A stretch of DNA of 64,000 nt, taken from contig NZ_SWBP01000004.1 of NCBI RefSeq assembly GCF_005116455.1, positions 1-64,000 of the forward strand, written 5' to 3'. Positions 1-64,000 of the stretch are shown in pieces. This stretch comes from Pedobacter cryophilus (lineage in GTDB: Bacteria > Bacteroidota > Bacteroidia > Sphingobacteriales > Sphingobacteriaceae). Below the pieces are notes generated by a model, which worked only from the letters and a program-made list of their open reading frames with translations, had not been told where the DNA came from and did not search any database. Each line of letters begins with the position of its first letter. The first letter of the stretch is position 1. Position numbers and translations under genes: made by a program.

Positions 1-1
1 A

Positions 2-424
2 GGAATGTTCATTGCAGAGAAAGTAGAAAGCAGTGAGAAGAATGTAAACTGGAATGGCTTTAGTTGCAGCGCAGCGGTTGCAGCACCAGCGATCTTTGCA
101 GTAAACAGTGTAAATACAGCTAAAGATCAAACGGAAGTAAGCTTTAAATTGATAGAAGAGCCATCAAAATTAGTGGCTTATCCAAATCCATTTGCAAGAC
201 AAACCACGGTAAGTTTCAGCATCCCTTACCAGGAAGACAATGCAGTATTAGATATTTACGATCTAAAAGGCACCAAAATCCAGAGCTTGTTTAAAGGGAA
301 TGCGAATGCACAAACCACTTACGAAGTACAGTTTAACGGACAGAACATCTCAGCCGGAACATATTTCTTTAGATTGATTACTTCAAAAGAAGTGAAAAAC
401 TTTAAAGTGATTATGAAAGACTAA
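2..424 (+). CDS. C-terminal part of a secreted protein with a type IX secretion sorting domain (partial)
   Basis: The reading frame is open to the left edge, so only the last 140 or so residues are visible. The final 85 residues have the hallmarks of a type A T9SS C-terminal sorting domain: 'YPNPF' followed by a small beta sandwich, 'VLDIYDLKGTKI', 'ISAGTYFFRL' and a basic end at 'KNFKVIMKD'. Proteins of this type are exported by Sec, carried across the outer membrane by the type IX system, and usually cleaved and attached to the surface or released. The part that would show the enzymatic or adhesive function lies outside the window, so no function is assigned. A strong intrinsic terminator follows within 30 bases. 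Confidence 0.85.
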   Translation, partial: GMFIAEKVESSEKNVNWNGFSCSAAVAAPAIFAVNSVNTAKDQTEVSFKLIEEPSKLVAYPNPFARQTTVSFSIPYQEDNAVLDIYDLKGTKIQSLFKGNANAQTTYEVQFNGQNISAGTYFFRLITSKEVKNFKVIMKD

Positions 425-449
425 GGTCAAAACAAATTCATTAATGCTT

Positions 450-482
450 AAAGAGTCCCGAGAAATTGGGACTCTTTTTTTA
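450..482 (+). terminator. intrinsic terminator after the T9SS cargo gene
   Basis: AAGAGTCCC and GGGACTCTT pair around an 8-base loop and are followed by a run of seven T. It lies 26 bases after the stop codon. Confidence 0.85.
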
Positions 483-532
483 TGGGTAAAAATGGAGTGT
501 TATTTTTTGCTGAATGTTGTGAAATGGTAGGA

Positions 533-626
533 GCGTTAGGGGGTGAAGCGGCATCCTTTTTGTTTTTTTAACAAAAAGATACCTTGCCTGCGGCAGGTAG
601 GTAGCGTAAAACCCGCCCGAACGCCC
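533..626 (-). repeat. dispersed structured intergenic repeat, family 1, copy D
   Basis: Read on the minus strand it starts GGGCGTT, has an ACGCT box, a hairpin CTTTTTGTT/AACAAAAAG, then GGATGCCGCTTC and ends CTAACGC. It carries a 22-base insert with a palindromic CTGCCGCAG core (580-601), also found in copy A but at another place in the element. It lies directly downstream of, and in the same sense as, the metallophosphoesterase-like gene, and may serve as the end of that transcript. Confidence 0.75.
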
Positions 627-637
627 AAATAAAATAG

Positions 638-1480
638 TTATCCTGTAGCGCCTAAAAAATCAATAGTTTTTCCTTGTAAAGAGGCTTCAATTTCTGGTAA
701 AATTTCACAGTTATCCCAAATACCGGTTTTTAGCGTTTCGGCGTAAGTTTGAGGGAGAGGTTTATTTTTCATTAAAACAGCTGCAGTTTCAAAATCATAA
801 TTTAAACTGCGAATTTCATAAGTGAAAGTTCCATTGGTATCATTTAATAAAGCATACCAAACTTTTGGAGTTCCATCATTTGCGGGCATTCCAATTACTC
901 CAGCGTTTAGCCAAAGTTTGCCATTATTTTCGTCAGCAAAGGGTATTCCACAGTGTCCTGCTAAAATTACATCGGCTTTTAAAGCTTCAAAGTTTTTATG
1001 TTTTATATTCCAGGGGATCGATTTAAAAATAAACTCGGAGGTATTAAAAAAAGAACCATGCAAAACGGAAACCTTTTTACCTGAGTATTCAAAGAATAAA
1101 AACTCGGGTAAAGTGGCCATCCAATCTAAATCTTCTTGATTTAACTCTTGTTGAAGATAAGGATACCATTGTCTGGCGAAAGTATCGCATCTGCTTCCTT
1201 CAGAAAAATTACAGCCACAATCATTATCTCCTTCGCAAAGGTTAAGTTCTACATTACCAGCAATAGTATTTATTTTCCAATTTTTAATCAATTCTAAACA
1301 TGCTTTAGGCTGAGCGCAATAAGCTACAATATCACCAGTACAAATGATATTTTCGGGAGCAATTCCTTCGGCTAAAGCCAAATTTTGAATGGCTTCTAAA
1401 GCTTGAAGATTAGAATAAACACCTCCAAAAACTAAAATCTTACCTTTTAAAGGCGAAAGATGCTTTAACTTTTCTGCCAT
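638..1480 (-). CDS. cysteine-rich metallophosphoesterase-family protein with missing metal ligands
   Basis: The 280-residue fold signature is that of calcineurin-like phosphoesterases of the YfcE/Metallophos_2 group, but the motifs are altered. The usual DxHGN is GGVYSN (residues 19-24), so Asp and His of metal site 1 are absent; GD is kept at 49-50; GN[HD] is GNVE (75-78); the single His is kept at 141; GHxH is GHCG (175-178). Ligands of only one metal site remain. A loop at 82-98 holds four Cys (82, 88, 90, 98). I recall a conserved subfamily with the same GGVYSN start, so this is probably not decay. The gene overlaps the symporter by 16 bases and ends the arsenic-linked run of genes. It may hydrolyse a phosphorylated organoarsenical or bind one; this is inference. 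Confidence 0.75.
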   Translation of the reverse strand: MAEKLKHLSPLKGKILVFGGVYSNLQALEAIQNLALAEGIAPENIICTGDIVAYCAQPKACLELIKNWKINTIAGNVELNLCEGDNDCGCNFSEGSRCDTFARQWYPYLQQELNQEDLDWMATLPEFLFFEYSGKKVSVLHGSFFNTSEFIFKSIPWNIKHKNFEALKADVILAGHCGIPFADENNGKLWLNAGVIGMPANDGTPKVWYALLNDTNGTFTYEIRSLNYDFETAAVLMKNKPLPQTYAETLKTGIWDNCEILPEIEASLQGKTIDFLGATG

Positions 1481-2826
1481 AATTTATTGGTTTGAGGAAT
1501 AAAAAACAGAATGAAACAAATTAAACTCCCCCATAAATTAACACCTAATAAGTCATTATATTTTCCGTCGGTAAATATCCAAGTTTTTGGTACCCATTCA
1601 AAAACGATGAGTAAACCCATCAATAATCCAAAAATTACAGGGGCATAAAAAGAGAATTTGGGCATATTTTTATTCCAGAATAAAAATATAGGCGCCAAAC
1701 CAATTACCATGGTGCCACTAATTGTGGTGGCAGATAAAATTTCGGGTTTAAAAAAAATGGGAATGGTGCCTAAAATGGTTAAGGCAACCATAGAAAGTCT
1801 TCCTTTACTAATTTTTAATTCTTTATGAGGAAAAATATCAATATTATATAGTTTAGAAAAAGATGAAAAAGCCGAATCTAAAGTTGAAGCTGCAGAAGTA
1901 ACCATAATAAAGTTCATGATGAGTAACATCACTGGTCCAAAAAATTTAGCCACTTCTACGGTTGCTTGCCCGCTCATTCCTTTGCTTTGTGCAAAAATTC
2001 CTACGATACCAAATAATGAAATACAAAGCACACCTATTACAGTTGCCCAAATAAAAGATTTTAAAGTCACTTTTGGAGAGGTGATAAAGCCTCTATCGGT
2101 TAAAACCGGATCGTGAAAAGGATAACTAAAACATTGTAATAATGCTACCAAAATTAAATTCCCACCTGTGGCCATGCTCCAAGTGCCCGATTGATAAATG
2201 GGTTTTAAATCGCCTTTCATTTCTGGGAGAATGAAGCTTAAAATAGAGGTAAGCAATACGCCAAATAAAAGCATTTGAATCACGTCGGTGAGTATAGAAG
2301 TGCTCATTCCGCCTTTTAAAGCATAAGCCAGCGTCAATAAAGTAAATACTACAATAGAAACATAATAAGGAGTAGAGCCAGCATCGCCAAAGTAAGTTCC
2401 AATCACCATGGTGTTAGACCAAACCTCGTTAAATAACCTAAAAGCAATCAAAATAGAGAAAAGATACAAAGCCCCTTTGCCATATTTAGAGCCAATAAAA
2501 TGGTGGATACTTTTAAATCCACCATTTATTCTCATTTTATAAATTACTAAGCCAGCCACCAAAAAAGAAAGGTAATAAGCCGCATAAGAAAACACGCCAA
2601 CCAAACCAAAACTCAAACCTAAATTAGCTACGTTGGTTATAGATTTGGCAAATATCCAGCTAATCACTAAACTACTGGTTAACAGCAGCGCATTGGGTTG
2701 TTTGTCGTTTTTAGTGCCGTAGAAAAAATCTTTGGTTGTTTTGGCTAACGGGGCTAGTGCAAATATCAAAACGCTTGATAATATAATAAAGCTCCATTGA
2801 AGAATGATTACCGTTGAATTTTCCAT
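1465..2826 (-). CDS. sodium:solute symporter family (SSS) transporter
   Basis: A 453-residue integral membrane protein with about 12-13 hydrophobic segments and no signal peptide. The sequence around 'SITNVANLGLSFG' and 'GGMSTSILTDVIQMLL' fits the SSS (SLC5-like) family, where a sodium gradient drives uptake of sugars, amino acids or nucleosides. The family assignment is sound; the substrate cannot be read from the sequence. It shares one base with the susD-like stop and overlaps the following phosphoesterase gene, so it is cotranscribed with both. In this setting it would be the inner-membrane step for whatever SusC/SusD brings into the periplasm, possibly a nucleoside- or sugar-linked arsenical. 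Confidence 0.85.
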   Translation of the reverse strand: MENSTVIILQWSFIILSSVLIFALAPLAKTTKDFFYGTKNDKQPNALLLTSSLVISWIFAKSITNVANLGLSFGLVGVFSYAAYYLSFLVAGLVIYKMRINGGFKSIHHFIGSKYGKGALYLFSILIAFRLFNEVWSNTMVIGTYFGDAGSTPYYVSIVVFTLLTLAYALKGGMSTSILTDVIQMLLFGVLLTSILSFILPEMKGDLKPIYQSGTWSMATGGNLILVALLQCFSYPFHDPVLTDRGFITSPKVTLKSFIWATVIGVLCISLFGIVGIFAQSKGMSGQATVEVAKFFGPVMLLIMNFIMVTSAASTLDSAFSSFSKLYNIDIFPHKELKISKGRLSMVALTILGTIPIFFKPEILSATTISGTMVIGLAPIFLFWNKNMPKFSFYAPVIFGLLMGLLIVFEWVPKTWIFTDGKYNDLLGVNLWGSLICFILFFIPQTNKLWQKS

Positions 2827-4262
2827 TAATTATCCCACCATACTTTAGCGTTGATACTGTTGTTGTTTGTTGCGGTTGCCGCAGTTTTGTAATTATCGAC
2901 ATTTAAAGTGGATTCTTCCTGAGGATAAGGCATACGAACCGGATAAATACCATTATTTCTGCTGGCTAAAACTGGTTTCAAAACTGGGAAACCTGTTCTT
3001 CTGTATTCAATCCATCCTTCATAACCATTAATAGTATTTGGAATCCATTTTTGGGTGATAATTTGTTTAATGGCATCTGCGGAAGCGGGATTAAAAACGG
3101 CTGTTCCTACAGTTAAATAGCTTGTTGGCATGGTTACATTCCAGTATTCAAAACCTTGGGTAACGCCTAAATCATATAAGGCTTTCGCCGATGCAGTAAT
3201 CAATCCTTTTTGAGCGGCTTCTGCTAAAAAGAAGTTGGTTTCCCATGCTGTGCTGTAATTGTATTTTAAATTTACGCCATCTTCTCTGAAAATTCTCCCT
3301 GTTAAACTGTAATTAGCCAATGTTACCGGACTTGATGCTGCATCTGGTCCGTTTTGCAAACCTGTAAAGTTTACGGAATTGGTTGCAGTTGGGCGATAGA
3401 ATAAAGAAATTCTGGGGTCATTATAATTCTTAAAAATCTCTTCAGCCGTTTTAGACATGATGTATAAATTATAATCACCAGCTCTAGCCGTAGTAATTCT
3501 AAAGTTATTTGGTGGCGAAGCCGAGAATTTAAAAACTGCATTTTGAGAATTTGCGCCAATGTATTTTCCGTTGGTATAAATGCTTTGTAATTGGGCAGCT
3601 ACATTTACTTTATCAGAAATACGCATCAGGTATTTAATTCTTAAAGAATTTGCAAATCTTATCCAATTTTGAAGATTACCGCTATAAACAATATCGCCAT
3701 CTAATTTTGCAGCGCCGTTATAACTTTCCATTGCGGTGATGGCATTTTCCAGGTTTTTTAAAATGCCATTTGGCCCATTATAAATATCTTCTTGCTTGTC
3801 ATATTTAGGAGAAAATATTTCGAATTTTCCCTGCAAAGCTTCGCTATAAGGGACATCGCCATATAAATCTGTTAAGGCTGCTGTCATGTAGGCTTTCATC
3901 ACCAAAGCGGGACCTTTATAAACTAAAAAGATGTTATTTTCATTTGCCTTTTGCAGGATAATCTCATTATCGCGAAGGTTTCTGAATAAAATTGGCCATG
4001 GATTGCCTGCATATAAAGGTTCTGCAAGGGCATGTCGGTCAAAATTATTAAAATCTATCATGGTGAAATATTGTCCCAAAAGATTCCCGGCATCAAAACC
4101 TTCAAAAGACATTTGCTCGCCATAATCAAACAATACTTTTCTGAATAAAAGTGAAGGTTGCGCATCAATGGGCGAATTTGGATTGGTATTGATCTCGCTT
4201 AGGTCTTTGTTGCAAGATGCAAAACCTAAAGTGGCTATTAATAAGATGATATATTTTTTCAT
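2826..4262 (-). CDS. SusD/RagB-family outer membrane lipoprotein
   Basis: The chosen start (position 4262) gives 'MKKYIILLIATLGFASC', a lipoprotein signal peptide with the lipobox Cys at residue 17; an ATG 24 bases upstream would lengthen the signal and overlap the SusC gene. The mature part begins 'NKDLSEINTNPNSP', typical for the SusD-like_2 group, and is helical with TPR-like repeats. SusD proteins cap the SusC barrel on the cell surface and bind the ligand before import. The length of 478 residues is normal. The gene follows susC by 10 bases and touches the symporter gene, so the three form one transport unit. The ligand is unknown. The pair sits beside ArsM/ArsS rather than glycoside hydrolases, so polysaccharide use is unlikely. 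Confidence 0.9.
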   Translation of the reverse strand: MKKYIILLIATLGFASCNKDLSEINTNPNSPIDAQPSLLFRKVLFDYGEQMSFEGFDAGNLLGQYFTMIDFNNFDRHALAEPLYAGNPWPILFRNLRDNEIILQKANENNIFLVYKGPALVMKAYMTAALTDLYGDVPYSEALQGKFEIFSPKYDKQEDIYNGPNGILKNLENAITAMESYNGAAKLDGDIVYSGNLQNWIRFANSLRIKYLMRISDKVNVAAQLQSIYTNGKYIGANSQNAVFKFSASPPNNFRITTARAGDYNLYIMSKTAEEIFKNYNDPRISLFYRPTATNSVNFTGLQNGPDAASSPVTLANYSLTGRIFREDGVNLKYNYSTAWETNFFLAEAAQKGLITASAKALYDLGVTQGFEYWNVTMPTSYLTVGTAVFNPASADAIKQIITQKWIPNTINGYEGWIEYRRTGFPVLKPVLASRNNGIYPVRMPYPQEESTLNVDNYKTAATATNNNSINAKVWWDN

Positions 4263-4272
4263 CGTGATAAAC

Positions 4273-7200
4273 TTAAAAATTAACATTTAAACTCAAACCA
4301 AAACTTCTGGTGCTTGGATAAGACATATCCTCTACACCATTTAAAAATTTGTTTCCTTGTAGCGCCATTTGTTCTGGATCAAAATGAGGGATTTCTGAAA
4401 TGGCAAAAATGTTTCTACCAATAAAGGATAGTTTTAACTGTTGTACATTTTTTAGAAAGGTTTTGGCAAGCAAGGCTTTATCAAAAGTATAACCCACATT
4501 AAACTGACGCAGTTTTAGATAAGAAGCATCATAAGTATTGTTTTCCTCGTGGTTACGATCATAAAACTGACGGTAATAACTTTCGGCACTTACGGCTTTT
4601 GTATTTTGAACATAAACGGGGTTAGCGGTTGTGCCTGTATTTACCACTGCATCAAAAACTAAACCTTCAGTTGGGCGATTTTCTGTTTCTTTTAACTGAC
4701 CAGCAACTCCGGCCAAAGCCAAAGTTCTGGATACTAAAATGCCACCTTGACGCCAATCAAATAAAAATCCAAAATCAAATTGTTTGTAGCTAAAAGTGTT
4801 GTTAAAGCCCAACATAAAATCGGGATTATAATTACCCAATTTTTTTAAAGTGTTATCTGCAATTAAATTTCCACTGCTGTTAACAATGAATTTTCCATCA
4901 CTATTTTTTAAATATCCTGTTCCCCAAAGGTCTCCAATTCGTCCACCTTCTTCGGCTATATAATAAACAGATTGATTAGGGCTGTCATAAACTCGGGCGT
5001 AAGCCAAAGTCAAACGTTTTGCGCCATCAGGCAAGGACTCTACTTTAGCTACATTCTTGCTAAAATTTAAAGTAGTATTCCATCTAAAATTTTTAGATAA
5101 AACAGGTATTACATTCACCATCAACTCCACGCCTTTAGATCTTACCGAGCCACCGTTGGTTACTCTTTGCGTATAACCTGTAGATAATGAAACAGGTAAG
5201 GAAAGAATTTGATTCTCTGTTAAAGCGTTATAATAAGTGGCATCAATGCCTAATCTATCTCCAAAAAAGCGAATGTCAGCACCCAATTCTATAGATTTTG
5301 TTTGTTCGGGCAGTAAATTTGGGTTGGCAATAATGTTTTGATCAGAAAGGGTTGGTGCACTGTTGTAAGGTGTAGCTGGGATAAAGGCACCAGCCGTTTG
5401 GTAAGGATCGGTATCATTACCAATTTGCGCATAACTTACTCTCAACTTTGCGAAAGATACTTTAGGAATTTTCACCAATTCTGAAAACACAAAACTTGTA
5501 GAAACAGAAGGGTAGAAGAAAGAAGTATTGGCGGTACTTTGCGGTGTTGCCAATGCACTCGACCAATCATTTCTACCTGTAACATCCACAAATAAATAGT
5601 TTTTATAGCTGAATTTAGCAATGCCATAAACACTATTGATTCTCTTTTTTGTGGTATTTGTAAATATTTCTAAAGGATTTGCCGCATTAGCCAAAGTAAA
5701 CAAAGCGGGTTGTGCTAAAGCTGATGTTTGGGTTTGTGAGCTTTTAAAATCCTGATTCATTTGGTTGCCACCAACAGAAAGGTCTAGGCCAAAATCATTA
5801 ATTTTTTTACTGTAGTTTACCAATACATCGGTATTTATTTCTCTAAAAAACACATCTTGTTCGCCGTAAGCACCAGTTTTGAAACGATTGGTACTGTAAT
5901 GTCTCAACAATCTGCGGGCATCATTGCTGAAATCCATTCCGGTTCTTAATTGCACAAAAAGATTAGGCAAAAAGTCATATTTTAAAGCAATATTTCCAAA
6001 TACTCGGTCTCTATTTAGCTCATTTCGATTTTCTTTTAAAATGAAATAAGGATTATCAAAATATGCGTAATTGTAAGAATAGTTATTTAAGCCTTCTAGG
6101 CCTGTTTGCCAGTAGTTTTTTAAAGGCTCTAGGTCTAAAGATCTGGGTAACCAAGCCAGTAAACCGTACTGTAAATTCTCAGATCCGTAACCACTTGATG
6201 GTCTGTTATCACTTTTTGCATTTTGGTAAATAATGGTTGATTTAAAGCTCAGTTTTTCAACAGGTTTGAAATTCAAATTTGCCGATACATTTTTTCTTAA
6301 ATAATTACTCCCCGGAATGATAGATTCGCTTCGTAAATCTGTATAAGATAAACGGTAATTTCCTTTATCATATTTACCGCTAAAAGCCAGGTTACTGGTA
6401 AAGGTTTTACCAGTTTCGAAGAAGTTTTTCAGATTATCAGGATGAGAAATAAATGGCGTTGGCGTAATTGGTAAATTATTGTATAAGGCTAAATCGCCAC
6501 CTCTTACTATACGGCCATCAGGTAAAGTTACCGGACTATCATATTGCGCTACTAAAGTTCCTTGATCTAATCTAGGCCCGTAAGAATAGGTTAAAACATC
6601 ATTAATGCCACCACCTAAGCCATCTTTAAAGGCAAATAAACCGCCATTTCCTTGTCCGTATAGATTTTGAAATTCGGGTAATTTAAACGCACTTTCTATG
6701 GTAGTAGAAGTATTAAAGCTTACACCAAAACCTTTACTGTCGCTTCCGTCTTTGGTATTGATAATGATGACGCCGTTTGCTGCTCTACTTCCATAAAGTG
6801 CAGCTGCGGCAGCTCCTTTTAAAATAGAAACAGAAGCAATATCATCTGGATTTACATCCATGGCGCCGTTTCCAAAATCTATGGCTTGAAAACTTGATGG
6901 CGTTTCTACCGTTCTGGGGATGATAGAATTATTGTTAATTGGGATTCCATCTACCACAAATAATGGATTGTTATTGGCAAAAGAACTTTCTCCTCTTATT
7001 ACAATTTTAGAAGTAGAACCTACTCCGCTAGCGCCTTGTGTAATGGTTACTCCAGCTACTTTTGCAGTTAAATTATCTAAAAAGTTGACTGATTTTACAG
7101 CGGTAATTTCTTTAGCACTCACTTGTTGAACGTTATAACCTAATGATTTAGATTCCCGTTCTAAACCCAAGGCCGTCACCACGGTTTCATTCAGTAATAA

Positions 7201-7497
7201 ACCTGGATTTAAGCTAATTACTAAATCAGCATTAGTAGTAACTGATACTTCTTTTGTGGCATAGCCAATATAACTGACAATTAGTTTAGCATTGGTATTA
7301 GAAACCAATAGCGTGAATTTTCCATCTTGATCTGATACTGTTCCGTTGCCAGCAATATTTTTTTCTTTAATGCTTACGCCGATGATTTTCTCACCGGTAA
7401 CTTGGTCTGTAATAGTTCCCTTTATTCTGATATTTTGCTGAGCGACAGCAGAATTTAGGAGCAAAAAGGAGATAATAATCGTAAAGAATATTTTCAT
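4273..7497 (-). CDS. SusC/RagA-family TonB-linked outer membrane protein
   Basis: 1074 residues, the usual length. Residues 1-19 form a Sec signal peptide ending 'NSAVAQQ'. Residues 22-105 are the carboxypeptidase-regulatory-like domain, followed by the TonB plug with the family signatures 'VVTALGLERESKSLGY' and 'LYGSRAANGVIIINTK', then a beta barrel ending in a C-terminal Phe ('LSLNVNF'). Such proteins import large ligands with energy from TonB-ExbBD. No tonB or sigma/anti-sigma pair is adjacent, unlike many polysaccharide loci. It starts 50 bases after a TIGR04282 transferase on the same strand, so it probably belongs to the arsenic operon. Ligand unknown; import of an organoarsenical is a hypothesis. 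Confidence 0.95.
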   Translation of the reverse strand: MKIFFTIIISFLLLNSAVAQQNIRIKGTITDQVTGEKIIGVSIKEKNIAGNGTVSDQDGKFTLLVSNTNAKLIVSYIGYATKEVSVTTNADLVISLNPGLLLNETVVTALGLERESKSLGYNVQQVSAKEITAVKSVNFLDNLTAKVAGVTITQGASGVGSTSKIVIRGESSFANNNPLFVVDGIPINNNSIIPRTVETPSSFQAIDFGNGAMDVNPDDIASVSILKGAAAAALYGSRAANGVIIINTKDGSDSKGFGVSFNTSTTIESAFKLPEFQNLYGQGNGGLFAFKDGLGGGINDVLTYSYGPRLDQGTLVAQYDSPVTLPDGRIVRGGDLALYNNLPITPTPFISHPDNLKNFFETGKTFTSNLAFSGKYDKGNYRLSYTDLRSESIIPGSNYLRKNVSANLNFKPVEKLSFKSTIIYQNAKSDNRPSSGYGSENLQYGLLAWLPRSLDLEPLKNYWQTGLEGLNNYSYNYAYFDNPYFILKENRNELNRDRVFGNIALKYDFLPNLFVQLRTGMDFSNDARRLLRHYSTNRFKTGAYGEQDVFFREINTDVLVNYSKKINDFGLDLSVGGNQMNQDFKSSQTQTSALAQPALFTLANAANPLEIFTNTTKKRINSVYGIAKFSYKNYLFVDVTGRNDWSSALATPQSTANTSFFYPSVSTSFVFSELVKIPKVSFAKLRVSYAQIGNDTDPYQTAGAFIPATPYNSAPTLSDQNIIANPNLLPEQTKSIELGADIRFFGDRLGIDATYYNALTENQILSLPVSLSTGYTQRVTNGGSVRSKGVELMVNVIPVLSKNFRWNTTLNFSKNVAKVESLPDGAKRLTLAYARVYDSPNQSVYYIAEEGGRIGDLWGTGYLKNSDGKFIVNSSGNLIADNTLKKLGNYNPDFMLGFNNTFSYKQFDFGFLFDWRQGGILVSRTLALAGVAGQLKETENRPTEGLVFDAVVNTGTTANPVYVQNTKAVSAESYYRQFYDRNHEENNTYDASYLKLRQFNVGYTFDKALLAKTFLKNVQQLKLSFIGRNIFAISEIPHFDPEQMALQGNKFLNGVEDMSYPSTRSFGLSLNVNF

Positions 7498-7547
7498 TCG
7501 ATTTTAATTGATATAAAAGAAATTAATGAGTTGTTTATAAAATAATC

Positions 7548-8234
7548 TTAGGCTGCTAGGGGAGGAGCCCTATCTTTTATATAGCAAATAGGTTTTTCAT
7601 CTATTAAAGTACTGATGAAAACCGCAAATTTTTGATGAATATATATATGCTTTAAAAGCTGAGCAAATTTTAAGGAAGTAAATTTATTTATAAAAAGATG
7701 AACAGCTAAAGAATCATCTAAATCTTGTAAAACAGGTAAAGTTTGATGGCTTAAGCTGCCGCTTTTAATATTACATAAAAGGCTTTGGTAAAATTGGTTT
7801 GTTTGCCAAGGTAAGTTTTCTAAAATTCCTTGGTAAAATTGCTGTTTGTTAAAAGCAATGAGGTAAGCACCACCATCTTCAGACTCACCGATAATAACTT
7901 CTTTATCAGCAATTTTTTTGGCGGCAAACAGTAAATTTTGAGCAGATAATTGGGGCGTATCATCGCCAACAATCACAATGTTTTGATAGCCTTTTAGGAA
8001 AACCTCTTCAACAGCACTTTTTATTCTACTTTCAAAATCATTTCCCTTTGCTTTCCCATCAGTAACCACATAATTAAGCTGGGTTTGCCTAATTTCTTTT
8101 AAAGTTTTTTTAAACAAAGCTTTTTGTATAGCCGTGTTCTTATTCTTTTGATTAGAAAAAGATTTGCTGCTGTTAGCTCCCGTAGTAAAATACAGAATGC
8201 AAGTTTGTTTAAAATGTGTGTTTAAAAGCTTCAA
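7548..8234 (-). CDS. TIGR04282 (DUF2064) family transferase, rSAM/arsenosugar-associated, paralog 1
   Basis: A 228-residue glycosyltransferase-A-like protein. Visible motifs are 'VGDDTPQLS' (about residues 88-96), which matches the GxDxPxL nucleotide/metal site, and 'EDGGAYLIAF' (about 119-128). The family is named for its association with radical SAM proteins of the ArsS type and is thought to transfer a sugar or similar group; its reaction is not established. This copy lacks the usual 'GP' before the DGG motif (it has ES) and its N-terminus is divergent, so it may have a different acceptor from the copy at 11063. It ends with a hydrophobic tail and 'RAPPLAA'. It lies 34 bases after arsM and 50 before susC. 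Confidence 0.75.
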   Translation of the reverse strand: MKLLNTHFKQTCILYFTTGANSSKSFSNQKNKNTAIQKALFKKTLKEIRQTQLNYVVTDGKAKGNDFESRIKSAVEEVFLKGYQNIVIVGDDTPQLSAQNLLFAAKKIADKEVIIGESEDGGAYLIAFNKQQFYQGILENLPWQTNQFYQSLLCNIKSGSLSHQTLPVLQDLDDSLAVHLFINKFTSLKFAQLLKHIYIHQKFAVFISTLIDEKPICYIKDRAPPLAA

Positions 8235-8268
8235 GTAATTAATTTATATTTCAGACTTACGAGTTATT

Positions 8269-9324
8269 TTAACAACAAGATTCGCTAGTTGAAGATGAAT
8301 TTGCATTAAATGGCATTTTACCTCCGCAACCTTCAAAAATTCCGTAATGGGTGTCCCAAGTTCCATAAAAATCAAAAGCATCACGGTAACGGGTATCAAA
8401 TAACATTTTATAAGTGTTGCCACAAACAGGCATTACTTTTCCTTTTGGGAAGTTATGATGATCATCTAAATCAAAAGCATTTGCAGATTCTAAGATGTTC
8501 CCTTTATATGCTACCGCTTGCCCATAATCTTCGCAATCACTTTCTAAGCCTTCAATTTTGAATAATCTATAAGTCACAGAAAAAACTTTGATATCGCCCA
8601 TTAAGGCTTCAATTTCTTGATTGCTTACGCTGATGGGTTTGTTTTCAACCACTCTAGGGTCAGTAAAACCAGCGTTTTTGGTGTAGTTTAAAAAGTCGTT
8701 CCAGTATAAAGCACCACTTAAACATTCGCCCCAAAGAATTGGATTGTTTTGTAAAATTTTAGGAAAACGTCTATCGGCGTAAACATCAGAAAAATACATT
8801 TCTCCACCCTTTTTTAACAACTTAAAGGCATCACTTAATACTTTTTGTTTATCAGTAGCTAGGTTTATTACGCAATTAGAAATAATTAAATCGAAACTTT
8901 CTGGTTCAAAACCTAATTCATCTAAATGCTCAATGTTTCCTTTTATAAAAGTGACGTTAGATTTTTGATACCCAAAATTCTCTCTATGATATTCTAAATG
9001 TTTATTGGCAACAGCTAGTTGTTCATCCGTCATGTCAACTCCAACAACAGCGCCATTTTCGCCAACTAATTGTGCTGCAATGTAGCAATCTCTACCACTA
9101 CCAGATCCTAAATCCAAAATGCGTAAACCTTCTAATTGGTTTGGTATGGTTAATCCGCAACCGTAATATTTAGCATGTACTTCATCATGAACATTTCTTA
9201 AAGCCTCCATAATATGCTTCGGAGGAGCAGTTAGGGTACAACAAGCATTAGTTTTTAAATCAGATGTTTGTTGTAATTCTTTACCGTAGTAATTCTGAAC
9301 TTCTTTGTGAATGGTATTTGACAT
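8269..9324 (-). CDS. arsM: arsenite S-adenosylmethionine methyltransferase ArsM
   Basis: The 351-residue protein has a class I SAM fold with motif I 'ILDLGSGSGRD' (about 69-79) and 'GVDMTDEQL'. Features specific to ArsM are the Cys pair at 28-29, Cys56 in 'KYYGCG', a Cys in 'SNCVINL' and another in 'GECLSGALYW', which together bind trivalent arsenic, plus the C-terminal domain with 'EGCGGKMPF' and a terminal Cys-Cys. The enzyme methylates As(III) stepwise to mono- and dimethyl forms, which are volatile or become substrates for ArsS. It acts in the cytoplasm. Between arsS and this gene lie two ACCACAGAG hairpin repeats (9349-9538), so it may have its own promoter or be separated by processing. 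No arsR repressor gene is visible nearby. Confidence 0.95.
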   Translation of the reverse strand: MSNTIHKEVQNYYGKELQQTSDLKTNACCTLTAPPKHIMEALRNVHDEVHAKYYGCGLTIPNQLEGLRILDLGSGSGRDCYIAAQLVGENGAVVGVDMTDEQLAVANKHLEYHRENFGYQKSNVTFIKGNIEHLDELGFEPESFDLIISNCVINLATDKQKVLSDAFKLLKKGGEMYFSDVYADRRFPKILQNNPILWGECLSGALYWNDFLNYTKNAGFTDPRVVENKPISVSNQEIEALMGDIKVFSVTYRLFKIEGLESDCEDYGQAVAYKGNILESANAFDLDDHHNFPKGKVMPVCGNTYKMLFDTRYRDAFDFYGTWDTHYGIFEGCGGKMPFNANSSSTSESCC

Positions 9325-9348
9325 CTTTTTTTGTTTTAATTTTTTTTA

Positions 9349-9538
9349 ACCACGGAGGGCACAGAGATTTAAAATGTGTTATCTGATTTTTCTTTCCACC
9401 CAGCTCCGTGTACTTTGCGCTCTCTGTGGTTTGAATTTTTTTACCACAGAGTTCTCAGAGGTCACAGAGATTTAAAATATGATCATCTTTGCGCTTTTCA
9501 TAGTTTAATTATTCTACTTTCTTAGTGTTCTCTGTGGT
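9349..9538. repeat. two inverted-repeat units with ACCACAGAG ends
   Basis: Unit 1 (9349-9430) opens ACCACGGAGGGCACAGAG and closes GCTCTCTGTGGT. Unit 2 (9443-9538) opens ACCACAGAG, contains CACAGAGATTTAAAAT as in unit 1, and closes TTCTCTGTGGT. Each can fold into a long imperfect hairpin. A diverged fragment with CTCTGTAAACTTTGCGC lies at about 12536. Such repeats are scattered in Bacteroidota genomes; their function is unknown. Confidence 0.7.
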
Positions 9539-9563
9539 TAATTATTAAATATCCAAAACTCCC

Positions 9564-10631
9564 TTAAGCTATCTCGCCTCCACAACTACTTCCAGCACCA
9601 GCCGTACAGCCATAGCAATGGTTATTTATAATAATTTTTCTGTTCATAATTTCTTCCACATCAAAATCATTGATATGTTTAGCCTTCCCAGTAAATTTTA
9701 GGTCTAGCATTTGGTTAAAATCACAATCATATAGATAACCATCCCAACTAATACTAATCGTGTTTTTACACATCAATCCTTCTAAAGTAGCCGGATTAAA
9801 AGCTTCTACCAGCTTGTGCATATATTCTAAGTACTTCCCAGTTTCCAACAAATAATCTAAAAACCTGCTGATAGGTAAATTGGTAATGGCATATAAACTG
9901 TTAAAAACAATGTCGAATTTTCTTTTCAATTGTCTTTTAAATTCACTTTCCAGCGATGCCTGATCTCCAGGTAAAAATGCTCCAGATGGATTGAAAACAA
10001 GATCAATAACTAATCCCGAACCTTCTTTACCATAACCAACCGCATTTAACATTTGCAATGCCGATATAGAATCTTCAAAAACGCCATCGCCACGTTGAGC
10101 ATCAGTTCTTGCGGCCGAGAAGTGAGGTAAAGAAGAAACTACATATACTTTGTTGGCTGCAAAAAACTCAGGTAAATCAGCATATTTTTTGTTCGCTTTA
10201 ATGATGGTCAGGTTACACCTTACAATCACTTTTACACCTGCTTGGGTGCATTCTTCAACAAACCATCTAAAATGAGCATTCATTTCTGGTGCACCACCTG
10301 TAATGTCTACGGTTTTAAAGCCATAGGTTTTGATGAGATACAAACATCTTTCTAAAGTTTCAAACGACATGTTTTCTTCTTTTCTATCCGGACCAGCATC
10401 TACATGGCAATGAGAGCAGGTTTGGTTACAAAGCTTGCCAATGTTGATTTGGAAAATTTCCAAATGAGTAGGCTTTATTTCTTTAACATCCAAAGACTTT
10501 AGTTTATGACTAAAATTTTCATAAACATCATCTTGTAAATCCTTTTGAGATAAAACTTTTAACTGGTAAAAAGTGCTGTCTAAAGCGTTTCCAGTTGCTT
10601 TTAATGATTTTGAAATTTGTTTAACACCCAT
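9564..10631 (-). CDS. arsS: ArsS-type radical SAM protein (arsenosugar biosynthesis)
   Basis: 355 residues with the radical SAM cluster motif Cys68-x3-Cys72-x2-Cys75 ('CNQTCSHC'), followed by 'VDAGPDRKEENMS', which is typical of the family TIGR04167/DUF3641. A second Cys-rich C-terminal region contains 'CKNTISISWDGYLYDCDFNQ' and ends 'CYGCTAGAGSSCGGEIA'. Some relatives carry selenocysteine in this region; here the positions read as Cys. ArsS is reported to join a 5'-deoxyadenosyl group to dimethylarsenic, making the precursor of arsenosugars. The stop lies upstream of arsM on the same strand, and the start is 4 bases from the stop of the AhpD-like gene. Function follows from family and context. 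Confidence 0.92.
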   Translation of the reverse strand: MGVKQISKSLKATGNALDSTFYQLKVLSQKDLQDDVYENFSHKLKSLDVKEIKPTHLEIFQINIGKLCNQTCSHCHVDAGPDRKEENMSFETLERCLYLIKTYGFKTVDITGGAPEMNAHFRWFVEECTQAGVKVIVRCNLTIIKANKKYADLPEFFAANKVYVVSSLPHFSAARTDAQRGDGVFEDSISALQMLNAVGYGKEGSGLVIDLVFNPSGAFLPGDQASLESEFKRQLKRKFDIVFNSLYAITNLPISRFLDYLLETGKYLEYMHKLVEAFNPATLEGLMCKNTISISWDGYLYDCDFNQMLDLKFTGKAKHINDFDVEEIMNRKIIINNHCYGCTAGAGSSCGGEIA

Positions 10632-10634
10632 AAT

Positions 10635-10970
10635 TTACATGGTTTGATCTTTAACATGATTCATCATTTGTACCCCATAAACTAAAGTAGAACCGCTTTT
10701 TATTGCTGCGGCTACATGTATGGCTTCCATCATTTGCTCTTCATCAGCGCCTTTTTTTAAGCAATCTGAAGAGTAAGCATCAATACAATAAGGACATTGT
10801 ACTGCATGAGAAACCGCTAAAGCAATCAAAGATTTTTCCCTAACAGTTAATGCACCTTCTTTAAAAACTTCGCCATAATAATCGAAGAATTTTTTGCCTA
10901 ATACTTCTTGAAATTCTGTAATATTTCCGAATTTTTTGAGGTCTTCCGGATCGAAATAATTTTTAGCCAT
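10635..10970 (-). CDS. arsenosugar-associated AhpD/carboxymuconolactone decarboxylase-like protein
   Basis: 111 residues, all-alpha AhpD-like fold. The active-site motif is 'CPYCIDAYSSDC' (CxxC at residues 54-57 and a third Cys at 65), preceded by 'REKSLIALAVSHA' and followed by 'MMEAIHVAAAIKSGS'. The family TIGR04169 is named arsenosugar biosynthesis-associated peroxidase-like because it sits next to ArsS, as here with a 4-base gap. AhpD-like proteins use the CxxC for thiol-disulfide or peroxide chemistry; a role in keeping arsenic trivalent or in reducing a product is plausible but inferred. It is the first gene of a tight pair with arsS. Confidence 0.88.
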   Translation of the reverse strand: MAKNYFDPEDLKKFGNITEFQEVLGKKFFDYYGEVFKEGALTVREKSLIALAVSHAVQCPYCIDAYSSDCLKKGADEEQMMEAIHVAAAIKSGSTLVYGVQMMNHVKDQTM

Positions 10971-11062
10971 GATATTTTTTTAATCAAATCATTGTGATAA
11001 TGAAACGAGAATTGAATGATTGTTGAAAGAATAAGTTGCTCTGTAAATGAATATCAGAGAGT

Positions 11063-11746
11063 TTAGCCAAACAGGGGCGGGCCTTTTAGAGATAAAGAAC
11101 TGATAAAAAGTATATCAGCTTTCATGCAATATAAAACAGTATTAAATGCTGTTTTAAAGCTTTTTAGCGTTTGAAGTAATAATTTAATTAAGGGATTTTG
11201 ATTGCTGTAATTGCGAATATCTTTTTCTCCATCAATATCATTCAGCAAATCAGTTTCAACTAAACTGTCATTTACATTTGCGAAAATTGCTTTTAAATCT
11301 AGATAGGTTTTTGAACTTTGCCAGCTAACTTTAGAAAAAGTAGCACTGTTAAAATACGATTTAGGAATGCCAATTAAGTAAGCTCCGCCATCAGAGGTTG
11401 GTCCTAAAACTACCTTTCCTTTTTCTGTTTGATTAATAGCGTTTTCTAGTTGATTTAAAGTTAAGGCAGGGCAATCATTACCAATACAAACTACATGGTC
11501 AAAACTTTCTGCATAAACATCAGCGAAAGCGTTAGAAATTCTTTCCCCAAAAGTTTTTCCTTTTTGCTGGTAAGTATCAATTAAAAATACTTGGGCGGTA
11601 GTTTTTTTTGCTAAGTTGTAAAAATGCTTAGTCAAAATACCTGAAAGCTTTTGTGTAGCTTTTAGAGCGGTAAACCCACTAAAACTTTTAGCCCGAGCTT
11701 CAAACTCTGGTAAGTTGGCAAAAAGTATAATAGCAGATTTAGACAT
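11063..11746 (-). CDS. TIGR04282 (DUF2064) family transferase, rSAM/arsenosugar-associated, paralog 2
   Basis: 227 residues, with the family motifs 'IGNDCPALT' (about 89-97), 'GPTSDGGAYLIGI' (about 117-129) and 'LLNDIDGEKDI'. These match DUF2064, a GT-A-like family linked to radical SAM/ArsS clusters. It keeps the 'GP' that the paralog at 7548 has lost and is the more typical member. It is the first gene of the minus-strand arsenic run, 92 bases upstream of the AhpD-like gene. The last 45 residues form a hydrophobic tail ending 'KGPPLFG', similar in character to the tail of the other copy. Likely task: modification of the deoxyadenosyl-arsenical made by ArsS; the donor and acceptor are unknown. 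Confidence 0.82.
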   Translation of the reverse strand: MSKSAIILFANLPEFEARAKSFSGFTALKATQKLSGILTKHFYNLAKKTTAQVFLIDTYQQKGKTFGERISNAFADVYAESFDHVVCIGNDCPALTLNQLENAINQTEKGKVVLGPTSDGGAYLIGIPKSYFNSATFSKVSWQSSKTYLDLKAIFANVNDSLVETDLLNDIDGEKDIRNYSNQNPLIKLLLQTLKSFKTAFNTVLYCMKADILFISSLSLKGPPLFG

Positions 11747-11850
11747 ATTTAATATAGTAACGTTGTTTAGTCGTAAACGGTTTCAATATACTTACATTAT
11801 ATGAAAAATAAATGTTGCTAAACTGTAAATAGCATTTCCACAATACATGA

Positions 11851-11869
11851 GAACATGTTCCTATATTTG
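11851..11869 (+). promoter_or_regulatory. palindrome and -7 element upstream of the TPMT-like gene
   Basis: GAACATGTTC at 11851-11860 is a perfect 10-base palindrome, directly followed by TATATTTG (11862-11869), which fits the TAnnTTTG consensus. A transcript from here would start after the ATG at 11855, so it supports the ATG at 11909 as the true start. No clear -33 element is seen. Confidence 0.45.
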
Positions 11870-11908
11870 TACGGACAAAGGTTGAAATTATTTTTAAAAG
11901 AAATTTTG

Positions 11909-12499
11909 ATGAGTGTATTAGATGCAGATTATTGGAATAACAGGTATTTAAACGGTCAAGCCGGATGGGATTTAGGCGAAATATCTACGCCTTTAAAAGC
12001 CTACATCAACCAGTTGCAGAAAAAAGATTTTGCCATATTAATTCCGGGTGCGGGGAATGCCCATGAAGCCGTTTATTTGTTAGAAAATGGTTTTAAAAAT
12101 GTCACTGTTATTGATTTTGCCCAAAAAGCATTAGATAATTTAAGACTAAAATTAACCAGTTTTGATTCACAACATTTCCATTTAATACAGGATGATTTTT
12201 TTAATCACCATGGAGAATATGATTTGATGATGGAGCAAACTTTCTTTTGCGCTATTGATCCTTTTAGGCGAACTGATTATGTAAAACATGCCCATCAATT
12301 GCTTGCTAAAGACGGAAAAATTGTAGGCTTAATGTTTAATAAAATTTTTCCTTTTGAAGGACCTCCTTTTGGCGGTTCTAAAGAAGAATATGAGCAATTG
12401 TTTCAAGCTCATTTTAAAATTGAGCTCATGGAAGAAGCGCATAACTCGGTTTTGCCAAGGCAAGGGTCTGAGTTGTTTGTAAAGCTGATTAAGAAATAG
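11909..12499 (+). CDS. TPMT-family SAM-dependent methyltransferase
   Basis: With the start at 11909 the protein has 196 residues and begins 'MSVLDADYWNNRYLNGQAGW', which fits the thiopurine/thiol methyltransferase family; an ATG at 11855 would add a poor extension and precede the likely promoter. The SAM-binding motif reads 'ILIPGAGNAHEA' (about 44-55), with 'EQTFFCAIDP' and 'FGGSKEEYE' typical for the family. Members methylate small thiols, sulfide or other chalcogens. It is transcribed away from the arsenic gene cluster, so a role in handling arsenic, selenium or tellurium is possible, but detoxification of sulfide or other thiols is as likely. The substrate cannot be read from the sequence. 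Confidence 0.82.
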   Translation: MSVLDADYWNNRYLNGQAGWDLGEISTPLKAYINQLQKKDFAILIPGAGNAHEAVYLLENGFKNVTVIDFAQKALDNLRLKLTSFDSQHFHLIQDDFFNHHGEYDLMMEQTFFCAIDPFRRTDYVKHAHQLLAKDGKIVGLMFNKIFPFEGPPFGGSKEEYEQLFQAHFKIELMEEAHNSVLPRQGSELFVKLIKK

Positions 12500-12595
12500 G
12501 GTAAGATTTAGACTAAAGGAAGACTTTTCAATTCAACTCTGTAAACTTTGCGCACTATGCTGTTAAATTTAAAAAACGTAATATCATCATAAAAT

Positions 12596-12772
12596 TTGAA
12601 ACCAACTAAATACTATATCTACCGCCACATCATCGCTTTAAGCTTACTCATTTTATTAGGGTTAAGATTTGGTAAAATTAAAGGAGTTTTAATTGTAATA
12701 GTAGTTTATTTGGCACTAAATATGGACGCTGTACAATGGTTTATATTAAAGTATATCAAGAATAAAGAATAA
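12596..12772 (+). CDS. possible small membrane protein with a TTG start
   Basis: This 58-codon frame has no ATG; the only possible start is TTG at 12596, and a stop lies two codons upstream. It reads Lys-Pro-Thr-Lys-Tyr-Tyr, then two hydrophobic stretches separated by 'RFGKIKG', and ends '[12 protein letters not shown]'. The pattern of basic turn and two membrane spans looks like a real small protein, but I recognise no family. It lies between the methyltransferase and thioredoxin genes. It could also be a chance frame. Confidence 0.4.
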
Positions 12773-12836
12773 AGACCAAAGATTTTACAAGCAACCTAAC
12801 CAACTAACGAACCAACTATCTAACCAACTAAATAAA

Positions 12837-13133
12837 ATGGCAAATTTTAAAGAAATCATCAATCAAGATCAACCTGTATTGGTTGATTTTTTTGCAACTT
12901 GGTGCGGTCCATGTAAAACCATGTCGCCTATTTTAGAAGATTTGAAAAAAGAATTGGGAGATCAAATAACAATCCTTAAAATTGACGTAGATAAAAACCC
13001 TCAAGCAGCATCAGCTTATCAGGTGCAGGGCGTACCCACATTAATTCTTTTTAAAAAAGGAGAAATAAAATGGAGACAATCGGGTGTTTTTCCAAAGCAG
13101 CAATTACTTAATATCATTAAAACAAAAACATGA
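12837..13133 (+). CDS. trxA: thioredoxin
   Basis: 98 residues with the active site 'WCGPCK' (22-27), the cis-proline 'GVPTLILF' and no signal peptide, so a cytoplasmic thioredoxin with the usual length minus a few residues. It reduces protein disulfides with electrons from thioredoxin reductase. Thioredoxin also serves arsenate reductases and ArsM reactions, so its place close to the arsenic locus may be meaningful, although many such genes are simply housekeeping. The leader just before the ATG is a low-complexity, almost G-free stretch with repeated CCAACTA. The stop overlaps the start of the next gene (ATGA). Confidence 0.93.
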
Positions 13134-13369
13134 GGTTTAAACCTTCAGATCATGTCAAATTAGCTTTAATACTTTGCGTTACTATAGGTTTAACGCCATA
13201 TTTTCCGGTACCACATTCTTTCGAAAAATTAAAATGGCTTTTACAAGGCGGCAATGACATGCAAGCTTTAGATTATGCCGATTTAGTTTTTCACAACATT
13301 CCGTGGTTGTATTTAATTGTAGCTACTATTTATTGGCTCAACACCAGAAAAAAAGAATCGCTGGTTTAA
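13130..13369 (+). CDS. small two-span membrane protein
   Basis: 79 residues with two predicted membrane segments (about 10-25 and 55-70) joined by a loop with '[20 protein letters not shown]'. Short proteins of this pattern in Bacteroidota and Proteobacteria are often labelled 'RND transporter', but they are far too short to be a pump and no function is known to me. It overlaps trxA by four bases, so the two are translationally coupled. Its stop overlaps the end of the convergent gene by four bases. Confidence 0.75.
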
Positions 13370-13926
13370 AACCAAGTTCCAACCCCTGCGCCAACAGATT
13401 TTATTTGAAGTTTACCATTAGACAATATAAAATCATTCACTTCCTGGTAATGGTAAATACCCTGTAAAAAGTAACGACTGCCTTTTTTGGTAGTTATAAT
13501 TAAGCCTGTTGCCGCTTCATAAGTAAAGCCTTTATCATAGCCTCTAAAAATTCTAGGTGCATAGCCAGCACCACCTTTAATAAAAAAGTTGATGCCATCT
13601 TCTTCAATAGGCTTGGCTAAAAAATGAATATTTCCGGTAAAAGCAATGGTGTTAAAATTAGCGCCTCCATTGGTATTGGTAGATTTAAAAGAAGCGTTTT
13701 CTAAGCCTAAACCAAAGCCTACTTTAGGTAAAGTAAAGCCAAAAACAGATTTAACATGTAAAGCATTAGGTTTATCGCCCAGGAAAGGTTCGTTTATGCC
13801 AAAGGTATAACTCAATTCTGTGCGGTTAAAAAACCTAAGTTTTGTAGGTGTTTTTTGGTTTTCCTGAGCGTAAGAAATTAAGCTACAAGCAATTAATAAA
13901 TAAATGGTGCTAATTAATGATTTCAT
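13366..13926 (-). CDS. predicted outer membrane beta-barrel protein, unknown function
   Basis: 186 residues. Residues 1-20 form a signal peptide ending 'SLISYAQ'. The rest alternates short amphipathic strands with Gly-rich turns and ends in 'GAGVGTWF', the aromatic C-terminus usual for outer membrane barrels; about eight strands could be formed. I recognise no specific family. It stands alone on the minus strand between the thioredoxin unit and the polyprenyl synthase gene. Confidence 0.75.
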   Translation of the reverse strand: MKSLISTIYLLIACSLISYAQENQKTPTKLRFFNRTELSYTFGINEPFLGDKPNALHVKSVFGFTLPKVGFGLGLENASFKSTNTNGGANFNTIAFTGNIHFLAKPIEEDGINFFIKGGAGYAPRIFRGYDKGFTYEAATGLIITTKKGSRYFLQGIYHYQEVNDFILSNGKLQIKSVGAGVGTWF

Positions 13927-14020
13927 ATTCTATATTTATTCTTAATTTAATTACGGATAAAGGTGCTCATTCAGATGATTAAAGCGAAAAATCAGTGAAA
14001 TTTAATCCGGTTTTTTACAT

Positions 14021-14028
14021 TATGTTTG
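14021..14028 (+). promoter_or_regulatory. -7 promoter element of the polyprenyl synthase gene
   Basis: TATGTTTG fits the TAnnTTTG consensus of Bacteroidota, 35 bases before the ATG at 14063. The -33 region is poor. Confidence 0.5.
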
Positions 14029-14062
14029 CAAACCGAAACAGAAAACGCTTGTTTCCACATCA

Positions 14063-15034
14063 ATGCTGAAGCTCGACGATATTAAAAAACCCATAGAAAA
14101 AGAGATAGACGCTTTTGAAGAGAAGTTTAAAACTTCTATGCAAAGCTCTGTCCCCCTGCTAGATCGCATCACCCATTACATTGTTAAAAGAAAAGGGAAG
14201 CAAATGCGCCCCATGTTTGTGTTTTTTGCCGCAAATGTTTGTGGCGGAATTACCGAATCTACTTACCGTGGCGCAGCTTTAGTAGAACTTTTGCATACCG
14301 CCACTTTAGTGCATGATGATGTGGTAGACAACTCTTTTGAGCGAAGAGGTTTTTTCTCTATCAATGCCTTATGGAAAAACAAGATTGCCGTTTTAGTAGG
14401 CGATTATTTATTAGCTAAAGGTTTACAACTATCCGTAGATAACCAAGAGTTTAGGTTGCTTAAAATAGTTTCTGATGCGGTACAGCAAATGAGTGAGGGC
14501 GAATTACTGCAAATTGAAAAAGTACGTAGAATGGATATTAGCGAAGCCGTTTATTACGAAGTAATCAGACAAAAAACAGCTTCTTTAATTGCATCTTGTT
14601 GTGCTGCCGGAGCCGCTTCTGCCGGCGCAACCGAAGAAACCATACAATTGATGCATGCATTTGGCGAGAAAATTGGTATTGCTTTTCAAATAAAAGACGA
14701 TCTTTTTGATTTTGGCGTAGATGATGTGGGTAAACCAAAAGGAATTGATATTAAAGAGAAAAAGGTAACGCTTCCGCTTATTTACGCCTTAAACAAAGCC
14801 ACTAAATCAGATAAAAAGAAGATGATTAATTTAGTGAAGCATCATGAAGACGACCCTGTAAAGATCAATCAAATTATAGATTTTGTAAAAAATAGTGGTG
14901 GTTTGGCTTACGCCGAGGATCAAATGCTACAATACCAAAACAAGGCTTTTGAAATTTTAGCCACGTTTCCAGATAGTGAATCAAAATTGAGTTTAGAACA
15001 ACTGGTAAAATTTACCACCCAAAGAAAAAAGTAA
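14063..15034 (+). CDS. polyprenyl diphosphate synthase (trans-prenyltransferase)
   Basis: 323 residues with both Asp-rich motifs of long-chain trans-prenyltransferases: 'HDDVVD' at 84-89 with the following 'ERRG', and 'KDDLFD' at 211-216, plus 'GKQMRP' near the N-terminus. The enzyme condenses isopentenyl diphosphate onto an allylic diphosphate to make the side chain of menaquinone; chain length depends on residues before the first motif and is not assigned here. It is cytoplasmic. The stop codon is immediately followed by the start of the TerC gene, so the two are coupled. Confidence 0.93.
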   Translation: MLKLDDIKKPIEKEIDAFEEKFKTSMQSSVPLLDRITHYIVKRKGKQMRPMFVFFAANVCGGITESTYRGAALVELLHTATLVHDDVVDNSFERRGFFSINALWKNKIAVLVGDYLLAKGLQLSVDNQEFRLLKIVSDAVQQMSEGELLQIEKVRRMDISEAVYYEVIRQKTASLIASCCAAGAASAGATEETIQLMHAFGEKIGIAFQIKDDLFDFGVDDVGKPKGIDIKEKKVTLPLIYALNKATKSDKKKMINLVKHHEDDPVKINQIIDFVKNSGGLAYAEDQMLQYQNKAFEILATFPDSESKLSLEQLVKFTTQRKK

Positions 15035-16084
15035 ATGAGTAATGAGATCATATTTTTCGGTGCTTTTGCACTGTTCATTATTTTAATGTTAGCCATAGAT
15101 TTAGGGCTTTTTCATAAAAAAGATCAACCGGTATCTTTAGTACAGGCGGGCATCATGAGTGCGGTTTGGGTAACTTTTGCATTGAGCTTTTATTTTTATT
15201 TAAAAGTAGAAGGGCAACAGCTCCATAACATTCAAAATCAAGAACAATTAACCACTATTGTTGCTCAATACCAACATAATGTTACGTTTACTTCTGACAA
15301 TTTTCTAGAGAATCTTAACATTTACAAAGCCAATCTCAGTTTAGAATTTCTTACTGGTTATGTAATAGAATATGCACTTTCTGTAGATAATATTTTTGTA
15401 ATGGTATTAATTTTTAGCGCTTTTAGTGTAAAAGAAAAGTACTATCACAGGGTATTATTTTGGGGTATTTTAGGCGCTGTAATTATGCGTTTCCTGTTTA
15501 TTTTTGTTGGGGCAACCTTAATCAATCAGTTTGGATGGATTCTTTACCTTTTTGGTGCATTCCTTATTTATTCTGGAGTGATGATGTTTGTAAACAAAGA
15601 AGATGACGAGAAAATTGATACTCAAAACCATAAAGTAGTAAAACTAGCCTCCAGGTATTTTGCAGTATTTCCAGAATTTGTAGGTAATAAATTTTTCCAT
15701 AAAGTTGATGGAAAACGTTTTATTACGCCACTATTTTTAGTCTTGTTAATTGTAGAGTTTACCGATGTAATTTTCGCGGTCGATTCTATTCCAGCAATTT
15801 TTGCCGTCACCAAAGACCCTTATATCGTCTTTTTTTCTAATATTTTTGCCATTTTGGGTTTACGTTCTATGTTTTTTCTTTTGGTAAATGTGATTCACAA
15901 ATTCCATTATTTAAAAACCGGCTTAGCCGTTTTATTAGTTTTTATTGGAGTAAAAATGTTGGCTCACCATTGGTTAACCGAGTGGGGTTTTACAACGGTA
16001 CATTCTCTTTTTGTAATTTTAGGAATATTAACCATTAGTGTGGTTGCTTCTTTGGTTTTTCCTCAAAAGAAAGCGCAGCACTAA
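15035..16084 (+). CDS. TerC/Alx family integral membrane protein
   Basis: 349 residues with about nine hydrophobic segments. The family signature is clear: 'EYALSVDNIFVM' with a conserved Asp in a membrane span, and the second half 'VEFTDVIFAVDSIPAIFAVT' with matching acidic residues. TerC relatives are linked to tellurite resistance and to manganese or calcium export, the latter often loading exported metalloproteins. A loop at about 58-103 between the second and third spans is longer than in short TerC proteins, as in the Alx-like type. It begins directly after the polyprenyl synthase stop codon. Confidence 0.9.
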   Translation: MSNEIIFFGAFALFIILMLAIDLGLFHKKDQPVSLVQAGIMSAVWVTFALSFYFYLKVEGQQLHNIQNQEQLTTIVAQYQHNVTFTSDNFLENLNIYKANLSLEFLTGYVIEYALSVDNIFVMVLIFSAFSVKEKYYHRVLFWGILGAVIMRFLFIFVGATLINQFGWILYLFGAFLIYSGVMMFVNKEDDEKIDTQNHKVVKLASRYFAVFPEFVGNKFFHKVDGKRFITPLFLVLLIVEFTDVIFAVDSIPAIFAVTKDPYIVFFSNIFAILGLRSMFFLLVNVIHKFHYLKTGLAVLLVFIGVKMLAHHWLTEWGFTTVHSLFVILGILTISVVASLVFPQKKAQH

Positions 16085-16087
16085 AAT

Positions 16088-16732
16088 TTATTGAGCTAAG
16101 TCTTTATATTTTTGACGCTTGGTCTCTTCAATAAATGAGGTTAATTCTTTAGCGAAAATATCTAAAGATTTTGTGGACTCTTTAATGTAACCTACCATTT
16201 TAATAATTTCATCTGGTGAATTCACCTGACTATCCAGTAATGATGCTATTCCTAAAATATTAGCAATAGGTTGTCTTACTTTATGCGAAATCATAAAAAG
16301 CATTTCTTCCATTAGCTTTGCTTGTTGTTGAATTTCCTCTTCTCTTTTTTTCTTTTCGTCTATTGGAAAACGTAATGAGAAAAATTGTGTGATATTTTTA
16401 TCATCATCAAAAATGGGGATAATCACACTATGAAGCCAAAAAAACGAACCATCTTTTGCTTTGCTTTTTACTTCGCCTTGCCAAATTTCACCGCTTTTTA
16501 TGGTTAGCCACATGGTTTCAAAAAGAGTAATAGGATGAAATCCAGAATTGATAATTCTGTGATTTTGCCCAATTAATTCCTCTTCAGAATATTGGCTTTT
16601 CTCGCAAAATTTTTCATTAACATAAGTGATATTCCCTTCAACATCTGTGATAGAGCAAATAATATTGAGGTTGATGGCATCCTGATAGGCGGCTAAAATT
16701 CTTTTTAGATCTTTTTTTAAAGGTTCTTTCAT
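16088..16732 (-). CDS. PAS domain protein with a kinase-like helical region but no ATPase domain
   Basis: 214 residues. Residues 18-125 form a PAS/PAC module ('DVEGNITYVNEKFCEKSQYS', 'WLHSVIIPIFDD'). A coiled coil leads into a helical hairpin with 'ISHKVRQPIANILGIASLL', which resembles the dimerisation and phosphotransfer region of sensor kinases, with His150 where the phosphorylated His would be. The protein stops at 214 with no N, G1 or G2 box, so it cannot bind ATP on its own. It may be phosphorylated by a partner, act as a scaffold, or be a truncated kinase. No response regulator is next to it. Confidence 0.8.
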   Translation of the reverse strand: MKEPLKKDLKRILAAYQDAINLNIICSITDVEGNITYVNEKFCEKSQYSEEELIGQNHRIINSGFHPITLFETMWLTIKSGEIWQGEVKSKAKDGSFFWLHSVIIPIFDDDKNITQFFSLRFPIDEKKKREEEIQQQAKLMEEMLFMISHKVRQPIANILGIASLLDSQVNSPDEIIKMVGYIKESTKSLDIFAKELTSFIEETKRQKYKDLAQ

Positions 16733-17021
16733 GATGACTATATTTAATATTCTATTTAAAAGATAAGATTTTATTTAAACTGGCTCTTAAATTAGAATAG
16801 AGTTAATTAGTCATTTTTTTATATCACTCTGATGGGTCTCAAAGTGTCCCATGTTCTCAAAACGTGTCCCTTTTTTAGATTTTTTTGCACATGTTTTAAT
16901 AGGTAAGGTAACGTATAGATTACGAGGCTCTAACCCGTATTTAGTAGAATGGGGGAAGTTTATTTTTTTATAGATGCTAAATGGATGAGCAAAAGCCCAT
17001 TAAAATAAACCCGTATTCTAT
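16733..17021. other. AT-rich intergenic region with a pair of direct repeats
   Basis: No gene is visible. TCTCAAAGTGTCCC (16837) and TCTCAAAACGTGTCCC (16855) form two imperfect direct repeats 18 bases apart. They could be a binding site or a remnant of a mobile element end. Nothing else stands out. Confidence 0.4.
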
Positions 17022-17079
17022 GGAAAAAGCAGGACTAGCCCAAATAAATTGCACCAAGCCCTGCTTTTCAAAAAAAAAT
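17022..17079 (-). terminator. intrinsic terminator of the FMN reductase gene
   Basis: Read on the minus strand, GAAAAGCAGGGCTT pairs imperfectly with AGTCCTGCTTTTTCC across a short loop. T runs flank both sides, so it may work in either direction. Confidence 0.6.
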
Positions 17080-17083
17080 AATC

Positions 17084-17605
17084 TTAAAATTTAATAAATC
17101 TATCCATTTGTTGGTGGGTAAATTGGATGGTGTCTTCTTTAAATAAGTCGCCGTTTTCATCTAATTCTGTATGGATAGCTGGGATATGAATTTTTAAAGG
17201 CAACACATGTAAATTAATATAATTGCAAACGCCGGTAAAATGCTCTATTCCTCTAACGTTGCCATACTTTCCGGTGGCTAATCCTACTAAAGCCGCTTTT
17301 TTATCAAAGAAAGAATCGGGAAATTTACAAGCATCTATAAATAATTTTAAAATACCGGGAAAACTGCCATTATATTCGGGTATAATAAATAAGAATTTTT
17401 GCGCTGCGGTAACTTGGTCTTGTATTTTTTGAAATTCGGGACTTCTTTTGCCGTATAAGTCACTATGAATTAAAGTTTCGGGCAAATCTGTGAGGGCTAA
17501 AATATTGCTTTCTAAGCCTTTTTCTGCTAAAGTTTTTTGATAATATTTTGCTAGTTTATACGTATTGCTGTTTGGTCTATTGGTGCCAGATATAATTAAT
17601 GTCAT
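17084..17605 (-). CDS. NADPH-dependent FMN reductase
   Basis: With the start at 17605 the protein has 173 residues and begins 'MTLIISGTNRPNSNTYKLAK', the flavodoxin-like FMN-binding start of the family; an ATG at 17710 would add 35 residues with no relation to it. Further motifs are 'FIIPEYNGSFPGILKLFIDA' and 'ALVGLATGKYGNVRG'. Enzymes of this family (SsuE/ChrR/AzoR-like) reduce FMN or quinones and other acceptors with NAD(P)H. The gene is divergent from parA, and a shared promoter region of about 170 bases lies between them. Confidence 0.85.
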   Translation of the reverse strand: MTLIISGTNRPNSNTYKLAKYYQKTLAEKGLESNILALTDLPETLIHSDLYGKRSPEFQKIQDQVTAAQKFLFIIPEYNGSFPGILKLFIDACKFPDSFFDKKAALVGLATGKYGNVRGIEHFTGVCNYINLHVLPLKIHIPAIHTELDENGDLFKEDTIQFTHQQMDRFIKF

Positions 17606-17655
17606 GTATGCGTTTTGTTTATAAATTGGTTTAACGTGTGGAAAGAGATATTGTT

Positions 17656-17663
17656 TAAATTTG
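17656..17663 (+). promoter_or_regulatory. -7 promoter element for parA
   Basis: TAAATTTG matches TAnnTTTG exactly, about 110 bases before the parA start. It is followed by TATCTTGC, which could be a second weak element. Confidence 0.4.
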
Positions 17664-17773
17664 TATCTTGCCGACTTGTGAAAAAGCGCTAAAACTTGTC
17701 TAAAGTACAAAAAATAGCATATTTAAGCTTAAAAATCACACAATATACAAGCTTCAAAAAAGGAAATGATTAG

Positions 17774-18577
17774 ATGAGTAAAATCATAGCAATTGCCAAT
17801 CAGAAAGGAGGAGTAGGTAAAACTACTACTTCTATAAATTTAGCTGCCAGTTTAGCCGTATTAGAGTTTAAAACTTTAATTGTTGATGCTGATCCGCAAG
17901 CAAACTCCACTTCTGGAATTGGTTTTGATCCACGAACTATTAAAACCAGCATTTACGAGTGTATTATTAATGATGTAGATCCCAGAGATGCGATTCAGAA
18001 AACAGATACGCCTCACCTAGATTTATTGCCGGCACATATAGATTTAGTGGGTGCAGAAATTGAAATGATTAACCTGCACAACCGCGAATTTAAAATGAAA
18101 GCGGTTTTAGAAAAGGTAAGGAATGATTATGATTTTATTATCATTGATTGTTCACCTTCGCTAGGTTTAATCACAATTAACGCTTTAACAGCAGCTGATA
18201 CGGTGATTATTCCGGTACAATGCGAGTATTTTGCCTTAGAAGGTTTGGGTAAATTGCTTAATACCATTAAAATTGTTCAAAACAGGTTAAACCCCGAGCT
18301 GCAAATAGAAGGTATTTTATTAACCATGTATGATGTGCGTTTACGTTTATCTAACCAAGTGGTAGAAGAAGTTCGTTCGCATTTTGAAGATTTGGTTTTT
18401 AACACCATTATAGCTAGAAATACGCGTTTAAGCGAGGCTCCAAGTTTTGGAATATCGGTAATTATGCATGATGCCAATTCTAAAGGAGCAATTAATTATT
18501 TGAATTTAGCCAGAGAGATTATCAATAATAACGGTTTATCTAAAGAAAATCCTGTAGATAAAACAGAGGTGGTGTAA
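17774..18577 (+). CDS. parA: chromosome partitioning ATPase ParA (Soj)
   Basis: 267 residues with the deviant Walker A motif 'KGGVGKTT' (11-18), 'IVDADPQANST' and Walker B 'FIIIDCSPSLG'. It lacks an N-terminal DNA-binding domain, as chromosomal Soj-type proteins do. ParA binds DNA non-specifically in the ATP form and moves ParB-parS complexes, so it acts in origin segregation. The next gene, parB, begins 4 bases after the stop. Finding both with dapB and lepB downstream is a common Bacteroidota chromosomal arrangement rather than a plasmid one. No parS site was recognised in this region. Confidence 0.96.
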   Translation: MSKIIAIANQKGGVGKTTTSINLAASLAVLEFKTLIVDADPQANSTSGIGFDPRTIKTSIYECIINDVDPRDAIQKTDTPHLDLLPAHIDLVGAEIEMINLHNREFKMKAVLEKVRNDYDFIIIDCSPSLGLITINALTAADTVIIPVQCEYFALEGLGKLLNTIKIVQNRLNPELQIEGILLTMYDVRLRLSNQVVEEVRSHFEDLVFNTIIARNTRLSEAPSFGISVIMHDANSKGAINYLNLAREIINNNGLSKENPVDKTEVV

Positions 18578-18581
18578 GAAG

Positions 18582-19508
18582 ATGAGTAAAGAAAGAAAAT
18601 TTGGATTAGGAAGAGGTTTAGACGCCTTATTAAATGATTCTTCGGAAGTAAACAGAGGAGGAGGGATAGAGCGAAATAATCGTAGTTCTATTACTGATAA
18701 TCCTTCCGCAGCTTTTGGCTCAACCAGTCATATCAGAATTAATCAGATAGAGGTAAACCCTTTTCAACCAAGGTTTGAGTTTGATGAAGACGCTTTAAGA
18801 GAGTTATCATCATCTATCAAATTGCAAGGTTTAATACAGCCTATTACCGTGAGGCAAATGGGGCATAACAGCTACCAGTTAATATCTGGTGAGCGTAGGT
18901 TAAGAGCTTCTAAAATGGCCGGAATGGTAGAAATTCCTGCTTATATACGCACTGCTGATGATCAGCAAATGCTAGAAATGGCATTGATAGAGAATATTCA
19001 AAGAGAAAATTTAAACGCTATTGAAGTGGCTTTAAGTTTTCAAAGAATGATTGATGAATGTGCTATAAATCAGGAAGAATTGGGGGATCGCGTTTCTAAA
19101 AACAGGTCTACAGTTACTAATTATTTACGTTTATTAAAATTGCCACCAACTATTCAGGCTTCCATCAGAGATAATAAAATATCTATGGGTCATGCCCGAG
19201 CATTAATTAACGTTGCCGATACTGCCACTCAACTATTTATTTATCAAGAGATTTTAGATAAAGATCTTTCGGTAAGAAAAGTAGAAGATATGGTGAGGTC
19301 TATGAAACAAACTGGTTTACAACCTGCTGCCAAAGAAAAGAAAACCGAAGTTATTTCGTTTCAATATCAAAAAATTCAGGATGATCTTTCGTCTAAATTT
19401 GCAACTAGAATTAAAATGAAAGTACAAGATGGTGGAAAAGGAAGCATAGAAATTCCTTTTTTATCTGATGACGATTTAACCCGCATCTTAGAATTGCTAG
19501 ACTGGTAA
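18582..19508 (+). CDS. parB: chromosome partitioning protein ParB (Spo0J)
   Basis: 308 residues starting 'MSKERKFGLGRGLDALL', the ParA-interacting N-terminal motif of chromosomal ParB. The CTPase domain carries 'NPFQPRFEFDEDALRELSSS' and 'LISGERRLRASKMAG', followed by 'ENIQRENLNAIEVA' and the helix-turn-helix 'NQEELGDRVSKNRSTVTNYL', then a C-terminal dimerisation region. ParB binds parS, loads as a clamp using CTP and recruits ParA and SMC. The stop overlaps the start of the following gene by one base (TAATG). Confidence 0.96.
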   Translation: MSKERKFGLGRGLDALLNDSSEVNRGGGIERNNRSSITDNPSAAFGSTSHIRINQIEVNPFQPRFEFDEDALRELSSSIKLQGLIQPITVRQMGHNSYQLISGERRLRASKMAGMVEIPAYIRTADDQQMLEMALIENIQRENLNAIEVALSFQRMIDECAINQEELGDRVSKNRSTVTNYLRLLKLPPTIQASIRDNKISMGHARALINVADTATQLFIYQEILDKDLSVRKVEDMVRSMKQTGLQPAAKEKKTEVISFQYQKIQDDLSSKFATRIKMKVQDGGKGSIEIPFLSDDDLTRILELLDW

Positions 19509-20140
19509 TGCTTAAATACTGTTTTTTATTTTTATTCCTTTTTAGTGTTTTGCGGTTAAACGCTCAGCAGCAAGATTCTGTTGTTAAAAAAGACACCTCT
19601 GGAATAAGCATTAAAAAAGTAAGTCAAGAAGTATTCTCTTTATTTAAAGATTCTACCAAGCTACAACCCCCAAGAAAAGCCGTTTTAAGATCGGCCATTA
19701 TACCAGGTTGGGGACAAGCCCGAAACGGAAAATGGTGGAAAGTACCCTTAGTTTATGGTGGTTTTGTAGGTTTGGGGATTGTGTACAACTTTAATAACCA
19801 ACTTTTTAAAAAGTTTTTAGAAGAAAGTCAGTTTAGAAAAGCCAACCCCGGTACAGATCCAGCAACAGTGTTTTTATATCCCGAGTATAGAGGAATTTCT
19901 GCCGAACAAATTTACAGCGCCAAAGATTTTTACCGTAGAAACCGCGACCTTACTTTGTACAGTTCTATATTGTTTTACGGCGTTCAAATGATAGACGCCT
20001 ACATTGATGCCCGCTTAGCTACCTTTGATGTAAGCGATGATTTATCGATAAAAATAAAACCTTCAATTTACATACCTTCGTATTCGTCTGTGGGTTACCC
20101 AAGTCCGGTGCCCATGTTAACTTTAAATATAAAATTATGA
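19508..20140 (+). CDS. DUF5683 family protein, probable envelope protein
   Basis: 210 residues with a signal peptide (1-20, ending 'LRLNAQQQ'). The conserved block 'PPRKAVLRSAIIPGWGQARNGKWWKVPLVYGG' region (about 54-86) with its PGWGQ motif is diagnostic of DUF5683, a family common in Bacteroidota next to parB and dapB. Two hydrophobic stretches (about 80-95 and 150-162) could be membrane spans. The function is unknown. It overlaps parB by one base and dapB by four, so it is translationally coupled to both. Confidence 0.85.
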   Translation: MLKYCFLFLFLFSVLRLNAQQQDSVVKKDTSGISIKKVSQEVFSLFKDSTKLQPPRKAVLRSAIIPGWGQARNGKWWKVPLVYGGFVGLGIVYNFNNQLFKKFLEESQFRKANPGTDPATVFLYPEYRGISAEQIYSAKDFYRRNRDLTLYSSILFYGVQMIDAYIDARLATFDVSDDLSIKIKPSIYIPSYSSVGYPSPVPMLTLNIKL

Positions 20141-20883
20141 AGATTGCCCTAATAGGTTATGGTAAAATGGGTAAAATGATTGAGTCTATTGCTTTAGATA
20201 GAGGGCATGAAATTGTTTTAACCATAGATCAAAACAATGCGCAAGATCTAAATTCAGAAAACATAAGCAAAGCCGATGTGGCTATAGAGTTTAGTACGCC
20301 TAACTCTGTTTTACAAAATATTTCGGCTTGTATTCAAGCAAAAACACCTTTAATTGTAGGCACAACAGGTTGGTATGGTCATTTACAAAAAGTAAAAGAC
20401 GAATGTTTGGCGGGGAATTCTTCCGTTATGTATGGCTCTAACTTTAGCGTTGGGGTAAATATATTTTTCCAAATTAACCAGCTAGTAGCTAAAATGATGG
20501 ATAAATTTTCAGACCAATACGATGTAGGAATGGAAGAAATTCATCATATTCACAAATTAGATTCGCCAAGTGGCACAGCCATCACCATTGCCGAAGATAT
20601 AATTGAAGAGTTCCATCAAAAGAAAGAATGGGTTGATGTAAAGGCTAATGAAGAAGCTGTAACAGTTCATCCACCTCAACATCTAATTATAGAATCTTAC
20701 CGAGAAGGAGAAGTTCCTGGTACACACGCTGTGATTTATGATTCTGATGTAGATAGAATAGAATTAAAACACGTTGCCCACGGCAGACAAGGTTTTGCCT
20801 TAGGTGCTGTGTTGGCCGCCGAATGGATAAAGGGTAAAAATGGTTTTTACTCAGTAAAAGATATGTACGATTTTAAAGCCTAA
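20137..20883 (+). CDS. dapB: 4-hydroxy-tetrahydrodipicolinate reductase
   Basis: 248 residues with the nucleotide-binding start 'IALIGYGKMGKMIE', 'IVGTTGWYG', and the family signature 'EIHHIHKLDSPSGTA' with the catalytic His and Lys. The enzyme reduces the cyclic product of DapA with NAD(P)H in the diaminopimelate/lysine pathway, which feeds peptidoglycan. The N-terminal loop is short and the protein slightly shorter than the E. coli enzyme (273), as usual in Bacteroidota. It lies four bases inside the DUF5683 gene end and 10 bases before lepB. Confidence 0.95.
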   Translation: MKIALIGYGKMGKMIESIALDRGHEIVLTIDQNNAQDLNSENISKADVAIEFSTPNSVLQNISACIQAKTPLIVGTTGWYGHLQKVKDECLAGNSSVMYGSNFSVGVNIFFQINQLVAKMMDKFSDQYDVGMEEIHHIHKLDSPSGTAITIAEDIIEEFHQKKEWVDVKANEEAVTVHPPQHLIIESYREGEVPGTHAVIYDSDVDRIELKHVAHGRQGFALGAVLAAEWIKGKNGFYSVKDMYDFKA

Positions 20884-20893
20884 AGCAATAAAA

Positions 20894-21994
20894 ATGAATT
20901 GGAAATTCTGGAAGAAAAAACAAGAACAAAAAAAGAAAAAAAGTGCAAGTAGAGAATGGTTAGACGCCATTGTTTTTGCAGTAATTGCCGCAACCATAAT
21001 CAGAGGCTTATTTATTGAAGCTTATACCATACCCACTGGTTCTATGGAAAGATCTTTGCTAATAGGCGATTTTCTATTTGTAAGTAAAGTGAATTATGGG
21101 GCTCGTACACCAATTACTCCGGTTGCTTTCCCTTTTGCGCACCACACTATGCCAATTTTAAACACCAAAGCGTATTGGGATGGCATTAAATTACCTTACT
21201 ACCGTTTGCCCAGTTTAAGCGAAATTAAAAGAAATGATGTGGTAGTTTTTAACTATCCAATGGATGCGGATGCACCTTTAAGTCGCCCAATAGATAAGCG
21301 AGAGAATTATATCAAAAGATGTTTAGGCATTGCCGGTGATACGCTTAAAATTGTAGACGGAATGGTTTACATCAACGGAAAACCAGCTGATTTACCAGAA
21401 ATGAGCCAGACGCAATATTACGTAAAAACAGATGGCTCTGATTTTAATCCAAAAGCATTAGAAGATATCAACGCTGATGTAGAACGTGTAAATACAGATG
21501 AATATGTAATTACCATGCCTAAAGCCGAAATTGAAAAAATCAAACTATTTTCTAACGTAAAAGCGGTATCTCCAATTATTGATGAGCAAGCTTCTTACCA
21601 CCAAGAAGTTTTTCCAAATGACGCTCGTTTACAATGGAATCAAGATAATTTTGGTTCAATTATTATTCCTAAAACTGGTTGGAATGTGAAATTAGACAGC
21701 CTTTCTTTACCTGTTTATCGCAGAGCAATTGAGGTTTACGAAGGCAATAAATTAGAAATTAAAGGAAGCGAAATTTTTATTAACGGTAAAAAAGCAGATT
21801 CTTACACTTTCAAAATGAATTACTATTGGATGATGGGCGATAACCGTCATAACTCTGCCGATTCACGCTATTGGGGTTTTGTGCCCGAAGATCACATTGT
21901 AGGAAAAGCTTTATTTGTTTGGATGAGCTGGGATGATAATGCTTCCTTTTTCAATAAAATTAGATGGAGCAGATTGTTAATGGGTATTCATTAA
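20894..21994 (+). CDS. lepB: signal peptidase I
   Basis: 366 residues. After a strongly basic N-terminus there is a membrane anchor (about 23-40) and the catalytic motif 'IPTGSMERSL' with Ser50; the general base Lys141 lies in 'NYIKRCLGIAGD'; the late motif 'MGDNRHNSADSRYWGFVP' is complete. The enzyme removes Sec signal peptides at the outer face of the inner membrane. The protein is much longer than minimal forms because of an insertion of about 110 residues between the Lys and the last box, usual for Bacteroidota. It ends the parA-lepB gene run and is followed by a terminator. Confidence 0.95.
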   Translation: MNWKFWKKKQEQKKKKSASREWLDAIVFAVIAATIIRGLFIEAYTIPTGSMERSLLIGDFLFVSKVNYGARTPITPVAFPFAHHTMPILNTKAYWDGIKLPYYRLPSLSEIKRNDVVVFNYPMDADAPLSRPIDKRENYIKRCLGIAGDTLKIVDGMVYINGKPADLPEMSQTQYYVKTDGSDFNPKALEDINADVERVNTDEYVITMPKAEIEKIKLFSNVKAVSPIIDEQASYHQEVFPNDARLQWNQDNFGSIIIPKTGWNVKLDSLSLPVYRRAIEVYEGNKLEIKGSEIFINGKKADSYTFKMNYYWMMGDNRHNSADSRYWGFVPEDHIVGKALFVWMSWDDNASFFNKIRWSRLLMGIH

Positions 21995-22014
21995 AATTCA
22001 AAATATAATAAGAG

Positions 22015-22053
22015 AGGATGTTCAGATACAGATATGGACATCCTTTTTTTTTA
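22015..22053 (+). terminator. intrinsic terminator after lepB
   Basis: AGGATGTTC pairs with GGACATCCT around a 15-base loop and is followed by eight T. Confidence 0.8.
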
Positions 22054-22093
22054 AATTATTTTTTGAAAAGCAATGTTTGTGCTACTATCTAAA

Positions 22094-22175
22094 CTTGTTC
22101 CCGCTTTCCGCTCATACGCCACAGGCATTATTCACAGGCCGGTAAAGGTTTAAGAACTCAGGCTTTTGCAATAAA
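22094..22175 (+). repeat. dispersed intergenic repeat, family 2, copy E
   Basis: It shares the box GCTTTCCGCTCATAC, then CACAGGC, GGCC and the end AACTCAGGC..TTTGCAATAAA with the copy at 52330. The middle is more degenerate than in that copy. It lies just after the lepB terminator and in the same sense as lepB. Confidence 0.65.
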
Positions 22176-22179
22176 CCAC

Positions 22180-22239
22180 TACTTATAACCTCTAACTTAA
22201 AACTTATAACCCACAACTTATAACCTAAAACTTACAACT
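22180..22239. repeat. degenerate tandem repeat of AACTTATAACC
   Basis: Four to five imperfect copies of AACTTATAACC with short spacers (CTCT, CACA, TAAA). It is almost free of G on the plus strand and abuts the end of the convergent dehydrogenase gene. Confidence 0.6.
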
Positions 22240-22241
22240 TA

Positions 22242-23327
22242 TCACTTTAAACTCTGCAACCCCAACTTCCCCGCCACCTCGTTCAAATCATTAACTACCG
22301 CATCAATTAGCGGAATTCCATTAATTTTCCGGTCTTTTTCCGCTTCTAGTTCAGGTTCTCCGGGTATAATTACTTTTTGGTTTTCATCAATTGGTTTGGC
22401 ATTTTTAAAACGCTCAATCCAGTTGTCCATATTAGATTTAAAATCCTCAATCGGTCTAAAACCATCTACTCTCATAGCCCCTAAAAAATGACCTAAACCT
22501 TCGCCAGGTTGGTTAGGCAATGGATCCATAAAAGCCACAAATGGTGGTGCCCATGGTCCGTAACTTGCTCCAGATAACACTGCCGAAAGAATATCAACGG
22601 TTGCACTTAATCCAAAACCTTTATGGCTGCCATGTTCTCTATCAGAACCTAAAGGCAAAAGCGATCCTCCATTTTTTAAATCAGCAGGGTGTAAAGCGGC
22701 ATTTCCATCTTTATCCTGAATCCAGCCTTCAGGTACGTTTTTTCCTTGTCTTTGTGCAATTTCTAATTTGCCATTGGCCGCAGTAGAAGTCGCCATATCT
22801 ACAATTACAGGTGGGAATTTTCCAGCCGGAAAAGCATAGCAAATAGGATTAGTACCCAACATTCTCTCCGAAGAAAAAGTTGGTGCAACTAACGGACTAG
22901 CATTGGTTAAAGCATAGCCAATCATATCTTTTTCTACCGCCATTAAAGCGTGGTAACCTGCAATTCCAAAATGGTTAGAGTTTTTAACTGCCACCCATCC
23001 CGAGCCATATTTTTCTGCTTTTTCAATGGCAACTTTCATGGCAAAAGGAGCAACTACTAATCCTAAACCTGCATCTCCATCTACAGTTGCAGTGGTAGCT
23101 GTTTCATGTACAATTCTAATATTTGGCGTAGGATTTATTCTTTTCTTTTCCCATAGTCTTACATAACCAGTTAAACGGGCAACGCCATGAGAGTCTATAC
23201 CACGTAAATCTGCTTTAATCAAAACATCGGCAGCTAGTTGAGCATGTTCATCAGAACAGCCCATTTTTTTAAATACGTTTTCAGTAAAATTTCTAAGAGT
23301 ATCTTCAGAAAAGGTGATAAATTCCAT
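22242..23327 (-). CDS. Ldh-family (malate/L-lactate dehydrogenase type 2) NAD(P)H oxidoreductase
   Basis: 361 residues. Signatures of the YlbC/MDH2 family are 'DLRGIDSHGVARL' (catalytic His), 'VDGDAGLGL', 'VKNSNHFGIAGYHALMA', 'GTNPICYAFPA' and 'SHKGFGLSATVDILS'. These enzymes are unrelated to classical lactate dehydrogenase and reduce or oxidise 2-oxo/2-hydroxy acids such as malate, ureidoglycolate, sulfolactate or delta-1-piperideine-2-carboxylate. The substrate cannot be chosen from sequence. The start overlaps the stop of bshC by one base, so it is translated with it; a role linked to bacillithiol (which contains malate) is conceivable but unproven. Confidence 0.88.
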   Translation of the reverse strand: MEFITFSEDTLRNFTENVFKKMGCSDEHAQLAADVLIKADLRGIDSHGVARLTGYVRLWEKKRINPTPNIRIVHETATTATVDGDAGLGLVVAPFAMKVAIEKAEKYGSGWVAVKNSNHFGIAGYHALMAVEKDMIGYALTNASPLVAPTFSSERMLGTNPICYAFPAGKFPPVIVDMATSTAANGKLEIAQRQGKNVPEGWIQDKDGNAALHPADLKNGGSLLPLGSDREHGSHKGFGLSATVDILSAVLSGASYGPWAPPFVAFMDPLPNQPGEGLGHFLGAMRVDGFRPIEDFKSNMDNWIERFKNAKPIDENQKVIIPGEPELEAEKDRKINGIPLIDAVVNDLNEVAGKLGLQSLK

Positions 23328-24913
23328 TAGTATAAAATTGTAAATTGAAAAGCCAGCGGATCAAAGTTTTTAATCAATTCGGCAATAAAATTATCTCCAT
23401 ATTTTACATAAAATAAAGCGAAGTTTTCTTTTCTTTCTTGTAAACCACCGCCTGGAAAAAGCTGTTGCTTAACTTTGTCAATGTCTGAAATCGCTTCAGA
23501 AAAGTTTCTTTTTTCGGCTCGCATGAGCTTTTTTTCTAAACTGTCTATTGCCTTTTTTAACCTAATTTCTACCGCTTCTGTACTAGATTTTAAGGTAGGA
23601 TCTATTTTACTGGCTCTATCTTTTAGTTGAGTAAATATCTCTGAAAGTTGTTCCCATTCATTTTGAAGACTTAATTCATGAGTAGAATTTAGCTTTACGT
23701 AAGCTTTCTTTAAGCTTTCTGTTCCCTCAAAAATATCGTTAAAAGTAAGTTTCAATTTTTGAAGTTTATTAGCGACTTTTTCATCCGCCAACATCGCCGA
23801 ATTTCTAAGAATCAACAAAGGAAAATCTATATTATAAAAGTCGAAATTAGATTTCAATTGTAACCAATAGGCTAATTCGCCACCACCACCAACGTAAGCT
23901 AAATTGGGTAAAATAACTTCTTGGTATAAAGGTCGCATTACCACATTCGGACTAAATCTTTCGGGTTGTAGCTTTATCTCTTCTTTTAATTCCTGCTCTG
24001 AAAACGAGATTTCGGTATTCAGAATTTGGTACTTTTCTCCTTCAAAAACAATGCGTTCTCTTAAATCATCAGTCAAATAAAAGAAGTTAATTTCTCTTGG
24101 ATTTACTTGCGCATGAATATCAATAGCGGTTAATTCATTGCTTTTGGAGGTGATATTTTTAAAGCTGTTTTGTTGAATAATATCTTTTTCGATAATACCT
24201 GCAAACTGATTTTTTAGTTTAGCATCATCAGCATCAATAATCACTAAACCATATTCGCCAAAAAGCTCATTCACTAAAAATCTGGTGGCGTTGGCTAGCG
24301 TATTAAAATCGGCGTAAGCCTTAGAAACTATGGAAGCCAGCTTTTCTGCATTTTGAGAAATACCTAAAACACCCTTATATTCATTTAAAGCTTGAGTAAT
24401 GGTTTTTGTGTTTAACCTTCCAGTAGCACCTAGGGCATCTAATTTCCAACTTATTTTTTTCCCACCTACATAAGTGTGATTAATTTCTTCAAAATCATGG
24501 TCTTCTGTCGCCATCCAATAAACTGGCACAAAATTTTGCTCAGGAAATTCTTTTTTGAGTTGTTTCGCCAGATTAATGGCTGTCACTATTTTGAAAATAA
24601 AGTATAACGGACCTGTAAAAATATTAAGCTGATGCCCGGTAGTGATGGTGAAAGTTTGTTCAGCCTGAAGTGCAGAAATATTCGATTTTAAAATTTCTGG
24701 CTGATGGGATATGTTTTGATATTGTTGATTTAAAACTTCAAACAATTCAGCTCTGTTTCCTTCAAATTTTCTTTCTGCAATAATTTTTTTAAAGCTTTCA
24801 AGATCAGGAAATTGATTCACAAAAGGCTTGATAGATTCCTCTTGATTTAGATAGCGGATAACTGTTGAAGAGAAACATCGGGTTTCGTCGTAATCAATGT
24901 ATTTTACTTTCAT
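23327..24913 (-). CDS. bshC: bacillithiol biosynthesis cysteine-adding enzyme BshC
   Basis: With the start at 24913 the protein has 528 residues and begins 'MKVKYIDYDETRCFSS'; a start at 24961 would add 16 residues and is less usual. Family features are 'ITTGHQLNIFTGPLYFIFK' (Rossmann-like site), 'VPVYWMATEDHDFEEINH' and 'NVVMRPLYQEVILPNLAYV', followed by a coiled coil (about 425-485). BshC joins cysteine to glucosaminyl-malate to form bacillithiol, the main low-molecular thiol in several Bacteroidota. The thiol buffers metals and arsenic, which suits the arsenic locus elsewhere in the window. It lies 48 bases after rimO and overlaps the dehydrogenase start. Confidence 0.92.
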   Translation of the reverse strand: MKVKYIDYDETRCFSSTVIRYLNQEESIKPFVNQFPDLESFKKIIAERKFEGNRAELFEVLNQQYQNISHQPEILKSNISALQAEQTFTITTGHQLNIFTGPLYFIFKIVTAINLAKQLKKEFPEQNFVPVYWMATEDHDFEEINHTYVGGKKISWKLDALGATGRLNTKTITQALNEYKGVLGISQNAEKLASIVSKAYADFNTLANATRFLVNELFGEYGLVIIDADDAKLKNQFAGIIEKDIIQQNSFKNITSKSNELTAIDIHAQVNPREINFFYLTDDLRERIVFEGEKYQILNTEISFSEQELKEEIKLQPERFSPNVVMRPLYQEVILPNLAYVGGGGELAYWLQLKSNFDFYNIDFPLLILRNSAMLADEKVANKLQKLKLTFNDIFEGTESLKKAYVKLNSTHELSLQNEWEQLSEIFTQLKDRASKIDPTLKSSTEAVEIRLKKAIDSLEKKLMRAEKRNFSEAISDIDKVKQQLFPGGGLQERKENFALFYVKYGDNFIAELIKNFDPLAFQFTILY

Positions 24914-24961
24914 TAGCTCACTAAAATAGAGGAAATTCATCATTTCCTCTATTTCTATCAA

Positions 24962-26296
24962 TTATTTGACAATTGTACCATAAAGGTCAAAATCTTCTGC
25001 TCTGTTGATGGCTACATTTACAAAACTGCCCGGTGTGGCGTAATTGTCTTTAGCTTCAATTAATACTTCATTATCTACCTCAGGAGAATCAAATTCTGTA
25101 CGGCCAATAAAATATTCGCCTTCTTTTTTGTCAATTAAAACCTTGTAGGTTTTACCCACTTTTTGTTGGTTTAAATCAAAAGAAATTCCTTGTTGAATTT
25201 CCATAATATCTTCTACACGTTGCTCTTTTACTTCTTGTGGTACATCGTCAACTAAATCATGAGCATGAGTTTTTTCTTCGTGAGAATAGGTAAAGCAACC
25301 TAATCTGTCAAATCGGGTTTCTTCTACCCAATTTTTCATTTCTTCAACGTCACGCTCAGTTTCTCCGGGATAACCGCAAATTAAGGTCGTCCGCATGGCT
25401 ATATTTGGAACTTTATCTCTTATTTTATTGACTAAATCAATGGTTTTTTGTTTGGTAGTTCCTCTACGCATAGATTTCAACATCGTATCTGTAATATGTT
25501 GTAAAGGCATATCCAAGTAATTGCAAATGTTAGAACGTTCGTTCATTACATCCAAAATATCCATCGGGAAACCAGTAGGGTAGGCGTATTGTAACCTAAT
25601 CCATTCAATTCCGTCAACATCAGAAAGATGGCGCATTAAATCTGCTAGTTTTCTTTCGTTATAAAGATCTAAACCGTAATAGGTTAAATCTTGAGCTATC
25701 AGAATTAATTCTTTAGTCCCGTTTTTAGCTAAGTTTTTTGCGTTTTTAACCAGTTCTTCTATAGGTGTCGAAAGGTGTTTACCTCTCATTAAAGGAATGG
25801 CACAAAATGAACAAGGGCGATTGCAACCTTCTGCAATCTTAAAATAAGCAAAGTGAGATGGCGTAGTTAATAACCTTTCGCCTAATAATTCGTGTTTATA
25901 ATCTGCACCAATAGAATTTAATAAATTTTGAAGATCATTGGTTCCAAACCATGAATCTACATTTTTAATTTCTGCTTCTAATTCTGGCTTATATCTTTCA
26001 GAAAGACAACCCGTAACCACTACTTTCCCTACTTTTCCTTCTGCTTTTAAATCACTAAACTGCAAAATGGTATCAATAGATTCTTGCTTTGCATTATCAA
26101 TAAAGCCACAAGTATTAATGACAACAATATCGTTTTCACGAATATCATTAGCTTCATGCACCACATTAATTTGATTTCCCTTTAACTGCCCCATCAATAT
26201 CTCTGAATCGTAGGTGTTTTTAGAGCATCCTAGGGTAATTACATTTACTCTGGGTTGTACTAAACTAGTAGATTTTTTTCTTTCCTTAACTTTCAT
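24962..26296 (-). CDS. rimO: ribosomal protein uS12 methylthiotransferase RimO
   Basis: 444 residues. The N-terminal MTTase domain holds the auxiliary cluster Cys24, Cys63 and Cys97; the radical SAM motif is Cys158-x3-Cys162-x2-Cys165 ('CNRPCSFC'); a TRAM domain ends the protein. The substitutions 'TLGCSKNTYDSE' and 'PLMRGK' favour RimO over the tRNA enzyme MiaB. It adds a methylthio group to a conserved Asp of ribosomal protein S12. The gene follows rpmB-rpmG-DUF4295-ftsY, an order common in Bacteroidota, here interrupted by a toxin-antitoxin pair. Confidence 0.95.
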   Translation of the reverse strand: MKVKERKKSTSLVQPRVNVITLGCSKNTYDSEILMGQLKGNQINVVHEANDIRENDIVVINTCGFIDNAKQESIDTILQFSDLKAEGKVGKVVVTGCLSERYKPELEAEIKNVDSWFGTNDLQNLLNSIGADYKHELLGERLLTTPSHFAYFKIAEGCNRPCSFCAIPLMRGKHLSTPIEELVKNAKNLAKNGTKELILIAQDLTYYGLDLYNERKLADLMRHLSDVDGIEWIRLQYAYPTGFPMDILDVMNERSNICNYLDMPLQHITDTMLKSMRRGTTKQKTIDLVNKIRDKVPNIAMRTTLICGYPGETERDVEEMKNWVEETRFDRLGCFTYSHEEKTHAHDLVDDVPQEVKEQRVEDIMEIQQGISFDLNQQKVGKTYKVLIDKKEGEYFIGRTEFDSPEVDNEVLIEAKDNYATPGSFVNVAINRAEDFDLYGTIVK

Positions 26297-26305
26297 GTAT
26301 CTTTT

Positions 26306-26571
26306 TTACGGGAAGAACTTATAGATTTCTTTTCTGTGTAAGACTCTCTCAAAAGAAAATATATCGTTTTCAATCTTAATCCCAATTCTATAATTACCAA
26401 CTCTAATTTTGAAGTAAGAGTTGTATCCTTTTAATTTTTCAACCTTTCCAAAGGTTTCGATATTTGTATCATCTGAAAAGTCCTTAAAAACGAGAGTTTC
26501 TATTTTTTCTCTAGATTTAGACGTAATAGCAGCTAAATCTTTAAGAAATTTTTCTGGTAGAGGATTTGCAT
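26306..26571 (-). pseudogene. RelE/ParE-family toxin, probably frameshifted near its start
   Basis: The C-terminal 75 residues are clearly RelE-like: 'VEKLKGYNSYFKIRVGNYRIGIKIEND' region and the end 'FERVLHRKEIYKFFP'. The natural start is the ATG at 26571, joined to the antitoxin stop as TAATG. From there the frame reads 'MQILYQKNFLK', the first strand and helix expected for the family, then hits a stop; the continuation 'DLAAITSKSREKIETL' is in another frame. One extra A in the run of five A at 26549-26553 would restore a normal 88-residue toxin. An uninterrupted frame from an ATG at 26614 (102 residues) exists, but its first 19 residues do not fit the family. Decay, programmed frameshifting or a sequence error are all possible. 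Confidence 0.6.
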
Positions 26572-26786
26572 TACTTAGCCTTATCCAACGATTTATAATA
26601 AGATATTGCTTCACTAAAACTTAAGGATTCAATTCCCTTATTTTCTTCAATAGCTTTTGCTAATCCTATATCCTCTTTATCCGAAATGGAAAGAATTTCG
26701 GCTTTAAATCCCATTTTTTTAGCTATCTCTTTTAATAGATTTATTTCGTCCCTATTTTCAGTATGAATTAGAATATTTTCCATCAT
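26571..26786 (-). CDS. RelB-type antitoxin
   Basis: 71 residues: 'EINLLKEIAKKMGFKAEILS' followed by 'DKEDIGLAKAIEENKGIESL'. The pattern (a helix with KKMG, then EDIGLAxAIEE) is common in short Bacteroidota antitoxins that precede RelE toxins. The N-terminal part would form a dimer or DNA-binding region, and the C-terminal helices would wrap the toxin. It starts 12 bases after the ftsY stop. A second ATG three bases in is equally good as a start. It is inserted in an otherwise conserved ftsY-rimO neighbourhood. Confidence 0.75.
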   Translation of the reverse strand: MMENILIHTENRDEINLLKEIAKKMGFKAEILSISDKEDIGLAKAIEENKGIESLSFSEAISYYKSLDKAK

Positions 26787-26798
26787 TAAATTTAGTAA

Positions 26799-27764
26799 TT
26801 ATCCTTTAAATAAGGAATCAACAAATTCTTTCTTATTAAATAACTGTAAATCAGTCATTTTTTCTCCTACACCAATATATTTAACAGGGATTTTAAACTG
26901 ATCTGAAATACCAATAACAACGCCGCCTTTTGCTGTTCCGTCTAATTTAGTTAACGCTAAAGCGTTCACATCTGTTGCCTGGGTAAATTGTTTACATTGT
27001 TCAATAGCATTTTGCCCAGTAGAGGCATCTAAAACTAATAATATTTCATGCGGAGCACCGGGAACAACCTTGTTCATCACATTTTTAATTTTGGTAAGCT
27101 CATTCATTAAGCCAACTTTATTGTGCAAACGTCCAGCAGTATCTATAATAGCAACATCTTCTTGGTTGGCTACCGCTGATTGTAAAGTATCAAAAGCTAC
27201 AGAAGCGGGATCAGCATTCATTCCTTGCGAAACCACTCTTACATCTGCTCTTTGTCCCCATAATTGAATTTGCTCAACAGCTGCAGCTCTAAAAGTATCT
27301 GCTGCACCAATGACTACTTTTTGCCCGGCTTGTTTAAGTTGGTAAGCTAATTTTCCGATGGTGGTAGTTTTTCCAACACCATTAACACCTACTACCATAA
27401 TCACGTAAGGTTTATGAGAACCGTAGTCGAAATTTTGAAAATCAGGGCTATTATTTTCTTCTAGTAAAGCTTGAACTTCTTCTCTTAATATATTGTTAAG
27501 TTCGGCAGTATTAACGTATTTGTCTTTGGCTACTCGTTTTTCTACCCGGTCAACTATTTTTAACGTGGTACTTACGCCAACATCAGAAGTAACTAATATT
27601 TCTTCCAGTTCATCTAATACTTCTTCATCAACAGTAGATTTTCCAATTACAGCTTTACTGATTTTGGAAAAGAAATTGTCTTTAGTTTTCTCAAGTCCTT
27701 TGTCTAATGCATCCTGCTCTTCGACAGTTTTTTCTTTCTTTTTAAAGAAATCAAATAATCCCAT
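26799..27764 (-). CDS. ftsY: signal recognition particle receptor FtsY
   Basis: 321 residues. After a short acidic N-terminal stretch come the N domain helices and the GTPase with G1 'GVNGVGKTT' (126-134), 'DTFRAAA', G3 'DTAGR' (208-212) and 'TKLDGTAKGG' (272-281). FtsY docks the SRP-ribosome complex at SecYEG in the inner membrane. The acidic A domain is very short compared with E. coli, as in most other bacteria. The gene lies downstream of rpmB-rpmG-DUF4295 on the same strand. Confidence 0.97.
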   Translation of the reverse strand: MGLFDFFKKKEKTVEEQDALDKGLEKTKDNFFSKISKAVIGKSTVDEEVLDELEEILVTSDVGVSTTLKIVDRVEKRVAKDKYVNTAELNNILREEVQALLEENNSPDFQNFDYGSHKPYVIMVVGVNGVGKTTTIGKLAYQLKQAGQKVVIGAADTFRAAAVEQIQLWGQRADVRVVSQGMNADPASVAFDTLQSAVANQEDVAIIDTAGRLHNKVGLMNELTKIKNVMNKVVPGAPHEILLVLDASTGQNAIEQCKQFTQATDVNALALTKLDGTAKGGVVIGISDQFKIPVKYIGVGEKMTDLQLFNKKEFVDSLFKG

Positions 27765-27847
27765 GGGTGATAAAATTAAACAAAAAAAGCCATCCTAAAA
27801 TAATCAGGACGGCGTAAATATTTTCAAAATATTATTATCGTGGTATT

Positions 27848-28006
27848 CTATTTAACTTCTACAATTGCGTCTTTAATGTGATCATTATGAGCAATCATTT
27901 CTTTAAATGAATAAGCACCAGTTTTTGGTGATCTTACCATGGTAATTACCTTAGAATATTCTTTACCTTTTCCGGTTTTTAGGGTTGCAACTACTTTCTT
28001 TGCCAT
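27848..28006 (-). CDS. DUF4295 family ribosome-associated small protein
   Basis: 52 residues, 'MAKKVVATLKTGKGKEYSKV' followed by 'RSPKTGAYSFKEMI' and a C-terminal 'DAIVEVK'. This small basic protein belongs to DUF4295, which occurs only in Bacteroidota directly after rpmG, as here. From memory, structural work on a Flavobacterium ribosome found an extra large-subunit protein (named bL38) that I believe corresponds to this family; that link should be confirmed. It lies 36 bases after the rpmG stop. Confidence 0.85.
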   Translation of the reverse strand: MAKKVVATLKTGKGKEYSKVITMVRSPKTGAYSFKEMIAHNDHIKDAIVEVK

Positions 28007-28042
28007 GTTAAATATTGTTTATGCTAATAAATTAGCCTTAAA

Positions 28043-28225
28043 TTACTTGATTTCTTTGTGAACAGTAACCTTTCTAAGAACTGAGTTAAATTTCTTAACT
28101 TCTAATCTCTCAGGTGTGTTTTTACGGTTTTTAGTAGTAATGTATCTAGATGTTCCAGGCATTCCACTTTCTTTGTGTTCGGTACATTCTAAGATTACCT
28201 GAACTCTGTTTCCTTTCTTAGCCAT
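28043..28225 (-). CDS. rpmG: 50S ribosomal protein L33
   Basis: 60 residues, '[20 protein letters not shown]' then '[17 protein letters not shown]', clearly bL33. Only one Cys is present where zinc-binding forms have two CxxC pairs, so this is the zinc-independent type. The protein lies near the E site of the large subunit. It is 26 bases downstream of rpmB. Confidence 0.96.
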
Positions 28226-28251
28226 TCTTAAACGGTTTTGAATTCTTTAAA

Positions 28252-28485
28252 TTAAATAGATCCTTTTGAAACGAATCTGTTGATAGCTTCGGTTATACCG
28301 ATTTTATTGATGGTTTTAATCGCTGAGGTAGAAACCTTTAACGTAATCCATCTATTTTCTTCAGGAATAAAAAAACGCTTCATTTGAAGGTTTGGGTAAA
28401 ACTTACGCTTTGTTTTAGCGTTTGAGTGCGAAACTCTGTTACCAACTAAAGCTCCTTTTCCTGTTAAATCACAAATTCTTGACAT
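28252..28485 (-). CDS. rpmB: 50S ribosomal protein L28
   Basis: 77 residues beginning 'MSRICDLTGKGALVGNRVSH', with 'NAKTKRKFYPNLQ' typical of bL28. It binds 23S rRNA near L1 and helps late 50S assembly. It heads the minus-strand run rpmB-rpmG-DUF4295-ftsY; the divergent acs gene starts 246 bases away. Confidence 0.96.
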   Translation of the reverse strand: MSRICDLTGKGALVGNRVSHSNAKTKRKFYPNLQMKRFFIPEENRWITLKVSTSAIKTINKIGITEAINRFVSKGSI

Positions 28486-28731
28486 GACTGTATATGTTGT
28501 TACCTATTAAAACTGAGTTTTATAAAGAGTTTGCAAATATCAGAAAATACTTTTGTAATCACAATACTACTTCAAAAAAATATTAAATTATATTTATGAT
28601 GTTTATTGGAAGCTTATAATCAAGTTGTTAAGAATTTATTTTTTAGATAATTTAAAAAAATACCAGATGTTTCTTCGTCATCTTAGCAAAAACTTCTAAT
28701 TTAACAGCCACAACCAGTAAAAACCACTTTA

Positions 28732-30639
28732 ATGAATTTTCAAATTAAATCTATAGAAGATTACCAGTTAGCTTACAAAAAAAGTGTTGATGAACCAGAA
28801 GAATTTTGGGCAGAAATAGCCAGCCATTTTCACTGGAGAAAGAAGTGGGATAAAGTTTTGGAATGGAACTTTGAAGAGCCAAAGATCGAATGGTTTAAAG
28901 GTGCTAAGTTAAACATTACCGAAAACTGTCTTGATCGACACTTGGCAGATAAAGCAGACCAACCGGCTATTATTTGGGAGTCAAATGATCCTACGGAACA
29001 CCACAGAGTCTTAACTTATAAACAACTTCATCAAAAGGTTTCACTTTTTGCAAATGTTTTGAAAAACAATGGCGTAAGAAAAGGTGATCGTGTTTGTATC
29101 TATATGCCAATGGTACCAGAATTAGCGGTAGCAGTTTTGGCTTGTGCAAGAATGGGTGCTATTCATTCAGTTGTTTTTGGAGGATTTTCTGCTCAATCTA
29201 TTGCTGACAGAATTAAAGATGCGCAATGTGAAATGGTGATTACTGCCGATGGTGGTTTCAGAGGAGCTAAAGATATTCCTTTAAAAAATGTGATTGATGA
29301 TGCTTTAGTCCAGTGTCCTTCAGTTAAAACCGTCATTGTGTTAACTCGTACCAGAACACCTATTTCTATGATTAAAGGAAGAGATGTTTGGTGGGAAGAT
29401 GAAATTAGAAAGGTAGAAACTTTAGGTTTACTAGAGTGCGAGGCCGAAGAAATGGATGCCGAAGATGAGTTATTCATTTTGTATACATCTGGCTCAACTG
29501 GCAAACCTAAAGGAGTAGTGCATACCTGTGGTGGTTACATGGTTTACGCCGGCTATACGTTTCAAAATGTTTTTCAATACAACCCAGGCGATGTTTATTT
29601 TTGTACAGCAGATATTGGTTGGATTACCGGTCACTCTTACATCATTTATGGCCCTTTAGCTATGGGAGCTACCACTTTAATGTTTGAAGGAGTACCAACC
29701 TATCCTGATGCCGGAAGATTTTGGGATATTGTTGATAAATACAAAGTTAATACACTTTATACAGCACCAACAGCTATACGCTCCTTAATGCAATCAGGTT
29801 TAGATTTTGTGAAAGATAAGGATTTGAGCTCTTTAAAAGTTTTAGGCTCTGTTGGTGAACCTATTAATGAAGAAGCATGGCATTGGTACGATGAAAATAT
29901 TGGTAAGAAAAACTGCCCTATAGTTGATACTTGGTGGCAAACAGAAACCGGAGGAATTATGATCACACCTTTAGCCGGAATCACCAAAACCAAGCCTTCA
30001 TTTGCTACTTTACCTTTACCCGGAATTCAACCTGTTTTGGTGGATGAAAAAGGGGAGGAGATTTTAGGAAACAACGTATCAGGAAATTTATGTATTAAAT
30101 TTCCATGGCCTGGTATGATAAGAACTACTTACGGAGATCATGAGCGTTGCCGTCAAAACTATTTTGCAACTTACCACAACATGTATTTTACTGGCGATGG
30201 TTGTTTAAGAGATGAAGATGGTTATTACAGAATTACTGGTAGGGTAGATGATGTGATTAATGTTTCTGGTCACAGAATAGGAACTGCCGAAGTAGAAAAT
30301 GCCATTAACATGTTTTCTGATGTGATTGAATCGGCAGTTGTTGGCTATCCTCATGAAATTAAAGGACAAGGGATTTATGCTTTTGTGATCTTAAATCATC
30401 CATCTGATGACGAAGAACTTGCCCGTAAAGACATTGCAGTTACCGTAAGCAGGATTATAGGGCCTATTGCAAGACCAGATAAAATTCAGTTTGTAACCGG
30501 ATTACCTAAAACACGTTCGGGTAAAATTATGAGAAGAATTTTAAGAAAAATTGCCGAAGGTGATTTAGAAAATCTAGGTGATATTTCTACATTATTAGAT
30601 CCTTCTGTTGTTGAACAAATTAAAAACGAAAAATTATAA
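28732..30639 (+). CDS. acs: acetyl-CoA synthetase (AMP-forming)
   Basis: 635 residues, near the usual 640-650. Motifs of the ANL superfamily: 'YTSGSTGKPKGVVHT' (phosphate loop), 'WWQTETGG', 'YFTGDG' and the C-terminal 'PKTRSGKIMRR' with the catalytic Lys598, which is the residue acetylated for control in many bacteria. The Trp pocket in 'DTWWQTET' fits acetate rather than longer acids. The enzyme makes acetyl-CoA from acetate, ATP and CoA. It stands alone, divergent from rpmB; TACTTTTG at 28548 could be a -7 element but has no good -33 partner. Confidence 0.96.
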   Translation: MNFQIKSIEDYQLAYKKSVDEPEEFWAEIASHFHWRKKWDKVLEWNFEEPKIEWFKGAKLNITENCLDRHLADKADQPAIIWESNDPTEHHRVLTYKQLHQKVSLFANVLKNNGVRKGDRVCIYMPMVPELAVAVLACARMGAIHSVVFGGFSAQSIADRIKDAQCEMVITADGGFRGAKDIPLKNVIDDALVQCPSVKTVIVLTRTRTPISMIKGRDVWWEDEIRKVETLGLLECEAEEMDAEDELFILYTSGSTGKPKGVVHTCGGYMVYAGYTFQNVFQYNPGDVYFCTADIGWITGHSYIIYGPLAMGATTLMFEGVPTYPDAGRFWDIVDKYKVNTLYTAPTAIRSLMQSGLDFVKDKDLSSLKVLGSVGEPINEEAWHWYDENIGKKNCPIVDTWWQTETGGIMITPLAGITKTKPSFATLPLPGIQPVLVDEKGEEILGNNVSGNLCIKFPWPGMIRTTYGDHERCRQNYFATYHNMYFTGDGCLRDEDGYYRITGRVDDVINVSGHRIGTAEVENAINMFSDVIESAVVGYPHEIKGQGIYAFVILNHPSDDEELARKDIAVTVSRIIGPIARPDKIQFVTGLPKTRSGKIMRRILRKIAEGDLENLGDISTLLDPSVVEQIKNEKL

Positions 30640-30714
30640 TGACGATTTCCTTGGCATGATGCTTGGTTTGAGGTGAATAGTTAATCGAATTATTTCATCA
30701 AGAATTGAATAGTC

Positions 30715-30900
30715 ATGGATAAGTTAGAAATCAAAGGAAAATGGAATGAAATCAAAGGAAAAGTGAAACAAGCTTACGCAGATCTTACCGATGATGATTT
30801 AAAATATGAAGAAGGCCAAGAGGATGAAACTCTAGGTAAGATTCAACAAAAAACTGGTAAAACCAGAGACGAAGTAGTCACTTGGTTGAAAAGTTTGTAG
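30715..30900 (+). CDS. CsbD family stress protein
   Basis: 61 residues with the CsbD signature '[20 protein letters not shown]' and '[20 protein letters not shown]'. Proteins of this family are small, hydrophilic and induced by general stress; their molecular role is unknown. It is followed by a strong terminator and stands alone. Confidence 0.92.
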
Positions 30901-30905
30901 AGAAT

Positions 30906-30937
30906 AAGAGACGATATTTCATCGTCTCTTTTCTTTT
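30906..30937 (+). terminator. intrinsic terminator after the csbD-like gene
   Basis: AAGAGACGAT pairs perfectly with ATCGTCTCTT around a 5-base loop, followed by a T-rich run. Confidence 0.85.
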
Positions 30938-30959
30938 TAAGCTCTTTTTGGGTAAAAAT

Positions 30960-31090
30960 GAAAAGGATTTAAATTTTGGTATGCACTTTGTAATACTAGC
31001 GTAACATCTTCAACTCATAAGAAGATTCATACGTTTAGGTTTAGGTTTAGTAAAAAAGGGAGGCGATCATCGTCTTCCTTTTTTTATTTT
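30960..31090 (+). ncRNA. candidate small RNA ending in its own terminator
   Basis: A second terminator hairpin, GGGAGGCG/CGTCTTCC followed by seven T (31058-31085), lies 120 bases after the csbD terminator with no gene between. The stretch before it holds a small hairpin ATCTTC/GAAGAT (about 31008-31027) and three tandem GTTTAG units (31034-31050). A short untranslated transcript is plausible, but no convincing promoter was seen. Confidence 0.35.
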
Positions 31091-31126
31091 AGTACATCTC
31101 ATTAAGGTTTAACTCTTAAGCTTTAT

Positions 31127-31134
31127 TAACTTTG
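31127..31134 (+). promoter_or_regulatory. -7 promoter element of surE
   Basis: TAACTTTG followed by CAACGTTCCC fits the Bacteroidota -7 consensus, 44 bases before the surE start. The -33 region is poor. Confidence 0.5.
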
Positions 31135-31177
31135 CAACGTTCCCTATCAATTTTAATTAATGTAAATTGAAATATTA

Positions 31178-31957
31178 ATGATCAAAAATAAAAAATATAG
31201 AATTCTAGTGGTGAATGATGATGGCATTACTGCTCCAGGTATTAAAGCACTAATAGAAGCAATGCAAGAAATTGGTGACGTAACAGTTGTTGCGCCAGAT
31301 AGTCCTCAATCTGGAATGGGACATGCCATTACCATCGGGAAACCATTACGCTTAGATAAAATTCATCTTTATGAAGGTGTAGAAATGTATAAATGCTCTG
31401 GCACACCAGTAGATTGTGTGAAACTAGCAGTAAATAAAATTTTTAAGGGTCAAAAGCCCGATTTATGTGTTTCAGGTGTCAATCATGGTTTAAATAATTC
31501 TATCAATGTAATTTACTCAGGCACCATGTCTGCTGCGGTAGAAGGCGCTATAGAAAGTATTCCCTCCGTTGGTTTTTCTTTAGATGATTACAATTGGGAT
31601 GCAAATTTTGAGCCCTGCAAAAAATACATCAAAGAAATTTGTTTGCAGGTTTTAAAAAATGGATTGCAGCCGGGAGTTTTATTAAACGTAAACTTTCCAA
31701 ATCAAAATCACCCAATAAAAGGCATTAAAATATGTAGGCAAGCCAATGCAAAATGGGCCGAAGAATTTGATGAAAGACAAGATCCTTACAAACGTAATTA
31801 TTACTGGTTAACAGGTGTTTTTCAGAATAATGATAAAGGAGAAGACTCTGATGTTTGGGCTTTAAATAACCATTATGTATCTGTGGTGCCAGTTCAGTTT
31901 GATATGACAGCACATCACGCAATATCATCTTTAAATGGCTGGAATTTCGATATTTAA
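31178..31957 (+). CDS. surE: 5'/3'-nucleotidase SurE
   Basis: 259 residues beginning 'MIKNKKYRILVVNDDGITAP', with the metal-binding Asp pair in 'NDDG', then 'VVAPDSPQSGMGHAIT', 'CSGTPVDCVKLA' and 'SGVNHGLNNSINVIYSGTMSA', all signatures of SurE. It dephosphorylates nucleoside monophosphates and some short polyphosphates with a divalent metal. The length is normal. Its end overlaps the following small membrane protein gene by 23 bases. Confidence 0.95.
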   Translation: MIKNKKYRILVVNDDGITAPGIKALIEAMQEIGDVTVVAPDSPQSGMGHAITIGKPLRLDKIHLYEGVEMYKCSGTPVDCVKLAVNKIFKGQKPDLCVSGVNHGLNNSINVIYSGTMSAAVEGAIESIPSVGFSLDDYNWDANFEPCKKYIKEICLQVLKNGLQPGVLLNVNFPNQNHPIKGIKICRQANAKWAEEFDERQDPYKRNYYWLTGVFQNNDKGEDSDVWALNNHYVSVVPVQFDMTAHHAISSLNGWNFDI

Positions 31958-32210
31958 AAAAGACAACGTTTGGATTGGCTTAGGTTCTGGATTAATTTTA
32001 CCGGGCATTGCCTATCTTTTGGTAGAAGTAATTAAAAAGAACCTTAGCTTTTTAGCAAAAGACGATTTACTATACATCGGTTGTGTGGCCATTAATCTTT
32101 TATTACTCAAATACGCTTATAAATACGATAGAGAACTAACCGCAAAAGGAATCATTTCGGCAACCTTTGTTTGTGCTTTTATTTTCTTCTTTTATAAATT
32201 TAATAAGTAG
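31935..32210 (+). CDS. small membrane protein following surE, unknown function
   Basis: 91 residues with three hydrophobic stretches (about 13-30, 44-60, 70-87) and a basic C-terminus. The start at 31935 lies inside the end of surE in another frame, which suggests translational coupling. I do not recognise a named family. It stands between surE and lpxB, and a family 1 repeat follows it. Confidence 0.7.
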   Translation: MAGISIFKKDNVWIGLGSGLILPGIAYLLVEVIKKNLSFLAKDDLLYIGCVAINLLLLKYAYKYDRELTAKGIISATFVCAFIFFFYKFNK

Positions 32211-32226
32211 GGATAATATTTAATTT

Positions 32227-32323
32227 GGGCGTTTCCTGCCTGCCGCAGGCAAGGTAACACGCTTTCCGCTATATCTTTATCCCCGAAAAGGGGATAAAGG
32301 ATGCCGCTTCAATCGTTAACGCA
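32227..32323 (+). repeat. dispersed structured intergenic repeat, family 1, copy A
   Basis: It begins GGGCGTTT, carries ACACGCTTTCCGCTATATC, a perfect hairpin TTTATCCCC/GGGGATAAA, then GGATGCCGCTTCAATC and ends GTTAACGCA. A 22-base insert with a CTGCCGCAG core (32235-32256) differs by one base from that in copy D but sits before, not after, the ACGCT box. Confidence 0.8.
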
Positions 32324-32394
32324 GTTTTTAAATAAAGTTTATTTGTTGTTTAAGGGTTCTCACCTCTCAATACTCAAATCTAATAGCTAAGAAA

Positions 32395-33510
32395 ATGAAA
32401 TATTACCTCATCGCAGGCGAAGCATCTGGAGATTTACATGGCGCTAACCTTATGAAAACATTAAAGGAAGTTGATGCAGTAGCTGATTTTAGGTTTTATG
32501 GAGGAGATTTAATGCAGGCTCAAGGTGGAACTTTAGTAAAGCATTATGCTGAGATGGCTTTTATGGGTTTTTTAGAAGTAGCCTTAAACATCAGAACGGT
32601 TTTAAAGAACATTAAAGAGTGTAAGGAAGATTTATTGGCTCATAAACCTGATGTTTTAATTCTTATTGATTTTCCTGGCTTCAATTTAAAAATTGCCAAA
32701 TTTGCCAAAGAGCATAGAATAAAAGTTTGTTATTACATTTCTCCAAAAGTTTGGGCATGGAATCAGAAACGAGTCCTCAAAATTAAAAGAGATGTAGATA
32801 AAATGTTTTGCATTTTGCCGTTTGAGGTTGATTTTTATAAAAAATGGGGAATGGAAGTTGATTATGTGGGAAATCCATTATTAGATGCTATTGATGCTTT
32901 TACGCCCAATACAAATTTTAAAAATGATAATAATTTAAGCGATAAACCCATCATCGCTTTACTTCCCGGCAGCCGAAAGCAAGAATTGAAATACATTTTA
33001 CCAGATATGTTATCAGTGGTTTCTTCATTTCCAAACTATCAATTTGTAATTGCAGGTGCGCCATCTTTCAATCTATCTTTTTATCAAGATTTTTTACAAG
33101 ATTTAAAAATTCCAATAGTATTTAACGCTACTTATGATTTATTGACAGTTGCTGATGCAGCCTTAGTAACTTCAGGGACAGCAACTTTAGAAACTGCTTT
33201 ATTTAAAATTCCGCAAGTGGTTTTATATAAGGGGAGTAGCATTTCTATCGGCATTGCCAGAATGTTGGTTAAAATAAGGTTCATTTCTTTGGTAAATCTT
33301 ATTATGGATAGAAAAGTAGTAACCGAACTTATACAGGAAGATTGTAACCTCACTATGATTTCGAAAGAATTAAGCGATATCCTCTCTGAACCAAAAAGAA
33401 GCCAAATGCTGGCTAATTATGAAGCTTTAGCAAATATTATGGGTAAGCCTGGTGCATCAGAAAAAACTGCTAAACTCATTTATCAATATTTATCTCCCAA
33501 ATTAGTTTGA
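32395..33510 (+). CDS. lpxB: lipid-A-disaccharide synthase
   Basis: 371 residues starting 'MKYYLIAGEASGDLHGANLM', the GT19 signature, with 'DFPGFNLKIAKFAK', 'YYISPKVWAWNQKR', 'ALLPGSRKQELKYILP' and 'VTSGTATLETALF'. The enzyme joins UDP-diacylglucosamine to lipid X at the inner membrane surface, making the lipid A disaccharide. The length is normal. It stands downstream of a family 1 repeat and is followed by a weak hairpin. Confidence 0.95.
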   Translation: MKYYLIAGEASGDLHGANLMKTLKEVDAVADFRFYGGDLMQAQGGTLVKHYAEMAFMGFLEVALNIRTVLKNIKECKEDLLAHKPDVLILIDFPGFNLKIAKFAKEHRIKVCYYISPKVWAWNQKRVLKIKRDVDKMFCILPFEVDFYKKWGMEVDYVGNPLLDAIDAFTPNTNFKNDNNLSDKPIIALLPGSRKQELKYILPDMLSVVSSFPNYQFVIAGAPSFNLSFYQDFLQDLKIPIVFNATYDLLTVADAALVTSGTATLETALFKIPQVVLYKGSSISIGIARMLVKIRFISLVNLIMDRKVVTELIQEDCNLTMISKELSDILSEPKRSQMLANYEALANIMGKPGASEKTAKLIYQYLSPKLV

Positions 33511-33526
33511 ATGGTTAAACCTGGAT

Positions 33527-33556
33527 AGCTTGGGCTTGCCTAAGCTTACTTTTTAC
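33527..33556 (+). terminator. possible weak terminator after lpxB
   Basis: AGCTTGGG pairs with CCTAAGCT (one mismatch) around a 4-base loop and is followed by a T-rich stretch containing ACTTTTTACT. Confidence 0.35.
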
Positions 33557-33604
33557 TGACTTTCTTCTGTGAATTTGATGACAGAATTGATCAGTTATTG
33601 TACT

Positions 33605-33622
33605 TATGTTTGTTCAAACATA
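33605..33622 (+). promoter_or_regulatory. 18-base palindromic operator overlapping the promoter of the old yellow enzyme
   Basis: TATGTTTGTTCAAACATA is a perfect inverted repeat (8 + 2 + 8). Its left half is also TATGTTTG, a full TAnnTTTG -7 element. It ends 9 bases before the ATG. This is what a repressor site would look like. Confidence 0.6.
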
Positions 33623-33631
33623 TAATTTAAG

Positions 33632-34714
33632 ATGGCAAATCAACTGTTTGAAAAATACAATTTAGGAGACATCACTTTAACCAACAGAGTGGTGATGGCT
33701 CCAATGACTCGTTCAAGAGCAATAAACAATGTCCCAAATGATTTAATGGCAACCTACTATGCCCAAAGAGCAAGTGCAGGTTTAATTATTACAGAAGGAA
33801 CTTCCCCTTCTCCAAATGGCTTGGGTTATGCTCGTATTCCAGGTATTTATTCAGCTGAGCAAATTGAAGGCTGGAAAAAAGTAACCGAAGCCGTTCATTT
33901 AAAAGGTGGAAAAATATTCATTCAATTTATGCATACAGGTAGAGTTTCTCATGAAACTAATTTACCTGAAGGAGCAACGGTTGTAGGTTCGTCAAATATT
34001 GCAGCAGCAGGAGATATGTGGACTGATGCCCAAGGAATGTTGCCTCATACTTCTCCTCTAGCATTAACAACAGAGGGAGTGAAATTAACCATTCAAGAGT
34101 ATGTGCAAGCCGCTAAAAACGCAGTTGAAGCTGGTTTTGATGGTGTGGAACTTCACGCTGCAAATGGTTATATGATTGAGCAGTTTATCAATGGAGCAAT
34201 CAATAACCGTACAGATGAGTATGGTGGTTCGGTTGAAAATCGTTCGAGATTTTTATTGGAAATTGCAGCGCAAACTGTTGCCGCAATCGGTAAAGAGAAG
34301 GTTGGCGTACGTATTTCTCCTTTCAGCACATTTAATGATATCCCTGCTTATGATGAGGTAGAGGAAACCTATATTTACATTGCGCAAAAATTAAACGACT
34401 TAAATATAGCTTACCTCCATTATTTAGATCATTCGCCAACAGGCTTAGATTTAGTTTCTCAAGATTTAAGAAATACGTTTAGAACAACTTTTAAAAATAC
34501 ACTAATTAGCTGCGGTGCTTTTACTAAAGATTCTGCCGAAGCCGCTTTAGAAAGTGGACAAGTTGATTTAATTGCTTTTGGAAAGCTTTACTTATCTAAT
34601 CCAGATTTAGTAGAAAGATTAGCAGTTGATGCTGAATTGGCACAACCTAATTTTGATTTGCTTTATATGCCTGGTGCTGAAGGTTATACAGATTATCCGT
34701 CATTATCAAAATAA
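33632..34714 (+). CDS. alkene reductase of the old yellow enzyme family
   Basis: 360 residues. Family features are 'LTNRVVMAPMTRSRAINNVP' (FMN binding), 'LIITEGTSPSPNGLGY', 'FDGVELHAANGYMIEQFINGAINNRTDEYGGS' region with the substrate-binding His-Asn pair and the Tyr, and 'DLIAFGKLYLSNPDLVERL'. Such flavoproteins (NemA type) reduce activated C=C bonds, nitrate esters or maleimides with NADPH. Transcription is probably controlled by a repressor at the palindrome overlapping its promoter, but no regulator gene is adjacent. A perfect terminator follows. Confidence 0.92.
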   Translation: MANQLFEKYNLGDITLTNRVVMAPMTRSRAINNVPNDLMATYYAQRASAGLIITEGTSPSPNGLGYARIPGIYSAEQIEGWKKVTEAVHLKGGKIFIQFMHTGRVSHETNLPEGATVVGSSNIAAAGDMWTDAQGMLPHTSPLALTTEGVKLTIQEYVQAAKNAVEAGFDGVELHAANGYMIEQFINGAINNRTDEYGGSVENRSRFLLEIAAQTVAAIGKEKVGVRISPFSTFNDIPAYDEVEETYIYIAQKLNDLNIAYLHYLDHSPTGLDLVSQDLRNTFRTTFKNTLISCGAFTKDSAEAALESGQVDLIAFGKLYLSNPDLVERLAVDAELAQPNFDLLYMPGAEGYTDYPSLSK

Positions 34715-34732
34715 TAAATTATTTTTAATTTC

Positions 34733-34774
34733 TTAAGGACGCAAATTTTTTCAATATTTGCGTCCTTATAAAAA
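34733..34774 (+). terminator. intrinsic terminator after the alkene reductase gene
   Basis: AAGGACGCAAAT pairs perfectly with ATTTGCGTCCTT around a 9-base loop, followed by TATAAAAAA rather than a T run. Confidence 0.7.
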
Positions 34775-34775
34775 A

Positions 34776-34849
34776 GGGGATTAGCTCATTTGGCTAGAGC
34801 GCTTCGCTAAGCTTGAAAGGGATGATCTGGTGAAAAAGTCAAAATTGAA
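34776..34849 (+). pseudogene. decayed tRNA-Ala copy
   Basis: The first 34 bases repeat the 5' half of the tRNA-Ala gene 83 bases downstream: acceptor strand, D arm and half of the anticodon stem are identical, but one G is missing at the start. After that the copy diverges: the anticodon loop becomes CTAAGCT, later TGAA and GATC pieces are still recognisable, the T arm is broken and there is no 3' acceptor or CCA. Confidence 0.75.
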
Positions 34850-34858
34850 ATAAAAAAG

Positions 34859-34935
34859 GGGGGATTAGCTCATTTGGCTAGAGCGCTTCGCTGGCAGTGA
34901 AGAGGTGATCGGTTCGAATCCGATATTCTCCACCA
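34859..34935 (+). tRNA. tRNA-Ala (anticodon GGC)
   Basis: A complete 77-base cloverleaf: acceptor GGGGGAT pairs with ATTCTCC using two G-T pairs, D arm GCTC/GAGC, anticodon stem CTTCG/TGAAG with loop CTGGCAG (anticodon GGC), five-base variable loop, T arm ATCGG/CCGAT with TTCGAAT, and an encoded CCA. Confidence 0.93.
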
Positions 34936-34971
34936 AACAAAAGCTATCATTTAATGGTGGCTTTTGTTATT
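34936..34971 (+). terminator. intrinsic terminator after tRNA-Ala
   Basis: AACAAAAGC starts directly after the CCA and pairs with GCTTTTGTT around a 15-base loop, followed by ATTT. Confidence 0.65.
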
Positions 34972-35169
34972 TAGTTTAAATGGATTTATCTTTCTGTTAT
35001 TCAATCCTCAACCTAAATTTTAATATTATTTCTGTTTAGATACCTAGCCTTAGTGTAAGGTATTTAGGATTTTCATCATTGTTTAAATATTGTTGAAGTT
35101 AAAAATGAAAGATCTAATTTTCTTTAAAGCAATATTTTTAGATAAAAAAAATTAAACAAAAAAATTACA

Positions 35170-35198
35170 TTGCTTTATTTGCTGTGGCACATACTTTG
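35170..35198 (+). promoter_or_regulatory. promoter of the lmo0937-like gene
   Basis: TTG at 35170 and TACTTTG at 35192 are 19 bases apart. This is the normal Bacteroidota spacing, with one base missing from the -7 consensus. It supports the start at 35224. Confidence 0.5.
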
Positions 35199-35223
35199 TC
35201 TTAGTCAACAAAATAAAGTATTT

Positions 35224-35373
35224 ATGAGAGTGGTTTTAAATGTATTAGCTATCATATTTATGTTGGGTTGGATTTTAGGTTTTTTTGTATTTACTACAGG
35301 TTTTTTAATTCATATATTATTAATACTAGCAATATTCTCGTTAATTATTAACTTTTTAACGGAGCCCATATAA
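35224..35373 (+). CDS. lmo0937-family small membrane protein
   Basis: 49 residues, 'MRVVLNVLAIIFMLGWILGF' then 'HILLILAIFSLIINFL'. Two hydrophobic spans with the pattern WxLGF...GxLIHILLxxA match the lmo0937/YqaE-like small membrane family. The frame is open further upstream to an ATG at 35170, but that start overlaps the promoter and would add 18 atypical residues. Function unknown; members are often stress induced. A terminator follows. Confidence 0.8.
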   Translation: MRVVLNVLAIIFMLGWILGFFVFTTGFLIHILLILAIFSLIINFLTEPI

Positions 35374-35382
35374 ATAGGAACT

Positions 35383-35418
35383 AAAGGGAATTTTCTTTAA
35401 GATTATTCCCTTTTTTGT
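35383..35418 (+). terminator. intrinsic terminator after the lmo0937-like gene
   Basis: AAAGGGAAT pairs with ATTCCCTTT around a 12-base loop and is followed by a T run. Confidence 0.8.
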
Positions 35419-35527
35419 TTTTCTTACCATTCCAATTCATGATAATTTCTACGTCATAATTTAAAATTTCAGCATTTAATTATTGATTAGTACTTTTCCA
35501 ATTTATCTTCGCATTTATTTTAAGTGT

Positions 35528-36931
35528 ATGAAAAAAATATTCTTCAGGTTCTTACCTCTTTTAAGTTTGGTATTATATATTTCATCTTGCAGTACTTCAA
35601 AGCAAGTTTTAGCATTAAAACCTTTGCCAGATTATTCCTCCACAGAGGTGGTTTATGAAAAGCAATTGTCGTTTATAAGTATGCCGGTAGAAATTGCTGT
35701 AAAAGATTTACAAACTCAAACTAATAAATATTTAAACGGATTAATTTATGAGGATAATTCTTTAGACGATGATAACCTCATGATGAAGGTTTATAAAGAA
35801 TCTCCTATCATTATAAGCGAGCAAAATGGTAAAATCATCATGGATTTACCATTAAAAATATCAGGTAAAGTAAAATATGGATTAACTCAATTTGGTTTAA
35901 ACCTTTCAGATACTAAAGATTTTTACCTGAACGGAACCGTAAGGCTTAATTCAGTAGTTGGCTTAAAAGATTGGAAAATCATTACTAAGACAATAATTCA
36001 AGATGTTAAATGGAAAGAAAGTCCATCGGTTATGGTAGCAGGTAAAACCATACCTATAACTTACCTTATCAATCCTGCTTTAAATTTATTTAAAGGCAAT
36101 CTTTCTAAATTAGTGGATAATGCAATTTCAGAATCATTAGATATTAAACCTTATGTACTTGATGCCTTACAAACTTTTAGCGAGCCTACAAAAGTAAACG
36201 AAGAGTATGAAAGTTGGTTTGCAATGCAACCTGTAGAGGTTTATTCTACCAAGGCAATCATAGCTAATCAAAAAATCACGGCTAATTTAGGGCTAAAAAC
36301 TTATTTAGAAACTTCAATTGGTAGAAAGCCATCAGTAGTTTTTGATAGAAATGCAATCCTATTAAAAGCAGTAGATAAAATGCCCGATGAATTTAAAGCA
36401 AACGTAGCAGCTTTTGCGCCTTATAATTATGCTTCCGCAGTAGTGCAAAAGAATTTTGCTGGTCAAAAGTTCGAATCAGGCAGTCGCTCTGTAACCGTAA
36501 ATAAAGTAGATCTTTGGGGAAAGGAAGGAAAAATGATTGTCGCCTTAAACCTAAGTGGTTCTGTTAATGGCGATTTTTATTTAACCGGTATTCCGGCTTA
36601 TAACGCTCAAACAAAAGAGATTTACTTAGATCAGGTCGATTTTGTATTAGATTCAAAAAGTAAGTTGATAAAAATTGGCGATTGGCTAGCACATGGTATT
36701 ATTCTTAAAAAGATGGGCGATGCTTGTAAATTTTCCATTGCAGATCAATTAGCTCAAGGCGAAAAAACCATGGCTTCTTATTTAAATAATTACCAACCCA
36801 TGAAAGGGATAAGAGTAACAGGCTCTTTAGGTCAAATTACACCTAATAAAGTTATCTTAACGCCAAATGCAATAGTAGCAATGGTGGTGGCTACCGGTAA
36901 AGTAGCATTAAAAATAGACGGTTTAGAATAA
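35528..36931 (+). CDS. DUF4403 family lipoprotein
   Basis: With the start at 35528 the protein has 467 residues and opens with a lipoprotein signal 'MKKIFFRFLPLLSLVLYISS' and lipobox Cys21; an ATG at 35483 would put 15 unrelated residues in front. The body 'SFISMPVEIAVKDLQTQTNK' and 'YNAQTKEIYLDQVDFVLDSK' fits DUF4403, a family with a fold related to lipid-binding (BPI/TULIP-like) proteins. It is likely anchored in the outer membrane facing the periplasm. Function unknown. It stands alone and is followed by a terminator. Confidence 0.85.
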   Translation: MKKIFFRFLPLLSLVLYISSCSTSKQVLALKPLPDYSSTEVVYEKQLSFISMPVEIAVKDLQTQTNKYLNGLIYEDNSLDDDNLMMKVYKESPIIISEQNGKIIMDLPLKISGKVKYGLTQFGLNLSDTKDFYLNGTVRLNSVVGLKDWKIITKTIIQDVKWKESPSVMVAGKTIPITYLINPALNLFKGNLSKLVDNAISESLDIKPYVLDALQTFSEPTKVNEEYESWFAMQPVEVYSTKAIIANQKITANLGLKTYLETSIGRKPSVVFDRNAILLKAVDKMPDEFKANVAAFAPYNYASAVVQKNFAGQKFESGSRSVTVNKVDLWGKEGKMIVALNLSGSVNGDFYLTGIPAYNAQTKEIYLDQVDFVLDSKSKLIKIGDWLAHGIILKKMGDACKFSIADQLAQGEKTMASYLNNYQPMKGIRVTGSLGQITPNKVILTPNAIVAMVVATGKVALKIDGLE

Positions 36932-36947
36932 GTAGATTTTAAACAAT

Positions 36948-36986
36948 AAAAAAAGCCGCTTGAGTTTATCTTTAACGGCTTTTTTG
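36948..36986 (+). terminator. intrinsic terminator after the DUF4403 gene
   Basis: AAAAAAGCCG pairs with CGGCTTTTTT around a 17-base loop; it is T-rich on exit. Confidence 0.8.
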
Positions 36987-37050
36987 TGATTTAGGGTGAT
37001 TGATATAGTTACCTGATTTCGATTCATAATAATGGAAATAATAATCGTTT

Positions 37051-37127
37051 GGGCGTTTTAACACGCTGTCCGCTAAATCTTTTTGGCCTCAAAAGCCAAA
37101 AAGTATACCGCTTCCATCGTTAACGCA
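37051..37127 (+). repeat. dispersed structured intergenic repeat, family 1, copy B
   Basis: GGGCGTTTTAACACGCTGTC, CGCTAAATC, hairpin CTTTTTGGC/GCCAAAAAG, TACCGCTTCCATC and GTTAACGCA. This is the shortest copy, with no insert, and so gives the basic form of the element. Confidence 0.8.
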
Positions 37128-37430
37128 AGTGCTGTGGTAAAACAATAAACTTTAAAATAATTCAGAAATCAACTTTTTAAATAATTAAGTAGTTGTGATT
37201 TTTGTTAGTCTTATCCTAAGCTTCTAAAAAGAATACACGCTATAAGTATCTTTCTTTAGTCTCTTACTTTTCAGAAGCTCTTCAATTCTTTTTATTCAAT
37301 TAAGCAAGCTTAAAAAAACTTATCGAGTAAATATAAAATCAATGTTAGCAATCAAATACATCATGTTTTTTGATGACTTCAAGCGCTGTGAAATGGATTA
37401 TAAAAAAATATTAAAAAATAAATACATAAG
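37128..37430. other. gene-free AT-rich region upstream of the ribosomal cluster
   Basis: No reading frame is convincing. An inverted repeat AGCTTCTAAAAAG (37219) and CTTTTCAGAAGCT (37267) pairs at 12 of 13 positions with a 35-base loop. Otherwise nothing is recognised. Confidence 0.4.
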
Positions 37431-37432
37431 TG

Positions 37433-37463
37433 TTTGATAATTAATAACAGTTTCCTATCTTTG
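37433..37463 (+). promoter_or_regulatory. promoter of the rplC ribosomal operon
   Basis: TTTG at 37433-37436, 19 bases, then TATCTTTG at 37456-37463: a textbook Bacteroidota promoter. The initial transcript begins near GCCCTCCC. Confidence 0.8.
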
Positions 37464-37487
37464 CCCTCCCTTTTAGGGGAAATAATG

Positions 37488-37523
37488 GTCACCTTGAGCG
37501 AAGCCCTACTGCTTCGATGGGTG
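37488..37523 (+). promoter_or_regulatory. leader hairpin before rplC
   Basis: CGAAGC pairs with GCTTCG around CCTACT, and the outer CACC can pair with GGTG. It lies between the promoter and the rplC start, where an r-protein could bind, but it also resembles a scattered GTCACC..TGAGCGAAG repeat, so regulation is unproven. Confidence 0.4.
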
Positions 37524-37539
37524 TTAAATAAATTAAGAA

Positions 37540-38157
37540 ATGTCAGGAATTATTGGAAAAAAAGTAGGAATGACCAGCATTTTCGACGCAGATGGGAAAA
37601 ATATTCCTTGTACTGTTATAGAAGCTGGCCCTTGTGTAGTAACACAAGTGAGAACCATCGAGAAAGATGGCTATGCTGCGGTGCAGTTAGCTTACGATGA
37701 GAAAAAAGAAAAAAACACTACTTCTTCATTAAAAGGTCACTTTGCAAAAGCCGGAACTACTCCAAAGCGTAAGCTTGTTGAGTTTAAGTATTTTACAGAA
37801 GAGAAAACTTTAGGTGAAGTTGTTGATGTAAATCTTTTTATAGAAGGAGACTACGTAGATGTAGTGGGTACTTCTAAAGGTAAAGGTTTTCAAGGTGTTG
37901 TAAAACGCCACGGATTTAGCGGTGTGGGTATGCAAACTCACGGTCAGCATAACCGTTTAAGAGCTCCAGGTTCATTGGGTGCGTCTTCATTTCCTTCAAG
38001 AGTATTTAAAGGAATGAGAATGGCAGGAAGAACTGGTGGTTCAAGAGTGAAAATTCAGAATCTTCAAATCGTAAAAGTATTTGCAGAACAAAACTTGCTA
38101 GTAGTTAGTGGTTCTATCCCAGGTGCAAAAGGTTCATACGTATTAATCGAGAAGTAA
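37540..38157 (+). CDS. rplC: 50S ribosomal protein L3
   Basis: 205 residues beginning '[20 protein letters not shown]', with the long loop '[20 protein letters not shown]' that reaches towards the peptidyl transferase centre. L3 is one of the first proteins in 50S assembly. It is the first gene of this cluster; rpsJ, which usually precedes it, is absent and the gene has its own promoter. A frame beginning at 37434 that overlaps it is a shadow. rplD follows after one base. Confidence 0.97.
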
Positions 38158-38158
38158 G

Positions 38159-38788
38159 ATGGAAGTTAAAGTATTAAACGTCTCAGGTAAAGAAACAGGT
38201 GCCAAGGTGCAACTTTCTGAGGAAATCTTCGGTATAGAACCTAACGATCATGCTATTTACTTAGATGTAAAACAGTTTTTAGCAAATCAACGTCAGGGAA
38301 CACACAAATCAAAGCAACGTAATGAGATTGCAGGTTCTACTAGAAAGCTATACAAGCAAAAAGGAACTGGTGGCGCAAGAGCAGGAAGTATTAAATCTCC
38401 ATTATTTAATGGTGGTGGTAGAGTTTTTGGTCCTCAGCCTCGTGATTATAGTTTCAAGTTAAATAAGAAATTAAAATCTTTAGCTCGTAAATCAGCTTTA
38501 TCATATAAAGCACAAGACAATAGTGTAGTAATATTAGAAGATTTTAGCTTCGATACTGCAAAAACTAAAAACTTTGTGACTTTGCTTAACGCATTAAATT
38601 TTTCTGGAGAAAGAACTTTAGTGGTATTACCAACTGCAAGTGACAATGTTTACTTGTCTAGTAGAAATATCCAAAAAACTAAAGTAATCACTGCTGATCA
38701 ATTAAATACATATGATGTATTAAATGCTGGAAAATTAGTATTCACAACCGGTTCGGTAAAAACATTGGAGGAGGCATTAGCCAAGTAA
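38159..38788 (+). CDS. rplD: 50S ribosomal protein L4
   Basis: 209 residues. The internal extension '[20 protein letters not shown]' lines the exit tunnel constriction, and '[18 protein letters not shown]' is also conserved. In E. coli L4 represses its own operon; whether this holds here is unknown. It has one-base gaps on both sides, so it is probably translationally coupled to rplC and rplW. Confidence 0.97.
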
Positions 38789-38789
38789 T

Positions 38790-39080
38790 ATGGAAATTTT
38801 AAGAAAACCTGTATTAACAGAAAAAGCTACTTCATTAACTGAAAAATTGAACCGTTATACTTTTCAGTGTGATCATAGAGCAAATAAACTGCAGATAAAA
38901 TCTGCCATTGAAACCATGTATGGCGTAAATGTAGAGTCAGTTAACACAATGGTAGTGGTTGGTAAAATGAAAACCAGATCTACTAAAGCTGGTTCAGTAT
39001 CAGGTAGGGTTGCTAAACTTAAAAAAGCAATCATTACTTTAAAAGAAGGTGAAATTATTGACTTTTACAGCAATATTTAA
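38790..39080 (+). CDS. rplW: 50S ribosomal protein L23
   Basis: 96 residues, starting 'MEILRKPVLTEKATSLTEKL' with 'YTFQCDHRANKLQIKSAIE' typical for uL23. L23 lies at the tunnel exit and is the docking point for trigger factor and SRP. A GGAGGAGG run lies 15 bases before the start, further than a working Shine-Dalgarno site would be. Confidence 0.97.
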   Translation: MEILRKPVLTEKATSLTEKLNRYTFQCDHRANKLQIKSAIETMYGVNVESVNTMVVVGKMKTRSTKAGSVSGRVAKLKKAIITLKEGEIIDFYSNI

Positions 39081-39087
39081 TTGAATT

Positions 39088-39912
39088 ATGGGCTTAAGAA
39101 AATTTAAACCAGTAACCCCAGGAACTCGTTTTAGAGTAGGTGCTGATTTCTCTGAAATCACTACCAGAACTCCAGAAAAGACTCTTGTTGTGAAAAGCAA
39201 CAAGTCTGGCGGTAGAAATAATACTGGTAAAATGACTATGCGTTATATCGGTGGGGGTCACAAGCAATTGTACCGATTAATAGATTTTAAACGCGATAAA
39301 AAAGATATCCCCGCAACAGTAGCAACTATTGAATACGATCCAAATCGTACTGCCCGTATTGCACTGTTACACTATGCTGATGGTGAAAAAAGATACATTA
39401 TCGCTCCAGAAGGATTACAAGTTGGAAAAGTTGTAATTTCAGGAGATACTGTAGCACCAGAAGTTGGTAACACCATTAAATTGGCTAATATTCCTTTGGG
39501 TTCTATTATTCATAATATAGAAATTAACCCAGGTAGAGGAGCACAAATTGCAAGAAGTGCTGGTTCTTATGCTCAATTAGCAGCAAGAGACGGTAAATAT
39601 GCAACTGTGAAAATGCCTTCTGGTGAAACTCGTATGATTTTAGTGACCTGTACCGCAACAATTGGTACTGTTTCTAATTCAGAACATGCTAACGAAGTAT
39701 TGGGTAAAGCTGGTAGAAAACGTTGGTTAGGTCGTCGTCCTAGGGTTAGAGGTGTAGCAATGAACCCAGTAGATCACCCAATGGGTGGTGGTGAGGGAAG
39801 ATCATCAGGTGGTCACCCACGCTCTAGAAAAGGTTTATTATCTAAAGGATTTAAAACCCGTGACAAAAAGAAATACTCAAATCGTTTCATCATTGAGAGG
39901 AGGAAGAAATAA
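39088..39912 (+). CDS. rplB: 50S ribosomal protein L2
   Basis: 274 residues. '[20 protein letters not shown]' and the C-terminal '[19 protein letters not shown]' with His230 (equivalent of the His near the peptidyl transferase centre) are intact. L2 joins the subunits and supports peptidyl transfer. Its last codons include two AGG Arg codons that create a Shine-Dalgarno-like AGGAGG eight bases before rpsS, with which it shares one base. Confidence 0.97.
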
Positions 39913-40178
39913 TGGCTCGTTCGATTAAAAAAGGACCTTATATTGATCATAATGTAGAGAGAAAAGTTTCTACACTAAATGATGCAGGTAAAAAGACTGT
40001 AATTAAAACATGGTCTAGAAGATCAATGATTTCTCCGGATTTCGTAGGTCACACATTCGCAGTACACAATGGGAATAAGTTTATTCCAGTTTATGTAACT
40101 GAAAACATGGTTGGTCACAAATTAGGTGAATTTGCTCCAACCAGAACATTTAGAGGACACGCTGAAAAGAAAAAATAA
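39912..40178 (+). CDS. rpsS: 30S ribosomal protein S19
   Basis: 88 residues beginning '[20 protein letters not shown]', with '[20 protein letters not shown]' as in all uS19. It sits in the 30S head and contacts S13 and the A-site tRNA. The start overlaps the rplB stop (TAATG) and has a well-placed AGGAGG upstream. Confidence 0.97.
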
Positions 40179-40184
40179 TAAGCA

Positions 40185-40547
40185 ATGGAAGCAGTAGCAA
40201 AACTTAATAATTGCCCCACTTCACCTCGTAAAATGAGACTGGTTGTTGATTTGATCAGAGGAGAACGTGTAGAAAAGGCACTTTATATACTAAAATATAC
40301 CAACAAAGAAGCAGCAATAAGAGTTGAGAAACTATTATTATCTGCTATAAAAAATTGGGAATCTAAAAATGAGGGTTTACGCCCAGAAGATGCACACCTA
40401 TTTGTTAAAACTATAATGGTTGATGGTGGTCGTCAGTTGAAGCGTTTAAGACCTGCACCTCAGGGTCGTGGATATAGAATTCGTAAGCGTTCTAACCATG
40501 TAACTTTGGTAGTAGATAGTAAGAATTTAGAACCTCAAACTAATTAA
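40185..40547 (+). CDS. rplV: 50S ribosomal protein L22
   Basis: 120 residues, with '[20 protein letters not shown]' and the tunnel hairpin '[20 protein letters not shown]'. The hairpin lines the nascent chain tunnel with L4 and is the site of macrolide resistance changes in other bacteria; no unusual change is evident. Six-base gaps separate it from rpsS and rpsC. Confidence 0.97.
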
Positions 40548-40553
40548 GCAGAA

Positions 40554-41357
40554 ATGGGACAAAAAGCTAATCCAATAGGAAACAGATTAGGAATCATCAG
40601 AGGATGGGATTCTAACTGGTACGGTGGTAATCACTATGCAGATAAATTAGTTGAGGACGAAAAAATTCGTAAATACCTTTCAGCTCGTATTGCTAAAGGT
40701 GGGGTTTCTAAAGTTGTTATTGAAAGAACTTTAAAACGCATTACGGTAACTATTCACACTGCTCGTCCGGGTATTGTGATCGGTAAAGGAGGTCAAGAAG
40801 TTGATAAGATCAAAGAAGAGTTAAAAAAATTAACTAAGAAAGATGTTCAAATCAATATTTTTGAGATCAAACGTCCTGAACTTGATGCACAATTAGTTGC
40901 AGATGGAGTTGCAAAACAATTAGAAGCTAGAATCTCTTTCAGAAGAGCAATGAAAACTTCTATTGCAGCTACTATGAGAATGGGTGCAGAAGGAATAAAA
41001 ATTATGTGTTCTGGTCGTTTAGGCGGAGCAGAGATGGCTCGTAGTGAGCAATATAAGGATGGAAGAACACCTTTACATACTTTTAGAGCTGATATAGATT
41101 ACGCATTAGGCGAAGCATTAACTACTTATGGTAAAATAGGTATTAAAGTTTGGATCTGTAAAGGTGAAGTTTACGGTAAAAGAGATCTTTCTCCTAACAT
41201 AGGTGCAAACACTGGTAAAGGTGGTAAACCAGAAGGCGGTTCTAATTTCCCTCCTCGCGGAGATCGTAATGATCGTGGCGGAGATAGAAAAGGTGGAAAC
41301 CGTGGTCCAGGAGCCAACAGAGGCGGTGGCGCAGGTGCAGCTAAAGGAAAGAGATAA
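40554..41357 (+). CDS. rpsC: 30S ribosomal protein S3 with a Gly/Arg-rich C-terminal tail
   Basis: 267 residues. Residues 1-212 are standard uS3: KH domain with '[14 protein letters not shown]' (GKGG at 77-80) and '[20 protein letters not shown]'. From about residue 215 a low-complexity tail of 50 residues follows, rich in Gly, Arg, Asp and Asn ('[20 protein letters not shown]'). S3 lines the mRNA entry channel and has helicase function there. The tail resembles RGG segments of RNA-binding proteins; tails of varied length are seen in other Bacteroidota. Confidence 0.97.
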
Positions 41358-41395
41358 TTAAGAAAACTATCGTTTAACGATTTAAGATTAAAGTA

Positions 41396-41821
41396 ATGTT
41401 ACAGCCAAAAAGAACGAAGTTCAGAAAAATGCAAAAAGGCAGAATGAAAGGGTTAGCCACTCGTGGTGCTGAGCTTTCATTCGGTTCATTCGGAATAAAA
41501 TCATTGGAAGAATGCTGGATTACCAGTCGCCAGATTGAAGCTGCTCGTATTGCCGTAACCCGTTTTATGAAACGTGAAGGTCAGGTTTGGATTCGTATCT
41601 TCCCTGACAAGCCGGTCACTAAAAAACCAGCTGAAGTACGTATGGGTAAAGGTAAGGGAGCTCCAGAATATTGGGTAGCTGTTGTAAGACCAGGAAGAAT
41701 CCTTTTCGAAGCAGAAGGTGTACCTTTTGAAGTAGCTAAAGAGGCCATGCGTCTTGCAGCACAAAAGTTACCAGTTCAAACAAAATTTGTGGTACGTAGA
41801 GATTACGTATTAGAAGCATAA
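41396..41821 (+). CDS. rplP: 50S ribosomal protein L16
   Basis: 141 residues, starting '[20 protein letters not shown]', with '[20 protein letters not shown]' and '[20 protein letters not shown]'. uL16 binds late in assembly and positions the A-site tRNA. The gaps are larger than elsewhere in the cluster: 38 bases before and 73 after. Confidence 0.97.
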
Positions 41822-41894
41822 AATAAGTTTTTAGTTTTTAGTTGTTGGCCGTTACCTAACAACTAACAACGGTTAACTATTAACTAACAATAAA
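41822..41894 (+). promoter_or_regulatory. inverted repeat in the rplP-rpmC gap
   Basis: TTAGTTGTT and AACAACTAA form a 9-base perfect stem. The rest is an almost G-free run of ACTAAC units leading to the rpmC start. It may act as an RNA processing or spacing element, or be a simple-sequence insertion. Confidence 0.35.
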
Positions 41895-42107
41895 ATGAAA
41901 TACTCAGAAGTAATAGACCTGTCTAACGAAGAAATCGTTACCAGAATTCAAGAGGAAAAAGCAACCTTAGTAAAATTAAAGTTTGCTCATGCAGTTTCTG
42001 CTATAGAAAATCCTACTAGAATTAGCAAAGCGAGAAAAGATTTAGCTCGCCTAAATACAGAATTAACTCAGCGCAAGGCTAAGGCAGTCTCTGAAAGTAA
42101 TTCATAA
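41895..42107 (+). CDS. rpmC: 50S ribosomal protein L29
   Basis: 70 residues of two helices: 'MKYSEVIDLSNEEIVTRIQE' and 'HAVSAIENPTRISKARKDLA'. uL29 lies beside L23 at the tunnel exit. The start is preceded by a G-poor leader rather than a Shine-Dalgarno site. Confidence 0.96.
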   Translation: MKYSEVIDLSNEEIVTRIQEEKATLVKLKFAHAVSAIENPTRISKARKDLARLNTELTQRKAKAVSESNS

Positions 42108-42122
42108 TTTTTTATAGTCGAA

Positions 42123-42377
42123 ATGGAAAGAAAATTAAGAAAAACAAGAACTGGGTTGGTAGTAAGTAACAAAATGGAGAAATCTGTAGTTGTTGCGGTA
42201 GAGCGTAAAGTGAAGCACCCAATTTATGGTAAGTTCGTAAAGACGACTACCAAATTTATGGCTCATGACGAGAAGAATGATTGCGGTATCGGTGATACCG
42301 TCCTGATCATGGAGACACGTCCGCTGAGTAAGAATAAGAACTGGAGATTAGTTGAAATTTTAGAAAGGGCTAAATAA
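42123..42377 (+). CDS. rpsQ: 30S ribosomal protein S17
   Basis: 84 residues with '[20 protein letters not shown]' and '[20 protein letters not shown]', the OB-fold features of uS17. It is a primary 16S rRNA binder. rplN starts one base after its stop. Confidence 0.97.
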
Positions 42378-42378
42378 A

Positions 42379-42747
42379 ATGGTACAACAGGAATCAAGAT
42401 TGAATGTTGCCGATAACTCTGGAGCTAAAGAAGTTTTAGTGATAAGAGTATTAGGTGGTACCGGTAAAAGATATGCCTCTATTGGAGACAAGGTGGTTGT
42501 TACTGTAAAAAGTGCAATTCCATCAGGAAACATTAAGAAAGGTACTGTATCTAAAGCCGTAGTAGTTAGAACCAAAAAAGAAATCAGAAGAAAAGATGGT
42601 TCTTATATCCGTTTCGACGATAACGCAGCTGTATTGTTAAATGCACAAGATGAACCAAGAGGTACCCGTATATTCGGTCCTGTTGCAAGAGAGTTGCGTG
42701 AAAAACAATTCATGAAAATTGTATCATTAGCACCGGAGGTTTTGTAA
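42379..42747 (+). CDS. rplN: 50S ribosomal protein L14
   Basis: 122 residues, '[20 protein letters not shown]' through '[18 protein letters not shown]'; standard uL14, the docking site of the silencing factor RsfS and part of an intersubunit bridge. A GGAGG near its end lies nine bases before the rplX start. Confidence 0.97.
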
Positions 42748-42748
42748 T

Positions 42749-43084
42749 ATGGAAAAGAAGAAAAACGTAAAACTAAATATCCGTAAAGGTGATTTAGTAA
42801 AAGTGATGGCTGGTGACTCTAAAGGTCAGCAAGGAAAAGTTTTGCAAGTAATATTGAAAGATAGTAGAATCTTAGTAGAAGGTGCTAATATGGTTTCAAA
42901 GCATACAAAACCAAATGCAGCTAATCCAAACGGCGGTATAAACAAGCAAGAAGCCCCAATTCATGTATCTAATATAATGTTGATTGATCCTAAATCGGGA
43001 AATGCAACTCGCATTAGTAAAAAGAGAGATGAAAAAGGGAGAGTAATTAGAATAGCTAAAAAATCTGGGGAGGAAATTAAGTAA
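42749..43084 (+). CDS. rplX: 50S ribosomal protein L24
   Basis: 111 residues with the KOW motif '[20 protein letters not shown]'. uL24 starts 50S assembly and lies at the tunnel exit. Its stop overlaps the rplE start by one base, with GGGGAGG ten bases upstream of that start. Confidence 0.97.
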
Positions 43085-43653
43085 TGGCTTACGCACCAAG
43101 ATTAAAAGATAAATATAAAGAGGAAATTGTTTCCGCTCTTAAAGAGAAATTTCAATATAAGAGTGTAATGCAAGTTCCTAAGTTGCAGAAAATAGCAATC
43201 AACCAAGGTGTTGGTGCTGGTGTAACTGATAAAAAAATTGTTGAGTCTGCAATTACAGAATTAACAACCATAACCGGACAGCAAGCAGTTTCTGCAAAGT
43301 CTAAAAAAGATATCTCAAACTTTAAATTACGTAAGGGTATGCCAGTTGGTGTACGTGTAACTTTACGTGACAATCAGATGTATGAGTTTCTAGACCGCTT
43401 AATTTCTGTAGCCTTACCACGTATCCGTGATTTTAAAGGTATTAATGATAAAGGTTTTGATGGAAGAGGAAATTACACTTTAGGTGTTTCTGAGCAAATC
43501 ATTTTTCCTGAAATCAATATCGACAAAATTAACAAGATTCAAGGTATGGATATCACTTTTGTAACTAGTGCAGGTACTGATGTTGAGGCACTTGAGTTAT
43601 TAAAGCAATTTGGTTTACCATTTAAAAATCATAACATAGTTAACAATGGCTAA
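43084..43653 (+). CDS. rplE: 50S ribosomal protein L5
   Basis: 189 residues with '[20 protein letters not shown]' and '[17 protein letters not shown]'. uL5 binds 5S rRNA and contacts the P-site tRNA and S13. It overlaps rpsN by eight bases. Confidence 0.97.
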
Positions 43654-43915
43654 AGAAGGAGTAAAAGCTCGCGAAATTAAGCGTCAAAAGTTAGTAGCAA
43701 AGTTTGCTGCTAAGAGAGCAACATTAAAAGCTGAGGGAGATTTTGAAGGATTAGATAAATTACCAAAAAATTCTTCTCCTGTTCGTTTACATAACCGTTG
43801 TAAATTAACTGGTCGTCCAAGAGGTTACATGCGTCAATTTGGTATTTCACGTGTTACTTTCCGTGAAATGGCATTAGCAGGAAAAATACCAGGGGTTAGA
43901 AAAGCCAGTTGGTAA
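43646..43915 (+). CDS. rpsN: 30S ribosomal protein S14 (zinc-independent form)
   Basis: 89 residues, the long form without the CxxC-CxxC zinc site; the conserved end '[20 protein letters not shown]' has one Cys. It belongs to the 30S head. It overlaps rplE by eight bases and is followed by a hairpin that could attenuate transcription. Confidence 0.97.
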
Positions 43916-43931
43916 TATAAAATGAAACAAT

Positions 43932-43976
43932 AAGAATTTTTTGTACCTTTGCGGTCCGAAAAATTCTTTTTATTTA
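43932..43976 (+). terminator. terminator-like hairpin between rpsN and rpsH with a promoter motif in its loop
   Basis: AAGAATTTTT (43932) and AAAAATTCTT (43959) form a perfect 10-base stem followed by TTTATTTAT. Within the loop lies TACCTTTG (43944-43951) followed by CGGTCCG, a -7 promoter element like those of other ribosomal operons in this window. Confidence 0.6.
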
Positions 43977-43992
43977 TATCATAGTAAAATAA

Positions 43993-44391
43993 ATGTATAC
44001 AGATCCAATCGCAGATTATCTTACAAGAGTAAGGAATGCCATCAAGGCCAACCACAGGGTTGTTGAAATTCCTGCATCAAACCTAAAAAAGGAAATTACG
44101 AAAGTACTTTTTGATAAAGGTTTTATTACGAATTACAAGTTTGAGGATAATGAAGTTCAAGGCACTATTAAAGTGGCTTTAAAATATCATCCAATTACTA
44201 AAATTCCAGCTATTCGCAGCATTGCGAGAGCAAGTAAACCAGGTTTGAGAAAATATGCAGGTACGGGCAATATGCCTAGAGTATTAAATGGTTTAGGTAT
44301 CGCCATATTGTCAACTTCTAAAGGTGTAATGACTGATAAAGAAGCTAAGCAATTAAATATTGGTGGTGAAGTTTTATGTTACGTATATTAA
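43993..44391 (+). CDS. rpsH: 30S ribosomal protein S8
   Basis: 132 residues, 'MYTDPIADYLTRVRNAIKAN' to 'GVMTDKEAKQLNIGGEVLCY'; standard uS8. It binds helix 21 of 16S rRNA. In E. coli it represses the spc operon; here the hairpin and promoter motif upstream would be places for such control. The gap to rpsN is 77 bases. Confidence 0.97.
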   Translation: MYTDPIADYLTRVRNAIKANHRVVEIPASNLKKEITKVLFDKGFITNYKFEDNEVQGTIKVALKYHPITKIPAIRSIARASKPGLRKYAGTGNMPRVLNGLGIAILSTSKGVMTDKEAKQLNIGGEVLCYVY

Positions 44392-44404
44392 TTGGAGGAA
44401 AGAG

Positions 44405-44962
44405 ATGTCAAGAATAGGTAAAGCCCCAATTTCAATTCCTAACGGAGTTACATTATCAGTTTCTTCTGATAATTTAGTTACTGTTAAAGGCCCAAAAGGC
44501 GAATTGAGTCAGAAAGTAGATTCTGATATTACTGTTTCAGAAGAAGAAGGAAACATTATTGTTAGCCGTCCTTCAGAGCAAAAACGTCATAAAGCATTAC
44601 ATGGTTTATACAGATCGTTGATCAATAACATGGTTGTTGGTGTAACAGAAGGTTATAAATTAGAACAAGAATTAGTAGGTGTAGGTTACAGAGCAACAAA
44701 CCAAGGAAATACTTTGGATTTAGTGTTAGGTTATTCTCACCATATTGTGTTTGCGCTTCCTCCAGAAATTAAGGTGGTTACAACAGCAGAGAAAGGAAAG
44801 AATCCAACAATCATTTTAGAATCTATAGATAAGCAATTGTTAGGTCAAGTTGCAGCTAAGATTCGTTCATTGAGAGCACCAGAACCTTACAAAGGTAAAG
44901 GTATCAAGTTCGTTGGAGAGCAGTTGAGAAGAAAAGCAGGTAAGTCAGCATCTAAAAAATAA
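44405..44962 (+). CDS. rplF: 50S ribosomal protein L6
   Basis: 185 residues. The start at 44405 gives '[20 protein letters not shown]', the normal uL6 beginning; the frame extends 15 codons upstream but those overlap rpsH. GGAGG six bases before this ATG supports the choice. The end '[20 protein letters not shown]' is typical. uL6 lies near the factor-binding site. Confidence 0.97.
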
Positions 44963-44967
44963 TTGTC

Positions 44968-45324
44968 ATGGCAGGAAAAATTAAATTATCCCGCAGGGAA
45001 AGAATAAAAAAAGGAATTAGAAAAAGAATTACTGGTTCCCCAGAGCGTCCACGTTTATCTGTTTTCAGAAGTAACAAAGGAATATATGCTCAAATTATTG
45101 ATGACAATGATGGCAAAACTTTGGTTGCTGCTTCGTCTTCAGAAAAAGATTTTAGTGCAAAAGGTACCAAAATAGATCAATCTAAAGAGGTAGGTAAAAA
45201 AGTTGCTGAGAAAGCAATTGCAGCTGGAATTAAGGAAGTTGTTTTTGATAGAAATGGTTACTTGTACCATGGTAGAGTGAAATCTCTTGCTGAAGGTGCT
45301 CGTGAAGCTGGTTTAATCTTTTAA
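44968..45324 (+). CDS. rplR: 50S ribosomal protein L18
   Basis: 118 residues with '[20 protein letters not shown]' and '[20 protein letters not shown]'. uL18 carries 5S rRNA into the large subunit together with L5. Short gaps on both sides. Confidence 0.97.
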
Positions 45325-45337
45325 TTGAGGTAGAGAA

Positions 45338-45856
45338 ATGTCAACTATAAATATAAAAAGAGTAAAAGCAAACGAGATTGAATTAAAAGATCGTTTGGTT
45401 AGCATCCAACGTGTTGCTAAAGTTACCAAAGGTGGTCGTACCTTCAGTTTTTCTGCTATCGTTGTGGTAGGAGATGAAAACGGAGTAGTAGGTTACGGTT
45501 TAGGTAAAGCAAAAGAGGTTACTGAGGCAATTGCTAAAGGAATTGATGATGCAAAAAAGAATTTGGTTAAAGTGCCTATTATCAATAACACTATACCACA
45601 TGAGCAAATCGGTAAATTTTCAGGAGGTTTTGTTTTCTTGAAACCTGCTGCAAATGGTACTGGAGTTATTGCTGGTGGTGCAATGAGAGCGGTATTAGAA
45701 TCTGCTGGTATTCACAATGTACTTGCTAAATCTAAAGGTTCTTCTAACCCACACAACGTGGTAAAGGCAACTATTTCTGCTTTATCTCAATTAAGAGATG
45801 CTCATGCAGTTGCTCAACAAAGAGGTGTTTCATTAAGTAAAGTTTTTAACGGTTAA
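45338..45856 (+). CDS. rpsE: 30S ribosomal protein S5
   Basis: 172 residues with '[20 protein letters not shown]' and '[17 protein letters not shown]'-like '[17 protein letters not shown]'. uS5 lines the mRNA entry channel and affects decoding accuracy. GAGGT lies near the start. Confidence 0.97.
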
Positions 45857-45860
45857 GAAG

Positions 45861-46040
45861 ATGGCTAAGATAAAAATAACCCAGATTAAGAGCGTTATCG
45901 ACAGAAGTTTACGCCAAAAAAGAACTATGCAGGCTTTAGGTTTAACTAAAATCAGCCAAAGCGTAGAAGTAGAAGCTAATCCAGCAATTATTGGAATGGT
46001 GAAAAAAGTAAATCATTTGGTAGCCATAGAAAAAGTATAA
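45861..46040 (+). CDS. rpmD: 50S ribosomal protein L30
   Basis: 59 residues, '[20 protein letters not shown]' followed by '[20 protein letters not shown]'. This small frame fits uL30 in sequence and in place, between rpsE and rplO as in most bacteria, with four- and five-base gaps. Confidence 0.96.
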
Positions 46041-46045
46041 TTACC

Positions 46046-46492
46046 ATGAATTTAAGTAACTTAAAACCTGCAGAAGGTTCAACAAAAAATAGAAAAAGAA
46101 TTGGTCGTGGTACTGGTTCTGGACGTGGCGGTACATCCACACGTGGTCATAAAGGAGCGGGTTCTCGTTCTGGTTATAAATCAAAAGTTGGTTTTGAAGG
46201 TGGTCAAATGCCATTACAACGTCGTGTGCCTAAGGTTGGATTTAAAAATCCAAACAGAATAGAATACGTAGGTGTTAACCTTGACGTTCTACAAAACTTA
46301 GCTGAAAAATTTAATTTAAGCGTTATAGATTTCGAAATCATGAAAGAACATGGTTTGGTATCTAAAAATGATTTAATCAAAATCTTAGGACGAGGAGAAA
46401 TCAAAGCAAAATTAGATATTAAGGCTCATGCTTTTACAGTTACAGCTCAAAAGGCTATTGAGGCTTTAGGTGGTTCTGTTGCTAAATTATAA
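46046..46492 (+). CDS. rplO: 50S ribosomal protein L15
   Basis: 148 residues with the Gly-rich N-terminal '[20 protein letters not shown]' and '[20 protein letters not shown]'. uL15 is a late-binding assembly protein. secY follows after three bases. Confidence 0.97.
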
Positions 46493-46495
46493 TTA

Positions 46496-47836
46496 ATGAA
46501 GAAGCTGTTTACAACTTTATCCAATATTTGGAAAATCGAAGAATTAAGAGGGCGTATTTTATACACTCTCTTAATTCTTTTAGTATATAGAATTGGTTCT
46601 TTTATTGTTCTTCCAGGTGTTGATCCCAACTCTTTACAAGAGGGTGAAGCCAAAGAAGGATTATTAGGATTACTGAACATGTTTGCAGGAGGTTCTTTTT
46701 CTAGAGCTTCAATTTTTGCGCTAGGTGTTATGCCTTATATTTCTGCTTCTATTGTAGTGCAGTTGTTAGGTATAGCTGTTCCTTACTTTCAAAAAATGCA
46801 AAAGGAAGGTGAAAGTGGAAGAAAGAAAATCAATCAAATTACCAGATATTTAACGATTGGTATTACAGCTCTACAAGCTATTGGGTACGTAAAGTCTCAA
46901 ATTGCACCTGATGCAAGATTGTTTGGCGATCCATTATTCACTATTTCTTCAATGGTTATTTTAACTGCCGGTACCATGTTTGTGATGTGGATGGGTGAAA
47001 AAATAACTGATAAAGGGATTGGAAATGGTATTTCTTTATTAATCATGGTAGGTATTATTGCTCAATTACCTTATGGTATTGGTGCTGAATTTGTGAGCAG
47101 ACAAAATGGACAAGGGGGGTTAATCGCTTTCTTTATCGAGTTTGTAGCATTGTTTGCGGTAGTAATGTTTACGGTATTAATTATTCAGGGAACTAGAAAG
47201 ATACCTGTTCAATATGCGAAGAAGATAGTTGGTAATAAACAATATGGTGGAGTTAGACAATATATTCCATTAAAATTGAACGCCGCTGGTGTAATGCCAA
47301 TCATATTTGCTCAGGCAATTATGTTTATCCCATCTACAGTTGGACAGTTTTTTCCTAATGCACAGTCTTCATTATTAGCTTCATTTAGTGATTACACTTC
47401 AGTGGCTTACAATGTAACTTTTGCTGTATTAATCATTTTGTTTACTTTCTTTTATACTGCAATTACTATCAATCCAAATCAAATGTCTGATGACATGAAG
47501 AAGAATGGTGGATTTGTTCCAGGTATTAAGCCAGGTAAAACAACAGCTGATTTTATTGATGGAATCATCTCAAGGATTACTTTCCCTGGATCTATTTTTC
47601 TAGCGATTATTGCAATTTTACCATCGTTGGCTATTGTTGCAGGTGTTAACTCACAGTTTGCGCATTTCTTTGGAGGTACTTCTTTATTGATCTTAGTTGC
47701 TGTAGTCTTAGATACTTTACAACAAGTAGAAAGTTATTTGTTAATGCGTCATTATGATGGTTTAATGAAAACTGGAAGAATTAAAGGACGTACTCCAGCA
47801 GTTACAGCTGATTCAAGTACAGGTGCAGCATTTTAG
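46496..47836 (+). CDS. secY: protein translocase subunit SecY
   Basis: 446 residues with ten membrane spans. Conserved features include 'ALGVMPYISASIVVQLL' in span 2 and the cytoplasmic loop 'PVQYAKKIVGNKQYGGVRQY'. It forms the Sec channel with SecE and SecG, exporting signal-peptide proteins such as the SusC/SusD and T9SS cargo proteins seen here. The position after rplO is standard. Confidence 0.97.
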   Translation: MKKLFTTLSNIWKIEELRGRILYTLLILLVYRIGSFIVLPGVDPNSLQEGEAKEGLLGLLNMFAGGSFSRASIFALGVMPYISASIVVQLLGIAVPYFQKMQKEGESGRKKINQITRYLTIGITALQAIGYVKSQIAPDARLFGDPLFTISSMVILTAGTMFVMWMGEKITDKGIGNGISLLIMVGIIAQLPYGIGAEFVSRQNGQGGLIAFFIEFVALFAVVMFTVLIIQGTRKIPVQYAKKIVGNKQYGGVRQYIPLKLNAAGVMPIIFAQAIMFIPSTVGQFFPNAQSSLLASFSDYTSVAYNVTFAVLIILFTFFYTAITINPNQMSDDMKKNGGFVPGIKPGKTTADFIDGIISRITFPGSIFLAIIAILPSLAIVAGVNSQFAHFFGGTSLLILVAVVLDTLQQVESYLLMRHYDGLMKTGRIKGRTPAVTADSSTGAAF

Positions 47837-47841
47837 TAGCT

Positions 47842-48624
47842 ATGCCTAAGATAATTTATAAGTCTTCTGAAGAGATAGAATTAATAAGAATAAGTTCCTT
47901 ATTAGTTTCTAAAACTCACGCAGAAGTAGCAAAGGTTCTTAAAGAAGGAGTAACTACAAATTATCTAAATAAAATTGCAGAGGAGTTTATTAGAGATAAT
48001 AAAGCAATTCCTGCTTTTCTAAATTATAATGGATTTCCATATACACTATGTATTTCCTTAAATGATCAAGTAGTACATGGCTTTCCAAGTAAGTACGAAT
48101 TAAGAGAAGGTGATATTGTTTCGATAGATTGTGGTGTAGTTAAGGATGGCTATTTTGGAGATTCGGCATATACATTCGCTATTGGTGATGTAAGTGAAGA
48201 GGCTAAGAAGTTGTTAGAAGTAACTAAAGAATGCCTTCAGTTAGGAATTGATAAAGCAATAGTGGGTAATAGAATTGGTGATATAGGTTATGCTGTTCAA
48301 GAGCATGCTGAAAAACACGGATACGGAGTAGTAAAAGAATTAGTTGGTCATGGAGTTGGTAAAAATCTACATGAAAAGCCAGAAGTTCCTAATTACGGAA
48401 AAAGAGGTTCAGGAATAAAATTAGAGGAGGGGATGGTCATAGCTATAGAGCCAATGATTAATGCTGGTAGAGCAGGAGTTAAATTTTGGGAAGATGGTTG
48501 GACAGTGTCTACAGTAGACAAAAAGCCATCTGCTCATTTTGAACACACTGTTGCAATTAAGAAAGGTAAGGCAGATATTCTCTCTACTTTTGAATACATT
48601 GAAGAAGTTTTAAATAAAGTATAA
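47842..48624 (+). CDS. map: type I methionine aminopeptidase
   Basis: 260 residues with the five metal ligands in order: Asp in 'VSIDCGVV', Asp in 'FGDSAYTF', His in 'LVGHGVGKNLHE', Glu in 'IAIEPMI' and Glu in 'HFEHTVAI'. It removes the initiator Met from nascent proteins. There is no N-terminal zinc finger. It follows secY after five bases. Confidence 0.96.
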   Translation: MPKIIYKSSEEIELIRISSLLVSKTHAEVAKVLKEGVTTNYLNKIAEEFIRDNKAIPAFLNYNGFPYTLCISLNDQVVHGFPSKYELREGDIVSIDCGVVKDGYFGDSAYTFAIGDVSEEAKKLLEVTKECLQLGIDKAIVGNRIGDIGYAVQEHAEKHGYGVVKELVGHGVGKNLHEKPEVPNYGKRGSGIKLEEGMVIAIEPMINAGRAGVKFWEDGWTVSTVDKKPSAHFEHTVAIKKGKADILSTFEYIEEVLNKV

Positions 48625-48643
48625 TAATATAATTTTTTTTATT

Positions 48644-48651
48644 TAATTTTG
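48644..48651 (+). promoter_or_regulatory. -7 promoter element before infA
   Basis: TAATTTTG followed by CGACCCGCT in the 70-base gap between map and infA, 44 bases before the infA start. It resembles the elements at 43944 and 52712. No TTG -33 element is visible. Confidence 0.5.
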
Positions 48652-48694
48652 CGACCCGCTTCAGTGGAGCTAATTAAGTAAAAATCAAACAAAT

Positions 48695-48913
48695 ATGGCC
48701 AAACAATCCTCTATAGAGCAAGACGGAATTATTAAAGAAGCGTTATCAAATGCAATGTTTCGTGTTGAATTAGAGAATGGTCACGAGATCATAGCACACA
48801 TATCAGGTAAAATGAGAATGCATTACATTAAAATTTTACCAGGAGACCGTGTGAAACTGGAGATGTCTCCTTATGATCTCACCAAAGGCAGGATAACTTA
48901 TAGGTATAAATAG
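48695..48913 (+). CDS. infA: translation initiation factor IF-1
   Basis: 72 residues, '[20 protein letters not shown]' and '[20 protein letters not shown]', the S1/OB fold of IF-1 at the standard length. It blocks the A site during initiation. A probable internal promoter precedes it, so the infA-rplQ part may also be transcribed separately. rpmJ follows after two bases. Confidence 0.97.
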
Positions 48914-48915
48914 AA

Positions 48916-49032
48916 ATGAAAGTTAGAGCATCCATCAAAAAACGCAGTGCTGATTGTAAGGTGATTCGTAGAAAAGGTAAATTGTACGTAATCAACAAAA
49001 AAAATCCAAAGTATAAGCAGCGTCAAGGTTAA
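48916..49032 (+). CDS. rpmJ: 50S ribosomal protein L36 (zinc-independent form)
   Basis: 38 residues, '[20 protein letters not shown]' followed by '[16 protein letters not shown]'. Only one Cys remains and the last His is a Tyr, so the usual zinc site (three Cys and one His) is missing. Place and length are normal for bL36. Confidence 0.95.
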
Positions 49033-49058
49033 TTAGTTAAACTATCAACAAAGAATAA

Positions 49059-49436
49059 ATGGCAAGGATAGCAGGTATAGATTTACCAAAAAACAAAAGA
49101 GGAGAGATCGGCCTTACTTATATTTACGGTATTGGTAAAAGTACTGCTCAGTCTATTTTAGGACAGGCAGGTATCAATGTAGATAAAAAAGTTCAAGAAT
49201 GGACCGATGAAGAGTTAACAGCGATCCGTAACATCATCAACGAATCTATCAAAGTAGAAGGTCAACTTCGCTCTGAAGTTCAATTAAACATCAAACGTTT
49301 GATGGATATAGGATGTTACAGAGGATTACGTCACAGAAAAGGCTTACCATTACGTGGACAGAGAACAAAAAACAATTCTCGTACTCGTAAAGGAAAGAGA
49401 AAAACTGTTGCGAACAAGAAAAAGGCTACTAAATAA
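49059..49436 (+). CDS. rpsM: 30S ribosomal protein S13
   Basis: 125 residues with '[20 protein letters not shown]' and '[20 protein letters not shown]'. uS13 is in the head and contacts P-site tRNA through its basic tail. Confidence 0.97.
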
Positions 49437-49452
49437 TAACTGATAGTAAAAA

Positions 49453-49842
49453 ATGGCTAAGTCAAAAAAAGTTACTAAAAAGCGTATTGTAGTTGTTGAA
49501 CCAGTTGGTCAGGCACACATTAACGCTACGTTTAATAACATTATCATCACTCTTACCAATAATCAGGGACAAACCATTTCATGGTCATCTGCTGGTAAGC
49601 AAGGATTCAAAGGTTCTAAAAAGAACACTCCATATGCTGCTTCTCAAGCTGCAATTGATTGCGGTAAAGTTGCACATGATTTAGGATTGCGTAAAGTTGA
49701 AGTTTTTGTGAAGGGGCCAGGTTCTGGTCGTGAATCAGCAATTCGTACTCTACAAAATTCAGGATTGGAAGTAACAACCATTAAGGATATTACTCCACTT
49801 CCACACAATGGATGTCGTCCTCCTAAAAGAAGAAGAGTTTAA
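49453..49842 (+). CDS. rpsK: 30S ribosomal protein S11
   Basis: 129 residues with '[20 protein letters not shown]' and '[20 protein letters not shown]'; ends '[13 protein letters not shown]' as expected. uS11 lies on the platform near the anti-Shine-Dalgarno sequence. Confidence 0.97.
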
Positions 49843-49905
49843 TAATTATTTTTTAAAGATAAGATTCTACAGCTTAAGGCTGCTTGATACTTTAATTACA
49901 AAACA

Positions 49906-50514
49906 ATGGCAAGATATACAGGTCCAAAATCAAAGATAGCCCGTAAATTCAGAGAACCAATTTTTGGTCCTGATAAGGCATTAGATAGAAAAAATTATCC
50001 TCCTGGACAGCATGGTGCTTCTAAAAGAAGAGGAAAGCAGTCTGAATATGCAACTCAATTACAAGAGAAGCAAAAAGTAAAATACACTTATGGTGTATTA
50101 GAGAAGCAATTCTCTAACTTGTTCAAAAAAGCATCTTCAAAAGAAGGTATTACAGGAACAAATTTATTACAACTTTTAGAAGCAAGATTAGATAATGCAG
50201 TTTACCGTTTAGGTATTGCAACCACAAGATCTGGAGCTCGTCAGTTGGTATCTCACAGACACATCCTAGTTAACGGTGAAGTAGTTAACATCCCTTCTTA
50301 TACTTTAAGAGCTGGTGATGTTGTAGAAGTTAGAGAGAAATCTAAAACTTTAGAATCTATTGCTCACTCAGTTGCTGGCCGAATGATAAATAAGTACAAC
50401 TGGTTAGAATGGGATGCAAAGTCTCTTTCAGGTAAATTCTTACATTTTCCAGAGCGTGAAAGTATTCCTGAAAATATCAAGGAAAACTTAATCGTCGAAT
50501 TGTACTCTAAATAA
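49906..50514 (+). CDS. rpsD: 30S ribosomal protein S4
   Basis: 202 residues with '[20 protein letters not shown]' and the S4 RNA-binding domain '[20 protein letters not shown]'. There is no N-terminal zinc site. uS4 starts 30S assembly and is the translational repressor of the alpha operon in E. coli. A hairpin follows before rpoA. Confidence 0.97.
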
Positions 50515-50524
50515 TGATGAATTA

Positions 50525-50565
50525 CTAATTGCTGGTTTATTAACCGGCAATTAGTTGTTTTATCC
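50525..50565 (+). terminator. terminator-like hairpin between rpsD and rpoA
   Basis: CTAATTGCTGGTT pairs with AACCGGCAATTAG at 12 of 13 positions around a 4-base loop and is followed by TTGTTTTAT. Read-through would have to be partial, so it may lower rpoA expression or mark an RNA end. Confidence 0.6.
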
Positions 50566-50596
50566 AAAAATTAACGATAAACATAAGGCAAAATAA

Positions 50597-51589
50597 ATGG
50601 CAATCTTAGCATTTCAGAAACCCGATAAAGTTATTATGCAGAAATCAACAGATTTCGATGGTACGTTTGAATTTCGTCCCTTGGAACCTGGTTTTGGTGT
50701 TACTATAGGTAACTCATTAAGAAGAATTCTGCTTTCTTCATTAGAAGGTTACGCAATTACCTCAGTTCGTTTCTCAGGTGTTTCTCATGAATTCTCTACT
50801 ATTAAAGGAGTGGCAGAAGACGTGGTAGACATTATTTTGAATCTAAAGCAAGTACGTTTCAAGAAAACTGGCGATTCTGGCGATTCAGAAAAAATATTTG
50901 TAATTATTAGCAACCAAGAATCTTTCAAGGCTGGTGATATTACTAAATTCTCTAACAACTTTGAGGTTTTAAATCCTGATTTTGTGATTTGTAACATGGA
51001 AGATTCTGTTACATTAGAAATAGAATTAACCATTAACAAAGGTAGAGGTTATGTTGCGGCAGAAGAGAACAAGAATGCAGATGCACCAGTAGGTGTTATT
51101 GCTATCGACTCTATTTACACGCCAATCAAAAATGTTAAATATACTATTGAGAACTTTAGGGTTGAGCAAAAAACTGATTACGAGAAATTGGTTTTAGACA
51201 TCACTACTGACGGTTCTATTCATCCTGAAGAAGCATTAAAAGAAGCTGCTAAAATTTTAATTCAGCATTTTATGTTGTTCTCTGATGAAAATTTAGTATT
51301 AGAATCTCAAGCTAAAGAAGAAACTAAAGAAGTTGACGAAGAAGTTTTACACATGCGTAAAATCTTAAAAACCGAGTTAGTAGATCTTGATCTTTCTGTA
51401 AGAGCATTAAATTGCTTAAAAGCAGCTGATATCAGAACTTTAGCAGAATTAGTTTCTTATGATGTTGCTGATATGTTAAAATTCAGAAACTTCGGTAAGA
51501 AATCTTTAACTGAAATTCAAGAACTGGTAAAATCAAAAGGATTATCTTTTGGAATGAACCTGTCTAAATTTAAATTAGACGAAGAATAA
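50597..51589 (+). CDS. rpoA: DNA-directed RNA polymerase subunit alpha
   Basis: 330 residues. The N-terminal dimerisation domain shows '[20 protein letters not shown]'; the C-terminal domain (about 250-325) has '[20 protein letters not shown]'-like '[20 protein letters not shown]' and '[15 protein letters not shown]'-like '[19 protein letters not shown]', which bind UP elements and activators. Length normal. The gap to rplQ is 111 bases. Confidence 0.97.
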
Positions 51590-51700
51590 TTAAACTTTAA
51601 GTCCATTTTAGGGGATTTAGGGGTGAAACTGAAAATGCCGCATAATTCCCGGTTCGCCAATTCAGGCTAGAACTGACGGTATGCGCAAATAAATAAAGTA

Positions 51701-52237
51701 ATGAGACACGGAAAAAAATTCAATCACTTAGGTCGTACAACTAGTCACAGAAAATCAATGTTGGCTAACATGGCTTCTTCTTTAATAGAGCATAAGCGTA
51801 TTACAACAACCTTAGCAAAAGCAAAAGCATTACGTATGTATGTTGAGCCATTGTTAACTAAAGCAAAAAACGATACTACACACTCTCGTCGTACAGTGTT
51901 TGCTTACTTGCAAAATAAAGAAGTATTAACTACTTTGTTTCGTGAAGTTGCAGAGAAAATTGCTGGCAGACCAGGTGGTTACACTCGTATTGTGAAATTA
52001 GGAAATCGTTTAGGTGATAACGCCGAAATGGCCATCATTGAATTAGTAGATTTCAACTTAACTTACAATACTGAAGCTAAAGTAGAGAAAAAATCTACTC
52101 GTAGAAGAGGTTCTGGTTCTAAAGCTAAAACAGCAGAAACACCAGTAGCGGAAGCTAAAGTAGAAGCACCTGTAACTGAAGAAGCTCCAGCAGCTGAAGA
52201 AAATACAGATACTAAAGAAGAAAAATCAGCAGAATAA
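51701..52237 (+). CDS. rplQ: 50S ribosomal protein L17 with an Ala/Glu-rich C-terminal tail
   Basis: 178 residues. Residues 1-118 are standard bL17: '[20 protein letters not shown]' and '[20 protein letters not shown]'. From about residue 130 comes a low-complexity tail rich in Ala, Glu, Val and Thr ('[20 protein letters not shown]'). Similar tails occur in other Bacteroidota L17; their role is unknown. It is the last gene of the cluster and is followed by a terminator. Confidence 0.96.
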
Positions 52238-52256
52238 TTCTGATTTAACAATTTAA

Positions 52257-52294
52257 GAAACCTTCAACATTAATTTGTTGGAGGTTTTTTGTTT
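52257..52294 (+). terminator. intrinsic terminator after rplQ
   Basis: AAACCTTCAACA pairs with TGTTGGAGGTTT (one mismatch) around a short loop, then a T run. Confidence 0.8.
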
Positions 52295-52329
52295 TAGAAA
52301 GGGTGCTTTATTGCTAATTAATAAAGGTA

Positions 52330-52421
52330 GCCTTGCTTTCCGCTCATACTGCACAAGCCTTAAGCGCTAAGGCCTGTAACCGCTGCAATCAAGCTTATTT
52401 AACTCAGGCCTTTACAATAAA
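52330..52421 (+). repeat. dispersed intergenic repeat, family 2, copy F
   Basis: CCTTGCTTTCCGCTCATAC, a hairpin ACAAGCCTTA/TAAGGCCTGT, AACCGCTGCAATC, then AACTCAGGCCTTTACAATAAA. The boxes TTTCCGCT and CCGCTGCAATC are shared with family 1. It follows the rplQ terminator in the same sense as rplQ. Confidence 0.7.
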
Positions 52422-52510
52422 TCTAAACTTTAAAGTCGTTTAACTACATATATGTCTTTAGGGGAGATGGGAATTGAAAGTAGAGTTTCGTTTTAATAAA
52501 GTAAAAATGA

Positions 52511-52652
52511 TAGTCCGATTCTATTAACCTTATCGGGGTGAAATGTTGGTATTTTGCACCAATCCGAGTGAGGTAAACTGAGGAGGCTGCAATACCCCAT
52601 AGCCCCATTTTTTAGTGGAGCGAGTAGTAATTCATCCCGATAGCTTAGGACA
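52511..52652 (+). ncRNA. unidentified structured RNA candidate between rplQ and rpsF
   Basis: TATCGGGGTGAA (52531-52542) pairs fully with TTCATCCCGATA (52631-52642) apart from one G-T pair, closing an 88-base interior. GTCC and GGAC (52513, 52648) can extend it. Inside are TTGGT/ACCAA, an alternative GGTATT/AATACC pairing and GCCCCA/TGGAGC. No reading frame spans it. It lies upstream of the rpsF promoter, so it is not simply the rpsF leader. I could not match it to a known RNA. Confidence 0.5.
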
Positions 52653-52688
52653 GGCTGGCATAATCTATGAAAAAGCTTTTCTAATCTC

Positions 52689-52719
52689 TTGTATTACAAA
52701 TAAATATTCTCTACTTTTG
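52689..52719 (+). promoter_or_regulatory. promoter of the rpsF-rpsR-rplI operon
   Basis: TTG (52689-52691), 20 bases, TACTTTTG (52712-52719), followed by CAGTCCCGC. It is a good Bacteroidota promoter, 43 bases before the rpsF start. Confidence 0.75.
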
Positions 52720-52761
52720 CAGTCCCGCAAAAAGCGGTAAATTAAAAACAAATAGTAAGAA

Positions 52762-53118
52762 ATGAATCAATACGAAACCACTATCATTCTTACCCCACTG
52801 TTATCAGAAGAAGTTGCTAAAGAAGTAATTGCAAAATTCTCTAAGTTACTTACTGATAATGGAGCCGAAATTGTTATGGAAGACAATTGGGGTTTGAAAA
52901 AACTGGCGTACCTGATTGAGAAAAAATCAACAGCGTACTTTCACTTAACTGAGTTTAAAGCTTCAGGAGAGGTTATCGGCAAATTAGAAATCGAATTAAA
53001 ACGTGATGAGCGTGTAATGAGATTTTTAACAATTAGTTTAAATAAGCATGCTGTTGCGTACAATGACAAAAAACGTGGTGGTGCTTTTAACAAAAAGAAA
53101 ACTGAGGTAGCAAACTAA
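52762..53118 (+). CDS. rpsF: 30S ribosomal protein S6
   Basis: 118 residues, '[20 protein letters not shown]' and '[20 protein letters not shown]'; standard bS6. It pairs with S18 on the platform. In a Flavobacterium ribosome structure S6, S18 and S21 were reported to hold the anti-Shine-Dalgarno sequence, explaining why this phylum rarely uses such sites. Its stop overlaps the rpsR start. Confidence 0.97.
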
Positions 53119-53381
53119 TGGCACAAGATCAAATCCAGTATGTTACTGCTCCCAAGGTGGAGGACAACAGAAAAAAGTATTGCCGTTTTAAGAAAAACGG
53201 AATTAAATACATTGACTATAAAGACGCAAATTTTTTATTGAAATTCATTAACGATCAAGGTAAGATTTTACCAAGAAGATTAACTGGTACTTCTTTAAAA
53301 TACCAACGTAAAGTAGCGCAGGCGGTTAAAAGAGCTCGTCATATAGGCATATTGCCATTTGTAACTGATGGTTTAAAATAA
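53118..53381 (+). CDS. rpsR: 30S ribosomal protein S18
   Basis: 87 residues with '[20 protein letters not shown]' and '[20 protein letters not shown]'. It is bS18, the partner of S6. One-base overlap with rpsF means they are made together. Confidence 0.97.
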
Positions 53382-53395
53382 GGGAGGCTACAAAC

Positions 53396-53839
53396 ATGCA
53401 AGTAATATTAACACAAGATGTAAAAAACCTGGGAGAGAAAGACGATGTTGTTTCTGTAAAACCTGGTTTTGGCCGTAATTATTTAATTCCTCAGGGTCAT
53501 GCTATTTTAGCAACTGAGTCGGCAAGAAAAGTTTTAGCTGAGAACATTAAACAAGCTCAGTTTAAACAAGAAAAAATAAAGAAGGATGCTGATGCTATTG
53601 CAGCAAGATTAGTTGATGTTAAATTAACTATTGGTGCTAAAGCAGGTGAAAGCGGTAAAATATTTGGTGCTGTTAACACTATTCAAGTGTCTGACGCATT
53701 AAAGAAATTAGGCTTTGAAGTAGACAGAAGAAGAATTACTTTTGAAACTGATGTGAAGTTTGTTGGTGATTATATTGCTAACTTAAACCTACACAAAGAA
53801 GTGAAAGTACAAGTTCCTTTTGCTGTAGTTGCTGAGTAA
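53396..53839 (+). CDS. rplI: 50S ribosomal protein L9
   Basis: 147 residues: N-terminal domain 'MQVILTQDVKNLGEKDDVVS', the long connecting helix and a C-terminal domain from about 75. Only this gene of the operon has a strong Shine-Dalgarno-like GGGAGG (53382-53387) eight bases before its ATG. bL9 reaches towards the next ribosome and affects frame keeping. A terminator follows. Confidence 0.97.
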   Translation: MQVILTQDVKNLGEKDDVVSVKPGFGRNYLIPQGHAILATESARKVLAENIKQAQFKQEKIKKDADAIAARLVDVKLTIGAKAGESGKIFGAVNTIQVSDALKKLGFEVDRRRITFETDVKFVGDYIANLNLHKEVKVQVPFAVVAE

Positions 53840-53865
53840 GCTTTATCAAATTCTTAATAAAATTT

Positions 53866-53900
53866 AAATGCTTTCTGAATTTCAGAAAGCATTTTTTATT
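53866..53900 (+). terminator. intrinsic terminator after rplI
   Basis: AAATGCTTTCTGA pairs perfectly with TCAGAAAGCATTT around a 3-base loop, followed by a T run. Confidence 0.9.
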
Positions 53901-53910
53901 TTAGAGTATT

Positions 53911-54633
53911 ATGTCATTAAAGAAACCGAGAAGAACTAGTTCTAAATTTTCCGTCAAAAAAATAGCTAGACTTTTGTTTAAGGCCATGCTATGGTTTTTT
54001 GGTGTCACTATTTTTTGGGTGTTGCTCTATAAATTTATCAATCCACCGATTACATTTTTAATGGTAGAAAGGGGTTTTGAAAGAAAAGCTGATGGAAAGG
54101 AGTGGAAGCTAGAGAGAAAATGGAGAGATTTTGATGAGCTATCTTTTAATTTAAAAAAAGCAGCTTTAGCCGGAGAAGACTCCAGATTTATGACTCATTA
54201 CGGTTTTGATTTAGAAGCGATAGGAAAAGCATACGAGAAAAATAAGCAAGGAAAAAAGATAAGAGGGGGAAGTACCATTAGTCAGCAAACAGCTAAAAAT
54301 GTGTTTTTATGGCCTCGACGATCTTACGTAAGAAAGGCATTTGAAGCGTACTTTACAATTTTAATAGAATTGCTGTGGAGCAAAGAAAGAATTTTAGAGG
54401 TTTATTTAAATGTGATTGAAACAGGCGACGGAATTTATGGAATGGAAAAAGCATGTCAAAAATATTATGGTAAATCGGCTGAAAATTTAACTAAAGGTGA
54501 AGCTGCTTTATTAATAGCTGTATTGCCTAATCCAATTAGATGGACACCAGCAAAGCCAACGGCCTACATTTATCACAAACAATCTCTCATACTTAGAAAT
54601 ATGAGGAATTTAAAGGGACTAAAGTTTAACTAG
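53911..54633 (+). CDS. mtgA: monofunctional peptidoglycan transglycosylase
   Basis: 240 residues with a membrane anchor (about 21-41) and a GT51 domain: 'AGEDSRFMTHYGFD' with catalytic Glu89, 'RGGSTISQQTAKNVFLW', 'KERILEVYLNVIETGDGIYG' and 'GEAALLIAVLPNP'. There is no transpeptidase domain. It polymerises lipid II glycan strands on the outer face of the inner membrane. The end overlaps the convergent gene by eight bases. Confidence 0.94.
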   Translation: MSLKKPRRTSSKFSVKKIARLLFKAMLWFFGVTIFWVLLYKFINPPITFLMVERGFERKADGKEWKLERKWRDFDELSFNLKKAALAGEDSRFMTHYGFDLEAIGKAYEKNKQGKKIRGGSTISQQTAKNVFLWPRRSYVRKAFEAYFTILIELLWSKERILEVYLNVIETGDGIYGMEKACQKYYGKSAENLTKGEAALLIAVLPNPIRWTPAKPTAYIYHKQSLILRNMRNLKGLKFN

Positions 54634-55108
54634 CTTCTTCTAATTTAAAAATTTTAGAGTGCCAGCTCTCTTTAAATGGAATTTCCCAGTTGTTTTGGTA
54701 GTCTTTATAATTAAGAACTAAATTGTTGAAAACTATGGTTTCGCTATTTATTTGTTTCTTTTCTATGAGTGCCTCAAATTCTGCTCTTGAAGCAGAGTAA
54801 ACACTTTCTTTATCTTTCCAGGCAATATGAAATCTGTCAAATAAATTGATGTTGAATTTTTGCTCCATCTCTTTCATCAAATGAACCGATTTGTCTATTG
54901 AGCAACCACTAGCACCAGCCTGATTTTCATCTACAATTAAAACAATAAAACGATTATATTTTATTTCATAAGATGCTTTTAGCTGCTGATTATGAGCCGA
55001 CCAAGTATTTGTGAAATCTAATAACAAAGTATCTAAAACATTTAATTCGCTATTATTAAATTCTTTATTAGATTGGTAAACCCAAACTCTTGAATTTTCG
55101 TTCATCAT
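54626..55108 (-). CDS. conserved Bacteroidota protein of unknown function
   Basis: 160 residues. The sequence 'RVWVYQSNKEFNNSELNVLD' and 'IKYNRFIVLIVDENQAGASG' with 'CSIDKSVHLMKEMEQKF' marks a family that databases often label 'ABC transporter ATPase', but there is no Walker A, Walker B or signature motif, so that label is wrong. The conserved Cys-Ser-Ile-Asp and the Asp-Arg-Phe-x-Ile segment could be functional. A start three bases further in (second Met) is also possible. It stands alone on the minus strand. Confidence 0.8.
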   Translation of the reverse strand: MMNENSRVWVYQSNKEFNNSELNVLDTLLLDFTNTWSAHNQQLKASYEIKYNRFIVLIVDENQAGASGCSIDKSVHLMKEMEQKFNINLFDRFHIAWKDKESVYSASRAEFEALIEKKQINSETIVFNNLVLNYKDYQNNWEIPFKESWHSKIFKLEEAS

Positions 55109-55192
55109 AATTCAAAATTAGGTAATTTTTAAATTTGTGGCAATCTGTAGAATGTCATTCTTGTAGATTTTAATTATTTTTATTCTGAAATT

Positions 55193-55894
55193 ATGAGTAC
55201 GTCAATAGAAAGTATAGATATTAAAGTGTTAGAAGAAAAGATTTTGTCTTTAGAAGAGCACTGCCGGTTTTTACAAGAAATTGTAGATTGCGTACCCGCT
55301 AACATATATATTACCGAATTAGATAAAGGCGTTGTTTGGTGTAATAAGACTAATGAAGAAACTTTAGGTTATACCATTGATGAAATTAAAAAGATGGGCG
55401 GTTTAAATTACTTGTACCAAGTGGTTCATCCTGATGATTATAATGTTCCTGATCAAAGTATTGAACATTTTAATCACCATGCTGATAAGCAATATGGAGG
55501 TGTTTTTAGATGTAAGCATAAAGATACCGGACTTTATAAATGGTTTATAGGCTGGGGAAAAGTAATAAGTAACACCAATCAAGGAGAACTGCCTATTAGG
55601 ATATTGAACGTAGATGTTGATTTGAGCCCTCAGATGGATACAGATATTCAATTGAGGGCTATTCTTGCAGAAAACTTAAAGCTTCAGCATCAGCTTATTT
55701 TAGATGCTTTAAGTAAAAGAGAAATTGAGGTGCTGACAAAAATATGCAAAGGCTTATCTTCTAAAGAAATTGCAGAAGAACTTTTCTTAAGTAAGCATAC
55801 TATTGAGACCCACCGTAAAAATGTTCAAAAAAAGTTAAAAATTAAGAATATGGCTGCTTTAGTTTTGTTTTGTAAAGAAACCGGACTGGTTTGA
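55193..55894 (+). CDS. PAS domain LuxR-type transcriptional regulator
   Basis: 233 residues. A coiled start (8-30) leads to a PAS fold (about 24-145: 'CVPANIYITELDKGVVWCNK', 'MGGLNYLYQVVHPDDY', 'GGVFRCKHKDTGLYKWFIGW') and a LuxR/GerE helix-turn-helix (about 165-228: 'LSKREIEVLTKICKGLSSKE' and 'LFLSKHTIETHRKNVQKKL'). It lacks a receiver domain, so it would sense a ligand or redox state directly. Targets are unknown; two unrecognised small genes follow on the same strand. Confidence 0.88.
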   Translation: MSTSIESIDIKVLEEKILSLEEHCRFLQEIVDCVPANIYITELDKGVVWCNKTNEETLGYTIDEIKKMGGLNYLYQVVHPDDYNVPDQSIEHFNHHADKQYGGVFRCKHKDTGLYKWFIGWGKVISNTNQGELPIRILNVDVDLSPQMDTDIQLRAILAENLKLQHQLILDALSKREIEVLTKICKGLSSKEIAEELFLSKHTIETHRKNVQKKLKIKNMAALVLFCKETGLV

Positions 55895-55959
55895 TATAAA
55901 AGCAGCAGTTTTTTGAGTGAGTTTATAATAGGATAAATATGTTAGAGTTATTTTAAGGC

Positions 55960-56427
55960 ATGAATTTTCTCTTTGGCTATATTTTTATAATTTATCTTTT
56001 AATAGGATTTAACATAAATTATGATGCCTCTTCTTTTGATTCTTCCAGAAAGATTTTTTTAGAGACTTACCAGCAATACCAAGCCGAGAAAGAGCTAGGT
56101 ATAAAAAAGTTTAATTTAGATATAACTAATTCGGGCTTTGTAAGGTATAAGAGAACAGGAATAAATAATAAGGCTGAATATTTTGCTGTAAGGTTAGATA
56201 AAATTCAGGATGTTAATTATTTAGGAGATGAACTTGCTGGATGGTTGATTTTTAAGTGTGAAAGCGAATCGGTTATTTATCAAACCTACAACGATAAAAA
56301 TGGGAATATTGATGAAATGACCAATGAGATTAGGTTTCCGGTAAAAATCATTAAAATTGAAAACATAAATAATTGGGTAAGAAATTTCAAGGAAATGAAA
56401 ACAGACTTTATAAATACCGATAAATAG
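55960..56427 (+). CDS. hypothetical protein with an N-terminal membrane segment
   Basis: 155 residues. Residues 3-19 are hydrophobic and could be a signal anchor or an uncleaved signal. The remainder is hydrophilic with 'FLETYQQYQAEKELGIKKFN' and repeated short strand patterns; no motif or family is recognised. It follows the PAS-LuxR gene by 65 bases, possibly under its control. No good start signal other than the ATG is visible. Confidence 0.6.
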   Translation: MNFLFGYIFIIYLLIGFNINYDASSFDSSRKIFLETYQQYQAEKELGIKKFNLDITNSGFVRYKRTGINNKAEYFAVRLDKIQDVNYLGDELAGWLIFKCESESVIYQTYNDKNGNIDEMTNEIRFPVKIIKIENINNWVRNFKEMKTDFINTDK

Positions 56428-56476
56428 GTATTGGTATGCAAAAGTAAAATTCATAACTTAGAAATTCGAAAACGAG

Positions 56477-56719
56477 ATGTTGCGGATGAAGAATAAAAAA
56501 GCAAATTATTTAATATTTATGCTCACTGTTTTGGTACTACATACTATTGTGTTGAGTTTCTGGCTTTCTAAGGAAGTAAATAAAACTTCTTTAAATGTTG
56601 GAAAAAGAAATAATTCAGTAAAATTATACCGTCAGGTTTTACCAGCAATGCAGCTTAGTACAGACAGCCTTCTACCAAAAGAAAATCCTCTTTTTACTAG
56701 TAAAACAACCCTTAAATAA
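56477..56719 (+). CDS. hypothetical single-span membrane protein
   Basis: 80 residues. One membrane span (about 11-30) follows a basic start; an alternative start at Met4 would remove three residues. The rest is polar ('LYRQVLPAMQLSTDSLLPKE') with no recognised motif. It is convergent with the response regulator gene, and a two-way terminator separates them. Confidence 0.55.
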   Translation: MLRMKNKKANYLIFMLTVLVLHTIVLSFWLSKEVNKTSLNVGKRNNSVKLYRQVLPAMQLSTDSLLPKENPLFTSKTTLK

Positions 56720-56728
56720 TAAAAAAAC

Positions 56729-56782
56729 TGGCACACATTAAATCTTTAAAGATTTTTTTCAATAGAGATTTAATGTATGCCT
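56729..56782. terminator. two-way terminator with nested hairpins
   Basis: The outer arms GGCACACATTAAATCT and AGATTTAATGTATGCC pair at 15 of 16 positions; on the minus strand they are followed by AGTTTTTTT. Nested inside is AAATCTTTAAAGATTT followed by T5 on the plus strand. The two stems share bases and so exclude each other. Confidence 0.75.
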
Positions 56783-56787
56783 TTCCA

Positions 56788-57417
56788 TTATTTAATATTT
56801 TGTTCGAGAGCCATTTTCACCAATTCAGCTGTATTTTTTACTGATAGCTTTTGTAAAATGTTTTTCCGGTGAGTGTCTATAGTATAGGTGGATAGAAAAA
56901 GCTTATCGGCTATTTTTTGGTTGGTTAAGCCCTCCACAATTAAATTCACAACTTCAATTTCTCTTTTAGATAGTTTATGCTTGTTGATGAAATCATCTTT
57001 AAATAATTTATCTGAAATCGGCTTTTTAATATTTAAATGGTCGAAATTATAAACGCCATCATATACCTCTTTAATTGTACTAATTAATATTTCGGGTTCA
57101 GTATCTTTTAATAAATAAGCATCTATTCCAATATCAATACATTCTCTAAGTAAGCTATCTTCGGCGTACATAGAAAGTATCATTCGTTTGGTTTTTATCT
57201 GATCTTCTTTTAATTTTTGGAGTGTAGATTTGCCATCAAAAGAAGGCATATTGAGATCTATTAACACAATATCAGCACTGTTATTTTTAAGATAATCTAT
57301 CATAGATCTACCATCATTAAAAACTGCTTTCACATTTAAATTCTCATCTTCAGAAAGAATACTGGCTAAACCTTGGGCAAAAAGTTTATGGTCGTCAACA
57401 ATTACAATATCTATCAT
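56788..57417 (-). CDS. NarL/FixJ-type response regulator
   Basis: 209 residues. Receiver domain with acidic pair Asp8-Asp9, phosphorylation site Asp54 ('VLIDLNMPSF'), Ser82 and Lys104; LuxR-type helix-turn-helix from about 145 ('LSKREIEVVNLIVEGLTNQK', 'LFLSTYTIDTHRKNILQKL'). All phosphotransfer residues are in place, so it is likely active. No sensor kinase is adjacent; the PAS-only protein at 55193 has a similar DNA-binding domain and might compete for or share targets. Confidence 0.93.
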   Translation of the reverse strand: MIDIVIVDDHKLFAQGLASILSEDENLNVKAVFNDGRSMIDYLKNNSADIVLIDLNMPSFDGKSTLQKLKEDQIKTKRMILSMYAEDSLLRECIDIGIDAYLLKDTEPEILISTIKEVYDGVYNFDHLNIKKPISDKLFKDDFINKHKLSKREIEVVNLIVEGLTNQKIADKLFLSTYTIDTHRKNILQKLSVKNTAELVKMALEQNIK

Positions 57418-57489
57418 ATTAAATTATACAACATAAATAAGATGTGTATTTTAACTGATGAAAGTAAACAATATTTATTAGAACCTAAA

Positions 57490-58305
57490 TTATAGCCCAT
57501 TTACCTTAGCAGATATTTCGGCAATGTCTAGCACTTCTATTTCTTGTTCTTTATTAAAATGCTTAACGCCATCGTTAATCATGGTCATGCAAAAAGGACA
57601 GCCTACAGCTACAACATCAGCTTTAGCTTGTAAAATATCATCCATTCTTTCAATGTTTACATCTTTTTTTCCTTTTTCTGGTTCTTTAAACATTTGACCA
57701 CCACCGGCACCACAACATAAACCGTTAGATTTACAGCGTTTAAGTTCTACTAAATCAGCATCTAAAATTTCTAATGCTTTACGCGGAGCTTCATAAACGC
57801 CATTTCCTCTGCCTAAATAACAAGGATCATGAAAAGTGATTTTCTTTCCTTTAAAATCGCCTCCTTCTGCTTTTAATTTTCCAGATTCAATTAACTCTTG
57901 AATTAATTGGGTATGATGTATCACCTCATAATTACCGCCCAATTCTGGATATTCATTTTTTAAAGTATTGAAACAATGAGGACAAGCCGTTACAATTTTT
58001 TTGATTTCGTAAGCATCTAAAACCTGGATGTTTGACATGGCTTGCATTTGGAAAAGAAACTCGTTTCCAGCTCTTTTTGCAGGATCACCGGTACAACTTT
58101 CTTCGGTTCCTAAAACCGCAAATTTGATGCCCACATGGTGAAGTATTTTAGCGAAAGCTCTAGTAATACGTTGTGCTCTTTCATCATAACTTCCGGCACA
58201 ACCCACCCAAAAAAGAATTTCGGGTTTCTCTCCAGCAGCCATCATTTCTGCCATTGTAGGGATTTTTATTGTGGTGTTCATTGGTTCAATAGTATTTGCG
58301 TTCAT
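57490..58305 (-). CDS. CCG-domain (Fe-S)-binding oxidoreductase subunit
   Basis: 271 residues with two cysteine-rich CCG domains: 'WVGCAGSYDERAQRI' with 'TACPHCFNTLKNEYP', and 'FHDPCYLGRGNGVYEAPR' with 'LCCGAGGGQMF' and 'VGCPFCMTM'. This pattern is found in HdrB, GlpC and LutA-like subunits that bind unusual Fe-S clusters and pass electrons. It forms a pair with the membrane Fe-S protein just upstream, separated by 121 bases that hold a family 1 repeat. The electron donor and acceptor are not evident; in Bacteroidota this pair is thought to serve quinone-linked electron transfer. Confidence 0.88.
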   Translation of the reverse strand: MNANTIEPMNTTIKIPTMAEMMAAGEKPEILFWVGCAGSYDERAQRITRAFAKILHHVGIKFAVLGTEESCTGDPAKRAGNEFLFQMQAMSNIQVLDAYEIKKIVTACPHCFNTLKNEYPELGGNYEVIHHTQLIQELIESGKLKAEGGDFKGKKITFHDPCYLGRGNGVYEAPRKALEILDADLVELKRCKSNGLCCGAGGGQMFKEPEKGKKDVNIERMDDILQAKADVVAVGCPFCMTMINDGVKHFNKEQEIEVLDIAEISAKVNGL

Positions 58306-58330
58306 GTGTGTTCAATTTTTTGTTAGGTGC

Positions 58331-58421
58331 TGCGTTAACGATTGCAGCGGTATCCTTTTTTGTCCTTCGGCTTTGCGTAGGGTGACAAAAAAGATTTAGC
58401 GGAAAGCGTGTTAAAACGCCC
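58331..58421 (-). repeat. dispersed structured intergenic repeat, family 1, copy C
   Basis: On the minus strand: GGGCGTTTTAACACGC, TTTCCGCTAAATC, hairpin TTTTTTGTC/GACAAAAAA enclosing CACCCTACGCAAAGCCG, then GGATACCGCTGCAATC and GTTAACGCA. It sits inside a two-gene Fe-S unit and runs in its direction. Confidence 0.8.
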
Positions 58422-58426
58422 TAATT

Positions 58427-59725
58427 TTAATCTTTGTTAGCCCAATTTAATCTATCAGCCGGAGAATATTTCCAAGGGGCACCATTGTTTTCTACGTTAG
58501 AAAACATGGCGTTTAAGCTACCTGTTACATTAGATTCTTCCATTACGGCATATCTTCTTAAATCAACGATAATAGAAAGAGGATCTATGTTTACCGGACA
58601 GGCCTCTGTACAAGCATTACAGGTGGTACAAGCCCAAATTTCCTCTCGGGTGATATAATCATCTAATAAAGATTTTCCGTCGTCATATCCTTTGCCATGT
58701 TTATCAGTGTTTTTTCCTACTTCTTCTAAACGATCTCGGGTATCCATCATTATTTTTCTGGGCGATAAAAGCTTACCAGTTTGGTTGGCCGGGCAAACTG
58801 AAGTACACCTGCCACATTCTGTACAGGTATAAGCATTCATTAATTGCACCCAGTTTAAATCTTGAACATCTTTTGCGCCAAATCTGCCAATTTCTGTAGC
58901 TGCAGGAGGGGTGAAAGATGGATCTAGCATTGCTTTTACCTCATTGGTTACGCTGGTCATGTTGTTAAATCTGCCTTTTGCGTTAAGGTTGCTATACCAG
59001 GTATTTGGAAAAGCTAATATGATGTGGAAATGCTTAGAGAAAGGTAAATAATTTAAGAAAGCCAATATGCCTAAAATATGAAACCACCAACAAGCTCTTT
59101 CAATGAATACTAAGCTTTCTGTGGAGTTGGGTAAAAGACCTAATAAGTATTGTGATACAGGGAAACTACCTGCTGTTAAGTAATGGCTATAGCCTGCCAA
59201 TTGAAGCTTATAATCTGCTGCGTTCATGGTTAAAAATGCACTCATCAGCAAAACTTCAATCACTAAAATATAAATAGCATCTGATTTTGGCCAAGCTGTC
59301 ATTTCTACGCCTGAAAATCTTTTTAAACCTAAAACTACTCTTCGGGCTAAAAAAACAATGACACCTACTAATACTAATAACGCTAATATTTCAAAGGAGG
59401 CGATTAAGAAACTGTAAAAACTGCCTAAAAAAGAAAATATACGGTGAGTACCAAAAACACCATCAATAATAATTTCTAAGACCTCTAAATTAATGATGAC
59501 GAAGCCCAAATAAACAAAAATGTGCATGATACCAGCAACTGGCCTTACCACCATTTTTGATTGCCCTAAAGCTACTTTAGCCATGGTTAACCATCTTTCT
59601 TTCGGTCTGTCAGAGCGGTTGGTATCTTTACCTAAGTTGATATTTCTTATTATTTTTTTTACCTGAATACTAAAAAGTATTACGGCAGTCAAAAGAGCTA
59701 TGGAGAAGATGATTTGCGCTATCAT
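58427..59725 (-). CDS. membrane-bound (Fe-S)-binding protein with two 4Fe-4S clusters
   Basis: 432 residues. The N-terminal 240 residues contain about five membrane spans in a NarI-like heme or quinone module. Two ferredoxin-type clusters follow: Cys301, 304, 307, 311 ('CTECGRCTSVCP') and Cys366, 369, 372, 376 ('CTTCNACTEACP'). The domain order resembles HdrE-HdrC and GlpC fusions. It likely links the quinone pool to the CCG-domain partner encoded downstream. The complete enzyme's substrate is unknown. Confidence 0.88.
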   Translation of the reverse strand: MIAQIIFSIALLTAVILFSIQVKKIIRNINLGKDTNRSDRPKERWLTMAKVALGQSKMVVRPVAGIMHIFVYLGFVIINLEVLEIIIDGVFGTHRIFSFLGSFYSFLIASFEILALLVLVGVIVFLARRVVLGLKRFSGVEMTAWPKSDAIYILVIEVLLMSAFLTMNAADYKLQLAGYSHYLTAGSFPVSQYLLGLLPNSTESLVFIERACWWFHILGILAFLNYLPFSKHFHIILAFPNTWYSNLNAKGRFNNMTSVTNEVKAMLDPSFTPPAATEIGRFGAKDVQDLNWVQLMNAYTCTECGRCTSVCPANQTGKLLSPRKIMMDTRDRLEEVGKNTDKHGKGYDDGKSLLDDYITREEIWACTTCNACTEACPVNIDPLSIIVDLRRYAVMEESNVTGSLNAMFSNVENNGAPWKYSPADRLNWANKD

Positions 59726-59910
59726 TCAATTTTAAATTGGTTTACAAGGCTAAGTTAAGGAATCCAACTAAATTAGCTTACTATGCTTGCATAATATTTT
59801 TATTTAGAATGATTTTATTAAAAATGATGATTTTAAGTTTCTGTAAATAAGCTTGATAGCTGTTTTGCATCAAAATACTTCATAATAATGCAAGGTTTTT
59901 TCAAAAAACA

Positions 59911-59941
59911 TTTGTGTTTTAATAAAAAGAGGCTACATTTG
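59911..59941 (+). promoter_or_regulatory. promoter of tRNA-Phe
   Basis: TTTG (59911-59914), 19 bases, TACATTTG (59934-59941), followed by CAATCCC. Full match to the Bacteroidota consensus, 36 bases before the tRNA. Confidence 0.8.
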
Positions 59942-59977
59942 CAATCCCTAACAATTACCAACAAGGGGAAAAAGAGC

Positions 59978-60053
59978 GGTGCCTTAGCTCAGTTGGTAGA
60001 GCAAAGGACTGAAAATCCTTGTGTCGCTGGTTCGATCCCAGCAGGCACCACCA
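59978..60053 (+). tRNA. tRNA-Phe (anticodon GAA)
   Basis: 76 bases: acceptor GGTGCCT pairs with AGGCACC, D arm GCTC/GAGC, anticodon stem AAGGA/TCCTT with loop CTGAAAA (GAA), T arm GCTGG/CCAGC with TTCGATC, and encoded CCA. Confidence 0.95.
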
Positions 60054-60062
60054 CTCAAAATT

Positions 60063-60094
60063 AAGCCTTACAGTAATGTGAGGCTTTTTTTTGC
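60063..60094 (+). terminator. intrinsic terminator after tRNA-Phe
   Basis: AAGCCTTACA pairs with TGTGAGGCTT (one G-T pair) around a 4-base loop, followed by a T run. Confidence 0.8.
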
Positions 60095-60198
60095 ATCTAA
60101 ATGTGGGTTGAAACCAGTATAAAGCGTTTTTAATCCTTTTCCGAGCGATTTCTATGAACAATGCACCAACTATTAATAATCTAGTTAATTACTCAAAT

Positions 60199-60846
60199 TT
60201 ATTTTATTAAATGCACTTGGTCTTCTGAAACAACAAAAATCTCTGTGTATTTTGTGGATGGTAGGTAAGCCAAGCCAGTTAATTTTCCAAAGGCGGGCAT
60301 GATCAATGTATTTTTTTCTCGGTAAAAACAAGGTAATGATAGGCTTTGTCGGCCTTTTCCATATAGTTTATAACCTGGATGGATATGCCCGGAAATAGAA
60401 AATTGGCACTCATCTACTTTAATTTTCTCATGAGAAAAAACAATTCCACTTTCTGTTAAAGTATGCTCATGCAAACGGATGTTTAAATTATCGTAATGAT
60501 GTGCTTTTAAAATATCGTGATTGCCACGAACGAGTTCAAATAAAATAGCAGCATATTTTCTTAATAAAGCTCCAAAGAGTAACCATTCCTGATTCCATTC
60601 ACTATGAAATAAATCGCCTAATAAAAGAACTCTTAAAGGCTTATATTTTAGTAATAAAGCTTCTAGCATTCTTAAATCTTCTATACCGGATTCTAAAGGG
60701 ATAGGCAAACCATTTTTTCTGAAATGAGAGGCTTTCCCAAGATGTATATCAGAGATGATGAGCGTTTGAGTTTCATGCCAGTAGATTGCTTTTTGAGGCA
60801 GCAATTCTAATTGCTGATTATTTACGATAATAAATTTTCTGTTCAT
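60199..60846 (-). CDS. pdeM: ligase-associated DNA damage response endonuclease PdeM
   Basis: 215 residues with a complete calcineurin-like metal site: 'ISDIHLGKASHFRKNG' (D and H), 'LLLGDLFHS', 'VRGNHD', 'FSHEKI' and 'SGHIHPGYKL'. This contrasts with the degenerate metallophosphoesterase at 638. PdeM is found with a DNA ligase, an Lhr-like helicase and an MBL-fold exonuclease in many bacteria, and the set is thought to repair DNA damage. It overlaps the helicase gene by four bases. Confidence 0.93.
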   Translation of the reverse strand: MNRKFIIVNNQQLELLPQKAIYWHETQTLIISDIHLGKASHFRKNGLPIPLESGIEDLRMLEALLLKYKPLRVLLLGDLFHSEWNQEWLLFGALLRKYAAILFELVRGNHDILKAHHYDNLNIRLHEHTLTESGIVFSHEKIKVDECQFSISGHIHPGYKLYGKGRQSLSLPCFYREKNTLIMPAFGKLTGLAYLPSTKYTEIFVVSEDQVHLIK

Positions 60847-63284
60847 GAATCTTTCTCAAACTGAGCTTTCATTTTTAATAAACGGTCTTGAATATTTTCG
60901 TTGGTGTAGGAACTTCGGGTACGGTCTACCATAATTGGAAATGCAAATGGCGTGGGCTTAATTGGCCGTTTTAATATAATAGATTGTTGATTAATTCTGT
61001 CATACGCCATTCTCATTCGTTCAATTTCTAATTGAAAATCTAATACTTCATCATAAGCCTGTTTCAAAAGTAAATTTTCAGCATCATATTTTTCAAACAC
61101 ACTAAAAAATAATTGAGAATTGGCTTGAAGATGTCGGGTTTTCATTGCTTTATTTGGATATCCTTGAAATACCAATCCGGCTATGGATGCGATTTCGCGA
61201 AACCTTCTTTTAGACATCTCCGTAGCATTTACACTCATTTGTATTTCAGCTTCCAGATTTTTAATGTTAAATAAATCCAATGATAAAGCTTCTTCAATAT
61301 TAATCTCTTGATCAGACAAAAGTTCAAATCCATAATCATTCATTGCAATTGAAAATGTGATGGGTTGAATTTCTGAAATTTTTCTGGCTACAATCGCTGC
61401 CATTCCTTCATGTACAAACCTTCCTTCAAATGGGTACATAAAAACATGATAACCTTCCTTGGTTTGTACATATTCTATTAAAAACTCTTTACTTGTAGGC
61501 AGGTGAGATCGTTTTGCTTGCAACTCAAATAGTCCTTTTAGTTTATTGAGTTCGGGATCATCATTTACTTTATTAGCTAAATAATTGTCAATCTTATACC
61601 TAATCATTGCAGAAAGTTGAGATGATAAAGGCATTCTGCCTCCTTGCCAACTTGGAATTTTTCCGTTTTTAAGAGTGCTTTTCTTTACCACAACCTCCAT
61701 GTGATGTACTTTTATAATTTCGAGATTCTTACCGCTAAACCAAAATACATCTCCTATATTCAGTTTAGATATAAAACTCTCCTCAATACTTCCTAAACGT
61801 TTGCCACTTAAAAATTTTACCTGCAAAGCCGAATCGCCTACTATAGTCCCCATGGAAAGTCTATGTCGCATGGCAACCCCTCTACTCAAAACTTTATAAA
61901 TACCGTCTTCAATTTCTACTTTATAAAACTCATCATAAGCCTGAAGGGAGTTACCTCCATTTGTAATAAATTGTAAACACCATAAAAATTCATCTTTTGT
62001 AACTGTTGCAAAACAATGAGTTCTTATGATCTCCTTATAAATAACATCGGGCTCAAAACCATCAGAAACCGCAAGGGTGACTAAGTATTGCACTAAAACA
62101 TCAAAACTTCTTATAAAGGGAACTCTGCTTTCAATAACATTTTGTTTGATGGCTTCTCGCATGGCGGCTCCTTCAATAATTTCTAAGGAATTTGTGGGTA
62201 CAAAGTAAATTTTGCTTAAGGCACCGGGGCTGTGTCCACTTCTTCCGGCTCGTTGCATAAACCTGGCTACACCTTTAGGGCTTCCCACTTGTATAACGGT
62301 ATCAACAGCACTAAAATCTACTCCTAAATCTAAACTAGATGTACAGATTACCGCTTTTAATTTGCCATCGTGAAGATTATCTTCTACCCAAGTTCTGGTA
62401 TTTTGATCTAAAGAGCCATGATGTAATGCTATTAAACCTGCCAAATCTGGTTCTGTTTCTAGCAATTGTTGATACCAAATCTCAGCCTGTGAACGCGTAT
62501 TTGTAAATATTAAAACCGATTGGCTTTTATGGATGATGGGGATTACTTTAGGGAGCAGTTGTGTGCCAATAAAGCCAGACCATGGAAAGTTTTCAATCAC
62601 ATCTGGAAAAATTGTTTCTATCTGAACATTTTTAACAATTTTAGCCCTTATCATTTTTGTAGGGCTCTCATATTTTCCTAGCAATACATCTTTAGCTTCC
62701 TCTAAATTGCCAATAGTTGCAGAAATACCCCAGATTTTTAAATCAGGATTTAAGCCTTTTAAACGGGATAATGCCAGTTCCATTTGAACACCTCTTTTGG
62801 AGCCAATGAGTTCATGCCATTCATCCACTACAACGGTAGATAGATTTTTAAAAATATCAGGATAACCTTTTTGAGCTAATAATAGGTGTAAACTTTCTGG
62901 AGTGGTGATTAATAACTCGGGCATTTGTTTTTTCTGCTTGGCTTTTTGCCCGGCTGTAGTATCACCACTGCGAATAGCGACTGAAAAGGAAATGCCTAAA
63001 TCTGTACATGACCGTGAGGTGGAATACTCAATTTCTTTTGCCAAAGCCCTAATTGGAGTAATCCATATTGCCTGCAAACCGGGTTTTGTTTTCTTTTGAT
63101 CAGGATATTTTTGAAGATATTCTAATAAGATTCCAAACCAGGCAGAATAGGTTTTGCCACTTCCGGTGGGTGCATTAATTAATCCAGAATATCCTGCTAG
63201 CATGGCTTTCCATGTCTCCATTTGGAAAACATGAGGCTTCCATTTCTGCTTTTTAAACCAGGCTAAAATATTTTTCTCTGTCAT
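60843..63284 (-). CDS. ligase-associated DNA damage response DEXH helicase (Lhr-like)
   Basis: 813 residues. Walker A 'APTGSGKTYSAW' (about 39-50), 'WITPIRALAKE', 'LLITTPESLHLL', Walker B 'VVDEWHELIG', 'GISATIGN', and in the second RecA domain 'VICTSSLDLGVDFSAVD' and 'QRAGRSGH'. The C-terminal half contains the winged-helix and Lhr core. Lhr-core helicases translocate 3'-5' on single-stranded DNA. It overlaps both neighbours by four bases, so ligase, helicase and PdeM form one translationally coupled unit. Confidence 0.93.
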   Translation of the reverse strand: MTEKNILAWFKKQKWKPHVFQMETWKAMLAGYSGLINAPTGSGKTYSAWFGILLEYLQKYPDQKKTKPGLQAIWITPIRALAKEIEYSTSRSCTDLGISFSVAIRSGDTTAGQKAKQKKQMPELLITTPESLHLLLAQKGYPDIFKNLSTVVVDEWHELIGSKRGVQMELALSRLKGLNPDLKIWGISATIGNLEEAKDVLLGKYESPTKMIRAKIVKNVQIETIFPDVIENFPWSGFIGTQLLPKVIPIIHKSQSVLIFTNTRSQAEIWYQQLLETEPDLAGLIALHHGSLDQNTRTWVEDNLHDGKLKAVICTSSLDLGVDFSAVDTVIQVGSPKGVARFMQRAGRSGHSPGALSKIYFVPTNSLEIIEGAAMREAIKQNVIESRVPFIRSFDVLVQYLVTLAVSDGFEPDVIYKEIIRTHCFATVTKDEFLWCLQFITNGGNSLQAYDEFYKVEIEDGIYKVLSRGVAMRHRLSMGTIVGDSALQVKFLSGKRLGSIEESFISKLNIGDVFWFSGKNLEIIKVHHMEVVVKKSTLKNGKIPSWQGGRMPLSSQLSAMIRYKIDNYLANKVNDDPELNKLKGLFELQAKRSHLPTSKEFLIEYVQTKEGYHVFMYPFEGRFVHEGMAAIVARKISEIQPITFSIAMNDYGFELLSDQEINIEEALSLDLFNIKNLEAEIQMSVNATEMSKRRFREIASIAGLVFQGYPNKAMKTRHLQANSQLFFSVFEKYDAENLLLKQAYDEVLDFQLEIERMRMAYDRINQQSIILKRPIKPTPFAFPIMVDRTRSSYTNENIQDRLLKMKAQFEKDS

Positions 63285-64000
63285 GCAGGATTGGATAGTT
63301 GCTGAATTAAATTCAATAAATCTTCTTTATGATTGGCATCTTCAATTTTTTTGTCCTTGCGCCAACGTAAAATTCTTGGAAAACGTAAAGCCACACCAGA
63401 TTTATGGCGTGGAGATGGATTGATTCCTTCAAAAGCAATTTCAAAAACCAATTCAGGAGTTACACTTCTAACCGGCCCAAACTTTTCTTTGGTATGTTTT
63501 TTTATCCATGAATCTACTTCTACCAATTCTTTATCGGTTAAACCGGAATAAGCCTTTGTAAACGGGACTAATTCATTATGATGCCAAACAGCAAAAGTAT
63601 AATCGGTGTATAAATCAGCTCGCCTGCCATGGCCTTTTTGAGCATAAATTAAAACTCCGTCGACAGTTAGCGGGTCAATTTTCCATTTCCACCATTTCCC
63701 TCTTCGCCTGCCTGCTTCATACAAACTATCTTTATGTTTTAACATCAAACCTTCGCACATTCTATCTCGGGAAACTAAGCGCAAATCAATTAATTGCTGT
63801 TCGGTATGGCATTCAAAAACGGGTGATAATTTTAAAACTGCTGCGGCAGCTAAATTATTGCTTTTTAAAGTTTCTATTAAAGTTTCAAGATGAGCCCGAC
63901 GTTCGCTTAAAGGCAAAGGGCGAATATCTACACCATTATACTCTAACAAATCGTAACACATCATACATAGGGGCGCATCCGACAGACTTTTTTTAGATAA
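63281..64000 (-). CDS. ATP-dependent DNA ligase, ligase-associated repair set (partial, 5' end beyond window)
   Basis: The frame stays open to the right edge, so the first part of the gene, including the catalytic Lys motif, lies outside. The visible 239 residues show motif III/IIIa-like 'YDLLEYNGVDIR', motif IV 'CEGLMLKHKDSLYEAG', motif V 'KWWKWKIDPLTVDGVLIYAQ' and the OB-fold domain with 'YSGLTDKELVEVDSWI' and 'ISP'-like 'INPSPRHKSGVALRFPRILR'. This is the ATP-dependent ligase that travels with PdeM and the Lhr-like helicase. The MBL-fold exonuclease that completes the set would be expected just upstream, outside the window. Confidence 0.93.
   Translation of the reverse strand, partial: LSKKSLSDAPLCMMCYDLLEYNGVDIRPLPLSERRAHLETLIETLKSNNLAAAAVLKLSPVFECHTEQQLIDLRLVSRDRMCEGLMLKHKDSLYEAGRRRGKWWKWKIDPLTVDGVLIYAQKGHGRRADLYTDYTFAVWHHNELVPFTKAYSGLTDKELVEVDSWIKKHTKEKFGPVRSVTPELVFEIAFEGINPSPRHKSGVALRFPRILRWRKDKKIEDANHKEDLLNLIQQLSNPA

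Follow-up and report, generated by a model that had tools for sequence, protein, structure and literature searches.

The window, by which we mean the whole 64,000-nucleotide stretch of Pedobacter cryophilus DNA analysed here, carries four copies of a short repeat, one of which lies next to lpxB (Table 1). All four lie where an earlier reading, made from the letters of this stretch alone (the sequence-only reading), had placed them; the ends GCGTTA..AACGCCC can be read in each copy, and the stem sequences quoted at the time are present and all pair. Read in one orientation, the four copies share the order GCGTTA-NCGATNG-AAGCGG-CATCC-(variable hairpin)-GATA-TAGCGG-ANAGCG-TGTTAA-AACGCCC-AAAT. The element is non-coding and intergenic and measures 75-130 bp. 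Its fold consists of P1, an outer stem (GCGTT/AACGC), and P2, a long stem interrupted by two internal loops and capped by a variable tip; a third position, P3 (the TTAA that separates P2 from the 3' strand of P1), can be minimal or bear an extra hairpin. A short foot, which reads CCCAAAT here and TAGCTCC in Flavobacterium, is conserved on one side only. A 20-bp nested palindrome of the CCTGCCTGCCGCAGGC type is present in two of the four copies, at different points of the one fold. A marginal match to the Flavo-1 model on the minus strand at 52321-52394 (E 0.1) may be a decayed copy.

Table 1. Copies of the repeat in the window, their parts and the genes beside the lpxB copy
Feature	Position	Strand	Context	Basis
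Flavo-1, type 1	32227-32322	-	upstream of lpxB; minus-strand reading GCGTTAACG...AAACGCCC, with nested palindrome at the P3 position	Rfam RF01705 55.9 bits; R1 E 3.6e-16
Nested palindrome CCTGCCTGCCGCAGGCAAGG	32235-32254 (window ~32243)		P3 position of the 32227-32322 copy	
Apical variable hairpin TTTATCCCC/GGGGATAAA	32276-32298		in the 32227-32322 copy	sequence
Flavo-1, type 1, P2a variant GGG/CCC	533-626	+		R1 E 2.2e-9; Rfam below gathering
Nested palindrome, GATA^CCTTGCCTGCGGCAGGTAGG^TAGCG	~583-602		3' internal loop of the 533-626 copy	
Flavo-1, type 1, simplest form	37051-37126	-	upstream of ribosomal protein operon (L3 at 37540)	Rfam 48.7 bits; R1 E 3e-24
Flavo-1, type 1, longer tip hairpin	58332-58421	+	flanked by two minus-strand genes (cysteine-rich CCG domain protein; 4Fe-4S protein)	Rfam 52.8 bits; R1 E 1.9e-20
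lpxB	32395-33510	+	right neighbour of the 32227 copy; orthologous-site anchor	Pfam LpxB
surE	31178-31957		left neighbour of the 32227 copy	Pfam SurE
Small ORF	31935-32210		left neighbour of the 32227 copy	

The sequence-only reading had taken the family as unassigned. It is in fact Flavo-1 (Rfam RF01705), described by Weinberg et al. 2010 and rated a probable RNA (PMC2864571), and is thus not new, having been known since then without a function; the function is still unassigned (PMC9723704). At the curated gathering score of 42 bits, Rfam recognises three of the four window copies (32251-32330, 37055-37131 and 58317-58417), and a covariance model of our own (R1), which the sequence-only reading had suggested building, recovers all four (E 2e-9 to 3e-24) together with matches across the genome. 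A literature search found no paper treating Flavo-1 as mobile. The catalogued family is known; what is new is a better-supported reading of it, towards mobile structured DNA. Two further forms were seen. In one subtype the core CGGATACCGGCC..GGCC..CAGTATGAGCG replaces CGGCATCC..GATATAGCG (loci L358, L365, L040, L041 and L143), which places it outside the Rfam Flavo-1 model. Type 2 copies of the window genome (e.g., L008, L012 and L137) have the ends TAAACCCG..CGGGACTA and, further out, AAAGCA..TGCTTTTCT, which may add an outer stem.

The 4.0 Mb window genome holds 107 Rfam Flavo-1 matches, most of them above the cut-off, and a search with the 3' end added complete copies whose differing middle hides them from Rfam. 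Counts in the 18 genomes of the window genome's genus range from 1 to 119 matches. Of 395 genomes sampled evenly across the phylum, 57 contain a match, mostly members of one Flavobacteriaceae genus plus a few others; two close Flavobacterium genomes hold 25 and 40 copies and three others 74, 89 and 92. Nearly all examined copies (70 of 75) are free of overlap with an ORF of at least 80 codons. The searches used gave no Flavo-1 match in plasmid, phage and viral contig collections.

The evidence for the fold is covariation rather than the folding of single copies, which yields modest z-scores (-1.9 to -2.9) when each is folded alone. In an alignment of 95 matches fitted to the model (A4), 97.2% of the pair cells over 23 modelled pairs do pair, compared with 75.8% after shuffling; pairing falls to 37-62% when the partner is slid by 1-3 columns, all 23 pairs vary on both sides, and no shuffle reached the observed values. 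A plain MAFFT alignment of 29 simple copies gives the same picture, with 98.9% of pair cells pairing. Pair 12/62, for example, alternates between U-A, G-C and A-U, and the block 7-8/66-67 between AC/GU, GG/CC and GU/AU. The observation that the central stem differs from copy to copy yet always pairs, made on four copies, therefore extends to the genome as a whole, and the ends that had been described as near-inverted pair with each other and covary as P1 (GCG/CGC, GCA/TGC and GGG/CCC alternate), although they are unpaired in the Rfam model.

The unpaired places of this fold host foreign palindromes. CATCCTGAGCGGAGTCGAAGGATG and its relatives occupy the tip. CCTTGCCTGCGGCAGGCAGG stands between GTTA and AAACGCCC, at P3, in four copies (window 32243 and, elsewhere in the window genome, G000, C1:824627, C9:101093 and C9:650763), and between GATA and TAGCG, in the internal loop, in five (window 533, C10:81670, C16:6821, C12:27787 and C12:201742, the sites besides window 533 being loci L360, L367, L368 and L369). 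CCGCCTGAAC(C)GGTCGGGCAGG follows CATCC in two copies, and the long dispersed palindrome AGATTTGTCAACTCTCT..AGAGAGTTGACAAATCT forms the tip of one Flavo-1 copy and stands free just upstream of another (loci L360, G000 C10:81.5 kb, and L375, G000 C1:359.7 kb). Two nested composite copies with unrelated flanks are 95% identical over 103 bp; since the same nested composites recur at unrelated sites, the composite itself was dispersed. A test of the hairpin potential of loop inserts was uninformative, as the model alignment had moved the nested palindromes into the apical loop. In Flavobacterium, when L291 (G042 C26:274.9 kb) is compared with L237, a single Flavo-1 copy has a CCCGAAATTTCGGG-type palindrome in each of its arms; the two palindromes differ, and the orthologous copies of two relatives lack both.

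The site at lpxB can be followed across relatives. An element lies in the same orientation between lpxB and the small ORF downstream of surE in six related genomes, namely the window genome, P. segetis (L037), P. arcticus (L038), P. psychrophilus (L039), the LpxB of these three named species being 83% identical to that of the window genome, and two MAGs (L040 and L041). Its ends are nearly alike throughout (GGGCGTTT.AACACGCTATCC .. TATCGTTAACGCA, with compensated variants), but each of the six genomes has a middle of its own, and the nested palindromes differ too. In four others (L112, L042, L043 and L111) the site is empty, with only a few bases between the genes; L112 comes from an uncultured relative, and its flanking gene closely resembles the one at L040. 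Occupancy here is therefore clade-specific, and the content has been rewritten while the fold was kept. Retention across six genomes could mean a local function.

Orthologous sites in Flavobacterium, a comparison of the kind the sequence-only reading had proposed, reveal how copies differ between close genomes. Between G042 and G417 (97.1% identity over 4.5 kb), ~11 of ~17 compared sites are common and ~6, about a third, are absent, decayed or replaced: L170 is missing, the entire intergenic DNA is different at L227, L242, L216 and L233, and at L239/L278 half of the element is deleted, leaving the right end behind. None of these presence/absence sites offers a base-precise empty site, because the remaining intergenic DNA differs too. 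The nrdA site, another candidate empty site in Flavobacterium, varies in occupancy and was rejected for its non-homologous left flanks. Among shared copies, L218/L220 (99%) and L224/L231 are nearly unchanged. The tip hairpin alone is swapped at L223/L226 (GTGCCG-GGCAC to GTGTCTCGTT-AACGAGACAC), core and tip are swapped at L219/L228 and L217/L287, and at L230/L283 the whole element differs (74% identity) between flanks that are 97.3% and 99.7% identical. Flanks at the swap sites are ~92-99.7% identical, and the swapped versions pair nearly always; at L217/L287 part of the tip is lost. A single site compared between G235 and G356 has a compensated flip (CCCAGAT..AGCTGG versus CCCTGAT..AGCAGG). 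At fixed sites, tips and cores thus change as whole paired units, so that of the "selection or templating" put forward by the sequence-only reading, the exchange or templating of such units has been observed directly.

Is the fold, then, that of an RNA? Flavo-1 may be a structured non-coding RNA or UTR element as catalogued, its fold selected in RNA and perhaps protein-binding, and its copies spread as cassettes; we consider this rather unlikely. Besides the original rating as a probable RNA and the orthologous retention at lpxB, it is favoured by the mispair counts on the Flavo-1 strand, where G-U modestly outnumbers A-C (17 versus 6 in a hairpin count free of model bias; 40 versus 24, p 0.06, in CM-aligned data), although this excess, which points weakly to one-strand folding of RNA or single-stranded DNA, would be expected for one folded DNA strand as well. 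Pairing is nearly strictly Watson-Crick, and G-U accounts for only ~2% of pair cells, which is low compared with other RNA families. Further against an RNA, copies have no orientation bias relative to neighbouring genes (18 same, 23 opposite), the flanks have no conserved promoter-like sequence, nothing being conserved beyond a T at -1 and CCCAAAT, and the tip is replaced and the loops entered by unrelated palindromes. In F. psychrophilum, some 5' transcribed regions coincide with Flavo-1 matches, but the matches lie sense or antisense indistinctly, many of them outside transcribed regions and with no clear pattern (PMC9723704).

If the element is mobile DNA, one possible mover would be a Y1 HUH transposase (RAYT/TnpA-REP) that spreads Flavo-1 as a REP element. 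The lack of a target duplication, the one-sided foot, the mismatched hairpin, the >100 copies and the lack of an ORF all fit, and comparable structures have been reported beside subclass 2.6 genes (PMC6006769). We searched for RAYT/Y1 genes in the window genome, its genus and ten Flavobacteriia genomes: they occur in 18 of 18 genomes of the genus, the window genome included, and a weak Flavo-1-like match lies ~100 bp from one of them. The Y1 loci are, however, not enriched for Flavo-1, as 206 kb around 64 of them contain two R1 matches, ~380 bp and 1.1 kb off and neither flanking, against the ~5 expected at the density of the window genome; R1, being tuned to type 1, detects the Flavobacterium type less readily. 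The Flavobacterium genome G235 has 74 copies and zero Y1 matches, and G356 has 89 copies and one marginal match. In the window genome, a RAYT-type Y1 gene at L034:1340-2040 (G000 C1: ~908.1-908.8 kb) is flanked by inverted palindromes of its own, CCCCAGCTGGCGCAAGTCTT / AAGACTTGCGCTAGTGGGG, which differ from Flavo-1; it is a separate REP system. We therefore regard spread by a RAYT as unlikely. Replication-strand bias, which some single-stranded DNA transposons show, is absent in the window genome and in 90 pooled Flavobacterium copies, and suggestive in G356 (Fisher p 0.07).

That Flavo-1 copies are old, immobile repeats homogenised by gene conversion, genomes differing by deletion and conversion only, appears quite improbable: the core swaps inside intact flanks (L230/L283, L219/L228) do look like conversion and one absent case is a partial deletion (L239/L278), but the range of copy numbers within one genus and the near-identical composites at unrelated sites need dispersal, and the shared arms of ~15-25 bp are short for ordinary recombination. 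A classical MITE of a DDE transposon was rejected for want of a target-site duplication (mean 1.46, versus 1.57 in 200 shuffles). With no partner transposase found either, a known IS-derived MITE, one of the explanations that the sequence-only reading had named as overturning it, is not supported; nor did the extra sites read in a search with the 3' half, which was not exhaustive, include a long element with Flavo-1 ends around an ORF. The copies do not look like integron attC sites either, as inspection found no GTTRRRY/RYYYAAC core boxes, the ends being GCGTTA..AACGCCC.

We conclude that Flavo-1 is probably, if by no means certainly, a short, non-coding, intergenic mobile DNA repeat that acts as one folded strand. 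Such an element may move as a single-stranded hairpin whose fold and one-sided foot are recognised by a candidate enzyme, which would act in trans and, REP-like, without target duplication. Other copies would overwrite resident ones as hairpins exchange strands or the template switches from one hairpin to another, and overwriting of this kind would explain the covariation without point-by-point compensation. More tentatively, Flavo-1 might represent a phylum-wide class of single-strand-folding mobile DNA served by a putative enzyme, in which a mechanism or selection keeps the pairing rather than the sequence, paired tip and core modules are exchanged, and foreign palindromes settle only at unpaired places.

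This reading bears on annotation and on method. Flavo-1 carries an sRNA annotation in many Bacteroidota genomes, which would be misleading if it is mobile DNA, and strong covariation without an RNA function would then be a warning for the covariation-based discovery of non-coding RNAs. The swaps of paired modules at fixed sites provide a natural assay of hairpin exchange in bacterial genomes, and the search for the mover is narrowed by those Flavobacterium species in which ~75-90 copies coexist with a scarcity or lack of Y1 genes.

Among known systems, Flavo-1 resembles REP/REPIN elements in being short, intergenic and high-copy, with a mismatched hairpin and a one-sided foot and with neither an ORF nor a target duplication; it differs in being longer and two- or three-armed, in having no GTAG-type foot and no linked RAYT gene, and in reaching a high copy number in a genome that has no Y1 match. 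With MITEs such as Correia, ERIC and the P. gingivalis MITE (PMC4596501) it shares small size, lack of coding capacity, dispersal and pairing ends, whereas it has no target-site duplication, its ends are imperfect, no parent transposon was found, and its internal pairing is kept while the sequence changes. Like integron attC sites, it has a one-strand fold, a conserved hairpin base and a variable terminal structure, but it is dispersed singly between genes, whereas attC sites stand in cassette arrays. Finally, the window copies have the P2 with two internal loops and the variable tip of the Rfam Flavo-1 model; that model is 76 nt long with unpaired ends, whereas here the ends form the covarying stem P1, a P3 hairpin position is present, nested palindromes occur often, and the element behaves like a mobile DNA repeat, not like an RNA gene.
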